Origin: Moraxellaceae bacterium
GTDB lineage: Bacteria; Pseudomonadota; Gammaproteobacteria; Burkholderiales; Rhodocyclaceae
NCBI GenBank assembly: GCA_031119205.1
Contig: JAVHYF010000034.1
Location: 1-42,741, forward strand
Direction: 5' to 3'
DNA: 42,741 bases
A program made the translations under genes and the position numbers. Positions within the stretch are counted from its first letter, which is position 1. The number at the start of each line of letters is the position of its first letter. Positions 1 to 42,741 of this stretch are shown one piece after another. Under the pieces are notes generated by a model. That model saw only the letters and a list, made by a program, of their open reading frames with translations, was not told where the DNA came from and made no database searches.

Positions 1-99
1 GGTTGCATCCAGCGAGCCGTAGATACGGACGTTGGATTGCGCGAACGCCGGGGCGGTGACCATGCTGGCAACAGCCAGGGCGATCAGTTTCTTCTGCAT
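1..99 (-). CDS. Porin N-terminus (Gram-negative Porin_4 type), partial
   Basis: Only the first 33 codons lie in the window; the gene continues past position 1. The ATG at 99-97 is preceded by an AGGAGA ribosome-binding site. The translation begins MQKKLIALAVASMVTAPAFA, a signal peptide, and the mature part starts QSNVRIYGSLDAT. This matches the first beta strand of betaproteobacterial trimeric general porins (xVxLYGxxD pattern). The family forms outer-membrane diffusion channels. Identification rests on the signal peptide and this one strand, but the pattern is characteristic. The upstream DNA (100-319) carries three short palindromes that could belong to its control region. Confidence 0.8.
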   Translation of the reverse strand, partial: MQKKLIALAVASMVTAPAFAQSNVRIYGSLDAT

Positions 100-162
100 A
101 GGTTTCTCCTCACAGTTGAAGAAGGGAGCGGGCGATCAGGAGCACCGCGAACCCTGCCTACC

Positions 163-271
163 TCTCGAATCGAGAAGTTGAGGGCGATTCTGGCAAACCG
201 CCTTTTGCCGGAGCAAGCCGGGGGCCGATGGAATCATGGATTCCGGCAACAACTGTTGCATGCATGCAACA
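163..271. repeat. Three short palindromes upstream of the porin gene
   Basis: The 220-base gap between porin and tamA has three near-perfect dyads: TCTCGA-A-TCGAGA at 163-175, GGAATC-ATG-GATTCC at 230-244, and an 18-bp uninterrupted palindrome TGTTGCATGCATGCAACA at 254-271. They lie 64-172 bases upstream of the porin start, where operators or an RNA leader could be. No known factor is recognised. Confidence 0.5.
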
Positions 272-319
272 AGCTCGCAGCAATGGGGCAAACACTTCCC
301 GACGGCTCCCGCACTGGCC

Positions 320-2053
320 TCAGAAGGCAAAAGCGATGGAAATATGGGCTTTGACGCCCGGTTCGTCCTGGCCGCCGCCCTGACCATAAGCGACATCGAA
401 GGCGATATTGCCGGCCGGGCTTTTCCACCTGGCGCCAGCACCGTATCCGTAACGCAACACGAAACCCTGCAGTTCATCGGCGGCATTGCCGGCATCCACG
501 AACACCGCCCCGGCCCAGGAGGGGGCGAACCAGCGGTTGTACTCCACCGAGCCGATGGCCATGTAGCGGCCACCGACCGTGGCGGCCCCTTCCTTGACGC
601 CCAGGCTGAGGTAGTCGTAGCCACGCACGGTCTGTGAGCCGCCCGTACGGAACAGAAAGTCCTCCGGCACGAAATCGCGCGTCTTGGCGATCGTATACCC
701 CCCTTCGAGACGTCCCAGCAGGACGTCGCGGGAACTCAGCGGCCACCAGCCATGGAGTCGGCCATAGCTGCGCAGGAAGTTGCCATCGGACAGCAGCACC
801 TGCGCGCCGCCACCGATCTGCACCTGCATGACGTAGCCCTTGCGGGGGTCGAGTACGTTGTCGACCTTGCGGTGCGTCCAGCCCCAGTTAAGGGCCAGGG
901 CGCTCTTGACCGCCTCCTCGGAGCCATCCGGATGGCTTTTCTCGCGCTGGTAGCTCAACCCGATGTTCTGGTCGATGTTGCCGCGCGTGCGGCTGCGCAC
1001 CGCACCGATCTGCTGCTTGAAGATCTGCAGGCCTTCGATCTTCTCGTTGTTGATGAGCCCGCCCACCCCGTAGCGATGCCCTTCCTCGCCGCGAGGAAAA
1101 TAGACATCGGCAAACGACGATTGCCGCCGCTGTTCGACACGTATACCCGCATTGAGCTGCCAGGCGCGGTTGAACAGGTCGGCATCGCGATAACCCAGTT
1201 CTACACGGGCGCCCGTGTTGGTGCTGAAGCCGACCCCCACACTCCCCCGGCGGGGCTTGTTCTCGGTCAGGCGAACCCGCACCGGCACCGGCTCGGTCGT
1301 ATCCGCACCGGGCGCGAGATCGACCTCCACGGCGGAAAAATAGGGTGTGTTCTGTAACGCGCTCTGCAAGGCCAGCAGGCGCTCACGGCTATAGGGCTCC
1401 CCCTGCCTCAAGGGGTTGTAGCGCTGTACCAGCTCCGTTTCGTAGCGATCCAGGCCCTCGATCTGCAACGGGCCTAGCAGGAAGGGCGGACCACTGTCGA
1501 CCTGCAGCCTCAGATGGGCTGCAGCCGCTTCGGTGTCGATGTCGGCCACGCTCTCGCGCAGGCTGGCAATCGCAAAATCCTGCGCTGACAGATCCTGCAG
1601 GAGGCGCTCCTTGGCGGCAGTCCAGTCCTGCTGGCGAAAGGGCCGGCCGGCCTTGAGCACCCAGGACTCACGCAACGCAGCCATCCGCTCGGCATAGGCC
1701 GGATCCGACGCAATGGCCCCGGAGAAAGTGATCTCGACGCTGCGCACCTCGGTGCGCGGACCGGGCCGGACATCCAGCACCACCACGCCGTCGTCGACAT
1801 CCGTGCTCAGCTCGGGCGTGAAATAACCTTCCGTAGCGAGCAGATCGGTCGCTTCGCTGCGCAGGCGGCGGGCCAGGAACAGGCGGCTGGCACGATCCGG
1901 CTGCTCGTTCGCGATCGCCGCATCCGGCAGGAAGCGACGTAGCAGCGGCGCGACCTCATCCGGGGCCTGCAGGCGCCAGCGCTCCTGGGCCAGCACCGGC
2001 AATGCGGTCAGGCCAGACAGTGCCAAGGCCAGCAGGAGGCGCGGAAAGGGCAC
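320..2053 (-). CDS. tamA: TamA-like Omp85-family outer-membrane assembly protein
   Basis: 577 residues, the usual length for TamA. A signal peptide (MPFPRLLLALALSGLTALPVLA) is followed by three POTRA-like modules (about residues 25-265) and a 16-strand BamA/TamA beta-barrel. Barrel landmarks are GSVGVGFSTNTGARVELGY, the VRGY/F-type motif seen as TVRGYDYLSLG near residue 480, and a terminal Phe (ISIAFAF), the outer-membrane insertion signal. TamA works with inner-membrane TamB to insert a subset of outer-membrane proteins and move phospholipid. The start is GTG at 2053, 27 bases after the fbp stop, so the two genes are probably co-transcribed. No clear Shine-Dalgarno is visible. The usual partner gene tamB does not follow; the next gene downstream is a porin. 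Other Omp85 proteins are less likely given the three-POTRA length. Confidence 0.88.
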   Translation of the reverse strand: MPFPRLLLALALSGLTALPVLAQERWRLQAPDEVAPLLRRFLPDAAIANEQPDRASRLFLARRLRSEATDLLATEGYFTPELSTDVDDGVVVLDVRPGPRTEVRSVEITFSGAIASDPAYAERMAALRESWVLKAGRPFRQQDWTAAKERLLQDLSAQDFAIASLRESVADIDTEAAAAHLRLQVDSGPPFLLGPLQIEGLDRYETELVQRYNPLRQGEPYSRERLLALQSALQNTPYFSAVEVDLAPGADTTEPVPVRVRLTENKPRRGSVGVGFSTNTGARVELGYRDADLFNRAWQLNAGIRVEQRRQSSFADVYFPRGEEGHRYGVGGLINNEKIEGLQIFKQQIGAVRSRTRGNIDQNIGLSYQREKSHPDGSEEAVKSALALNWGWTHRKVDNVLDPRKGYVMQVQIGGGAQVLLSDGNFLRSYGRLHGWWPLSSRDVLLGRLEGGYTIAKTRDFVPEDFLFRTGGSQTVRGYDYLSLGVKEGAATVGGRYMAIGSVEYNRWFAPSWAGAVFVDAGNAADELQGFVLRYGYGAGARWKSPAGNIAFDVAYGQGGGQDEPGVKAHISIAFAF

Positions 2054-2080
2054 GCGGAATTGACGGAGCAGCGCGTCGGA

Positions 2081-3094
2081 TCAGCCTGCGGTGGACTCCG
2101 CGTGGTAGCGCACCACGCGCTCCACCTCGTTCTTCGAGCCCAGCACCACCGGCACACGCTGATGCAAGGCCAGCGGCTGCACGTCCAGGATGCGCTGGCG
2201 GCCCGTGGTAGCGGCACCACCCGCCTGCTCGATGATGAAAGCCATCGGATTGGCCTCGTACAACAGACGCAGGTGACCGCCGTTGGGGCGATTCTTCTCG
2301 TCCAACGGATACATGAAGATCCCGCCACGCGCCAGGATGCGATGCACATCCGCGACCATCGACGCCACCCAGCGCATGTTGAAATCCACTTCCCGTGGGC
2401 CTTCACGACCCGCCTGCAACTCGTCCACGTAACGCTTGACCGGCGCCTCCCAGAAGCGCGAGCGCGAGGCGTTGATGGCGAACTCCCGGGTGTCCTCGGG
2501 AATGCGGATGTCGCTATGCGTCAGCACCCAGGCACCGAACTCGCGATCCAGCGTAAACCCATGCACGCCGTCCCCGACCGTCAACACCAGCATGGTCGAC
2601 GGACCATAGATCGCGTAACCCGCCACCACCTGCTTGCTGCCCGGTTGCAGGAAGGCCTCGGCAGACGGGTCGGTCACGCCCTCGGGACACTGCAACACCG
2701 AGAAGATGGTGCCGATCGACACGTTCACGTCGATGTTCGACGAACCGTCGAGCGGATCGAACACCAGCAGGTACTCACCCTTGGGATAACGGTTCGGAAT
2801 CGGGAACGGCTCCTCCATTTCTTCCGAAGCCATGGCCGCCAGGTGGCCGCCCCATTCATTGGCCTGCAGCAGCAACTCGTTGGTGATGACATCCAGCTTC
2901 TTCTGCACTTCGCCCTGCACGTTCTCGCTGCCAGCAGAGCCGAGCACATCGGCGATGGCACCTTTGCCGACGTGGACGCTGATGACCTTGACGGCACGTG
3001 CAACGACTTCGATCAGCAGGCGCAGATCTGCGGGAATGCGCTGCGCCGAGCGCTGCTGTTCGATCAGGAACTGGGTAAGGGTGACGCGGCTCAT
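2081..3094 (-). CDS. fbp: Fructose-1,6-bisphosphatase class I
   Basis: 337 residues from the ATG at 3094 ([14 protein letters not shown]), the normal class I length. It hydrolyses fructose-1,6-bisphosphate to fructose-6-phosphate in gluconeogenesis, in the cytosol, using Mg2+. The signature [14 protein letters not shown], which binds metal and substrate, sits near residue 120. [39 protein letters not shown] near the C-terminus is the conserved substrate-binding block. The reading frame stays open upstream of 3094, but similarity to the family starts at MSRVTL, and the extra region would cover the promoter. It is the first gene of the likely fbp-tamA operon and diverges from dadA. Confidence 0.96.
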
Positions 3095-3397
3095 GGTGGG
3101 CACCTGGGGGAGGTTGATGTTTTTTGATGTGGCGTAAAGAACACACGCCGATATGGGCGTGATTATCGCGCCGTTTGTCACGGCGTGATGTCGTTTTCCA
3201 GCAGAAAGACGAAACTCCTGCCGGGCAGCATCAGTCACAGCGACATGCCGGCGATTGCTCGGGCAAGACAAGCTCGCATCGATTCCCCGGCCATTGCGCA
3301 AGCAATGCACGCAACGAACGTGTAGCCTTGCAGCGTTGCCGCGTCGGCCTCCCCCGACACGTCAAAGGTGGATCAGAAAAAGAAAGTTCGAACCTAG
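3095..3397. other. Divergent promoter region between fbp and dadA
   Basis: 303 bases with no convincing gene. An AT-rich patch at 3117-3128 is followed by the dyad CACGCC-GATATG-GGCGTG (3145-3162), which lies 50-70 bases upstream of fbp and could be an operator or overlap its promoter. No Fur-like site or terminator is seen. Confidence 0.5.
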
Positions 3398-4660
3398 ATG
3401 CATATCGTTGTCATCGGCGCAGGCCTTGCGGGCGTCACTGCCGCGTGGAGCCTGCGCGAGGCCGGCCACACGGTGAGTGTGGTGGAACGCCGCGAGGCCG
3501 CCGGGCTGGAAACCAGCTTTGCCAACGGCGGCCAGATCTCCGTCAGCCATCCCGAGCCCTGGGCCAATCCGGGCGCCCCGCTGCTGCTGTTGCGCTGGCT
3601 GGGCCGGCGTGATGCGCCACTGTTGTTCCGCTTCCCTGCCGAGGCTGCACGCATCCGCTGGGGGTTGTCGTTCCTGCGCGAGTGCTTTCCTGGTCGCACC
3701 CGCCGCAACACCCGCGCAATCGCGAACCTGGCCACCTACAGCGCGCGCAAACTGCGCGAACTGCGGCGCACACTCGACCTGCACTACGACGAATCCAACC
3801 GCGGCATCCTGCATCTCTACTTCACGCCGGGCGAGCTGCGCCACGGCCGACAGCAACAACGGCTGCTGCAGAGGCACGGCATCGGTGCGCGCATGCTCGA
3901 CATCGACGAGTGCATTGCCATCGAACCCTCGCTCGCGCAATTGCGCGGCCGTCTGCGCGGCGCCATGCTGGGCGTCGAGGACGAAAGCGGCGACGCCTAC
4001 GTCTTCACCCAGGCCCTGGCGCAAAGGGCTGCCGCTGCAGGCGTGCAGTTCCACTTCGGCTGCAAGGCGGAGCGACTGGTCGTCAGCGGAAAACGCATCG
4101 GCGCGGTGGACATCATCGACGCTGGCGGACGCACCGGCGCCGTCAGCGGCGATGCCTTCGTCATCACCGCCGGCAGCTACAGTGGCGCGCTGGTTGCACC
4201 GCTAGGAGAAAAACTGCCGATCTATCCGGTGAAGGGCTACTCCGCGACACTCAACCTGCGTCGGCCGGAACGCGTGCCGCAAACCAGCATCACCGACGAA
4301 TCGCGACGCATCGTGTGCTCACGCCTGGGCAACCAGCTGCGGGTCGCCGGCACGGCGGAACTCAACGGATTCGATCTCAGCCTGGACCCGCTCCGCTGCC
4401 AGGCCCTGCTCGACTGGACCGAGGAAATGTTCCCCGGCGCCTGCGATCTGTCCAACCCGCATTTCTGGGCCGGGCTGCGCCCGACCACGCCGAGCAACCT
4501 GCCGCTGGTTGGCCGCAGCCGCATCAGCAACCTGTTCTACAACACAGGACATGGCACGCTGGGCTGGACGCTGGCATGCGGCACCGCCCAGGCCCTGGCA
4601 GACATCGTCAACGGTCGCCCGCCAGAGCCGGAATTCCCTTTCCTGCGCAACGGCAACTGA
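3398..4660 (+). CDS. dadA: D-amino acid dehydrogenase small subunit-like FAD enzyme
   Basis: 420 residues, close to DadA (about 420-435). This membrane-associated flavoenzyme oxidises D-amino acids, classically D-alanine, to 2-oxo acids and passes electrons to the quinone pool. Visible motifs are the N-terminal FAD dinucleotide fold VVIGAGLAGVTAAWSL (4-19), the DadA-specific LETSFANGGQISVSHPEPWA (about 37-56), YPVKGYSATL in the middle, and the C-terminal flavin block GLRPTTPSNLPLVGRS followed by YNTGHGTLGWTLACG. No alanine racemase gene (dadX) or Lrp-type regulator is adjacent, so the physiological substrate is open. A TfoX-N gene follows after 18 bases. Confidence 0.88.
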   Translation: MHIVVIGAGLAGVTAAWSLREAGHTVSVVERREAAGLETSFANGGQISVSHPEPWANPGAPLLLLRWLGRRDAPLLFRFPAEAARIRWGLSFLRECFPGRTRRNTRAIANLATYSARKLRELRRTLDLHYDESNRGILHLYFTPGELRHGRQQQRLLQRHGIGARMLDIDECIAIEPSLAQLRGRLRGAMLGVEDESGDAYVFTQALAQRAAAAGVQFHFGCKAERLVVSGKRIGAVDIIDAGGRTGAVSGDAFVITAGSYSGALVAPLGEKLPIYPVKGYSATLNLRRPERVPQTSITDESRRIVCSRLGNQLRVAGTAELNGFDLSLDPLRCQALLDWTEEMFPGACDLSNPHFWAGLRPTTPSNLPLVGRSRISNLFYNTGHGTLGWTLACGTAQALADIVNGRPPEPEFPFLRNGN

Positions 4661-4678
4661 ACGCTCACGTTTTGCAGC

Positions 4679-5011
4679 ATGGCCGCCTCGCGAGAATTCC
4701 TCGATCACGTGGCAGAGCTGTTCGCGCCGTTGGGGCAGGTGCGCGTCAAGCGGATGTTCGGCGGCGCTGGCGTCTATTGCGGTGACGTCATGATCGCGCT
4801 TGTTGCAGAGGACGTGCTGTACCTGAAAACCGACGATGGCAATCGTGAGGATTTCGAGAGCGCGGGGCTGGAGCCATTCACCTACACGGCGCGCGGCAAG
4901 ACCACGCGCATGAGCTACAGCCGGGCTCCCGACGACGCGCTTGAATCGCCAGCATTGATGCGCGACTGGGCACGCGGAGCGCTGGCCGCCGCACTACGCA
5001 GCCGCAAATAG
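4679..5011 (+). CDS. TfoX N-terminal domain protein
   Basis: 110 residues, the length of stand-alone TfoX_N proteins. The family landmark KRMFGGAGVYCGDVMIALV sits at about residues 21-39, followed by LYLKTDD and a C-terminal region with the MSYSRAP-type strand. TfoX itself is a competence regulator in Haemophilus and Vibrio, but it has a second C-terminal domain absent here. Stand-alone N-domain proteins have no settled function. It starts 18 bases after dadA, so co-transcription is likely, and ends 18 bases before the convergent hemB stop. Confidence 0.85.
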   Translation: MAASREFLDHVAELFAPLGQVRVKRMFGGAGVYCGDVMIALVAEDVLYLKTDDGNREDFESAGLEPFTYTARGKTTRMSYSRAPDDALESPALMRDWARGALAAALRSRK

Positions 5012-5029
5012 GCAGGCAACCCGTCCGGC

Positions 5030-6121
<1,092 letters not shown>

Positions 6122-6186
6122 TCAACAAGCGGATGGCCCCACCATCCCCCGCTTCACCTCCCTGAGCGGGAACCGGTGTTTGCCTC

Positions 6187-6240
6187 CCCCGGCGTCACCG
6201 GCGTTTCTGCCCCGGCGTCTTTACGCCGGGGAATTTTTTT
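6187..6240 (+). terminator. Orphan rightward intrinsic terminator with a competing arm
   Basis: On the plus strand, TCCCC-less stem CCCCGGCGT (6210-6218) pairs with ACGCCGGGG (6223-6231) and is followed by AATTTTTTT to 6240. The decamer CCCCGGCGTC occurs twice (6187-6196 and 6210-6219), so the upstream copy could pair with the same 3' arm. It overlaps the 3' end of engB, which is on the other strand. No plus-strand gene ends here, so it would end a leftover, antisense or small-RNA transcript. Confidence 0.65.
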
Positions 6241-6949
6241 GTGCGTCCGGTTCGTCGCCTTCGTCCGGATCTGCAACGTCTGCCGCCTCGCTTTCCATCT
6301 CCGCCAGCCAGGCCGCGACAGCCACCTCAACCTCCTCCAGCCCGCTCTTCTTGAGACTGGAAAACAGTTGCACGCTGACGCGCTCGCCCCAGTGCGGCAG
6401 CTCGCGCTTCACTGCGGCCAGCGTCTGCGCCGCTGCGCTACGCGTCAGCTTGTCGCTCTTGGTCAGCAATACGTGGACGGGGCGGCCGGACGGCGCGAAC
6501 CAGTCCAGCATCTGCCGATCAAGCGGCGTCAGTGGATGACGCGAATCCATGATCAGGATGAGCCCCAGCAGGCTTTCGCGCCGGGTCAGATAGTTTTCCA
6601 GCAGCTTCGCCCACTGCTTGCGGACCGCCTCCGGCACCTCGGCGTAGCCGTAGCCCGGCAGGTCGATCAGCGCCGCACCATTGCGCATGCGGAACACGTT
6701 GATCAGCTGCGTGCGGCCCGGCGTCTTGCTGACGTAGGCCAGCCGCGTATGGCCTACCAAGGCGTTGATTGCGCTCGATTTGCCGGCGTTCGAACGTCCG
6801 GCGAAAGCGATTTCGGGCGTACTTGCCGGGGGTAGATCCTGCGGACGCGCGATCGATATCTCGAACTGGGCGTGACGGAAGATCGAAACCTTCTTCGAGG
6901 CCTGTGCAGGCGTCGCGGGAGGGGTGGGGCGGGAATTGTCGGAAGGCAT
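6221..6949 (-). CDS. engB: Ribosome biogenesis GTPase YsxC/EngB
   Basis: 242 residues. This essential TRAFAC-class GTPase acts in late 50S ribosome assembly. The G motifs are clear: G1 [11 protein letters not shown]2 region TPGRTQ, G3 [11 protein letters not shown]4 TKSD, with G5-like FSSLKKSG. The start is set at ATG 6949 (MPSDNSRP), because the frame upstream runs into the promoter of the divergent cytochrome gene. No strong Shine-Dalgarno is seen. An acidic C-terminal tail ([20 protein letters not shown]) extends past the G domain. Its last codons overlap a plus-strand terminator, and the AAA/AAT codons for KN are the complement of the T-tract. The engB-cytochrome c4 divergent arrangement is common in betaproteobacteria, from general knowledge. 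Confidence 0.94.
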
Positions 6950-7041
6950 CTGGAGAAGCGCAGCAAAGCTTGGAGTGCGGCGCGCGGCGGGGCTGTTATA
7001 GAATATCAGGTTTGAGCTAGCCCAGCCCCAAAGGTGAATCG

Positions 7042-7686
7042 ATGCTGACCCAGATCTCGCGCGCAACCTTGCTGTCCCTTGCCATTGCTGCCGGCACTTC
7101 CTTCGCGGCGGACAAGACCGCGCCCCAGCTGGACATGGCCAAGGCCAAACAGACGGCCGAAAACGTATGTGCCGCCTGCCACGGCGCCGATGGCAACAGC
7201 CAGATTTCGGCCAACCCGAAGCTGGCAGGCCAGCATGTCGACTATCTCTACAAGCAGTTGCTCAACTTCAAGCCGCAAGGCGGCAAGCCGGCCGAGCGCA
7301 ACAACGCCGTCATGGGCGGCATGGTCGCTGCGCTGTCCAACGACGAGCTGCGCGCACTGGCCGTGTATTACGGCGAGCAGAAGCTGAAGCCCGAAGTCGC
7401 CAAGAACAAGGCCACGCTGGATCGCGGCCAGAAACTCTGGCGTGCCGGCGACCCCAGCCGCGGCCTGCCCGCCTGCGCTGCCTGCCACGGCCCCGCCGGT
7501 GCCGGCCTGCCCGCGCAGTATCCGCGCATCCAGGGCCAGTTTGCCGACTACACCGAGGCCCAGCTGAAGGCTTTCCGCCTGAGCGAGCGCGCCAACGACC
7601 CGGCCAGCATGATGCGCATGATCGCCGTGAAGATGACGGACGCCGAGATCAAGGCCGTCGCCGACTACGCTGCCGGCCTGCGCTGA
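7042..7686 (+). CDS. Di-haem cytochrome c4
   Basis: 214 residues with a signal peptide ending near FAADK and two CxxCH haem sites, CAACH at 43-47 and CAACH at 145-149. The two similar halves are diagnostic of cytochrome c4. Each half has its axial Met candidate (MGGMVAAL near 91-98 and [10 protein letters not shown] near 190-200). The protein carries electrons in the periplasm, usually from the bc1 complex toward terminal oxidases. An AAAGGTG site precedes the ATG. A TATAGA -10-like element is at 6997-7002, with no convincing -35 at normal spacing. It is a single-gene unit closed by the terminator at 7713-7740. Confidence 0.93.
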
Positions 7687-7712
7687 TCTTCAGGCTTCGC
7701 CAACACCACCAC

Positions 7713-7740
7713 AGGGCAGCTCCGGCTGCCCTTTTTCTTT
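7713..7740 (+). terminator. Intrinsic terminator after cytochrome c4
   Basis: GGGCAGC (7714-7720), loop TCCG, GCTGCCC (7725-7731), then TTTTTCTTT. It lies 27 bases past the stop codon. A textbook rho-independent terminator. Confidence 0.92.
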
Positions 7741-7767
7741 CGCGGACAGCCGCTGGCAACAACCAGC

Positions 7768-7902
7768 TCACAGCATCCGCGCGAAGAACAGGAAAGGCAT
7801 CGCGCACAAGGCCAGCACGGCCACAATGCCGAGTTGCAGTTGCCACACCTCGCGTGGCCAGGCGGCCCGCGCCGGGGAACCAGCTCTCCTCATCGCGACC
7901 AT
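7768..7902 (-). CDS. 44-residue single-pass membrane peptide divergent from tonB
   Basis: Not a recognised family. The ATG at 7902 is preceded by GGAGG seven bases upstream, a near-perfect ribosome-binding site. The product starts MVAMRRAGSPARAAWPREVW (basic and short) followed by a hydrophobic span from about residue 23 to 41 (LGIVAVLALCAMPFLFF), then ARML and TGA. This predicts one transmembrane helix with the basic end inside. Its promoter would lie toward 7910-8040, next to the Fur box that faces tonB, so iron control is plausible. The strong site and membrane-like composition argue for a real gene. Homologues could not be checked. Small accessory subunits of membrane complexes look like this, but no partner is implied by the sequence. 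Confidence 0.6.
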   Translation of the reverse strand: MVAMRRAGSPARAAWPREVWQLQLGIVAVLALCAMPFLFFARML

Positions 7903-8023
7903 GGTCAAACCTCCGCAAATGCAAACGCTTCTCGTTTGCGCATTTTCCACAAGCGCGGCTGGTGCGCAAGTTCTTTTCATGAAACGCAATCGGGTTGCAT
8001 CAAGGCTTGACAAGCAAGCCATA

Positions 8024-8042
8024 AATGATAACAATTCCCATT
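8024..8042. promoter_or_regulatory. Candidate Fur box, tonB / small membrane peptide
   Basis: AATGATAACAATTCCCATT. Against the 7-1-7 consensus TGATAATnATTATCA it matches 11 of 14 positions by eye. It lies 81 bases upstream of tonB and about 120 upstream of the divergent small gene. Confidence 0.8.
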
Positions 8043-8122
8043 AACCCGATTCTGCACGCTTGTGGTTGCCTGAAACGGGTTTTCCGTTTTCTGGCTCCCG
8101 TTCTTTCTTCCGCTTGCCCGCC

Positions 8123-8812
8123 ATGCAGTCCAATCCCGCAATGAACTTCGATCATGCCGATGGGCAGGCTCTGCCTCTCCCGGCAAAACTGGGCATTGGC
8201 GCCATCGCCGTGGCACTCCACCTTCTGGCCGGCTGGGGACTCATGCATCTGGTGATCACGCCGGAGAAGGCTAAAGAACTCGGCCCGCTGTTCGTATCCT
8301 GGGTCGCGCCGCCGGAACCGCCCAAGCCGGTAGTGGAGCCGCCCAAGCCGCCGCCGCCCAAGATCAAGAAGATCACCGAACCGCCACCCATCATTGCTGC
8401 CGCGCCCAAGCCCGATGCCGCGCCAGCATTCGTGGCCCCGCCCCCGCCGCCCGAGCCGGTCCCGCAACCCGTCGAGCCGGTTGTCAACATCGCGCCACCA
8501 TCTCCGGCGCCTGCGGTGGCTGCACAGCCCAAGACAGTGTCGGCGTCGGAAGTGCGCTACCGCGTACAACCGAACATCAGCTACCCGGCCCAGTCGCGCC
8601 GCCTGAATGAACAAGGCCGTGTGATGGTGCGCATCCTCATCGGCGCGAACGGCAACCCGCAACAGGTGGTCGTGTCGAAGTCCTCCGGCTTCAGCCGACT
8701 GGACGATGCCGTGATCGCCGGTATCCGTCGTGCATCTTTTTACCCTTACGAAGAAAACGGCCAGGCCATCCCGGTATGGGTGGTGGCGCCCTTCGATTTC
8801 AACCTCGACTAG
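8123..8812 (+). CDS. tonB: TonB energy-transducing protein
   Basis: 229 residues from ATG 8123; an internal ATG at 8141 is an alternative, and neither has a strong Shine-Dalgarno. One N-terminal membrane helix (about residues 20-42, IGAIAVALHLLAGWGLMHL) contains the His expected in the TonB anchor. A Pro/Lys-rich periplasmic spacer (PEPPKP, PPKPPPPKIKK, PPPPPEPVPQP; about 57-125) follows. The TonB_C domain contains YPAQSRRLNEQGRVMVRILI and SSGFSRLDDAVIAGIR. TonB couples the proton-motive force, through ExbB-ExbD, to outer-membrane receptors. It heads tonB-exbB-exbD and sits behind a Fur box. The two receptors at 15.9-20.6 kb are likely clients. Confidence 0.95.
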   Translation: MQSNPAMNFDHADGQALPLPAKLGIGAIAVALHLLAGWGLMHLVITPEKAKELGPLFVSWVAPPEPPKPVVEPPKPPPPKIKKITEPPPIIAAAPKPDAAPAFVAPPPPPEPVPQPVEPVVNIAPPSPAPAVAAQPKTVSASEVRYRVQPNISYPAQSRRLNEQGRVMVRILIGANGNPQQVVVSKSSGFSRLDDAVIAGIRRASFYPYEENGQAIPVWVVAPFDFNLD

Positions 8813-8828
8813 TCTTTAGGAATTCGTC

Positions 8829-9566
8829 ATGACTGAAACAACCGCCATGGGCTTCGGCCATTTCATCGCCCAGAGCGATGTCGTGGGCAAGGGCCTGTTG
8901 GCCATCCTCGTGATCATGTCCGCCATCTCCTGGACGCTGATCATCATGAAGGGCATCACGCTTTACCTGCGCAAGCGCCGCAGCGACGAATTCCTTGGCT
9001 TCTTCTGGAACGCCACCTCTCTGGAAGCCGTGGGCGACGAGATCACCACGCATGGCGCACGCGACCCCTTCTCGCACCTCGCCTCGCATGCTCTGCACGC
9101 CCGCCGTCACCACGCCCGTTACGGCGCGGCCAAGCTGGAAGAAGCCGGCTCGCCGCAGGAGTTCCTGACCCGCACCATGCGCAAGGTCATCGACGAGGAA
9201 ACCGCCCGCGTCGAGAACGGCCTGACCATGCTCGCCACCATCGGCGCCACCGCACCCTTCGTGGGTCTGTTCGGCACCGTGTGGGGCGTGTACCACGCGC
9301 TGATCGCCATCGGCATGAGCGGCGCCGGCACGCTGGACAAGGTGGCCGGCCCGGTCGGCGAGGCGCTGATCATGACCGGCATCGGCCTGGCCGTCGCCAT
9401 CCCGGCGGTGATGGGCTACAACTGGCTGACCCGCAGCAACCGCGTGCTGCTGGCCAAGCTGGACGCGTTTGCCTACGACTTGTTCACATTCCTGTCGCTG
9501 GGCCAGCCGCTGGCCAAGAGCGACAACAACGTGCAGCCGATGGTGCCGCGCACGGCGCATCAGTAA
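8829..9566 (+). CDS. exbB: ExbB proton-channel subunit
   Basis: 245 residues of the MotA/TolQ/ExbB family, normal length for ExbB. It forms the pentameric inner-membrane channel around ExbD that powers TonB. There are three membrane spans: about 20-42 (LLAILVIMSAISWTLIIMKG), about 130-155 (TIGATAPFVGLFGTVWGV), and about 175-200 (ALIMTGIGLAVAIPAVMGYNWL). The TVWG and GxGLAVAIPA motifs are family hallmarks. AGGA lies 8 bases before the ATG. It begins 16 bases after tonB and is followed by exbD after 24 bases. Confidence 0.96.
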   Translation: MTETTAMGFGHFIAQSDVVGKGLLAILVIMSAISWTLIIMKGITLYLRKRRSDEFLGFFWNATSLEAVGDEITTHGARDPFSHLASHALHARRHHARYGAAKLEEAGSPQEFLTRTMRKVIDEETARVENGLTMLATIGATAPFVGLFGTVWGVYHALIAIGMSGAGTLDKVAGPVGEALIMTGIGLAVAIPAVMGYNWLTRSNRVLLAKLDAFAYDLFTFLSLGQPLAKSDNNVQPMVPRTAHQ

Positions 9567-9590
9567 GCTGGCACCGCACGGAGTATTCCC

Positions 9591-10007
9591 ATGGCATTCG
9601 GCAGTTTCGACAACAAGGGCAGCAGCGCGCCGGTGGCGGAGATCAACATGGTCCCGCTCATCGACGTGATGCTGGTGCTGCTGGTCATCTTCATCGTCAC
9701 CGCACCGCTGCTCACCCACTCCGTGAAGCTCGACCTCCCGCAGGTCAGCTCACAGGTCAATCAACAGAAGGCAGAGAAGATCGAATTCGCGGTCGACTCG
9801 GCCGGCGTCTTCTACTGGAACGGCGAGCCGGTGGATCGCGCCACCGCCCAGCAGCGCTTCGCTGCCGAAGGCACCAGGCAACCACAGCCGGAAGTGCATC
9901 TGCGCGCCGACCGCGACGTGGCCTACAAGTACGTCGCCGAAGTACTGGCCGACGCCTCCAAGGCCGGGCTCAGCAAGGTGGGCTTCGTCAGCCAGCCCGA
10001 CCAGTAA
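9591..10007 (+). CDS. exbD: ExbD proton-channel subunit
   Basis: 138 residues. One N-terminal membrane helix, about 22-43, contains the essential proton-carrying aspartate, Asp25, in MVPLIDVMLVLLVIF. A periplasmic domain follows, with the HLRADRDVAYKYV strand-helix typical of ExbD/TolR. The ribosome-binding site is CGGAGTA. It is the last gene of tonB-exbB-exbD, closed by a strong terminator. Confidence 0.96.
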   Translation: MAFGSFDNKGSSAPVAEINMVPLIDVMLVLLVIFIVTAPLLTHSVKLDLPQVSSQVNQQKAEKIEFAVDSAGVFYWNGEPVDRATAQQRFAAEGTRQPQPEVHLRADRDVAYKYVAEVLADASKAGLSKVGFVSQPDQ

Positions 10008-10033
10008 GCGAACGACACAGAAGCCGTTGAAAA

Positions 10034-10067
10034 GGGTGGATGGCGCAGGCCATCCACCCTTTTTATT
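10034..10067 (+). terminator. Intrinsic terminator after exbD
   Basis: An 11-bp stem GGGTGGATGGC (10034-10044) / GCCATCCACCC (10049-10059) with a GCAG loop, followed by TTTTTATT. It separates the tonB operon from macA. The next 155 bases to macA hold no recognised gene. Confidence 0.93.
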
Positions 10068-10222
10068 TGCGAGGCCCGCTCCGGGGCTTTCAAGTTGTTA
10101 CATTTCCCGGCTCTGGCTTTACAGGCATTTACGCGCACCCGCCTTCAATTGAAACGCGCGACATAACAAAATCCGGGTCATCGATCCCCGTCGGATCACC
10201 GCCCCATCCGCTTCACCTGCAC

Positions 10223-11967
10223 ATGAACACGAATCCCGTACCGACCCGCCGCAAACGTCGTCTCATTTTCCACCCGGCCTTCATCGCCACGCTGGTGATC
10301 GTCCTCGCGGGCGGCGGCTACTGGGGCTGGAAGAAATTCGCCAACAAAAAGACGCCGCAGGACGAGTACGTCATCGTCCCCGTGCAGCGTGGCGACCTCG
10401 AGGACGCCGTCACCGCCACCGGCACGCTGCAGCCCAAGAACTACGTGGACGTCGGCGCCCAGGTGTCCGGCCAGCTCAAGAAATTCCATGTCGAGGTCGG
10501 CAGTGAAGTACATACCGGCGATCTGCTCGCCGAAATCGACCCGACGGTGTACCGCGCCAAGGTGGACGCCAGCCGCGCCCAGTTGAAGAACCAGCAGGCC
10601 CAGCTGGAAGAGCGCCGCGCCAAGCTGTCGCTCGCCGAGCTGCAGTACAAGCGCCAGCAGAACCTGATCCAGGCCGAGGCCACCACCACCGAATCCGTCC
10701 AGCAGGCCGAAGCAGAGTTGCGATCCGCCCGCGCCCAGCTCGAATCGCTGCGCGCGCAGATCGAGCAGACCGAGTCCAACCTGCGTTCCGACGAAGCCAA
10801 CCTCAACTACGCACAGATCTACGCGCCCATCGACGGCACCGTGGTTTCCATCACCGCGCGCCAGGGCGCTACGCTGAACGCCAACCAGTCGGCACCGGTC
10901 ATCCTGCGCATCGCCGACCTGAGCACGATGACCGTGCAGACCCAGGTGTCGGAAGCCGACGTCAGCCGCCTGCGCAACGGCATGCAGGCCTACTTCACGA
11001 CCCTGGGCAATCCGCAACGCCGCTTCTACGGCAAGCTGACCAAGGTGGAGCCGACGCCCACCGTCACCAACAACGTGGTGCTGTACAACGCGTTGTTCGA
11101 CGTGCCCAACCCCAACCAGGCCCTGATGACGCAGATGACCGCGCAGGTCTATTTCGTCGTCGCCTCGGCGCGCGACGCGCTGCTGGTGCCGATGGGCGCG
11201 CTGAAGACGCAACGCTTCCGCCGCGGTGGTGACGCGCAGTCCGAACCGGCCGCGCAGGAGCCAGGCTCCACCCCGGGCACTACTGCAGCGCCGGCCCGCA
11301 ACGAAAATGTGGAACGTCCACGTCGTAACCAGAACGCGGAAGCACCCGGTTCCGAGCGCCCGGTCGCAGTCACCAGTTCTGACACCGCACGTCCCGCCGC
11401 GCCGGAAGCCGGCACCGAGGAACGCCCGCACCGCCGCATGCGTGAAGGCCAGAGCGGGCCGGAAGGCATGCCACCGCGTGCTGACCTGTCGCCCGAAGAA
11501 ATGCAGGCACGCCGCGCGGCCTTCCAGCAACGCATGGCCGAACGTGAAGCCGGCAACGGAGAAGCTCGCCCGCCACGCAGCAACGGCGAACGTGCCGAGC
11601 GCAACAACGAACGCGGCCCCAACGCCAACCGCGTCTCGCAGAACAACGACGGGAGTGCCCAGCCGCGCCGCCGCCCCGCAAACGCCAACGGCGCGGCGCA
11701 GGGCGCGGCTGCCGCCAACCCCGTGCCGCGCACCCGCAAGGCCAAGGTGCAGGTCATCGACGAGGCCACCGGTAAGATCGAGGAACGCGAGATCACCATC
11801 GGTGCCACCAACCGCATCCAGGCCGAAGTCATCGATGGCCTGAAGGAAGGCGAGACTGTCATCGCCGGCAAGCGCGCCGATCCGGCCACCAACCGCGGCG
11901 GCCAGCAAGGCCAGGGCAACCAGCAGCAGAACCGTCCGTCCGGCCCGCCGATGGGTATGCCGCGCCT

Positions 11968-11971
<4 letters not shown>
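10223..11971 (+). CDS. macA: MacA-like periplasmic adaptor with a long Arg/Asn/Pro-rich insert
   Basis: 582 residues, far longer than E. coli MacA (about 370). The N-terminus has one membrane helix (about 16-36, [20 protein letters not shown]). The barrel-sandwich hybrid domain ([14 protein letters not shown]) and alpha-helical hairpin coiled coil (about 110-190) follow, then the beta-barrel ([16 protein letters not shown]). Between VPMGALK (about 323) and the terminal domain ([20 protein letters not shown], about 510) lies about 170 residues of low-complexity sequence rich in R, N, E, P and A, probably disordered. A Gln/Asn/Gly-rich tail ends the protein. MacA joins MacB to an outer-membrane channel and stimulates its ATPase. 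The start is the ATG after the terminator region; the Shine-Dalgarno is weak. The stop overlaps the macB start by 4 bases. Confidence 0.9.
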
Positions 11972-13968
<1,997 letters not shown>

Positions 13969-14001
13969 TGGCCGACCGAACAAAGCCGAGTGACCAGTGA
14001 C

Positions 14002-15426
14002 ATGAGCACACGCAACAACCGACAAGAAATGCATTCGACATTCATCAAGCCCCTGTGCCTGGCGGTCCTGCTGACGCTGACCGCCTGCGGCACCGTCGTC
14101 CCGCTGCGCCCGCAGGTGGACATGCCCACCCAGTGGAGCGATCAGGGCCAGCAGGTTGCGGCCCTCGCGGTCGACCCGGACTGGTGGCAGAACTTCGGTT
14201 CCGGCGAACTCAGCGAGCTGGTCCGTGAAGCGCTGAGCAACAGCCCCGACATCAAGGTGTCCGTCCAGCGCGTACGCCAGGCCGAGCTCGCCATGAACAA
14301 CGCCGGCGCCGCGCAGCTACCTTCGCTCAACGCCAGCGGCGGCACCAACTGGCGACGCAGCTTCCCCTCCGGTGGCGGCGGGGGCACCGACAGCGAAGGC
14401 AGTTCGCTCAGTCTGGGCGCCAGCTACGAGATCGACCTGTGGGGCCGCGTGGCCGCGCAGACCGATGCGGCGACCGCGAACTTCGATGCCAGCCGCTTCG
14501 ACCAGCAGACCGCGCGCCTGACGCTGGCCTCCAGCGTGGCCAACGCCTACTTCCAGGTCGTGGGCCTGCGCACCCGCATCGCGTACACACGCGAGAGCCT
14601 GGCGATCGCCGAGAAGGTGATGACCGTGGTGAATGCGCGCTACCGCAATGGCGTCGCGTCGTCGCTGGACGTCGCCCGTCAGGAGAACGCCGTCATCTCG
14701 GCGCGCTCCGCCTTGCTGCCGCTGGAGCAACAGGAACGTCAGGCGCTCACCGCGCTGGCCTTGTTGCTGGGCCGCACACCCGGCACGGTTCAGATCGGCG
14801 CCCGCGAACTGATGCCACTGACCGTGCCGCAAGTAGGTGCCGGCCTGCCGTCCGACCTCCTGACACGCCGCCCGGACCTCGCCAGCCAGGAGGCCAGCCT
14901 GCGTGCGGCCAACGCCAACATCGAGGCCGCGCGCGCAGCGCTGCTGCCCTCGCTGTCGCTGACCGGCTCCGCCGGCATCTCTACCAACAACCTGTTGTCA
15001 CTGGCGAGCCCCGCCGGCAGCGTGGGGTTGGGCCTGGGCATCACGCAGTCGATCTTCGACGGCGGCCGCCTGCGCAATCAGGTGTCCATCACCGAATCAC
15101 GCCGCATCGAGCTGGTGGAGAACTACCGCAAGGCCATCCTCACCGCACTGAAAGAGGTAGAGGACGCGCTCGGCAGCGTAGACCGCACTGCGCGCCAGGA
15201 AGCGCTGCAGGAGCAATCCCGCCAGCGCTCCGCCCGTGCGCTGGAACTGGGCCTGCTGCGTTACAAGGAAGGCGCAGACGACTTGCTGTCCGTGCTCGAA
15301 TCCCAGCGCAGCCTGTTCCAGGCCCAGGACAGCCTCGCCCAGCTACGCCAGAACCGGCTGACCACCGCGGTCGACCTGTACAAGGCGCTCGGCGGCGGCT
15401 GGGACGGCAGCCAGCCGCCGCAGTAG
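14002..15426 (+). CDS. NodT/OprM-family outer-membrane efflux lipoprotein
   Basis: 474 residues from ATG 14002. Starts at GTG 13990 or ATG 14029 are also possible; the last gives the most compact lipoprotein signal, and none has a good Shine-Dalgarno. The lipobox is LTAC (Cys29 from 14002). Two OEP repeats are visible, with the family motifs DPDWWQNFG, SYEIDLWGRV, the ARYRNGVASSLDV helix, and LLTRRPDLASQEASLRAANANI. The family forms trimeric TolC-like channels. It lies 33 bases after macB, so this operon supplies its own outer-membrane channel rather than depending on a TolC encoded elsewhere. Confidence 0.93.
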   Translation: MSTRNNRQEMHSTFIKPLCLAVLLTLTACGTVVPLRPQVDMPTQWSDQGQQVAALAVDPDWWQNFGSGELSELVREALSNSPDIKVSVQRVRQAELAMNNAGAAQLPSLNASGGTNWRRSFPSGGGGGTDSEGSSLSLGASYEIDLWGRVAAQTDAATANFDASRFDQQTARLTLASSVANAYFQVVGLRTRIAYTRESLAIAEKVMTVVNARYRNGVASSLDVARQENAVISARSALLPLEQQERQALTALALLLGRTPGTVQIGARELMPLTVPQVGAGLPSDLLTRRPDLASQEASLRAANANIEAARAALLPSLSLTGSAGISTNNLLSLASPAGSVGLGLGITQSIFDGGRLRNQVSITESRRIELVENYRKAILTALKEVEDALGSVDRTARQEALQEQSRQRSARALELGLLRYKEGADDLLSVLESQRSLFQAQDSLAQLRQNRLTTAVDLYKALGGGWDGSQPPQ

Positions 15427-15760
15427 CACGTCAGGGGCGACTGGCGCATCCGCTCGCAGCCCCGGAGCAGAGGGCTGTCGCGTACCTGCCCCTGGGCTTC
15501 GGCCCACCAAACAGTCGGAACCGGACCGGACGCTCGCCCCCTCCTTGGCCCAAGGTCGCGGCGCCCGGCACGGGCACGCCTGCAAAGCGGCCCCCTGGCC
15601 GCGTCGCTAGCCGATGCCCGTGGCCAACCTGTCTCAGCTGTCCATCCCGCTGACGGAAGCCGCGCGCCACCGTGCGGATGCCCCGAGACTCATGCATTGA
15701 CCGAAAGGGTCGGCGCCCAAGCGACCGCCCGCGACGGTTGACCTTGCTCAATGAATTATG
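15427..15760. other. Non-coding stretch after the macAB operon
   Basis: About 330 GC-rich bases with no convincing gene on either strand. Open frames here lack ribosome-binding sites and recognisable motifs, and there is no clear terminator with a T-tract. The AT content rises sharply from about 15750, where the receptor promoter begins. Confidence 0.5.
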
Positions 15761-15762
15761 CG

Positions 15763-15781
15763 AATAACGTTAATTCTCATT
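15763..15781. promoter_or_regulatory. Candidate Fur site upstream of the first siderophore receptor
   Basis: AATAACGTTAATTCTCATT, followed by TTCATT. The right half (ATTCTCA) is good and the left half is poor in the 7-1-7 register. It sits in an AT-rich island 85-103 bases upstream of the TTG start, where a Fur operator is expected. Confidence 0.55.
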
Positions 15782-15819
15782 TTCATTTGCAACTAAGTAT
15801 TAACGGCGCCAGTCCTCTC

Positions 15820-15841
15820 GCTACCGGGAATTCCCGGTAGC
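15820..15841. repeat. Perfect 22-bp palindrome in the receptor 5' leader
   Basis: GCTACCGGGAA followed immediately by its exact reverse complement. It ends 11 bases before the GGAGGAAA ribosome-binding site (15852-15859). It could be a DNA operator or, in RNA, a leader stem. Not followed by T residues, so not an ordinary terminator. Confidence 0.75.
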
Positions 15842-15865
15842 TATGTCTCATGGAGGAAAGTCGTT

Positions 15866-18022
15866 TTGTCTCATCGTTTGCCCCCCAGCCACGGCAGCGT
15901 CGGTCTGCGCAAGACTGCCATCGCCCTGTCTATTGCCGCCCTGCCTGCCGCCGCATTCGCACAGGCTGTCGCCCCGGAGGAGAAGCAACTGGAGGCCGTC
16001 GTGGTGACGGCCTCGGGCTTCGAACAGACCGTCAAGGAAGCGCCCGCGTCCATCACCGTCATCTCGCGCGAGCAGCTTGAAGAAAAGCGCGCCAGCAATC
16101 TCACCCAGGTGCTCGAAGATGTCGAAGGCATCGACGTCGGGGACTCGGCGGGCAAGACCGGCGGCCTCAACATCAGCATCCGTGGCATGCCGAGCGACTA
16201 CACCCTGGTACTGATCGACGGACGACGTCAGAACACGGCAGGCAGCATCACGCCGAACGGCTTCGGCGAGACCTCCACGAGTTTCATGCCGCCGGTGGCC
16301 TCCATCGAGCGCATCGAGATCATCCGCGGTCCGATGTCCACGCTGTACGGATCGGACGCGATGGGCGGCGTCATCAACATCATCACCCGCAAGGTTGCCA
16401 AGACCTGGGGCGGCTCCGTCACCCTGGAAGGAACCCTCCAGGGCAACGAGGAGTTCGGCAACAGCGGCAAGGTGGAAGCCTATGTCAGCGGCCCGCTGAA
16501 AGCCGATCTCCTCGGCCTTGCGCTGCGCGCCAGCAACTTCCAGCGCGAAGCCTCCGACCTGCAGGCGACCGGTGACGCCGGCGACGAGACGATCAGCAAG
16601 CGCGGCCCCAGCCCGGTGGAAGGCCGCATCTCCACCTTCGGCGCTCGTCTCAGCCTGACGCCCAACAAACAGCACGACCTGTGGCTGGATGCCGACACGA
16701 CACGCCAGAGCTACGACAACTCCGCGAACCAGCTCGGCACCGCCACCGTCCAGGGTGGGTACACCGGCAAGCAGGAGTTCAACCAGAGCGCCTACGTGCT
16801 GGGCTACACCGGCCGGCTGGGTTTCGGTGTGCTGGATGCCAGCTACATGCACAACACCCGCGAGACCCTGGGGCGCACGATTCCGCCGGGCACGCCCGGC
16901 AAGGTCGCGGGCACGCCGCGCACGCTGGAATCGACGAACCAGATCCTTGATACCAAGCTGGTCTCCAGCTTCGGCAGCCACGTACTCACCGTCGGCGGCC
17001 AGTACACGGACGCAGAGATGACGGACGCCGTCGCCCCCGCCCCCTACACCTCCGAACAATGGGCCCTGTTCGTGGAAGACGAATGGCGCCTGGTCGACAG
17101 CTTCGCGCTGACGCTGGGCCTGCGTCACGATGACCACAGCGCGTTCGGTGGCCACACCAGTCCGCGCATCTACGGCGTGTGGAGCCTCACCGATCGCTGG
17201 ACGATCAAGGGCGGCGTCAGCCAGGGTTACCGGACACCCAACCTCGAGCAACTGGCCGATGGCATCAACGGCTTCACCAACCAGGGCCGCAACCCGTCCA
17301 TCGGCACGCCCTCCCTCAAGCCCGAGACCAGCACGACCACCGAGCTGGGCACGATCTTCGACAATCACGCCGGGCTGCTCGTCGGCGCGACGGTCTTCAA
17401 CAACAAGTTCAAGGACAAGATCGCTTCGGGCGAACCGCTGCTGAACTGCAGCTTCGCCGGCTCTCCGAACCGGCCGGACTGTGTCGACTATGGCAACTGG
17501 CCGACCGTCGACACCTTCAGCCAACGCGTCAACGTGGACGAAGCCGTCACCCGCGGCCTGGAACTCACCACGCGCATCCCGCTGGCCACCCGCTGGTCAC
17601 TGTCCGGCAACTACACCTACACGGAAAGCGAACAGAAGAGTGGCGCCAACCGTGGCGACCCGCTGGGCAACACCCCTCGCCATATGCTGAACGCCAGCCT
17701 GCGGTGGACGGTCGATGAAGCCTTCAGCACCTGGCTGCGCACCGAGTACCGCAGCAAGCGCCATCGCTCGGCCGGCAATGCCAAGACCGCACTCGGCGAC
17801 TACAAGGCCTACACCGTGTTCCACCTGGGCGCCAGCTATAAGGCCTCGTCGAACGTGACGCTCAATGCCACGATCTACAACCTGCTGGACAAGGACTTCC
17901 TGAAGTACGGCTCTTACGCCGACCCGACGGCTACGAATCCATCCCAGGTCAGCTACACCAACCTGTACAACAACATGCAGGAAGGTCGCCGCCTGTGGTT
18001 GTCCGCGAACATCAGCTTCTGA
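15866..18022 (+). CDS. TonB-dependent siderophore receptor (FepA/CirA-like)
   Basis: 718 residues. The start is TTG at 15866, supported by GGAGGAAA six bases upstream and a signal peptide ending ALPAAAFAQ. A TonB-box-like stretch (LEAVVVTASG) precedes the plug domain (about 50-160: SIRGMPSDYTLVLIDGRRQN, IERIEIIRGPMSTLYGSDAMGGVINIITRK), then a 22-strand barrel ending NISF. Plug and barrel match the FepA/CirA/IrgA branch that takes up catecholate or linear siderophores, though the ligand is not proven. An island with a Fur-like site precedes it. The fiu-like receptor follows after 265 bases with its own Fur box, so the two are separate transcription units. Confidence 0.92.
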   Translation: MSHRLPPSHGSVGLRKTAIALSIAALPAAAFAQAVAPEEKQLEAVVVTASGFEQTVKEAPASITVISREQLEEKRASNLTQVLEDVEGIDVGDSAGKTGGLNISIRGMPSDYTLVLIDGRRQNTAGSITPNGFGETSTSFMPPVASIERIEIIRGPMSTLYGSDAMGGVINIITRKVAKTWGGSVTLEGTLQGNEEFGNSGKVEAYVSGPLKADLLGLALRASNFQREASDLQATGDAGDETISKRGPSPVEGRISTFGARLSLTPNKQHDLWLDADTTRQSYDNSANQLGTATVQGGYTGKQEFNQSAYVLGYTGRLGFGVLDASYMHNTRETLGRTIPPGTPGKVAGTPRTLESTNQILDTKLVSSFGSHVLTVGGQYTDAEMTDAVAPAPYTSEQWALFVEDEWRLVDSFALTLGLRHDDHSAFGGHTSPRIYGVWSLTDRWTIKGGVSQGYRTPNLEQLADGINGFTNQGRNPSIGTPSLKPETSTTTELGTIFDNHAGLLVGATVFNNKFKDKIASGEPLLNCSFAGSPNRPDCVDYGNWPTVDTFSQRVNVDEAVTRGLELTTRIPLATRWSLSGNYTYTESEQKSGANRGDPLGNTPRHMLNASLRWTVDEAFSTWLRTEYRSKRHRSAGNAKTALGDYKAYTVFHLGASYKASSNVTLNATIYNLLDKDFLKYGSYADPTATNPSQVSYTNLYNNMQEGRRLWLSANISF

Positions 18023-18071
18023 GCCCCACCCCCTGACTCAGGAAGAGCCCACTCTCCCTGGATTGCGGCAA

Positions 18072-18111
18072 ACACGGCCGCCCTACGACCAAGGTTGTAA
18101 GGCGGCCGTGT
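18072..18111 (+). terminator. Possible terminator hairpin after the first receptor
   Basis: ACACGGCCGCC (18072-18082) pairs with GGCGGCCGTGT (18101-18111) over an 18-base loop. Only CGCGTTT follows, so the T-tract is weak and the element may need Rho or act as an RNA stabiliser. Confidence 0.55.
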
Positions 18112-18185
18112 CGCGTTTACACCACAGCACTTTCTTTACATTCGTAAAGATTCTCATTTACTTGTAAGAATTGATTGCCGTCAAA

Positions 18186-18204
18186 AATGAGAATAATTAT
18201 CATT
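18186..18204. promoter_or_regulatory. Fur box upstream of the Fiu-like receptor
   Basis: AATGAGAATAATTATCATT matches 13 of 14 positions of TGATAATnATTATCA. It is the best Fur site in the window, 84 bases upstream of the start. A further ATTCTCATTTAC element at about 18149-18160 may extend the operator. Confidence 0.93.
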
Positions 18205-18287
18205 GCTCTTCGTAGAATCTATGGCTCCTGCTGGCGTCCTCACAGGCAAAAAGCAGATTTATCAGTAGTTTACGGAGAGATAAGAAC

Positions 18288-20606
18288 ATGGCTCACATCA
18301 CCAGCCGCAAGCACACGGTCGCGGCTGCCCCCCAACTGAAGAACGCTGCCCTGGGCCTGATGATCGCTGCCCTGCCCGCCGCTGCCCTTGCCCAGAACAC
18401 CACCCCGGCCGCTCCGGCTGCGGCACCGAAGGCCGAGCAGCAGTTGGCCCCGGTCACTGTGCGCGGCTCGTCGGAATCCGACATCAAGGCCACCACGTCC
18501 GCCTCGCCGAAGGCGACCGCCCCGCTAATCGACACCCCGCAGACCATCACTGTCGTCAAGAAGGAACTGCTGGACCAGCAAGGTGCGATCACCCTGCAGG
18601 ACGCCCTGCGCAACACCCCGGGCGTCACGCTGCTGCTGGGCGAAGGCGGTAACAGCAACACCAAGGACAACATCTTCATGCGCGGTTTCGACACCTCGGG
18701 CAGCATCTACTCCGACGGTGTGCGTGACCTCGGCGGCTATGTCCGCGACATGTTCAACATCGAACAGGTCGAAGTCGTGAAAGGCTCGTCCGGTTCCGAC
18801 TACGGCCGAGGCGCCCCGTCCGGCTCGATCAACACCGTGTCGAAAGCCCCACGCGCCGAGAATTTCCAGGCGGGCTCCGCAGCGGTCGGCACCGCCGATC
18901 AGTACCGTGTCACCGGCGACATCAACCAGCAGATCGGCGCCAACGCCGCCGTGCGCCTGAACCTGATGGGTCAGAGCATGGGCGTCGCCGGCCGCGACGA
19001 AGTGAAGAACGAAGGCTGGGGCATTGCGCCGTCCGTTGCCTTCGGCCTGGGCACACCGACCCGCTTCACCCTCTCCTACCTGCATGCGGAACAGGACAAC
19101 GTGCCGGATGGTGGCGTCCCCACCGTGGGCCTGGATGGCTACCGCAACGCGGCAGGCGTGCGTGCTTCCAGGGTTGATCCGAACAATTTCTACGGCTCAA
19201 CGAGCGATTACGCCAAGGTCCAGGCAGACCAGCTGACCCTGCTGCTTGAACACGATCTCGGGCCACGCACGACGCTGCGTAACACGACCCGTGCTGGCCG
19301 TTCCGTGCTTGATCAATTGGTGACCGGTCCGTCTGCCGTTGTTTCGGATGGCAGTGGCGCCAGCGCAGTTTTCCGCCTGAACCCTGCCACGTGGGAAGCC
19401 TCCCGCTCGCGTCAACTGCGCTGGCAGGAGAACATCATCATTACCAACCAGACCAATGTGAATTCCGTGTTCAACATTGGCAGCATGGAGAATACGCTCA
19501 GCACAGGCGTGGAGTTCATTTACGAAGAGCAAACCACGCGTGGCCTGACCGGCGCCGGCGTACATCGGTCCCCCGGGGCGACGGGTAGCCCCAATGACAG
19601 CCGGACCAACCTCTGGAATCCCCGCGCCAATGACCCCGTGACCGGCATGAACGTGAGCCGCACGGGTGTCGACAGCAAGGGCGACACTTTCACAGTCGCT
19701 CTGTACGCCTTCGACACGCTGAAGATCACCGATCGCTGGCAAGTGAATGGCGGTCTGCGCTTCGACCGCTTCACCACCAGCAACACCAACGTCGGGATCT
19801 CCGGCACGCCGGCAGTCACCACGGTAACCAACATCAGCGGCTCCGACACCCTGCTGACCTGGAAGGCCGGCGTGCTGTTCAAGCCAGCCGCCAATGGCAG
19901 CGTGTACCTGTCGACCGCAACGTCACAACAACCCCCGGGGGGTAGCAGCTTCGCACTGAGCACCGCGACGACGGGCAACGGTGCAATCAATAATCCCTCC
20001 ATGGATCCCAGCAAGGCCACCACGCATGAACTGGGCACCAAGTGGGATCTGTTTGGCGACAAGCTGGCGCTGACTGCCGCGATCTACAACACCGAAGTCA
20101 CCAACGACACCAGCGTCGACATCAACGGTGTTGCCACCCAGTACGGCAAGAAAACGGTCAAGGGCGTGGAGCTGGGCGCGGTCGGCTACATCACCAACAA
20201 CTGGTCGGTGAGCACCGGTCTGGCCCACATGAAGACCGACGTGGAAGAAGGCTCGGCCGGCCAACAGGGTGCCAACCTGAACTGGTCGCCGGAGTGGAGC
20301 TTCACGGCCTGGACGACCTACCGCCTGCCGTTCAACATCACCATCGGTGGCGGCGCCCGCTACATGGACTCCACGTCGCGCTCGGTGTCCAACAGTGTCA
20401 CCTCCACCACCAACATGGCCTACACGGAAGAGTACTGGGTGTTCGACGCGTATGCCGCTTACGCGGTGAACCGCAACCTCACCCTGCAACTCAACCTGTA
20501 CAACCTGGCTGACGAGCGTTACATCGCCAACCTGAACAACAACGGTGGTCGTTACACCCCGGGGGCTGGTCGTTCCGCACTGCTGACTGCCAACGTCAAG
20601 TTCTGA
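18288..20606 (+). CDS. TonB-dependent catecholate siderophore receptor, Fiu/PiuA-like
   Basis: 772 residues. GGAG lies upstream of the ATG and a signal peptide ends AALPAAALAQ. An Ala/Pro-rich linker leads to LAPVTVRGS, then a plug with PLIDTPQTITVVKKELLDQQ, the RGFDTSGSIYSDGVRD block and VEVVKGSSGSDYGRGAPSGSINTVSK. The barrel ends YNLADERYIANLNNNGGRY and a terminal Phe (TANVKF). This is the TIGR01783 siderophore-receptor style, closest to Fiu/PiuA, which import monomeric catechol-iron and admit catechol-cephalosporins. The next gene encodes the PiuC/YbiX dioxygenase that accompanies Fiu/PiuA in E. coli and Pseudomonas, which supports the call. It has the strongest Fur box in the window. Confidence 0.92.
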   Translation: MAHITSRKHTVAAAPQLKNAALGLMIAALPAAALAQNTTPAAPAAAPKAEQQLAPVTVRGSSESDIKATTSASPKATAPLIDTPQTITVVKKELLDQQGAITLQDALRNTPGVTLLLGEGGNSNTKDNIFMRGFDTSGSIYSDGVRDLGGYVRDMFNIEQVEVVKGSSGSDYGRGAPSGSINTVSKAPRAENFQAGSAAVGTADQYRVTGDINQQIGANAAVRLNLMGQSMGVAGRDEVKNEGWGIAPSVAFGLGTPTRFTLSYLHAEQDNVPDGGVPTVGLDGYRNAAGVRASRVDPNNFYGSTSDYAKVQADQLTLLLEHDLGPRTTLRNTTRAGRSVLDQLVTGPSAVVSDGSGASAVFRLNPATWEASRSRQLRWQENIIITNQTNVNSVFNIGSMENTLSTGVEFIYEEQTTRGLTGAGVHRSPGATGSPNDSRTNLWNPRANDPVTGMNVSRTGVDSKGDTFTVALYAFDTLKITDRWQVNGGLRFDRFTTSNTNVGISGTPAVTTVTNISGSDTLLTWKAGVLFKPAANGSVYLSTATSQQPPGGSSFALSTATTGNGAINNPSMDPSKATTHELGTKWDLFGDKLALTAAIYNTEVTNDTSVDINGVATQYGKKTVKGVELGAVGYITNNWSVSTGLAHMKTDVEEGSAGQQGANLNWSPEWSFTAWTTYRLPFNITIGGGARYMDSTSRSVSNSVTSTTNMAYTEEYWVFDAYAAYAVNRNLTLQLNLYNLADERYIANLNNNGGRYTPGAGRSALLTANVKF

Positions 20607-20643
20607 TCGCTCTCCTCACGGTCGCCCCTTCGGGGGTTACCCG

Positions 20644-20678
20644 ACAGCCTCTCCTCCGGGAGAGGCTGTTTGTTTTTT
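20644..20678 (+). terminator. Intrinsic terminator between the Fiu-like receptor and piuC
   Basis: An 11-bp stem ACAGCCTCTCC (20644-20654) / GGAGAGGCTGT (20659-20669) with loop TCCG, followed by TTTGTTTTTT. It is strong, so piuC would be expressed mainly by read-through or its own promoter. Confidence 0.92.
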
Positions 20679-20762
20679 GGCAATGCGGAAGCACTGGAAT
20701 TCAGGCACGATCGGCGCGACGCCCGGTTCCGGGCCGCGCTTCTTCATCAGGACAGACGAATC

Positions 20763-21443
20763 ATGATGCTTCACATACCCGGCGTACTGACACGCGATCA
20801 GGTCGTCGAATGCCGGCGTGCGCTGGATGCGGCCGACTGGGTGGACGGCAACGTCACCTCCGGAGCACAGGCCGCGCAGTTCAAGCGCAACAGGCAGCTG
20901 CCACAGGATTCGCAGGTAGCGCGTGCGATCGGACAGCTCATCGGGCAGGCACTCGCAGCCAATCCTCTGTTCATGTCGGCAGCCCTGCCCTACGCGACGG
21001 TGCCGCCGCTGTTCAACCGCTACGAAGGCGGCGAGCACTTCGGCCTGCATGTGGACAACGCCATCCGTGCCGTCCCCGGCACTGGTGAGCGCATCCGCAC
21101 CGACGTCTCCACCACACTGTTCTTTTCGGACCCCGAGGAGTATGACGGTGGTGAATTGATCGTCGTCGACACCTATGGCACGCACGAGGTGAAGCTGCCC
21201 GCAGGCGACATGATCGTGTACCCCAGCAGCAGCCTGCACCGTGTGGAACCAGTCACCCGCGGCGCACGCGTGGCATCATTCTTCTGGACGCAGAGCATGG
21301 TGCGCAGCGACTGGCACCGCCACATGCTGTTCGAACTCGACTCCACCATCCAGACACTGCGCGCCAAACAGGGCGACAGTCCTGAAGTCGTCGCGCTGAC
21401 CAGTCACTATCACAACCTGCTGCGCGAATGGGCCGAGCTGTAA
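20763..21443 (+). CDS. piuC: Fe(II)/2-oxoglutarate dioxygenase PiuC/YbiX (PKHD-type hydroxylase)
   Basis: 226 residues, as in YbiX (225). The iron ligands are visible as HVD (His96, Asp98) and a distal His159 in [15 protein letters not shown], with Arg169 placed to bind 2-oxoglutarate. The start is ATG 20763 ([10 protein letters not shown]), where family similarity begins; the frame upstream overlaps the terminator. The enzyme is cytosolic. It is consistently linked to Fiu/PiuA receptors and is thought to process catechol siderophores, but its substrate is unproven. The small acetyltransferase gene follows after 33 bases. Confidence 0.94.
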
Positions 21444-21476
21444 TGGCCTGACTCCCGCCGCCGACAGGAGCCGCGC

Positions 21477-21815
21477 ATGTCCGACACGAATCCGTCCCTC
21501 GTCCGCGACAACCCGGACAAACACCGCTTCGAGTTACAGGTGGAAGGCCTGGTCGCGGTGGCGCGTTACGAGCTGTCTGCGGATGGCCACGTCATCACCT
21601 TCACCCACACCGTGGTGCCGGAAACCCTGCGTGGCCGTGGCATCGCTGGCCAGTTGGTGAAGGCCGGCCTCACGGCGGCACGCCAACGCGGCCTCAAGGT
21701 CGTGCCCGAGTGCGAAGTGTTCGTTGCCTTCATGCGCAAGCACGCGGAAACACACGATCTGCTGGCGCCGGACTTCCGCTTTCCACACCCGGACACAGGC
21801 GACGCACAGCCCTGA
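21477..21815 (+). CDS. GNAT-like N-acetyltransferase (YjdJ/Acetyltransf_CG type)
   Basis: 112 residues, the length of this minimal GNAT family. ITFTHTVVPETLRGRGIAGQLVKAGL contains the acetyl-CoA pyrophosphate loop R-G-R-G-I-A, and LKVVPECEVFVAFMRKHAE is the typical C-terminal block with the conserved Cys and MRKH. The Shine-Dalgarno is AGGAG. The substrate is unknown. It sits 33 bases after piuC and may be co-transcribed, although this family is not otherwise tied to iron. A 198-base gap follows, ending in the imelysin promoter. Confidence 0.88.
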   Translation: MSDTNPSLVRDNPDKHRFELQVEGLVAVARYELSADGHVITFTHTVVPETLRGRGIAGQLVKAGLTAARQRGLKVVPECEVFVAFMRKHAETHDLLAPDFRFPHPDTGDAQP

Positions 21816-21901
21816 ACGAAGGCGACTGCGCGGTCTCGGTGTCCGTGAAGACTGCGTTGCAGCGACGCGCCACAGGTTCAGAAAACAGGCGCAGGCCTGT
21901 T

Positions 21902-21920
21902 ATTGAGAACCGTTATCACT
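21902..21920. promoter_or_regulatory. Candidate Fur box of the imelysin operon
   Basis: ATTGAGAACCGTTATCACT. It matches 11 of 14 positions of TGATAATnATTATCA and lies 94-112 bases upstream of the first imelysin start. Confidence 0.78.
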
Positions 21921-22013
21921 TATATTCCTGCGTTCCGCGTCGGCACGGGTTCATCTGCCGGCGCCCCCGCTCGCGCGGCGCCTGGTCTGGCCGCCCATCA
22001 ACGGAGTTCACGC

Positions 22014-23156
22014 ATGCGTATCAAGTCCCTGCTCGTCGCCCTCGCAGCCCTGGGCTATTTCACCACGGCCAGCGCCCAGGTCAAACCTGCCGACGTGCTG
22101 AATCACTACGGCGATCTGGTGTACGCCAACTACAGCGACGCGCTGACTGGCGCCCAGGCGCTGCAGAAGGCGGTGAATGATTTCGTCGCCACGCCTTCCG
22201 ATGCCGGCCTGCAGGCTGCCCGCAAAGCCTGGCTGGATGCGCGCGAGTGGTACGGCCAGACCGAGGCCTTCCGCTTCTACGGTGGCCCCATCGACGGCAA
22301 GAACGGGCCGGAGGGCCAGATCAACGCCTGGCCGATGGACGAGGCCTATGTCGACAGCGTCGAGGGCAAGGCAGGCGCCGGCATCATCAACAACCGCAAG
22401 CTGGGCATCAGCAAGAAGTCACTCGCCGCGCTGAACGAGAAGGACGGCGAAGAGAACATCGCCACCGGCTGGCACGCCATCGAGTTCCTGCTGTGGGGTC
22501 AGGACCTGAACGCCGCAGGTCCCGGCAAGCGTGCTTACACCGACTTCGTCGATGGCCAGTCCCCCAACGCTGATCGCCGCCGCCAGTACCTGAAGGTGGT
22601 CACCGACCTGCTGGTCGACGACATCGGCAGCGTCACCAAGGCCTGGGCGCCGAAGGCCAAGAACTACCGCGCGAACTTCGTACGCAATCAGGCCAACCTG
22701 ACGAAGATGATCTCGGCCATCGGCATCCTGACGCGTGGCGAGCTGGCCGGCGAGCGCATCGAGGTCGCCCTGGATTCGCAGAGCCAGGAAGACGAGCACT
22801 CCTGCTTCGCCGACAACACGCACCGCGACATCGTTGCCAATGCTGTCGGCATCCGCAACGTGTGGCGCGGCGAGTACAAGCGTGCCGACGGCAGCACCCT
22901 GGCCGGCGCCAGCCTGCGCGACCTGGTCGCCGCCAAGGACGGCGCCGTGGCCAGCAAGGTGGACGGTCAGATGGACGCGACCGTGAAGGCAGCCGAGGCA
23001 GTGCCGGCTCCGTTCGATCAGGCCATCCTCAAGGGCAACGCAAATCGCCCGCAGGTGGAAGCCGTAGTCAGCGCACTGAAGACGCAAGCGACCGGTCTGG
23101 TCGAGGCCGCCAGCGTGCTGGGCATCAAGCGCCTCAACACCGCGCTGCCGGAATAA
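22014..23156 (+). CDS. Imelysin-family iron-regulated periplasmic protein (IrpA/IcmP-like)
   Basis: 380 residues. The signal peptide is MRIKSLLVALAALGYFTTASA, and an ACGGAG site precedes ATG 22014. The GxHxxE imelysin motif is intact as GWHAIEFLLWGQD. A second conserved block, SQSQEDEHSCFADNTHRD, follows. The fold is two four-helix bundles. Members (IrpA, IcmP, the EfeO M75 domain) are iron-regulated and thought to bind iron or haem, but the peptidase activity first proposed is doubtful. It is the first gene of a four-gene unit (imelysin, di-haem oxidoreductase, imelysin, DUF1513) that resembles one I recall from Pseudomonas. A Fur box is upstream. Confidence 0.93.
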   Translation: MRIKSLLVALAALGYFTTASAQVKPADVLNHYGDLVYANYSDALTGAQALQKAVNDFVATPSDAGLQAARKAWLDAREWYGQTEAFRFYGGPIDGKNGPEGQINAWPMDEAYVDSVEGKAGAGIINNRKLGISKKSLAALNEKDGEENIATGWHAIEFLLWGQDLNAAGPGKRAYTDFVDGQSPNADRRRQYLKVVTDLLVDDIGSVTKAWAPKAKNYRANFVRNQANLTKMISAIGILTRGELAGERIEVALDSQSQEDEHSCFADNTHRDIVANAVGIRNVWRGEYKRADGSTLAGASLRDLVAAKDGAVASKVDGQMDATVKAAEAVPAPFDQAILKGNANRPQVEAVVSALKTQATGLVEAASVLGIKRLNTALPE

Positions 23157-23210
23157 GACCGACAGCGCCGGATAAACCAGGGGCGTATGCTGGCGCCCCG
23201 GTTTCACGCC

Positions 23211-23236
23211 AAGGCGGATACTCCGGTGTCCGCCTT
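23211..23236 (+). repeat. Hairpin between imelysin and the di-haem oxidoreductase gene
   Basis: AAGGCGGATA, loop CTCCGG, TGTCCGCCTT: a 10-bp stem with one G-T pair. No T-tract follows. It lies 55 bases after the imelysin stop and 30 before the next start, so it may lower or protect downstream mRNA rather than terminate. Confidence 0.55.
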
Positions 23237-23266
23237 GTGCATTCCAGGCATATCAGGACTCACTGC

Positions 23267-24739
23267 ATGACCCGCCCGACCCATAAGCCCCAGATGATGG
23301 CGCTGCTTGCCACGCTGCTGGTTTCCACCGGCGGTGCCACGCTGGCGTCGCTGGCGCAATCGTCCGCCACAGCCTTCGAGCCGGCCGAAGCACTGCCGGG
23401 TGGCGACACCAGCATCCCCGACGACGGCGTCAATGCCTTCTCGATGCCGGCCGCCAACCTGTCGGTAGACCGCCAGACGCCGTTCTTCATCGGCAACTCC
23501 TTCTTCAAGAAGAACTGGGTAGAGTCGCCGGCCTCCACCACCGGCCGCGACGGCCTGGGCCCGCATTTCATCACCCGCTCCTGCGCCGGTTGCCACGCCC
23601 TCGACGGCCGTGGCGCACCGCCGAAAACGCGCAACGGCCACAGCGCCGAACAACCGGTCGGCCTGCTGCTGCGCCTGTCGATCGCGGGCGATGGCGGCAA
23701 GGACGGCGTCGTGCCGGAGCCCACCTACGGCGGCCAGCTGGACAACTTCGCCGTCACCGGCGTGAAGCCGGAAGGCAAGGTGACGATCAGCTACAAGGAG
23801 GTGCGCGGTCGCTTCGCCGATGGCACGCCCTACAGCCTGCGAGCGCCCACCTACCGCATCACGCAACCCGCTTACGGCCCGCTGCACGCCCAGACGCTGA
23901 TATCACCGCGTGTGGGCCCGCAGGTCATCGGACTAGGCTTGCTGGAAGCAATCCGCGAAGCGGACATACTCGCCAACGCGAAGCGCCAGCAAGACGAAGC
24001 CCAGGGCATCAGCGGCCGCCCCAACCGCGTATGGGACACGCCGAGCCAGCAATGGATGACCGGACGCTTCGGCTGGAAGGCCAATGTCGCCACCATTGCC
24101 CACCAGACGGCGGCCGCTTTCAACGGCGATATCGGCATCACCTCCTCGCTGTTCCCCAACGAGGAATGCATGCCGGCACAAGCCGACTGCCTCGCCCGTC
24201 AGCAACAGGAGAAAGCGTGGCGCGCAAAATCGACTTCGCGCGAAGCATCGCCGCATGACATCGACGACCGCACCCTCGCCAACGTCGTCTTCTACATGCG
24301 CACCCTGGCCGTACCGGCGCGCCGTAATCCGCAGGACGCCCATGTACTGCGCGGCAAGGCGCTGTTCAACGCAGCAGGCTGTGCCAGCTGCCACACACCG
24401 AAGTACGTGACCGGCGATCTGGACGGTTTCCCGGAACTGTCCAGGCAGACCATCTTCCCCTACACCGACCTGCTGCTGCACGACATGGGCGAAGGCCTCG
24501 CCGACGGCCGCCCGGACTTCGAGGCCGATGGCCGCGAGTGGCGCACGCCGCCGCTGTGGGGGCTGGGCCTGATCCCCACCGTGAACAGCCACAGCTTCCT
24601 GCTGCACGACGGCCGCGCCCGCAACCTGATGGAAGCGGTGCTGTGGCACGGCGGCGAAGCCGAAGCCAGCAAGCAAGAGGTGCTGAAGTTCGACAAGGCA
24701 GAGCGCGCTGCGCTCATCAGGTTCCTGGAGTCGCTATGA
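23267..24739 (+). CDS. Di-haem oxidoreductase family protein (DHOR, putative thiol oxidoreductase/peroxidase)
   Basis: 490 residues with an N-terminal signal segment (about 8-32). The first haem site is SCAGCHALDG (about 105-114) and the second GCASCHTPKY (about 380-390), with later HDMGEGLADG and NSHSFLLHDGRARNLMEAVLWHGGEA resembling the MauG/CcpA-type C-terminal region. This matches PF06537-type proteins. The protein is periplasmic and probably redox-active, possibly changing the iron oxidation state for the imelysins beside it; that role is inference. Its TGA overlaps the ATG of the next gene (ATGA), so translation is coupled. Confidence 0.9.
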   Translation: MTRPTHKPQMMALLATLLVSTGGATLASLAQSSATAFEPAEALPGGDTSIPDDGVNAFSMPAANLSVDRQTPFFIGNSFFKKNWVESPASTTGRDGLGPHFITRSCAGCHALDGRGAPPKTRNGHSAEQPVGLLLRLSIAGDGGKDGVVPEPTYGGQLDNFAVTGVKPEGKVTISYKEVRGRFADGTPYSLRAPTYRITQPAYGPLHAQTLISPRVGPQVIGLGLLEAIREADILANAKRQQDEAQGISGRPNRVWDTPSQQWMTGRFGWKANVATIAHQTAAAFNGDIGITSSLFPNEECMPAQADCLARQQQEKAWRAKSTSREASPHDIDDRTLANVVFYMRTLAVPARRNPQDAHVLRGKALFNAAGCASCHTPKYVTGDLDGFPELSRQTIFPYTDLLLHDMGEGLADGRPDFEADGREWRTPPLWGLGLIPTVNSHSFLLHDGRARNLMEAVLWHGGEAEASKQEVLKFDKAERAALIRFLESL

Positions 24740-25836
24740 ACACCACGATGCCGACATCACCGATGGGCAGCCGGACTACCCGCCTGCGCCTGGAAACCCT
24801 GGGCCCTGCACTGCGCAGGCTCGGTCTGTGCGTCGTGCTGACCGCCAGCGGCAGCGCATTCGCGCAAGACGCCAACACCGGCGCCAGCACCGGCACCGGT
24901 GCATGGCTGGAGCGTTTGGCGCAGGACCGGCTGGTTCCCGGCAGCACGAAGTTCGCCGACGACATGGCCGGCCTCGTCGCGCGCATCGACACGCTGTGCA
25001 GTGCCCCCACGCCCACAGCGCTGGATGAGGCACGCACACAATGGAAGCGCGCTGCGCTGGCCTTGCGCAAGATCAGCGCCCTGCCCTTCGGCCCCGTGCT
25101 GGAGCAGCGCACCTTCCGCCAGCTCGACTTCTGGCCGACCCGGCCGCCGCAGATCGACAGCACCATGGCCGATCCGCCTTCGCTGATAGACGCCATCGGC
25201 GTCACCGCGCGCGGCCTGCCCGCGCTGGAATACCTGCTGTTCGACAAGGGCCGCGAACCGCTCACCAGGGACCCGCGCGCCTGCAACTATGCCAGAGACA
25301 TTGCAGGACAAGCGTCGAAGGACGCGGCAGCGCTATCGCCCGCCTGGCAACCCTGGCGTAGCACGCTGGCCAGTACCGCAGCGGGCGCGCAGGATCAACT
25401 CTTGTCCGACGCCCTCAACACGCTCATCGGCGCCACCGACAGCCTGCTGATGAAGTACATGGCCAAGCCCGCGGCCGAAAGCCGGCCCGCTTTCGATGCC
25501 TGGCGCAGCGGCGAGAGCCGCAGCCACCTGCGCACCTATTACGAGGGCCTGCGCTTCGGCCTGCAGGGCAGCGCGGACGGCAGCGACAGCGGCAGTGGCC
25601 TCACTGGACTGTTGCGCAGCCAGGGCCGGGCGGATCTCGCCCGTCGCGTCGATGAGGCTGTCACACAAGGGCAGCGCGCCCTGGATGCCCTGCCGGATGA
25701 CCTCTCGAACGCACGTGGGCGCAGCGCTGTGAAACAGGCGGCCAATCAGATCGGACGGCTCAAGACCTTGCTCGCGGAAGATGTCGCCGACGCCACGGGC
25801 GTATCGGTGGGATTCGGCGAAACCGACGGCGACTGA
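24736..25836 (+). CDS. Second imelysin-family protein, motif His replaced
   Basis: 366 residues. A signal peptide follows a longer basic leader (RRLGLCVVLTASGSAFAQ, about 28-45). Imelysin-type helices are visible, but the GxHxxE motif reads GLPALEYLLF: the His is a Pro while the Gly and Glu remain. The rest diverges strongly from the first imelysin at 22014. Metal binding by this site may therefore be lost or changed. It overlaps the previous gene by 4 bases and is followed after 8 bases by the DUF1513 gene, so all three are tightly coupled. A Ser/Gly-rich loop (SADGSDSGSG) lies near residue 275. Confidence 0.87.
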   Translation: MNTTMPTSPMGSRTTRLRLETLGPALRRLGLCVVLTASGSAFAQDANTGASTGTGAWLERLAQDRLVPGSTKFADDMAGLVARIDTLCSAPTPTALDEARTQWKRAALALRKISALPFGPVLEQRTFRQLDFWPTRPPQIDSTMADPPSLIDAIGVTARGLPALEYLLFDKGREPLTRDPRACNYARDIAGQASKDAAALSPAWQPWRSTLASTAAGAQDQLLSDALNTLIGATDSLLMKYMAKPAAESRPAFDAWRSGESRSHLRTYYEGLRFGLQGSADGSDSGSGLTGLLRSQGRADLARRVDEAVTQGQRALDALPDDLSNARGRSAVKQAANQIGRLKTLLAEDVADATGVSVGFGETDGD

Positions 25837-25844
25837 GTCACACC

Positions 25845-26939
25845 ATGCACGACCACGTCCCCTCGCGCCGCCGCCTGCTGTTCGGTGGCCTCGGTCTGAC
25901 CGCACTCGGCCTGAGCTTGCCGGCCGGCGCCACAGCCAGTGAGCCAATGGACGCCTCGGAACTGCTCACCTGCTGGAGCGATCGCGCCGACCGCCCGCGC
26001 GCGCATTTCGCCGGCCTCAGCGCGCATCCCCAGCACGCCATCAACCTGCCCGCGCGCGGCCACGACTTGCAGTGGCATCCACGCGAACGCGATCTCGCCT
26101 ACGTCGCCGCCCGCCGCCCCGGCGAGTTCCTCATCGCCTTCCGCCCCGCCCATGCTCAGGTCGTCGCCCGCGTGGAGGCCGACGACACGACGCGCTACGA
26201 GGGCCATATCACGCTGGACCCGGAAGGGCGCCGCCTCTTCGCCACCGAGACAGACCTCACCACCGACCAGAGCCAGGTCGGCGTGTACGACGCCCGCACA
26301 CTGGAGAAGCTGGCCACCTGGCCGACTCACGGCATCGGCGCGCACGCGCTGCTGTGGCTGCGCGACGGCCGTCTGGCAGTTGCCAACGGCGGCATCCTGA
26401 TCGTTCCGGAAACCGGTCGCGTCAAACGCAACCTGGCCAGCATGGATCCGTCCCTCGTGCTGCTCGACCCCGCTGCCAACGGGAAGCTGCTCGGCCAGCA
26501 CCGTCTGCCGGATGCCACGATGAGCATCCGTCACATTGCCGAGGCAGCAGACGGCACGCTGGGCATCGCCATGCAGAACGAAGGCTCCGCATTGCATCCG
26601 CTGCTCTCCCTGTTCGACGGCCAGTCTCTACGCTACGCAGAGGCCGGCGACGCCATGCTGAAGCGCGGCGGAACCTATGCCGGCGACATCGCCGTGCAAG
26701 GGAACGTCTTCGCGGTGAGCTGCACCAGCGCCGGCACCACCGCAGTGTGGAACAGCCGTGGCCAGCCCATCGGCGATATCGCTACACCACGCGTGTGCGC
26801 CCTGACGCCGGCGAGCGGCGGCTGGCAACTCGGCGCCGACAACGGCCGCCGCTGGCTGCTGGACGCGCGCGTGCAACTTCGCGAAGCCAGGCGGGCGGAT
26901 GTCGCCTGGGACAACCACGCACGCCTGCAAGACGCCTGA
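25845..26939 (+). CDS. DUF1513 Tat-exported beta-propeller-like protein
   Basis: 364 residues. The N-terminus has a twin-arginine signal, SRRRLLFGGLGLTALGLSLPAGA, so the protein is probably exported folded. The rest is the DUF1513 family, with repeated strand patterns such as HDLQWHPRERDLAYVAARRPGEF, YEGHITLDPEGRRLFATE, GIGAHALLWLRDGRLAVANGG and RHIAEAADGTLGIAMQNEG, consistent with a propeller. No function is established. It is the last gene of the imelysin operon, 8 bases after the second imelysin, and converges with DUF2218 with only 3 bases between stop codons. Confidence 0.88.
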   Translation: MHDHVPSRRRLLFGGLGLTALGLSLPAGATASEPMDASELLTCWSDRADRPRAHFAGLSAHPQHAINLPARGHDLQWHPRERDLAYVAARRPGEFLIAFRPAHAQVVARVEADDTTRYEGHITLDPEGRRLFATETDLTTDQSQVGVYDARTLEKLATWPTHGIGAHALLWLRDGRLAVANGGILIVPETGRVKRNLASMDPSLVLLDPAANGKLLGQHRLPDATMSIRHIAEAADGTLGIAMQNEGSALHPLLSLFDGQSLRYAEAGDAMLKRGGTYAGDIAVQGNVFAVSCTSAGTTAVWNSRGQPIGDIATPRVCALTPASGGWQLGADNGRRWLLDARVQLREARRADVAWDNHARLQDA

Positions 26940-26942
26940 GGC

Positions 26943-27230
26943 TCAGCCGGCCAGCTGCCAGTCCAGCTGCAGCGACTGCAGTTGCTGCATGCGCCGGATG
27001 TGATCTTCCAGTATGTAGTGCATGCGTCCGATCTCGCGCTCGTCGCCACCTTCGATACGGACATGCAGTGCGCCTGCCTCGGCGGTGAAAAAGCACAGCC
27101 CCGGCTGGAACTCGACGCGGCCACGCTGTTCGTCGAACTCGACCGGCACCTTGTGACGGAAGTGTTTGCAGAGCTTGAGGATCAGACGGCCAGGCAACTC
27201 GGTCGCGAAACGTGCTTCGTGCACGATCAT
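26943..27230 (-). CDS. DUF2218 family protein
   Basis: 95 residues, normal for DUF2218. The diagnostic stretch is LCKHFRHKVPVEFDEQRGRV at about 21-40, followed by a second strand-rich half and a C-terminal helix (LEDHIRRMQQLQSLQLDW). GAGGAGAA precedes ATG 27230 at suitable spacing. Function is unknown; members often sit beside AraC-type regulators and siderophore receptors. Here it is divergent from an AraC-family gene, and the shared 176-base promoter region contains a Fur-like site. Confidence 0.86.
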   Translation of the reverse strand: MIVHEARFATELPGRLILKLCKHFRHKVPVEFDEQRGRVEFQPGLCFFTAEAGALHVRIEGGDEREIGRMHYILEDHIRRMQQLQSLQLDWQLAG

Positions 27231-27281
27231 GCAGGGGGTTCTCCTCGGGCGGGGTTGGCGCAGGCTTCCTGACGGGCAGTT

Positions 27282-27300
27282 GTTGCGAACGATTTGCATC
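27282..27300. promoter_or_regulatory. Candidate Fur box between DUF2218 and the AraC gene
   Basis: GTTGCGAACGATTTGCATC. It matches 12 of 14 positions of the betaproteobacterial variant TGCGAATnATTCGCA. The GCGCC-TATTATT-GGCGC dyad just to its right holds a -10-like TATTAT. Confidence 0.68.
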
Positions 27301-27406
27301 TGCGCGACAGGGGCGCCTATTATTGGCGCTCGACTTCCGGCGGGGTTTTGCGTGAGCAAGGATCTTGTTTGCGCCCGAGCCCGCAGCACTCCGACAGGGA
27401 ACAGGC

Positions 27407-28412
27407 ATGGACACCGCACACCGCGCAGACCGTGATGGCAGCCCACAGCCGTGGGTGGACCGCGGACAGCTTGTTGCGCGCATGAGTGAAGGCACGCGCC
27501 AGTACCGCGTGCTGAAACCGGACGTCGCCGCCGAGGCCCCGGTGCTGGCTGGCCGTCTCGCAGTCCTCCATCCTCGTCGCGGCATGCAGGTGAAATGCAC
27601 CGAGTTGCGCGACCTGCACGACATGACCACCGAGGCGGAACTGAGCGAATGCGTCAGCCTGGTGGTGCTGCTGAACGGCCGCGCAGAAGCCCGCTTCGGC
27701 GATCGCAACGTACGCATCGGCACGGAGCGCGGCGGGGCGGATGCGGCGCTGATTTCGCTGGCCGAGTCCGAACGCTTCACCCGCCACTCCCAGCGCGGGC
27801 GCTATGAACGCAAGGTCGGCATCACGCTGCAGCCCGAGTGGTTCGCCGACAGCGGGCTGGCCAGTGCGGCACTCGACCGCTTCCGCCGCGAGCATCTGTC
27901 CGTCGCACAGTGGCAGCCGTCCGCGCGTGCCCAGGTCATCGCCGAGCAGATGCTGCGCCCCCCCCGTTTATGCCAACGGTCTGGAGAGCCTGTACCTCGA
28001 AAGCCGGGCCATCGAACTCGTCGCCGATGCGATCGGTCAGCTCGGACAACTCGCCGCGACAATCTCGCCCGGCGGCTCCTCACTCGGCATCCGCAGCCGC
28101 CAGCGTCTGCATGCACTGCGCGAGTGGCTCGACAGCGGTGCTGCAGACACCCTGAGCCTCGAAGATATCGCCCGCCACGCGGGGCTGAATGCACACAGCC
28201 TGCAACAACAGTTCCGTGTCACGTTCGGCAGCACCATCTTCGAGTACCAGCGTAATCGCCGCCTCGACATCGCGCGCATCGCGCTGGAAACACAGGCTGT
28301 CAGCATTGCGCAGGCGGCCTGGCAGGCCGGCTACGGGAGCGCGGCCAACTTCGCCACCGCGTTCCGTCGTCGCTTCGGCCTCACCCCACGTCAGGCACAG
28401 GCTCGAAACTGA
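27407..28412 (+). pseudogene. AraC-family regulator interrupted by a frameshift at a C8 run
   Basis: Read with one C removed, the gene gives about 334 residues: an N-terminal sensing domain (27407-27964) and a C-terminal AraC DNA-binding domain with SLEDIARHAGLNAHSLQQQF and IAQAAWQAGYGSAANFATAFRRRFGLTPRQA, ending at 28412. As written, a run of eight C (27958-27965) puts the two parts in different frames: LRPP runs into RLCQRSGE instead of VYANGLES. The uncorrected product would be about 282 residues without the DNA-binding domain. PchR-type regulators of siderophore uptake look like this. The break could be a sequencing error, a true pseudogene, or phase variation by slippage. The AGGGA site precedes ATG 27407. 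Confidence 0.85.
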
Positions 28413-28671
28413 ACGCCCACCAACGCGCCTCCAGAGCCGCCGCCCTGGAGGCTGTGGATAGCACGCCCCGTCTGGTTGGCGTCTTCAGGCAGGTGCTCCG
28501 CCACTGCACCTTCCTTTGATTCGCGCTCAACCCAGCCGTTGCGAGCCATGCCGTGCCCGCATGCCAGCGAGCCGCCATATCAAGTCACACTTGACAATCC
28601 GGCCCCTCTCGCGTTTGGCGCAGTTTCCAGCTAAAATTCGCGCCCGCCTTTTGGCAGAGCAGCAAAAATTT
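28413..28671. other. Non-coding region before the S4-paralogue operon
   Basis: About 260 bases without a convincing gene. A minus-strand open frame (28381-28578) overlaps the AraC 3' end and has no recognisable motif. AT content rises from about 28610 toward the Fur box. Confidence 0.5.
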
Positions 28672-28690
28672 ATTGCGAATCATTCCCATT
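28672..28690. promoter_or_regulatory. Fur box of the small-paralogue / S4 operon
   Basis: ATTGCGAATCATTCCCATT. It matches the betaproteobacterial TGCGAATnATTCGCA at 12 of 14 positions and the E. coli-style consensus at 10 of 14. A TATAGC -10-like element (28694-28699) is four bases away, so Fur binding would occlude the promoter. 45 bases separate it from the first start codon. Confidence 0.82.
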
Positions 28691-28734
28691 TGCTATAGCC
28701 TGACGTCACAGTGACATTGGCAAGGGAGAAACGC

Positions 28735-29010
28735 ATGCACGACGCGTCCACCGTCATCCCGCAGGGCAGTGCCCCGCGACTGACCAGCGCAGCACTGTGT
28801 GCGATGACCCGGTTTGCCGAAGCGCCAAGCAATGAACTGGCAGCCCTCGTGGCCCGCCACCTTGATTGCCTGGCCGAACATGCAGCGACCGATGTACAGC
28901 TGCGTGACATCAGCAACCAGCTGGCCCTGCGCTGGCGCGACTGGATCGTCGCCCGCAATGCGCAGAAGCCGACGGGAAGCCAGGCACTGAATTACAGCGA
29001 GAACTCATGA
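28735..29010 (+). CDS. Small helical protein, paralogue A of an unnamed family
   Basis: 91 residues, not a family I recognise. The ribosome-binding site is AAGGGAGA. A flexible N-terminus is followed by a compact helical core: LTSAALCAMTRFAEAPSNE (about 17-35), AALVARHLDCLAEHA, and LRDISNQLALRWRDW. There is no signal peptide or membrane helix, so it is probably cytosolic. The core is paralogous to the next gene: 23 of 52 positions are identical in a hand alignment. The shared pattern is MTRFAE-x-P ... AA-x-V-x2-HL ... AE ... D-x3-R-x-I ... LA-x-RW. It is the first gene of a four-gene unit and its stop overlaps the next start (ATGA). The Fur box upstream suggests expression under iron limitation. 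Confidence 0.82.
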   Translation: MHDASTVIPQGSAPRLTSAALCAMTRFAEAPSNELAALVARHLDCLAEHAATDVQLRDISNQLALRWRDWIVARNAQKPTGSQALNYSENS

Positions 29011-29282
29011 ACACACACGATCTGCCCCTGCAGAGCAACGACAACGAAGCCAGCCCCGCGATGCTGGCCGCGTCGGTGTTGTCCATGATGACGCGCTTCG
29101 CCGAATCGCCCGACCCCGACACGGCCGCCCAGGTCATTCAACACCTGGAGACTGTTGCCGAGGACGAGCGTAGCGATCCTCTCATCCGGGAGATCGCTCA
29201 TGCCCTTGCCCAGCGATGGCAAGGACACGCCAGCCATTTGTGCCCTGCTTCGGCAGTGCCCGGATCGGCATTTCACCACTAA
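29007..29282 (+). CDS. Small helical protein, paralogue B
   Basis: 91 residues, the same length as paralogue A, with core MLAASVLSMMTRFAESPDPD, AAQVIQHLETVAEDE and IREIAHALAQRWQGH. The family is not recognised. It starts within the stop codon of paralogue A, so the two are translationally coupled and could form a heterodimer. The C-terminal 15 residues (ASHLCPASAVPGSAFHH) do not resemble paralogue A. The S4-like gene follows 20 bases later. No export signal is seen. Confidence 0.82.
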   Translation: MNTHDLPLQSNDNEASPAMLAASVLSMMTRFAESPDPDTAAQVIQHLETVAEDERSDPLIREIAHALAQRWQGHASHLCPASAVPGSAFHH

Positions 29283-29302
29283 TAAATCGGAGTATCTCTG
29301 AA

Positions 29303-29914
29303 ATGGCTCGTTACACTGGCCCCCGCGTGCGCATCCTGCGCGCCCTGGGCACGGACCTTCCCGGTCTGACCCGCAAGACCCCGAACAACCGCACGCAACC
29401 CCCCGGTCAACACGGCGGCAAGCAACAGCGCAAGTCTGAATTTGGTCAGCAGCTGATCGAAAAGCAGAAGCTGCGCTACCACTACGGCGTCAGCGAAGTG
29501 CAACTGCGCACGCTGATGAAGGAAGCCAAGAAGGGCAAGAACCCGACCGGCGAAAAGCTGATCGAGCTGCTGGAGCGCCGTCTCGACAACGTCGTCTTCC
29601 GTGCCGGTTTCGCCCCCAGCATTCCCTGCGCACGCCAACTGGTGCGTCACGGCCACATCCAGGTGAACGGCCGCCGCGTCACCATGCCGGCACAGCGCAT
29701 CCGTCCGGGTGACGTCCTGTCGCTGGGCTCCAAGGCCGAGAAGGTTCCGGCCGTGGTCGAGAGCCTGAACGAGCCGGCACTGGCCCGTCCGGAGTGGATC
29801 TCCTTCGACGGCACGCAGAAGCGCGCCACCCTGGCACACGTGCCCCCGGGTGATGCACAACCGTTCCCGCTGGAAATGCAGAAGGTCGTCGAGTACTACG
29901 CGACCCGCGGCTAA
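29303..29914 (+). CDS. rpsD: Divergent ribosomal protein S4 paralogue
   Basis: 203 residues, normal S4 length. It keeps the start MARYTGP, GTDL, PPGQHGGKQQRKSEFG, the LIEKQKLRYHYGVSE helix, TGEKLIELLERRLDNVVFRAGF, and the S4 RNA-binding domain (RQLVRHGHIQVNGRRVTMP-x-x-RIRPGDV). The N-terminal zinc-ribbon cysteines of many S4 proteins are absent: VRILR occupies the CxxC area, and only one Cys (in SIPCARQL) is present. In bacteria S4 nucleates 30S assembly and represses its own alpha operon. Here none of rpsM, rpsK, rpoA or rplQ is nearby; instead it is third in a Fur-boxed operon of small unknown genes. I infer a second copy besides a standard alpha-operon rpsD elsewhere. GGAG lies upstream of the ATG. 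Confidence 0.9.
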   Translation: MARYTGPRVRILRALGTDLPGLTRKTPNNRTQPPGQHGGKQQRKSEFGQQLIEKQKLRYHYGVSEVQLRTLMKEAKKGKNPTGEKLIELLERRLDNVVFRAGFAPSIPCARQLVRHGHIQVNGRRVTMPAQRIRPGDVLSLGSKAEKVPAVVESLNEPALARPEWISFDGTQKRATLAHVPPGDAQPFPLEMQKVVEYYATRG

Positions 29915-29931
29915 GAACGGAGCACGACCCC

Positions 29932-30195
29932 ATGCAGCATGTACGCCCGCCGGAATGTCAGGACTGTTCTACCGATCAGGCTCTGGCCAACCTGCTGTGC
30001 ATGCTGCATCTGTACTTTGTTGGTGAGCACTGTGCGAATTGCGAGGAGCGTCTTTCCGACGCGATCTGCGCGCACTTCCAGGAACTGGGCGAACGGGGCG
30101 AACTCGGCAACGTATCGCGCGAAACCTGCCTGGAGCTTGCTGACCACTGGGCCATGCGGATGCGCAAGGCCCATGCGACGGCGACCACGCACTAG
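29932..30195 (+). CDS. Small protein with two CxxC motifs, possible third family member
   Basis: 87 residues; family not recognised. There are seven cysteines: CQDC at 9-12, Cys23, CANC at 34-37, Cys46 and Cys66. The CxxC pairs could bind zinc or an Fe-S cluster. The helical layout resembles the two upstream paralogues: LLCMLHLYF, then DAICAHFQELGE, then SRETCLELADHWAMRM against x-REIAHALAQRW. The similarity is weak and needs profile search. GGAG lies upstream, 17 bases after the S4 stop, so it is the last gene of the unit. A hairpin overlaps its stop codon. Confidence 0.8.
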   Translation: MQHVRPPECQDCSTDQALANLLCMLHLYFVGEHCANCEERLSDAICAHFQELGERGELGNVSRETCLELADHWAMRMRKAHATATTH

Positions 30196-30301
30196 TACGT
30201 GGTCGCCTCGCAACAGGTTTTAGGCTGAGGGCGTTCACAGCGCCCGTTTCGGAACCGCCACCTTGGAAGGAATGGCGAAGCTCAAGGAGCGGCTTGGTTC
30301 C
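30180..30301 (+). ncRNA. Structured 3' untranslated region; candidate 3'-UTR-derived RNA
   Basis: Three hairpins in series precede the terminator: GGCGACCACG/CGTGGTCGCC (30180-30207, over the stop codon), GGGCG/CGCCC (30229-30245), and GGAACC...GGTTCC (30251-30301) with an inner CCTTG/CAAGG. Continuous structure of this kind is seen in 3'-derived regulatory RNAs. No promoter is evident, so it is probably made by mRNA processing, if at all. Confidence 0.4.
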
Positions 30302-30302
30302 G

Positions 30303-30339
30303 GCCGCGCGATCCGGCGATTGCGCGGCGCCCTTTTCTT
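30303..30339 (+). terminator. Terminator of the S4-paralogue operon
   Basis: GCCGCGC (30303-30309) pairs with GCGCGGC (30322-30328), extended by a G-T pair and ATC/GAT over a CGGC loop, then GCCCTTTTCTT. It lies 108 bases past the last stop codon. Confidence 0.75.
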
Positions 30340-30528
30340 CGGCACCACCCCGCCCACAGCGCAAGGCTGCATAGGGGTCGTCACCGCGGCGCTATTGTAG
30401 CCGCGTATTCCCGATCGCGAACCGTCAGTGTCGATCCGACACAACAAAACCAGCACGAAACTGCTGCAATCTGTCGCAATCGTGTCGGGAAACTTGCTGA
30501 AAATGATTCGTGTTACTGCCCGGAGACG
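30340..30528. other. Non-coding stretch between two convergent operons
   Basis: No gene is recognised. It contains dyads CGCGGC...GCCGCG (about 30393-30414) and GTGTCG-ATC-CGACAC (30428-30442). A partial Fur-like sequence (30498-30512) is too poor to call. Confidence 0.45.
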
Positions 30529-30567
30529 CACCGCCACTGGCGGTGGAAGAACGCACGCCTCAGCGTG
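30529..30567 (-). terminator. Tandem hairpins downstream of bfr
   Basis: CACCGCC-ACT-GGCGGTG (30529-30545) and GCACGC-CTCA-GCGTGC (30552-30567). Read from the minus strand, the bfr-proximal hairpin is followed by GTTCTTCC. They are probable terminators, but with a weak T-tract. Confidence 0.55.
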
Positions 30568-30589
30568 CAGGTGACACAGCAGATGCCGT

Positions 30590-31069
30590 TCAGGCTTCCA
30601 GCTCGCCCATGAGGCTTTGCTGGTAATTCTGCGCGCCGACGCGCGCCAGCAGATCGATCTGCGTTTCCAGCCAGTCGATATGCTCTTCGGTGTCATCCAG
30701 GATGGCTTGCAGCAGATCACGCGACACGTAGTCACGCACGCTTTCGCAATGTGCGATGCCGTCCTTGATGGTTGCCTGCGCACCGTACTCCAGCTTCAGA
30801 TCGGCATTCAGGATTTCGCTGACATCCTCGCCTACATTGATCTTGCCCAGGTCCTGCAGGTTGGGCAGACCATCGAGGGTCAGGATGCGCTCGATCAGCT
30901 TGTCGGCATGCTTCATCTCGCCGATCGACTCTTCGTACTCCTTCTTGCCCAGCACCTTGAGACCCCAGTGGCCGGCAATGCGTGCATGCAGGAAGTACTG
31001 GTTGATCGCCGTCAGTTCATTCTTGAGCTGTGCGTTGAGGTGGGCGATGACTTGTACGTCACCCTTCAT
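30590..31069 (-). CDS. bfr: Bacterioferritin
   Basis: 159 residues. AGGAGT precedes ATG 31069. It begins [20 protein letters not shown], the standard bacterioferritin start. The haem-binding Met52 is present, as are ferroxidase ligands Glu18, Glu51, His54, Glu94 and His130. At position 127, where E. coli Bfr has the ferroxidase Glu, the sequence reads LDDTEEH, with Thr127. The 24-subunit shell stores iron as a ferric mineral, with haem carrying electrons for release by Bfd. It is transcribed alone, facing the S4-paralogue operon. Its partner bfd is 2 kb away on the same strand. Confidence 0.96.
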
Positions 31070-31210
31070 GGCGGGACTCCTGTTCTTGTTGGTCAATGAC
31101 GCTCCGATTATGGATGCCCGCTGCAGGACATGCGAGAAAAACCCGACTGAAGACCTGCTTTCTGCAGTCGTTAATCCGGTGTCCATTCGCATTCTCCAGA
31201 GGAGATTGAG
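31070..31210. promoter_or_regulatory. Divergent promoter region bfr / chemotaxis receptor
   Basis: 141 bases between divergent starts. An isolated Fur half-site (ATTCGCA, 31187-31193) lies just upstream of the chemotaxis gene, but no second half matches. No full Fur box is seen before bfr. Confidence 0.45.
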
Positions 31211-32830
31211 ATGCGCTCTCGTTCAACAGTGTCCTTCAAGGCCATGATGATGGTTCTGGCCGGTATCGGCGTCGCGACCGTAGCCATCATCTCGGTACTC
31301 GCAGTGTTCAACATCGAGCGTCTGGTCAGCGTCGACCATCAGGTACTGGAAGCGCAGGGGCGTGTGCGCGTGCAGGCCGACATCGACATGATGCATGACG
31401 GCATCCGCGGCGATGTGCTGGCATCGATGATGGCCATGAGCAACGCCAACACCGAGCAGGCCGAGGCCGCCGCAAAGCAGTTTTCGGAACATGCCGAACG
31501 CATGCGCAGCCAGACCGCAGCCAATCGCTCGGGAATTCCGGAAAGCGCCAGAGCCGCCGCGGCGGCTGCCGAGAAACTCACCGAACGCTACATCGCCTCG
31601 GCACAGGCGATCATCGGACGCGAACCCGGCGACATCCTCGCGCGCAAGGCCAGCTTCGATGCAGACTTCGACACGCTGGAAGAAGAGCTGGAAAAACTCA
31701 CCGACGCGCTCCAGGACGACGCCCGTCAATTGAGCGAGACGGCTACCGCGAACGCTCGTCGCAGCCTGCAGATCACCTTGCTGACCGGTGTCGCAGGCGC
31801 CGTGTTGCTACTGGTTGCCACCGTGATCGTCATGCGCCAGACCGTGCCGCCGCTGCACGCCCTGGCGAGAGAAGCCGGCGAGATTGCCCGCTCGGGAGAC
31901 CTGACCCGCATCGTTCCCAGCACTGGCAGCCGCGAGGTCGCGGATGTCGCCGACGCCTTCCGCCATCTCCTCGAAACCCAGCGGGCCATCGTCGCCCAGG
32001 CGCATGAAGCCGCAGCCAGCGTGCAGCGTGACGTCGGCGCCCTGCATGCGCTGAGCCAGAGCGTCAGTGCGGAAGCAGTCCGGCAGGATCAACTCGCCGA
32101 AGAAGCACGCGAAGGTTTCGCCGGCGTCAGCACCCAGGTGGAAGTCGTCGCCGGCAATGCCGAGCGTGCCGTCACCGCCGCACGCGAAGCGGGCACCCGC
32201 TCCACCAGCAGCGCCGAATCCGTGCGGCAGGCGGTGGGGGAACTGAACGGGCTCAACGAATCAGTACACGAGCTCGCGCAGGTCATCAGCTCGCTGGCGG
32301 AAGAAGCCAACCGGATTTCCAGCGTCGTGGTCGCCATCAAGGAAATTGCCGACCAGACCAACCTGCTGGCGCTGAACGCCGCCATCGAGGCGGCCCGTGC
32401 CGGTGAGCAGGGCCGTGGCTTTGCGGTGGTGGCCGACGAGGTTCGCAAGCTGGCGGAACGCACGACCCGGTCCACCGACGAAGTGTTCACCGTCATCGAG
32501 AGCATCCGCCGGCAGAGCACCTCCGCAGTGGCCACCATGGAACGCAATGTCGCCCGCGTAGAGGAAAACGTACGCGCGGCAGGTGCCTCGGCCGACGCAG
32601 TTGCTGCCATTCCCGCAGCAGCGGCCGAGGTGGTCGCCGGCATGCAGGAGATCCGCGACGCCCTTGCCATGCAACGTGACAGCGCCCGCGCCATTGGCGG
32701 TGTCATCGAGCGCATGAGTGAGGCATCCCACAGCAATGCAGACGCCGCGCGCCAGGTAGGCACGCTGGTGGATCGCGCCAGCGTAGCGGCGGACAGTCTG
32801 GCGAAGTCGGTCGGCAGGTTCAGGATCTGA
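31211..32830 (+). CDS. Methyl-accepting chemotaxis protein
   Basis: 539 residues. AGAGGAG precedes the ATG. TM1 is about 12-32 ([21 protein letters not shown]). A helical periplasmic domain (about 33-180) shows coiled-coil pattern and no recognised Cache fold. TM2 is about 185-207 ([19 protein letters not shown]), followed by HAMP and the cytoplasmic signalling domain with the invariant tip [20 protein letters not shown] and [16 protein letters not shown]. It relays ligand sensing to CheA/CheW. It has no C-terminal CheR-binding pentapeptide; the end is KSVGRFRI. The ligand is unknown. Its place between bfr and bfd hints at an iron or energy-related cue, but that is only positional. A strong terminator follows. 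Confidence 0.95.
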
Positions 32831-32867
32831 GCGCGACAAGTCCTCGGGAAATGCAGCCGGGAAATGC

Positions 32868-32891
32868 AAAAGGCCCCTCACGGGGCCTTTT
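32868..32891. terminator. Bidirectional terminator between the chemotaxis gene and bfd
   Basis: AAAAGGCCCC (32868-32877) / GGGGCCTTTT (32882-32891) with loop TCAC. A-tract and T-tract on opposite sides let it serve both the plus-strand chemotaxis gene and the minus-strand bfd. Confidence 0.92.
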
Positions 32892-32916
32892 CACTGAAAG
32901 CTGCGGAAGTCTGGGG

Positions 32917-33117
32917 TCAGGCCGCCAGGCCCATTCCGAAGCCAGCCATCTCGCGCTGCTGCGCCTCGTCGGCAATCTCACGCACCATCGGCAGGCACTT
33001 GCCGCAGCAGGTGCCACAGCCGGTTTCGAGCTGCATTTCGCACACGGACGTCACTCCGTCGCGGGCCAAGGCACGCAACTGGCGGTCGGAAACTCGTTTG
33101 CAGACACAGACAATCAT
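32917..33117 (-). CDS. bfd: Bacterioferritin-associated ferredoxin
   Basis: 66 residues, normal for Bfd. The four [2Fe-2S] ligands are at Cys4, Cys6, Cys38 and Cys41 (MIVCVCKRVSD ... CGTCCGKC), the spacing of E. coli Bfd. Bfd docks on bacterioferritin and reduces the stored ferric core so that iron can leave. It is usually induced by iron starvation, which fits the Fur box 48 bases upstream. Extra cysteines at 26, 34 and 37 are not part of the known cluster. A terminator shared with the chemotaxis gene lies beyond the stop. Confidence 0.95.
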   Translation of the reverse strand: MIVCVCKRVSDRQLRALARDGVTSVCEMQLETGCGTCCGKCLPMVREIADEAQQREMAGFGMGLAA

Positions 33118-33164
33118 TTGTCGAACTCTGGTACGGATCAGCCCGTACGGCGATCAGGTACAGG

Positions 33165-33183
33165 AACGATAATAATTCGCATT
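33165..33183. promoter_or_regulatory. Fur box of bfd
   Basis: AACGATAATAATTCGCATT. It matches 11 of 14 positions of TGATAATnATTATCA and the ATTCGCA half of the betaproteobacterial form exactly. A GTACGG-ATCAGC-CCGTAC dyad (33131-33148) lies between it and the start codon and may shape the leader. Confidence 0.88.
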
Positions 33184-33338
33184 GGTAAAAGCAAGTCCAC
33201 AGGTCGGGTGAGGTGGAGCGAAGTGTTAAATCCGCACCCATCCTCCGTGCCGCCCATCCCCGTCCATCCGTCTGCGGTTTGCCGCAGCGCCAGTGCGGGC
33301 TGAGAGAATGCGCCCTTCCCTCCCCCGGTTTGCCGCCC

Positions 33339-34052
33339 ATGCCTGCCTTTGCCCTGCTCTCCCGCCTGACCACCCGTCTCGGCCTGCTGAGCGCCGTGGG
33401 TCTGCTGAGCGCCTGCGCCAGCAACCCGATCGACCCGGATGCCCCGGGGATCATCGCAACGGACACCGTGTGGTACTGGCTTGGCAGCGCGACCCTGGCC
33501 AATTCAGTGACGATCGCGGATCCCAGCCTGTACTCGCTGGAGCTGAAGGGCAGCCGGGTCCTCATGAGGACAGAGGCCCTCATCCGCGCCGACTGCAACC
33601 GCGGCACAGCCAAATCCGACACCAGCCACGAAGGCCGCATCTGGATCGAGAAGATCGCCCTGAGTCGCGCGGCCTGCCCGCCCGGCTCGCAGAACGGGCG
33701 CTACATCGAGGATCTGGAGCTGCTGGCACAGGCCGAGGTCCGCGGCCCGGTGATGCGTGCGGAGCAGACGCAGATCGGCAACGTCAGCTATTTCTCGCGC
33801 GACCCGAAAACCCGCATGGTGGTGTATCGCTGCGCCGGTACCGCCGACCTGCCCGTGGCGCTGATCAATGGCGATACCTTGCGCCTGTGGTCCTCCGAGG
33901 GCTTCGAGGTGCTGACGCGTAACACGTCCGCCTCGGGCGAGCTGTTCGCCGGCACCAGCACGTCCTTCCACAGCAAGGGCCGCGAAGCCGTCATAGAGCG
34001 CAATGGCGTCAAGGTGTTCAGCGACTGCCGCCAGGTCGGCGACCCGCGCTGA
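33339..34052 (+). CDS. Lipoprotein with META-like and MliC lysozyme-inhibitor domains
   Basis: 237 residues from ATG 33339. The lipobox is LSAC with lipidated Cys26. The N-terminal domain (about 43-140) resembles META/HslJ: a Trp-containing first strand (VWYWLG), SLYSLELKGSRVLMRTEALI, RADCNRGTAKS, and an IALSRAACP segment. The C-terminal domain (about 160-237) is MliC/PliC: VVYRCAGTADLPVALINGDT, NTSASGELFAGTSTSFHSKGREAVIE, and a final FSDC, with the two cysteines able to form the conserved disulfide. MliC inhibits C-type lysozymes in the periplasm; META domains are linked to heat-shock or stress lipoproteins. The join of the two is less common than either alone. No strong Shine-Dalgarno is seen. 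Confidence 0.83.
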   Translation: MPAFALLSRLTTRLGLLSAVGLLSACASNPIDPDAPGIIATDTVWYWLGSATLANSVTIADPSLYSLELKGSRVLMRTEALIRADCNRGTAKSDTSHEGRIWIEKIALSRAACPPGSQNGRYIEDLELLAQAEVRGPVMRAEQTQIGNVSYFSRDPKTRMVVYRCAGTADLPVALINGDTLRLWSSEGFEVLTRNTSASGELFAGTSTSFHSKGREAVIERNGVKVFSDCRQVGDPR

Positions 34053-34110
34053 TACCAACCATCGCCTCGGTCACCCCTTTAGGGGCCTCCTCGCGCGCGG
34101 GCACGAGGCC

Positions 34111-35802
34111 TCAGCGCAGGAACAGCAGCGCGGCCAGCACGAGGTTGAGCAATAGCGAGCCCGCCGCCAGCAGCTTCAGGCCGAACTGCGGGTCGCGCTC
34201 CATCAGCGGGCGTTTGCGCGGCACCTGCAGTGGCCGGTGGGCGCCGTGCTCCAGCGCCAGCAGGAACTCCTCCGCCGTCTCGAACCTCCGCGCCGTGTCG
34301 CGCGCGCAGGCCTTCAACAGTACTGACTCCAGCCACTCCGGCAGATCCGGCCGGTAGCGCGTCGGCGGCACCGGGTCGCCGAAACGCGGGCGCTGGAAAG
34401 GCTCGACCTCGCCGTAGGGATACTTGCGCGTGGCCAGTTCGTACAGCGTCACGCCCACTGCATACAGGTCGCTGGCTTCGCTGCACTTGCCGCCGTTGAA
34501 CAGCTCCGGCGCCATGTAGCTCGGCGTCCCCGGATTGTTGATCTCGTTGAACTGCTCGTCCGCGCCGGAATCCGATGCGGCCACACCGAGGTCCAGGATG
34601 CGCAGGCGGCCATCCGCGCCAAGGTGGATGTTGTCCGGCTTGATGTCGCGGTGGACGATGGACAGGCGGTGCAGCGCCGCCAGCCCCTTGAGCAGGCGTG
34701 CGCCAAGGTCGCCGACCTCCGCCACCGAGAAGCGGTGGCCGCGCGCCAGCCGCGCCTTCAGCGTCTCACCCTCGTGCCAGCTCATCAGGTAGTACAGGTG
34801 CGCGCGCTGCGGCCAGGTGATGACCTGCGGAAAGGCTGCATCGACGACACGTCGCGTCAGCCATTCTTCGTGGGCCAGCGCAGCGATGTCCTGTGCATCC
34901 GACTCGGGCCTCAGGGTCTTCATCACGTGCAGCGCGCCATCCGCCGCGCGCACCCGGTAGAGCATCGTCACCCGCGACTCGTGCAGGCTGTCCACCACCG
35001 TCAGGCCGTCGATCTCCTGACCGGGTTTCAACAGCGGCGGCAGTGGCAGCTCGCTCACGCGGGCCAGCGCGTCGCGCAGCGAATCCTTCGGCAATTGCGC
35101 CACGCGCAGCACCAGCGCGCTGCTGTTGTCCTGGCTACCTGAAGCAACCGCCGTGTCGGCCAGCGCGAAGGCGGCCTCCTGAGCGTCAGTGAAGCGTTCG
35201 ACGATGGCCTGGATGCGCGCATCGCGTAGCGTCGCCCATACGCCGTCTGTGAGCAGGATGAAAACGTCGCCCTCGGCCAGCTCGCCTTCCATGAAATCGA
35301 TGCTGAGGCGCGCGTCCAGCCCCACCGCGCGCGACAGCACGGTATCCAGCTCCGGGTGCTCCCACACGTGGTCCTGCGACAGGCGCTTGAGCTGACCATC
35401 GCGCAGCAGGTAGAGACGCGAGTCACCGACGTGTGCGGCGTACCAGCGACGGCCACGCAGCACCAGTGACGTGAGCGTGGTTGCCATGCCTGCCGCCTGC
35501 TGGCGCTTCTGCGATTGCGAGAATAGCCAGCGGTTGGCCGCGCCGATCACCTTGTCCAGCGCCTGCGGCACCGCCCAGGTGTCCGGCGTCGCGTAATAGT
35601 CGGACAGCAGGCTGCGCACCGTGAACTCGGCGGCCTCGCGGCCATCTGCATGACCGCCGACGCCGTCGGCCACCACCGCGAGCAGGCCCTTGTTGTCCAG
35701 CTCCGCGCCTTCCGGTGTGACGGCACCGAGGAAATCCTCATTGCGCGCGCGCGGCCCCGTCAGCGAGGCATGGCCGAAGTGGGCGATCAGGGCATTGGTC
35801 AT
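34111..35802 (-). CDS. PP2C phosphatase fused to a divergent Ser/Thr kinase, membrane-tethered
   Basis: 563 residues from ATG 35802 (an ATG at 35814 is possible; neither has a good Shine-Dalgarno). Residues about 8-240 are a PP2C phosphatase with RNEDFLG, VADGVGGHADG, GDSRLYL, LTDGVW and QDNSSAL. Residues about 265-525 are a Hanks-type kinase with VHRDIKPDNI, SYMAPELF and the ATP-binding Lys in HVMKTL. The DFG motif is DLG, and the glycine-rich loop is not visible (DSLHESRVTMLYRV). A C-terminal hydrophobic helix (LLAAGSLLLNLVLAALLFL) tethers it to the membrane. It is last in the nirB-nirD-nasA unit. A similar kinase sits between nasA and nirB in Pseudomonas, suggesting a role in nitrogen assimilation, but its targets are unknown. 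Confidence 0.92.
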   Translation of the reverse strand: MTNALIAHFGHASLTGPRARNEDFLGAVTPEGAELDNKGLLAVVADGVGGHADGREAAEFTVRSLLSDYYATPDTWAVPQALDKVIGAANRWLFSQSQKRQQAAGMATTLTSLVLRGRRWYAAHVGDSRLYLLRDGQLKRLSQDHVWEHPELDTVLSRAVGLDARLSIDFMEGELAEGDVFILLTDGVWATLRDARIQAIVERFTDAQEAAFALADTAVASGSQDNSSALVLRVAQLPKDSLRDALARVSELPLPPLLKPGQEIDGLTVVDSLHESRVTMLYRVRAADGALHVMKTLRPESDAQDIAALAHEEWLTRRVVDAAFPQVITWPQRAHLYYLMSWHEGETLKARLARGHRFSVAEVGDLGARLLKGLAALHRLSIVHRDIKPDNIHLGADGRLRILDLGVAASDSGADEQFNEINNPGTPSYMAPELFNGGKCSEASDLYAVGVTLYELATRKYPYGEVEPFQRPRFGDPVPPTRYRPDLPEWLESVLLKACARDTARRFETAEEFLLALEHGAHRPLQVPRKRPLMERDPQFGLKLLAAGSLLLNLVLAALLFLR

Positions 35803-35822
35803 GGTGGCGGGCATTTCATGTG

Positions 35823-35852
35823 AAAAGGCCCTGCTTCGCAAGAAGCAGGGCC
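35823..35852 (-). terminator. Hairpin between nasA and the phosphatase-kinase gene
   Basis: GGCCCTGCTTC/GAAGCAGGGCC (35827-35837 and 35842-35852, loop GCAA). On the minus strand it is followed by TTTTCA. It lies in the 73-base gap before the phosphatase-kinase gene, so it may partly terminate or attenuate that gene. Confidence 0.7.
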
Positions 35853-35875
35853 ACAAGCGCAAACGAAAGGAGGGA

Positions 35876-37090
35876 TCAGATCTTGGCGGCGGTGAGGTGC
35901 GCGGCACCCCAGGTGGTGCGCCAGCGGGTCTTCACGCCGGTGAGGCCGATCAGCGCCAGCACGGCGAGCGCTGCGAAGATCAGGAAGCCGGTCTGGTAGC
36001 TGCCGGTCACCTGCTTGGAATAGCCCAGGCTGGACGCGAGGTAGAAGCCACCGATGCCGCCGGCCATGCCGACCAGGCCGGTCATGACGCCGATCTCCTT
36101 GCGGAAGCGTTGCGGCACCAACTGGAACACCGCACCGTTGCCCATGCCCAGCGCCAGCATGGCGCAGACGAACACGCCCGCCGCCGCCCATACCGTCGGC
36201 ATACCGAAGCTGACGATGACGAGGAATGTGGCGGCCAGCGCATACATCAGCGACAGGCTCTTGATGCCACCGACGCGGTCGGCAAGGTTGCCACCGATGG
36301 GGCGCACCATGCTGCCGGCGAACACGCAGGCGGCGGTGAAGAAGCCCGCGGTCTTGGCGTCCAGCCCGTACTGCACGTTGAAGTAGATGGTCAGCGACGA
36401 GGCCAGGCCGGAGAAGCCGCCGAAGGTCACCGAGTAGAAGAACATGAACCACCAGGCGTCACGATCCTTGAGGATCTTGAAGTAGTCCGACATCGGCTTC
36501 GGCGGCGGGCAGTCCGGCGCATCCTTGGCGACGATCATGTAGAACACGAAGACGATGCTCAGCGGAATCAGCGCGAGGCCGAATACATTGCCCCAGCCGA
36601 AGGCCATGGCGAGACTGGGTGCGAACAGCGCGGCCAGCACGGTGCCGGAGTTGCCGGCACCGGCGATGCCCAGCGCGGTGCCCTGGTGTTCCGGCGGATA
36701 CCAGCGCGAGGCCAGCGGCAGCGCCACCGCGAAGGAGGACCCGGCCACGCCGAGGAAGGCTGCCAGCACCAGCACTTCATTGAAGCTGTGGATGCCGAAA
36801 TGCCAGGCGAAGAACAGTGCGGCCATCACAATCACCTGGCCGATGGCGCCGGCGAGCTTCGGCTTCACCTGGTCGACCAGCACGCCCATGACGATGCGCA
36901 ACAGCGCACCGGTGAGCAGTGGCGTGGCGACCATCAGGCCCTTCTGCGCGGGGGTGAGGCCAAGGTCCGCGGCGATCTGCACGCCCAGCGGACCGAGCAG
37001 CACCCACACCATGAAGGCGAGGTCAAAGTAGAGGAATGCCGCCAGCAGCGTGGGGGCATGACCGGCCTGCAGGAAGGACTTCTTGTCCAT
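35876..37090 (-). CDS. nasA: Nitrate/nitrite transporter, NasA/NarK-type MFS
   Basis: 404 residues with about 12 predicted helices and no signal peptide. The NarK/NasA signature is in the loop and helix around PLLTGALLRIVMGVLVDQV and SRWYPPEHQGTALGIAGAGNSG; the second signature is FTAACVFAGSMVRPIGGNLADRVGG, with the conserved Arg. It transports nitrate or nitrite across the inner membrane. The start is ATG 37090 (MDKKSFLQ), with GGAG six bases upstream; the frame continues upstream without similarity. It lies downstream of nirD after a 157-base gap, within a likely nirB-nirD-nasA operon. Confidence 0.93.
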   Translation of the reverse strand: MDKKSFLQAGHAPTLLAAFLYFDLAFMVWVLLGPLGVQIAADLGLTPAQKGLMVATPLLTGALLRIVMGVLVDQVKPKLAGAIGQVIVMAALFFAWHFGIHSFNEVLVLAAFLGVAGSSFAVALPLASRWYPPEHQGTALGIAGAGNSGTVLAALFAPSLAMAFGWGNVFGLALIPLSIVFVFYMIVAKDAPDCPPPKPMSDYFKILKDRDAWWFMFFYSVTFGGFSGLASSLTIYFNVQYGLDAKTAGFFTAACVFAGSMVRPIGGNLADRVGGIKSLSLMYALAATFLVIVSFGMPTVWAAAGVFVCAMLALGMGNGAVFQLVPQRFRKEIGVMTGLVGMAGGIGGFYLASSLGYSKQVTGSYQTGFLIFAALAVLALIGLTGVKTRWRTTWGAAHLTAAKI

Positions 37091-37247
37091 GAAACGCTCC
37101 ATCGTTGGAGTTATGCGCGTCGGTGAGACGCTGTTCGGCAACTCCGGCTTCATCGCTGGCGCGCCATCGGAATCCGCAGGGCCAGGCATGCGCGACCCGC
37201 CCCCTTGGCCCTCCTCCGGCACAGCGGAGGAGAGAAAAACTGATCGG

Positions 37248-37559
37248 TCAGACGGACAGGAACACCGCGCCCTCTTCCACCTTCACCTCGAAGGGCTTCG
37301 TGCAGCCGACATCCGGCGCCACCGCCTCGCCGGTCTCGAACTGGATCTTCCAGCTGTGCAGCGGGCAGGTGACCTGCTTGCCATGCACGATGCCCTGCGA
37401 CAGCGGGCCGCCCTTGTGCGGGCACTTGTCATGGAGCGCGAAGACTTCGTCGTCGGAGGTGCGGAACACGGCAATGTCGCCATGCTTCTCGCTCCTGACC
37501 ACGCGCGATCCCAGCGACGGGATGTCGGTCAGCGCACAGATTTTTTTCCAGTCGGACAT
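37248..37559 (-). CDS. nirD: Nitrite reductase small subunit (Rieske type)
   Basis: 103 residues. Unlike E. coli NirD it keeps a full Rieske [2Fe-2S] site: Cys46-x-His48 (CPH) and Cys65-x2-His68 (CPLH). It forms the assimilatory NAD(P)H nitrite reductase with NirB and reduces nitrite to ammonium in the cytosol. The start is ATG 37559. It follows nirB after a 152-base gap that contains a long imperfect hairpin. Confidence 0.94.
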   Translation of the reverse strand: MSDWKKICALTDIPSLGSRVVRSEKHGDIAVFRTSDDEVFALHDKCPHKGGPLSQGIVHGKQVTCPLHSWKIQFETGEAVAPDVGCTKPFEVKVEEGAVFLSV

Positions 37560-37636
37560 GGTTGCAGCCCTGATTTGCGAAGCGTTTTTGTACAGCTCGG
37601 TACGACTTGGTACGGCTTGTTGTTCCATGAGCCAAA

Positions 37637-37704
37637 GACACAAAGAGCGCGGGGCTGCAGGCAGAGGCCAGGTTTCTCCACCTGCCTCCCCGCGTCTTTG
37701 TGTC
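37637..37704 (-). repeat. Long imperfect hairpin between nirB and nirD
   Basis: GACACAAAGA (37637-37646) pairs exactly with TCTTTGTGTC (37695-37704), and CGCGGGG and AGGCAG segments extend the arm through a one-base and a four-base bulge: about 23 paired bases in all. It begins 7 bases after the nirB stop. It may regulate nirB/nirD expression, protect the upstream mRNA, or be a dispersed repeat; without the genome these cannot be separated. Confidence 0.7.
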
Positions 37705-37711
37705 CGGTCTG

Positions 37712-40165
37712 TTACTGGATGGTGATGGTCTCGAAAGCCTGGCGCAGGCCGGCCTCGCCGCCGCGCGAGGCACGTTCCAGCCACGGGTCCTTGTAGTCCT
37801 GCAGGGCGTAGAGCAGGCGCTCGTAGAGGGCCTTGCGGTTCTCCGCGTCCTCGACGACCTTGCCCTTCACGTATTCCAGGCCGACACGCTGCACCCAGTG
37901 CACCGTGCGTTCCAGATAGAAGGCCTCTTCGCGGTACAGCTGCAGGAAAGCGCCGGAGTACTCCATCACTTCGTCGTCGTCCTTCGCCTTGCAGAAGAAC
38001 TCCGCGACTTCGGTCTTGATGCCGCCGTTGCCCGCCACATACAGCTCGTAGCCGGAATCCACGCCGATGACGCCGACGTCCTTGATGCCGGCCTCGGCGC
38101 AGTTGCGCGGGCAGCCGGACACGGCCAGTTTCACCTTGTGCGGGCTCCACATGCCGAACAGCATCTTCTCCAGCTTCACGCCCAGATCCATCGAACGCTG
38201 CGTGCCGAAGCGGCAGTGCTCGGCACCGACGCAGGTCTTCACGGTGCGGATGCTCTTGCCATACGCGTGGCCGGACACCATGCCAGCGTCGGCGAAGTCC
38301 GCCCACATCTTCGGCAGGTCTTCCTTCTTCACCCCCAGCAGGTCGATGCGCTGGCCGCCAGTGACCTTCACTGTGGGCACCTTGTACTTCTCCGCAGCAT
38401 CGGCAATCGCGCGCAGCTCGCTGGGCGTGGTGAGCCCGCCCCACATGCGCGGCACCACCGAGTAGGTGCCGTCCTTCTGGATGTTGGCGTGCGCGCGCTC
38501 GTTGATGAAGCGCGATTGCGGATCGTCCTCGGCCTCGTGCGGCCACGACGAGATCAGGTAGTAGTTCAGCGCCGGGCGGCAGCTTGCGCAGCCGTTGGGC
38601 GTCTTCCATTCCATGGCGTGCATCACTTCCGGAATCGACTTCAGCTTGAGGTCGACGATGGCCTTGCGCACTTCGCCATGCGAGTGATCGGTGCAGGCAC
38701 ACACCGGCTTGTTGTTGGAATCCGCCGGCGTATACGCGCCGCCGATGGTGGAGGCCAGGATCTGCTCGACCAGGCCGGTGCAGGAGCCGCAGGAACTCGA
38801 CGCCTTGGTGTGCTTGCGCACTTCGTCCAGGGTGAAGAGTCCGTTCTCCTTGATGCTCTTGACGATGGTGCCCTTGCACACGCCGTTGCAGCCGCAGACT
38901 TCAGCGTTGTCCGGCATGCTGGCCGCGATGTTCTGGCCCTTGTGACCGGCGTCGCCCAGGTGGCTCTTGCCGAACAGAAGGTGGTCGCGGATGTCGGCGA
39001 CGTTCTGGCCGTCGCGCAGCATCTGGAAGTACCAGGACCCGTCGGCCGTGTCGCCGTACATCACGGCGCCGACGATCTTGTCGTCACGGATCACCACGCG
39101 CTTGTACACGCCGATGCCGGGATCGGAGAACACGATGTCCTCGGTGCCCTCGCCGCCGCCGAAATCGCCTGCGGAAAACACGTCGATGCCGGTGACCTTC
39201 AGCTTGGTGGACGTCACCGAGCCCTGGTAGCGGCCGATGCCGTACATCGCCAGGTGGTTGGCGCAGACCTTGGCCTGCTCGAACAGCGGCGCCACCAGAC
39301 CGTAGGCGATGCCGCGGTGGTTGGCGCACTCACCCACGGCGTAGATGCGCGGGTCGTAGGTCTGCAGCGTGTCGTTGACGACGATGCCGCGGTTGCAGTG
39401 CAGGCCGGCCTTCTCGGCCAGCTCGGTGTTCGGACGGATGCCGGCGGCCATCACCACGAGGTCGGCCGGCACGATGTCGCCGTCCTTGAACTTCACGTGG
39501 GTGACACGGCCACTCTCGTCGCCCACCAGCTCTGCCGTCTGCTTGGGCAGCATGAACTTCATGCCCTTCGCTTCCAGCGCTTTCTGCAGCATGGTGCCGG
39601 CCACCTTGTCGAGCTGGCGCTCCATGATCCAGTTGCCGATGTGCACCACGGTCACGTCCATGCCGCGCAGGGCCAGGCCGTTGGCAGCCTCCAGACCCAG
39701 CAGGCCGGCGCCGATGACCACCGCGTGCTTGTATTTGGCAGCGGCGTCGATCATCGCGTCGGTGTCGGCGATGTCGCGATAGGAAATGACGCCCTTCAGG
39801 TCCTTGCCCGGCACCGGCAGGATGAAGGGGTTGGAGCCGGTGGACAGCAGCAGGCGGTCGTACTCGGCTTCGGTACCATCCTCCGCGACGACCTTGCGGG
39901 CCTTGCGGTCGATGGTGACGATCTTCTTCCCGGTGTGCAGGTTGATGCCGTTGTCGCTGTACCAGGCCAGGTCATTCAGGATGATGTCCTGGATGGTCAT
40001 CTCGCCGGCCAGCACCGGCGACAGCAGGATGCGGTTGTAGTTGGGATGCGGCTCGGCACCGAACACGGTGATGTCGTACATGTCCGGCGCAATCTTGCGC
40101 AGCTCCTCGAGCGTGCGGACGCCGGCCATACCGTTGCCGACCATCACGAGTTTCAGTTTCTTCAT
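37712..40165 (-). CDS. nirB: Assimilatory nitrite reductase large subunit
   Basis: 817 residues. Order: FAD/NAD-binding pyridine nucleotide-disulfide reductase domain (VMVGNGMAGVRTLEEL; second fold AVVIGAGLLGLEAANGLALR), a BFD-like [2Fe-2S] domain (CGCNGVCKGTIVK ... SSCGSCTGLVEQIL), then two nitrite/sulfite reductase domains with the sirohaem/[4Fe-4S] ligands CVGAEHC (C-x5-C) and GCPRNC (C-x3-C). It reduces nitrite to ammonium with NirD, using NAD(P)H. It is the first gene of nirB-nirD-nasA-phosphatase/kinase. A nitrate reductase gene is not in the operon or elsewhere in the window. Confidence 0.97.
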   Translation of the reverse strand: MKKLKLVMVGNGMAGVRTLEELRKIAPDMYDITVFGAEPHPNYNRILLSPVLAGEMTIQDIILNDLAWYSDNGINLHTGKKIVTIDRKARKVVAEDGTEAEYDRLLLSTGSNPFILPVPGKDLKGVISYRDIADTDAMIDAAAKYKHAVVIGAGLLGLEAANGLALRGMDVTVVHIGNWIMERQLDKVAGTMLQKALEAKGMKFMLPKQTAELVGDESGRVTHVKFKDGDIVPADLVVMAAGIRPNTELAEKAGLHCNRGIVVNDTLQTYDPRIYAVGECANHRGIAYGLVAPLFEQAKVCANHLAMYGIGRYQGSVTSTKLKVTGIDVFSAGDFGGGEGTEDIVFSDPGIGVYKRVVIRDDKIVGAVMYGDTADGSWYFQMLRDGQNVADIRDHLLFGKSHLGDAGHKGQNIAASMPDNAEVCGCNGVCKGTIVKSIKENGLFTLDEVRKHTKASSSCGSCTGLVEQILASTIGGAYTPADSNNKPVCACTDHSHGEVRKAIVDLKLKSIPEVMHAMEWKTPNGCASCRPALNYYLISSWPHEAEDDPQSRFINERAHANIQKDGTYSVVPRMWGGLTTPSELRAIADAAEKYKVPTVKVTGGQRIDLLGVKKEDLPKMWADFADAGMVSGHAYGKSIRTVKTCVGAEHCRFGTQRSMDLGVKLEKMLFGMWSPHKVKLAVSGCPRNCAEAGIKDVGVIGVDSGYELYVAGNGGIKTEVAEFFCKAKDDDEVMEYSGAFLQLYREEAFYLERTVHWVQRVGLEYVKGKVVEDAENRKALYERLLYALQDYKDPWLERASRGGEAGLRQAFETITIQ

Positions 40166-40421
40166 ATCCGACCCACCTGGCGAGAAGCTCTACGGGTCGT
40201 TAAAAGCAGCGTCCATGCCACTACCGGCAAGTCATTGAAAAAACGGAAAATGAGCGATCAAAGAGCATGTACACAATACGCTGCCCGCACGCTGCGTGCG
40301 GGGCAACCCTTATGGATAACAAAGACTTAGCTGGTTACGCGGCAGATGCGTCCCTGCGGTGCATCGCGCACCATAAGAAAGCACGTATGAACTTTATTGG
40401 CGCAGGCATATAGCACTGCAG
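40166..40421 (-). promoter_or_regulatory. Long 5' leader/promoter region of nirB
   Basis: 256 bases, AT-richer than the genes. A strong hairpin CCCGCACG/CGTGCGGG (40284-40302) and a weaker GATGC/GCATC hairpin (40345-40364) could be leader structures of the kind bound by NasT/NasR antiterminators, but I cannot assign the ANTAR loop bases. No convincing sigma-54 -24/-12 element was found. It holds no gene. Confidence 0.45.
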
Positions 40422-41027
40422 TCAGGGGCCGGTGGCGGCCTCCGCGGCGCAGAGGAAGTCCTCGATGCGGTCGGAAAGCAGCAGCGGCAGATGCGCGCGC
40501 AGGCGCGCCTCGTCCCAATGCCACCACTGCACGGCAAGCAGGCGGGCGATGGTGGCGTCGTCGAAACGCTGCTTCACCACCGTGGCCGGGTTGCCAACCA
40601 CTACAGCATAGGCGGGAACATCGCGGCTGACCACCGCCCGCGCGCCGACCACCGCACCGTCCCCGATCTTCACGCCGGAGAGGATCAGCGCATCCGCGCC
40701 GATCCACACATCGTGGCCGATCGACACGTCGCCGCGTGTCGCCGGGTAGCCCGCCGGACGCGGTACCCCGTCCCACTTCTCGGCGAAGGGAAAGGTACTC
40801 ACCCAGTCGGTGCGGTGATTGCCACCGAGGAGGATGCGCACCCCGGCCGCAATCGAGCAGTAGTTGCCCACCACCAGCCGCGCGCCCTCGCCCCAGGCGC
40901 GCACCTCGAAGTCGTCGTCCGCATAGCTGCCCGTGCCGAAACTGTACTGCGGGTAACGCTGCGCCAGCGGTTTGCGGCGGGCGATCAGCCAGCGGTCGTA
41001 GAGCGAGCGCAGCAAGCGGTTCAGCAT
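40422..41027 (-). CDS. CatB-related hexapeptide-repeat acetyltransferase
   Basis: 201 residues. A left-handed beta-helix is visible as hexapeptide repeats in [19 protein letters not shown] and [20 protein letters not shown]-type runs, with H of GGNHRTDW as the likely catalytic base. The LbH_XAT family acetylates chloramphenicol or virginiamycin in resistance enzymes, but most members act on sugars or are uncharacterised. It begins 25 bases after glnE, so it may be co-transcribed. The substrate is unknown. Confidence 0.87.
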
Positions 41028-41052
41028 GCGTGCAGCCCCGGCAGGCCAGCGC

Positions 41053-42741
41053 TCATTCGCCGAACACCAGCTTCCACAGGCGGATCACCACGTTGCGCGC
41101 CTCCAGCAAGGCGCCCTCGTCCACCACGTTCTTCTGCTCGTTGAGGCGCTGCAGATGCTGGGCGCGTCGCAGGGCGCGGTAGGCGTCGGCCGCTTCGTGC
41201 GCGGTATCGGCAGGAATCAGCCCGATGTTGCCAGCCAGGCGCAGCAAGGCGATGTTGCCGATGTTACCGGTCAGCTCCGGCCAGGTCGGCGCATGCGCCA
41301 GCACCAGGTACTGCACGATGAACTCGACGTCCACCAAGCCACCGGCGTCGTGCTTCACGTGGAAGCCATCATTCTTGTTGGCGAAGGCCTCGCGCATCTT
41401 CACGCGCATGGCCAGCACCTCGGCGCGCAGTTTCGCCACGTCACGCGGCTCGGTCAGCAACTCATGGCGGATGCCCTCGAAGGCGCTGCCCGCCTTCGCA
41501 TCACCCGCGCAGAAGCGCGCCCGCGTCAGCGCCTGATGCTCCCACACCCACGCCGACTCGCGCTGGTACTGCTTGAAGGCCTCCAGCGAAGACACCAGCA
41601 GGCCGGAGTCACCATTCGGGCGCAGGCGCAGGTCGGTCTCGAAGAGGATGCCGGAGGGCGTCTGGCTGGACAGCCAGGTGCTGATGCGCTGCGCCAGCCG
41701 TGCGTAGTTGGGCTGGGCATCTTCGTGATCGTCGTCGTAGATGAACACGAGATCCAGGTCGGAGGCGTAGCCCAGCTCCTTGCCGCCCAGCTTGCCATAA
41801 CCGATGATCGCGAAGCGCGGCACCTCGACATGCCGTTTGGGTATCCGGCGCCAGCACTGGCGCAAGGTCTCGGCGAGCATCACATCAGCCAGATCGGACA
41901 GGTGGTCCGACACACGCTCCAGCGTCAGCACGCCGGCGAGATCCTGGTTGAGCAGGCGGAACACCTGGGCATGGTGCATCTCGCGCATCACGTCCATCTG
42001 CCGCTCGGTGTCGTCGCCCAGCGCATCCATGCGCGCAGCCAGTTCGGCGGCGAACACGTTGCGGTCCTGCATTTGTTCCAGCAGGCGTGCGTCCAGCAAC
42101 TCGTCCAGCAGCAGCGGATGGCGGGTCAGGTATTTCGCCGCCCAGCTCGACGCGGACATCAGCGCCACGACGCGCCCAAGGGCTGCCGGGTACTGCTGCA
42201 GCAGGGCCAGATAGGCCGCGCGGCGGCAGATGGCTTCCACCAGGTCGAGCACGCGCTGCAGGGTTTCGTCCGGGTTCGGACAGGCCGCACACAATTCGAG
42301 CGCGCGTGGCATCAGCGCACGCAGGCGGCTGCGTGCGTCGTCACCCAGGCTGCGGTAACGGCTACCCTGGCGGAAGGCGTTCAGGCGCTCGGTGCAGGCC
42401 TGCGGCTGCGCGAAGCCCAGCGACTCCAGGCGGCTGCTCAGTTGCTCGGCGTCCGGCGGCGCCTGCCACACCGCGTCCAGTTCGTGCTCGTCCGCGTTCG
42501 GGTCGGAGAACACGTCGTCGAAGTGGCGCCCCACCTGCGCGCGGTGACGGTCTAGCACCACCTTCATCGCTTCGAAGGTATCGAAGCCCATGCCGGCCGC
42601 CAGCATGGAACGGTCGGATTCATCGGAAGGAATGTTGTGGGTCTGCGCATCCTCGAAGTACTGGATGCGGTGCTCCAGCCGGCGCAGGAAATCATAGGCC
42701 GCACACAGCTCGTCCACCGTCGCGCTCGGCAACAGGCCACG
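41053..42741 (-). CDS. glnE: Glutamine synthetase adenylyltransferase/deadenylase, 3' part
   Basis: The last 562 codons; the N-terminal part lies beyond the window end and the frame is open to it. The visible part starts at the end of the first (deadenylylating) domain ([17 protein letters not shown]), and contains the C-terminal adenylyltransferase domain with [20 protein letters not shown] and the [19 protein letters not shown] and [17 protein letters not shown] blocks. It adds or removes AMP on glutamine synthetase under control of PII proteins. Lying next to the nirBD-nasA operon puts two nitrogen-assimilation functions together, but glnE is separated from nirB by the acetyltransferase gene and a leader. 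Confidence 0.95.

Follow-up and report, generated by a model that had tools for sequence, protein, structure and literature searches.

The window, which is the whole 42,741-nucleotide stretch of DNA analyzed here, contains an operon encoding a uS4 ribosomal protein whose N-terminal part is free of cysteine. On balance we judge it likely that this metal-free uS4 is of a kind that serves as a Fur-controlled, iron-sparing stand-in for a cluster-bearing S4, and that in the window's genome the original has been lost, leaving the iron-free S4 to serve all ribosomes.

The S4 Operon of the Window

The operon and its promoter region comprise the following features.

28672-28690, no strand assigned: Fur-type box ATTGCGAATCATTCCCATT, 3 mismatches out of 16 to the consensus
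28694-28699, + strand: -10-like hexamer TATAGC, read by eye, directly 3' of the Fur-type box
28735-29010, + strand: O1, small protein of 91 aa (family-model match E 1.3e-9, model built without window proteins)
29007-29282, + strand: O2, small protein of 91 aa, same family as O1 (family-model match E 3.9e-19)
29303-29914, + strand: uS4, 203 aa, N terminus cysteine-free (NCBIfam PRK05327 E 1.8e-65, TIGR01017 E 1.1e-61)
29932-30195, + strand: O4, small protein of 87 aa, diverged member of the same family (E 9.4e-5, first model)
30303-30328, + strand: terminator-like hairpin and T run, from a terminator scan

Fur-type sites were scored by their mismatches out of 16 to AATGANAATNATTNTCATT, which we take to be the Fur consensus. 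Five sites with no more than 3 mismatches were found in the window, against 0.00 expected from 100 dinucleotide shuffles. The candidate metal-repressor operator at the S4 operon was identified by its match to this consensus only. It lies next to the TATAGC hexamer, so that a repressor bound there would overlie the promoter. A σ70 promoter scan reported no promoter, the TATAGC hexamer included. O1 and O2 overlap by 4 bases, and gaps of 20 and 17 bases separate O2 from the S4 gene and the S4 gene from O4, exactly as described in an earlier reading made from the sequence alone (the sequence-only reading). The Fur-like site beside TATAGC, the four packed genes, and the terminator of that reading were also recovered at 28672-30328, the hairpin itself being not above chance (two from the scan for a shuffle mean of 2.0) and weak as sole evidence.

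The S4 protein scored 208.1 bits with TIGR01017 (cut-off 177.2) and 220.6 bits with PRK05327 (cut-off 116). It exceeds both curated cut-offs and is a full-length bacterial uS4 (rpsD). Its only cysteine is Cys-109, in agreement with the claimed lack of N-terminal cysteines.

A Single S4 Found in the Window's Genome

The window is contig C7 of G000, a 4.63-Mb draft genome in 90 contigs that is 96.06% complete with 2.85% contamination. A TIGR01017 search of G000 to an E-value of 10 returned the window S4 and one weak S4-domain match (E 0.011), and the window S4 was the sole match to a model of the four-cysteine S4. The alpha operon was located on contig C24 in the order infA-rpsM-rpsK-rpoA-rplQ, without rpsD; rpoA is on a different contig from the S4 gene, in keeping with the claimed distance of the latter from alpha-operon genes. 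The metal-binding original S4 was sought in the draft assembly and not found.

The sequence-only reading had supposed a second S4 in this genome and had named the alpha operon as the place to look for it. This candidate was rejected: the profile searches yielded one S4, that of the window, and no rpsD lies between rpsK and rpoA. A sole rpsD, which that reading had named as a refuting finding, is what the draft assembly shows.

An assembly or binning artefact as the source of the missing canonical rpsD would be in keeping with the fragmentation, completeness, and contamination of the draft, but we consider it quite improbable. The rpsK and rpoA genes are on one contig with a spacing of about 200 bp, and when the rpsK-rpoA gaps of G000, G053, and G096 were searched for remains of rpsD, all matches were at noise level (best E 0.34). 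The hemB gene of the S4 contig (named by eye) is single copy in G000, giving no sign of a foreign contig. Canonical rpsD is also absent from G096 and G142, both of which are listed as 100% complete. In the window's genome the cysteine-free S4 thus seems to have become the sole S4.

Distribution and Phylogeny of the Cysteine-free S4

In a sample of 121 relatives (G000 included), the cysteine-free S4 type was found in 21 genomes: the window's genome, six of the seven other members of its genus, 12 from other genera of the family, and two from other families. The bearers are Burkholderiales-like relatives, an order name that we infer. All six genus mates have a homologous cysteine-free S4 alongside a canonical S4, as do further genomes of the order. 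In one of them, G001, the paralogue is broken; it was excluded from the alignment and tree, and its locus (L115) was retained in the counts of Fur boxes, HemP-like ORFs, and small proteins given below. A sample of the order contained the paralogue in 17 of 399 genomes, with S4 scores that separated cleanly (at least 330 bits versus at most 212 bits). Among the 369 genomes of a class sample it was found in the window's genome only, and three genomes of one other family had a related S4 scoring around 260 bits. Matches from a tblastn search of plasmid records were all below 60% identity.

In a tree of 32 paralogues with 22 and 18 rows of the two canonical S4 types of the order, the paralogues form one clade (support 100/88, with a bootstrap not fully settled) apart from both canonical types, each of which is itself one clade. 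A phylogeny of both kinds of S4 had been proposed with the sequence-only reading, which called the window protein a divergent S4. Its separateness from the canonical proteins is upheld by the tree, and the protein is better called a member of a different S4 lineage. Within the paralogue clade the sister of the window S4 is the protein of G012, a member of another genus, rather than a protein from the window's genus mates, a grouping that speaks for transfer or hidden duplication.

Loss of the Canonical S4

Four genomes (G000, G053, G096, and G142) have an rpsK-rpoA junction without rpsD and carry the paralogue alone. G096 and G142 are of the same genus, and the four represent three lineages or more. 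Among the relatives sampled, canonical rpsD was lost in 3 of 19 bearing versus none of 93 non-bearing genomes (p = 0.0043), a comparison that excludes the bearing genomes G019 and G041 and seven non-bearing ones in which both S4 and rpoA are absent. The absence of rpoA from these seven led us to treat their lack of any S4 as missing data.

Cells lacking S4 would not be expected to assemble normal ribosomes. The paralogue is the only S4 found in these four genomes and so should be a working ribosomal protein there. In at least three lineages, that of the window included, the cysteine-free S4 must serve the ribosomes, which suggests that in the four genomes the cluster is dispensable for translation. 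The sequence-only reading had offered a role as an RNA-binding regulator as an alternative, and S4 is indeed an RNA-binding autoregulator in Escherichia coli. That the paralogue has become a repressor of iron or translation genes acting outside the ribosome is nevertheless highly improbable, since the window protein is a full-length S4 above the family cut-offs and, as the sole S4 found in G000, G053, G096, and G142, the paralogue should build ribosomes there.

Two further candidates for sole-S4 status were rejected, namely G019, in which the assembly lacks rpoA and the alpha operon is unreadable, and G041, in which the C terminus of a canonical S4 is present at a contig edge. G195 (78% complete) and G458 (64% complete) have the paralogue alone and no rpoA, and were excluded from the sole-S4 count. 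The opposite fate is seen in G001, where the canonical S4 is whole and the paralogue is split across two frames.

The Cysteine Motif of the Canonical S4

The motif C-x2-C-x13-C-x4-C was present in the canonical S4 of 25 of 25 paralogue-bearing genomes read (16 of 16 from the relatives sample and a further 9 of 9 from the order sample). None of 20 aligned paralogues has the motif or any cysteine in its first 45 residues, and the metal ligands of canonical S4 are missing from these 20 proteins. A canonical-lineage S4 was read in 109 relatives. Among those without the paralogue the motif was present in 75 of 93 and absent from 18. The paralogue thus occurs in 16 of 91 four-cysteine genomes versus none of the 18 others (one-sided p = 0.044), and most four-cysteine genomes (75 of 91) are without it. 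This association is weak statistically and is confounded because the four-cysteine type is one clade; it is consistent with a link between the paralogue and the four-cysteine S4 but is not proof of one. The canonical S4 gene was within 1.5 kb of rpoA in all 40 genomes checked of the 109, and the adjacency was also checked in the six genus mates, G185, and G259.

Iron-sulfur occupancy of S4 is known to us from Thermus only. The canonical motif aligns without gaps with the S4 chain of PDB 10px and 1fjg, which we take to be Thermus structures. In PMC6555806 the zinc finger of Thermus uS4 is reported to bind an Fe4S4 cluster rather than zinc, as confirmed by long-wavelength diffraction, and the first assignment is credited to the Steitz group. 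In the relatives, the canonical S4 matches the Thermus thermophilus protein described there in all four cysteines and in their spacing, whereas the window S4 belongs to another S4 lineage and lacks all four. The C-plus pattern used for uS4 in PMC10450194 is (CXXC)-(CXXXXC). By analogy with Thermus, the element missing from the paralogue is probably an iron-sulfur site, and we infer that the canonical S4 of these bacteria would carry Fe4S4. The sequence-only reading had taken the lost motif to be a zinc ribbon, whereas the same motif in Thermus S4 contains Fe4S4 (PMC6555806). Loss of a probable iron-sulfur site would explain why the operon has a Fur-type rather than a Zur box.

Iron-related Surroundings of the Paralogue Loci

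Fur-type boxes with no more than 3 mismatches within 1500 bp upstream were found at 17 of 33 paralogue loci (the window and 16 of 32 others) versus 1 of 120 controls, each a 1500-bp block from an rpsD or rpoA locus of a relative. The p value of 1.2e-12 for this enrichment was computed as if the loci were independent, which they are not. The remaining 16 loci have no such box in that interval; at two of these, less than 900 bp of upstream sequence is shown. G096 and G142 are among the loci without an upstream box in this interval, and each has one box downstream of the S4 gene.

A HemP-like ORF lies beside the S4 gene at 11 of the 32 other loci (seven upstream and four downstream) and at none of 83 S4 loci outside the paralogue family. 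These ORFs were called by a C-terminal motif, and the one tested against Pfam hemP matched with E 1.5e-17. The window operon differs from a hemP operon in having no adjacent HemP gene, and no HemP match was obtained in the window's genome at an E-value of 1. Ten neighboring proteins were scanned. Ferritin-like, ChaN, MotA/ExbB-type, CobN-type, DUF2149, and DUF2325 proteins were among them. The set also included an EAL protein and an HtpG, neither of which comes from an iron gene, and a small protein that was unmatched. As judged from these consensus matches and neighborhoods, the S4 operon is presumably under Fur control, and a cysteine-free S4 among iron-starvation genes is probably an iron-saving spare part. 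The iron-linked replacement S4 of the sequence-only reading is accordingly well borne out for the family, in which the paralogue accompanies a canonical S4 and is associated with Fur boxes, HemP-like ORFs, and small proteins, but not for G000, where it is not a second S4.

The same surroundings bear on two other explanations. Iron-sulfur clusters are sensitive to oxidants, and oxidative stress might have been the selective force: a cluster-free S4 would be peroxide-proof, and an iron operon would have been used because Fur loses its metal under oxidation. This proposal fits the same anatomy, and the region downstream of the window operon encodes a bacterioferritin and a BFD ferredoxin, but the boxes are Fur-like and several of the neighbors are iron or heme uptake genes; we regard it as unlikely. 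Alternatively, a foreign rpsD may have displaced the resident gene or hitch-hiked in an iron operon, being expressed constitutively with iron irrelevant to its function. The departure of the paralogue tree from taxonomy (the window S4 grouping with G012 and not with its genus mates), the 16 of 33 loci without a nearby box, and the S4 genes of G096 and G142, which have neither an upstream box nor small genes, would all be accommodated. Against this, the Fur boxes, the HemP-like ORFs, and the small-protein family recur across subclades far above controls, which is not expected of a passenger, and this explanation too appears doubtful.

The Small Proteins

O1, O2, and O4 were confirmed to be small paralogues of one family, as had been suggested from their sequences, in that a model of five proteins from relatives matches all three. 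The O4 match improved from E 9.4e-5 to E 1.4e-20 after iteration, with O4 itself in the model. Pfam and NCBIfam scans of the three proteins gave no family above cut-off. Conservation of the small genes beside S4, proposed as a point to check, was evident at 28 of 33 loci of the paralogue when the model was iterated on these same loci; for the hits at L122, L127, and L262 the best stretch is off frame or short. The best matches in 60 control loci and at 83 S4 loci outside the paralogue family had E-values of only 0.96 and 0.45, respectively. No small-family gene was found at the S4 loci of G096 and G142.

The AlphaFold2 model of O2 has a mean pLDDT of 76.4 and helices at residues 17-33, 37-52, and 58-78, so that O2 is predicted to be a three-helix protein. 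A Foldseek search of the PDB with this model returned nothing better than E 1.1, and the fold therefore names no function for the small proteins. Speculatively, they may aid the entry of the cysteine-free S4 into ribosome assembly.

The small proteins are absent from three of four sole-S4 genomes versus 1 of 26 others (p = 0.004; G019, G195, and G458 excluded). The pattern is weak because two of the three genomes belong to the same genus and no more than 721 bp of upstream sequence is shown for G053.

Proposed Iron-sparing Switch and Related Systems

The usual setting would be a genome with two S4 proteins, one encoded in the alpha operon with four cysteines and an Fe4S4 cluster, and the other cysteine-free and encoded in an iron-regulated operon. 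In iron-rich cells Fur-iron would bind the box and repress the paralogue operon. During iron shortage Fur would leave the box, the operon would be expressed, and iron-free S4 would be made. New 30S subunits would then take up the iron-free protein in place of the cluster-bearing one, so that each ribosome would need four fewer iron atoms. The window's genome would have lost its cluster-bearing S4, and the iron-free S4 would be present in all ribosomes. More broadly, we lean slightly toward the view that ribosomes are a regulated iron store in this bacterial order, with a Fur-controlled iron-free S4 replacing Fe4S4 S4 in iron shortage and several lineages being permanently without the cluster ligands.

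The window's genome presents a puzzle, as its sole S4 is behind a Fur-type box and tight repression in iron-rich cells would be lethal. The box has 3 mismatches, and the promoter scan showed no second promoter. Either the box is weak, or another promoter is used, or loss of the canonical gene was followed by a relaxation of Fur control. The lack of a box within 1500 bp upstream in G096 and G142 fits relaxed control.

Zur-controlled C-minus ribosomal paralogues are well known for L31, L33, L36, S14, and S18; we know of no S4 example among them. Like the window S4, they are cysteine-free copies of a metal-binding ribosomal protein with a metal-regulator box in the operon. The window case differs in that the protein is uS4, the predicted metal center is Fe4S4, the box is of Fur type, and the metal-bearing original is missing. 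The proposed S4 switch would be the iron counterpart of these systems. Fur-controlled iron-sparing substitution is also familiar from manganese or heme-free isoenzymes, with the shared logic of replacing an iron protein by an iron-free one under Fur, but here the part swapped would be a ribosomal protein and not an enzyme. Cells contain tens of thousands of ribosomes, which at four iron atoms each amounts by rough estimate to the order of 100,000 atoms. If each ribosome does carry four iron atoms, this is a large share of the cell's iron. If true, a Fur-controlled cluster-free S4 would mean that the iron-sulfur cluster of the ribosome has a part in iron economy.

Among the matches listed for open-license PMC papers, none reports an iron- or Fur-linked S4, and the available parts of PMC8141631 and PMC9892005 contain nothing on such a protein. 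In PMC6555806 and PMC10450194 the ribosomal iron-sulfur cluster is described from Thermus structures and related to heat adaptation. The latter paper, as far as its available text goes, sorts species into those with only C-plus, only C-minus, or both isoforms of nine ribosomal proteins including uS4, and attributes the C-minus isoforms to zinc starvation and to growth temperature. Species with two uS4 types may therefore already be within its data. Differing from the present case, those same parts of PMC10450194 mention no link to Fur or iron, no operon, and no loss of a C-plus gene.

Relatives Outside the Order

The closest relatives of the paralogue clade outside the order in the tree are L005 and L006, the latter on a long branch. 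L006 is from a metagenome-assembled genome labelled Proteobacteria (Deltapro1). A scan of 12 outside loci detected Fur boxes at L006 and at the cyanobacterial L015, where the match is far from the S4 gene. At L006 the S4 gene lies about 100 bp 3' of a box with 1 mismatch and has an L3 gene (TIGR03625 E 1.5e-58) immediately after it, an arrangement that is possibly an independent case of an S4 gene behind a Fur-type box outside the order.

Paralogue Loci of Genus Mates

The S4 paralogue of the genus mate G001 (L115:4024-4622) is broken into two reading frames at about codon 107, either by a sequencing error or by decay of the gene, and the alpha-operon S4 of the same genome is intact. At the paralogue locus of another genus mate, a DUF2325 protein is encoded downstream of the S4 gene (L116:4711-6018). 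Open reading frames that by eye resemble this DUF2325 gene likewise lie downstream of the S4 paralogue at loci L119 and L120.

Related S4 Proteins Outside the Order

An S4 akin to the paralogue clade is present in a MAG that does not belong to the order (L006:319-1812). A near-perfect Fur box lies immediately upstream of this gene, and a second ribosomal gene, that for L3, lies downstream of it. Elsewhere in the class, the sole S4 match in one family, represented by G612, G817, and G723, is of a related type (∼260 bits), and the four-cysteine motif is absent from the start of the protein. The 3.6 kb fetched at each of the corresponding loci (L278, L279, and L280, respectively) yielded no Fur box.

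Other Features of the Window

Besides the Fur-type site of the S4 operon, the window contains the following features.

8024, Fur-type site (consensus scan)
15763, Fur-type site (consensus scan)
18186, Fur-type site (consensus scan), a perfect match to the Fur consensus used
33165, Fur-type site (consensus scan)
27365-28412, AraC-type regulator adjoining the S4 operon (open reading frame listing, by eye)
6145-6240, anti-hemB RNA (Rfam match to RF02837, 64.3 bits)

By position, the four further Fur-type sites include ones upstream of three genes named by eye, one of them TonB-like and the other two TonB-dependent receptor-like, and one adjoins the BFD-ferredoxin gene. The AraC-type regulator appears by eye to span overlapping open reading frames in two frames (27365-28255 and 27804-28412), as if the gene were frameshifted. 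The anti-hemB RNA match is adjoined by a hemB-like gene, also named by eye.
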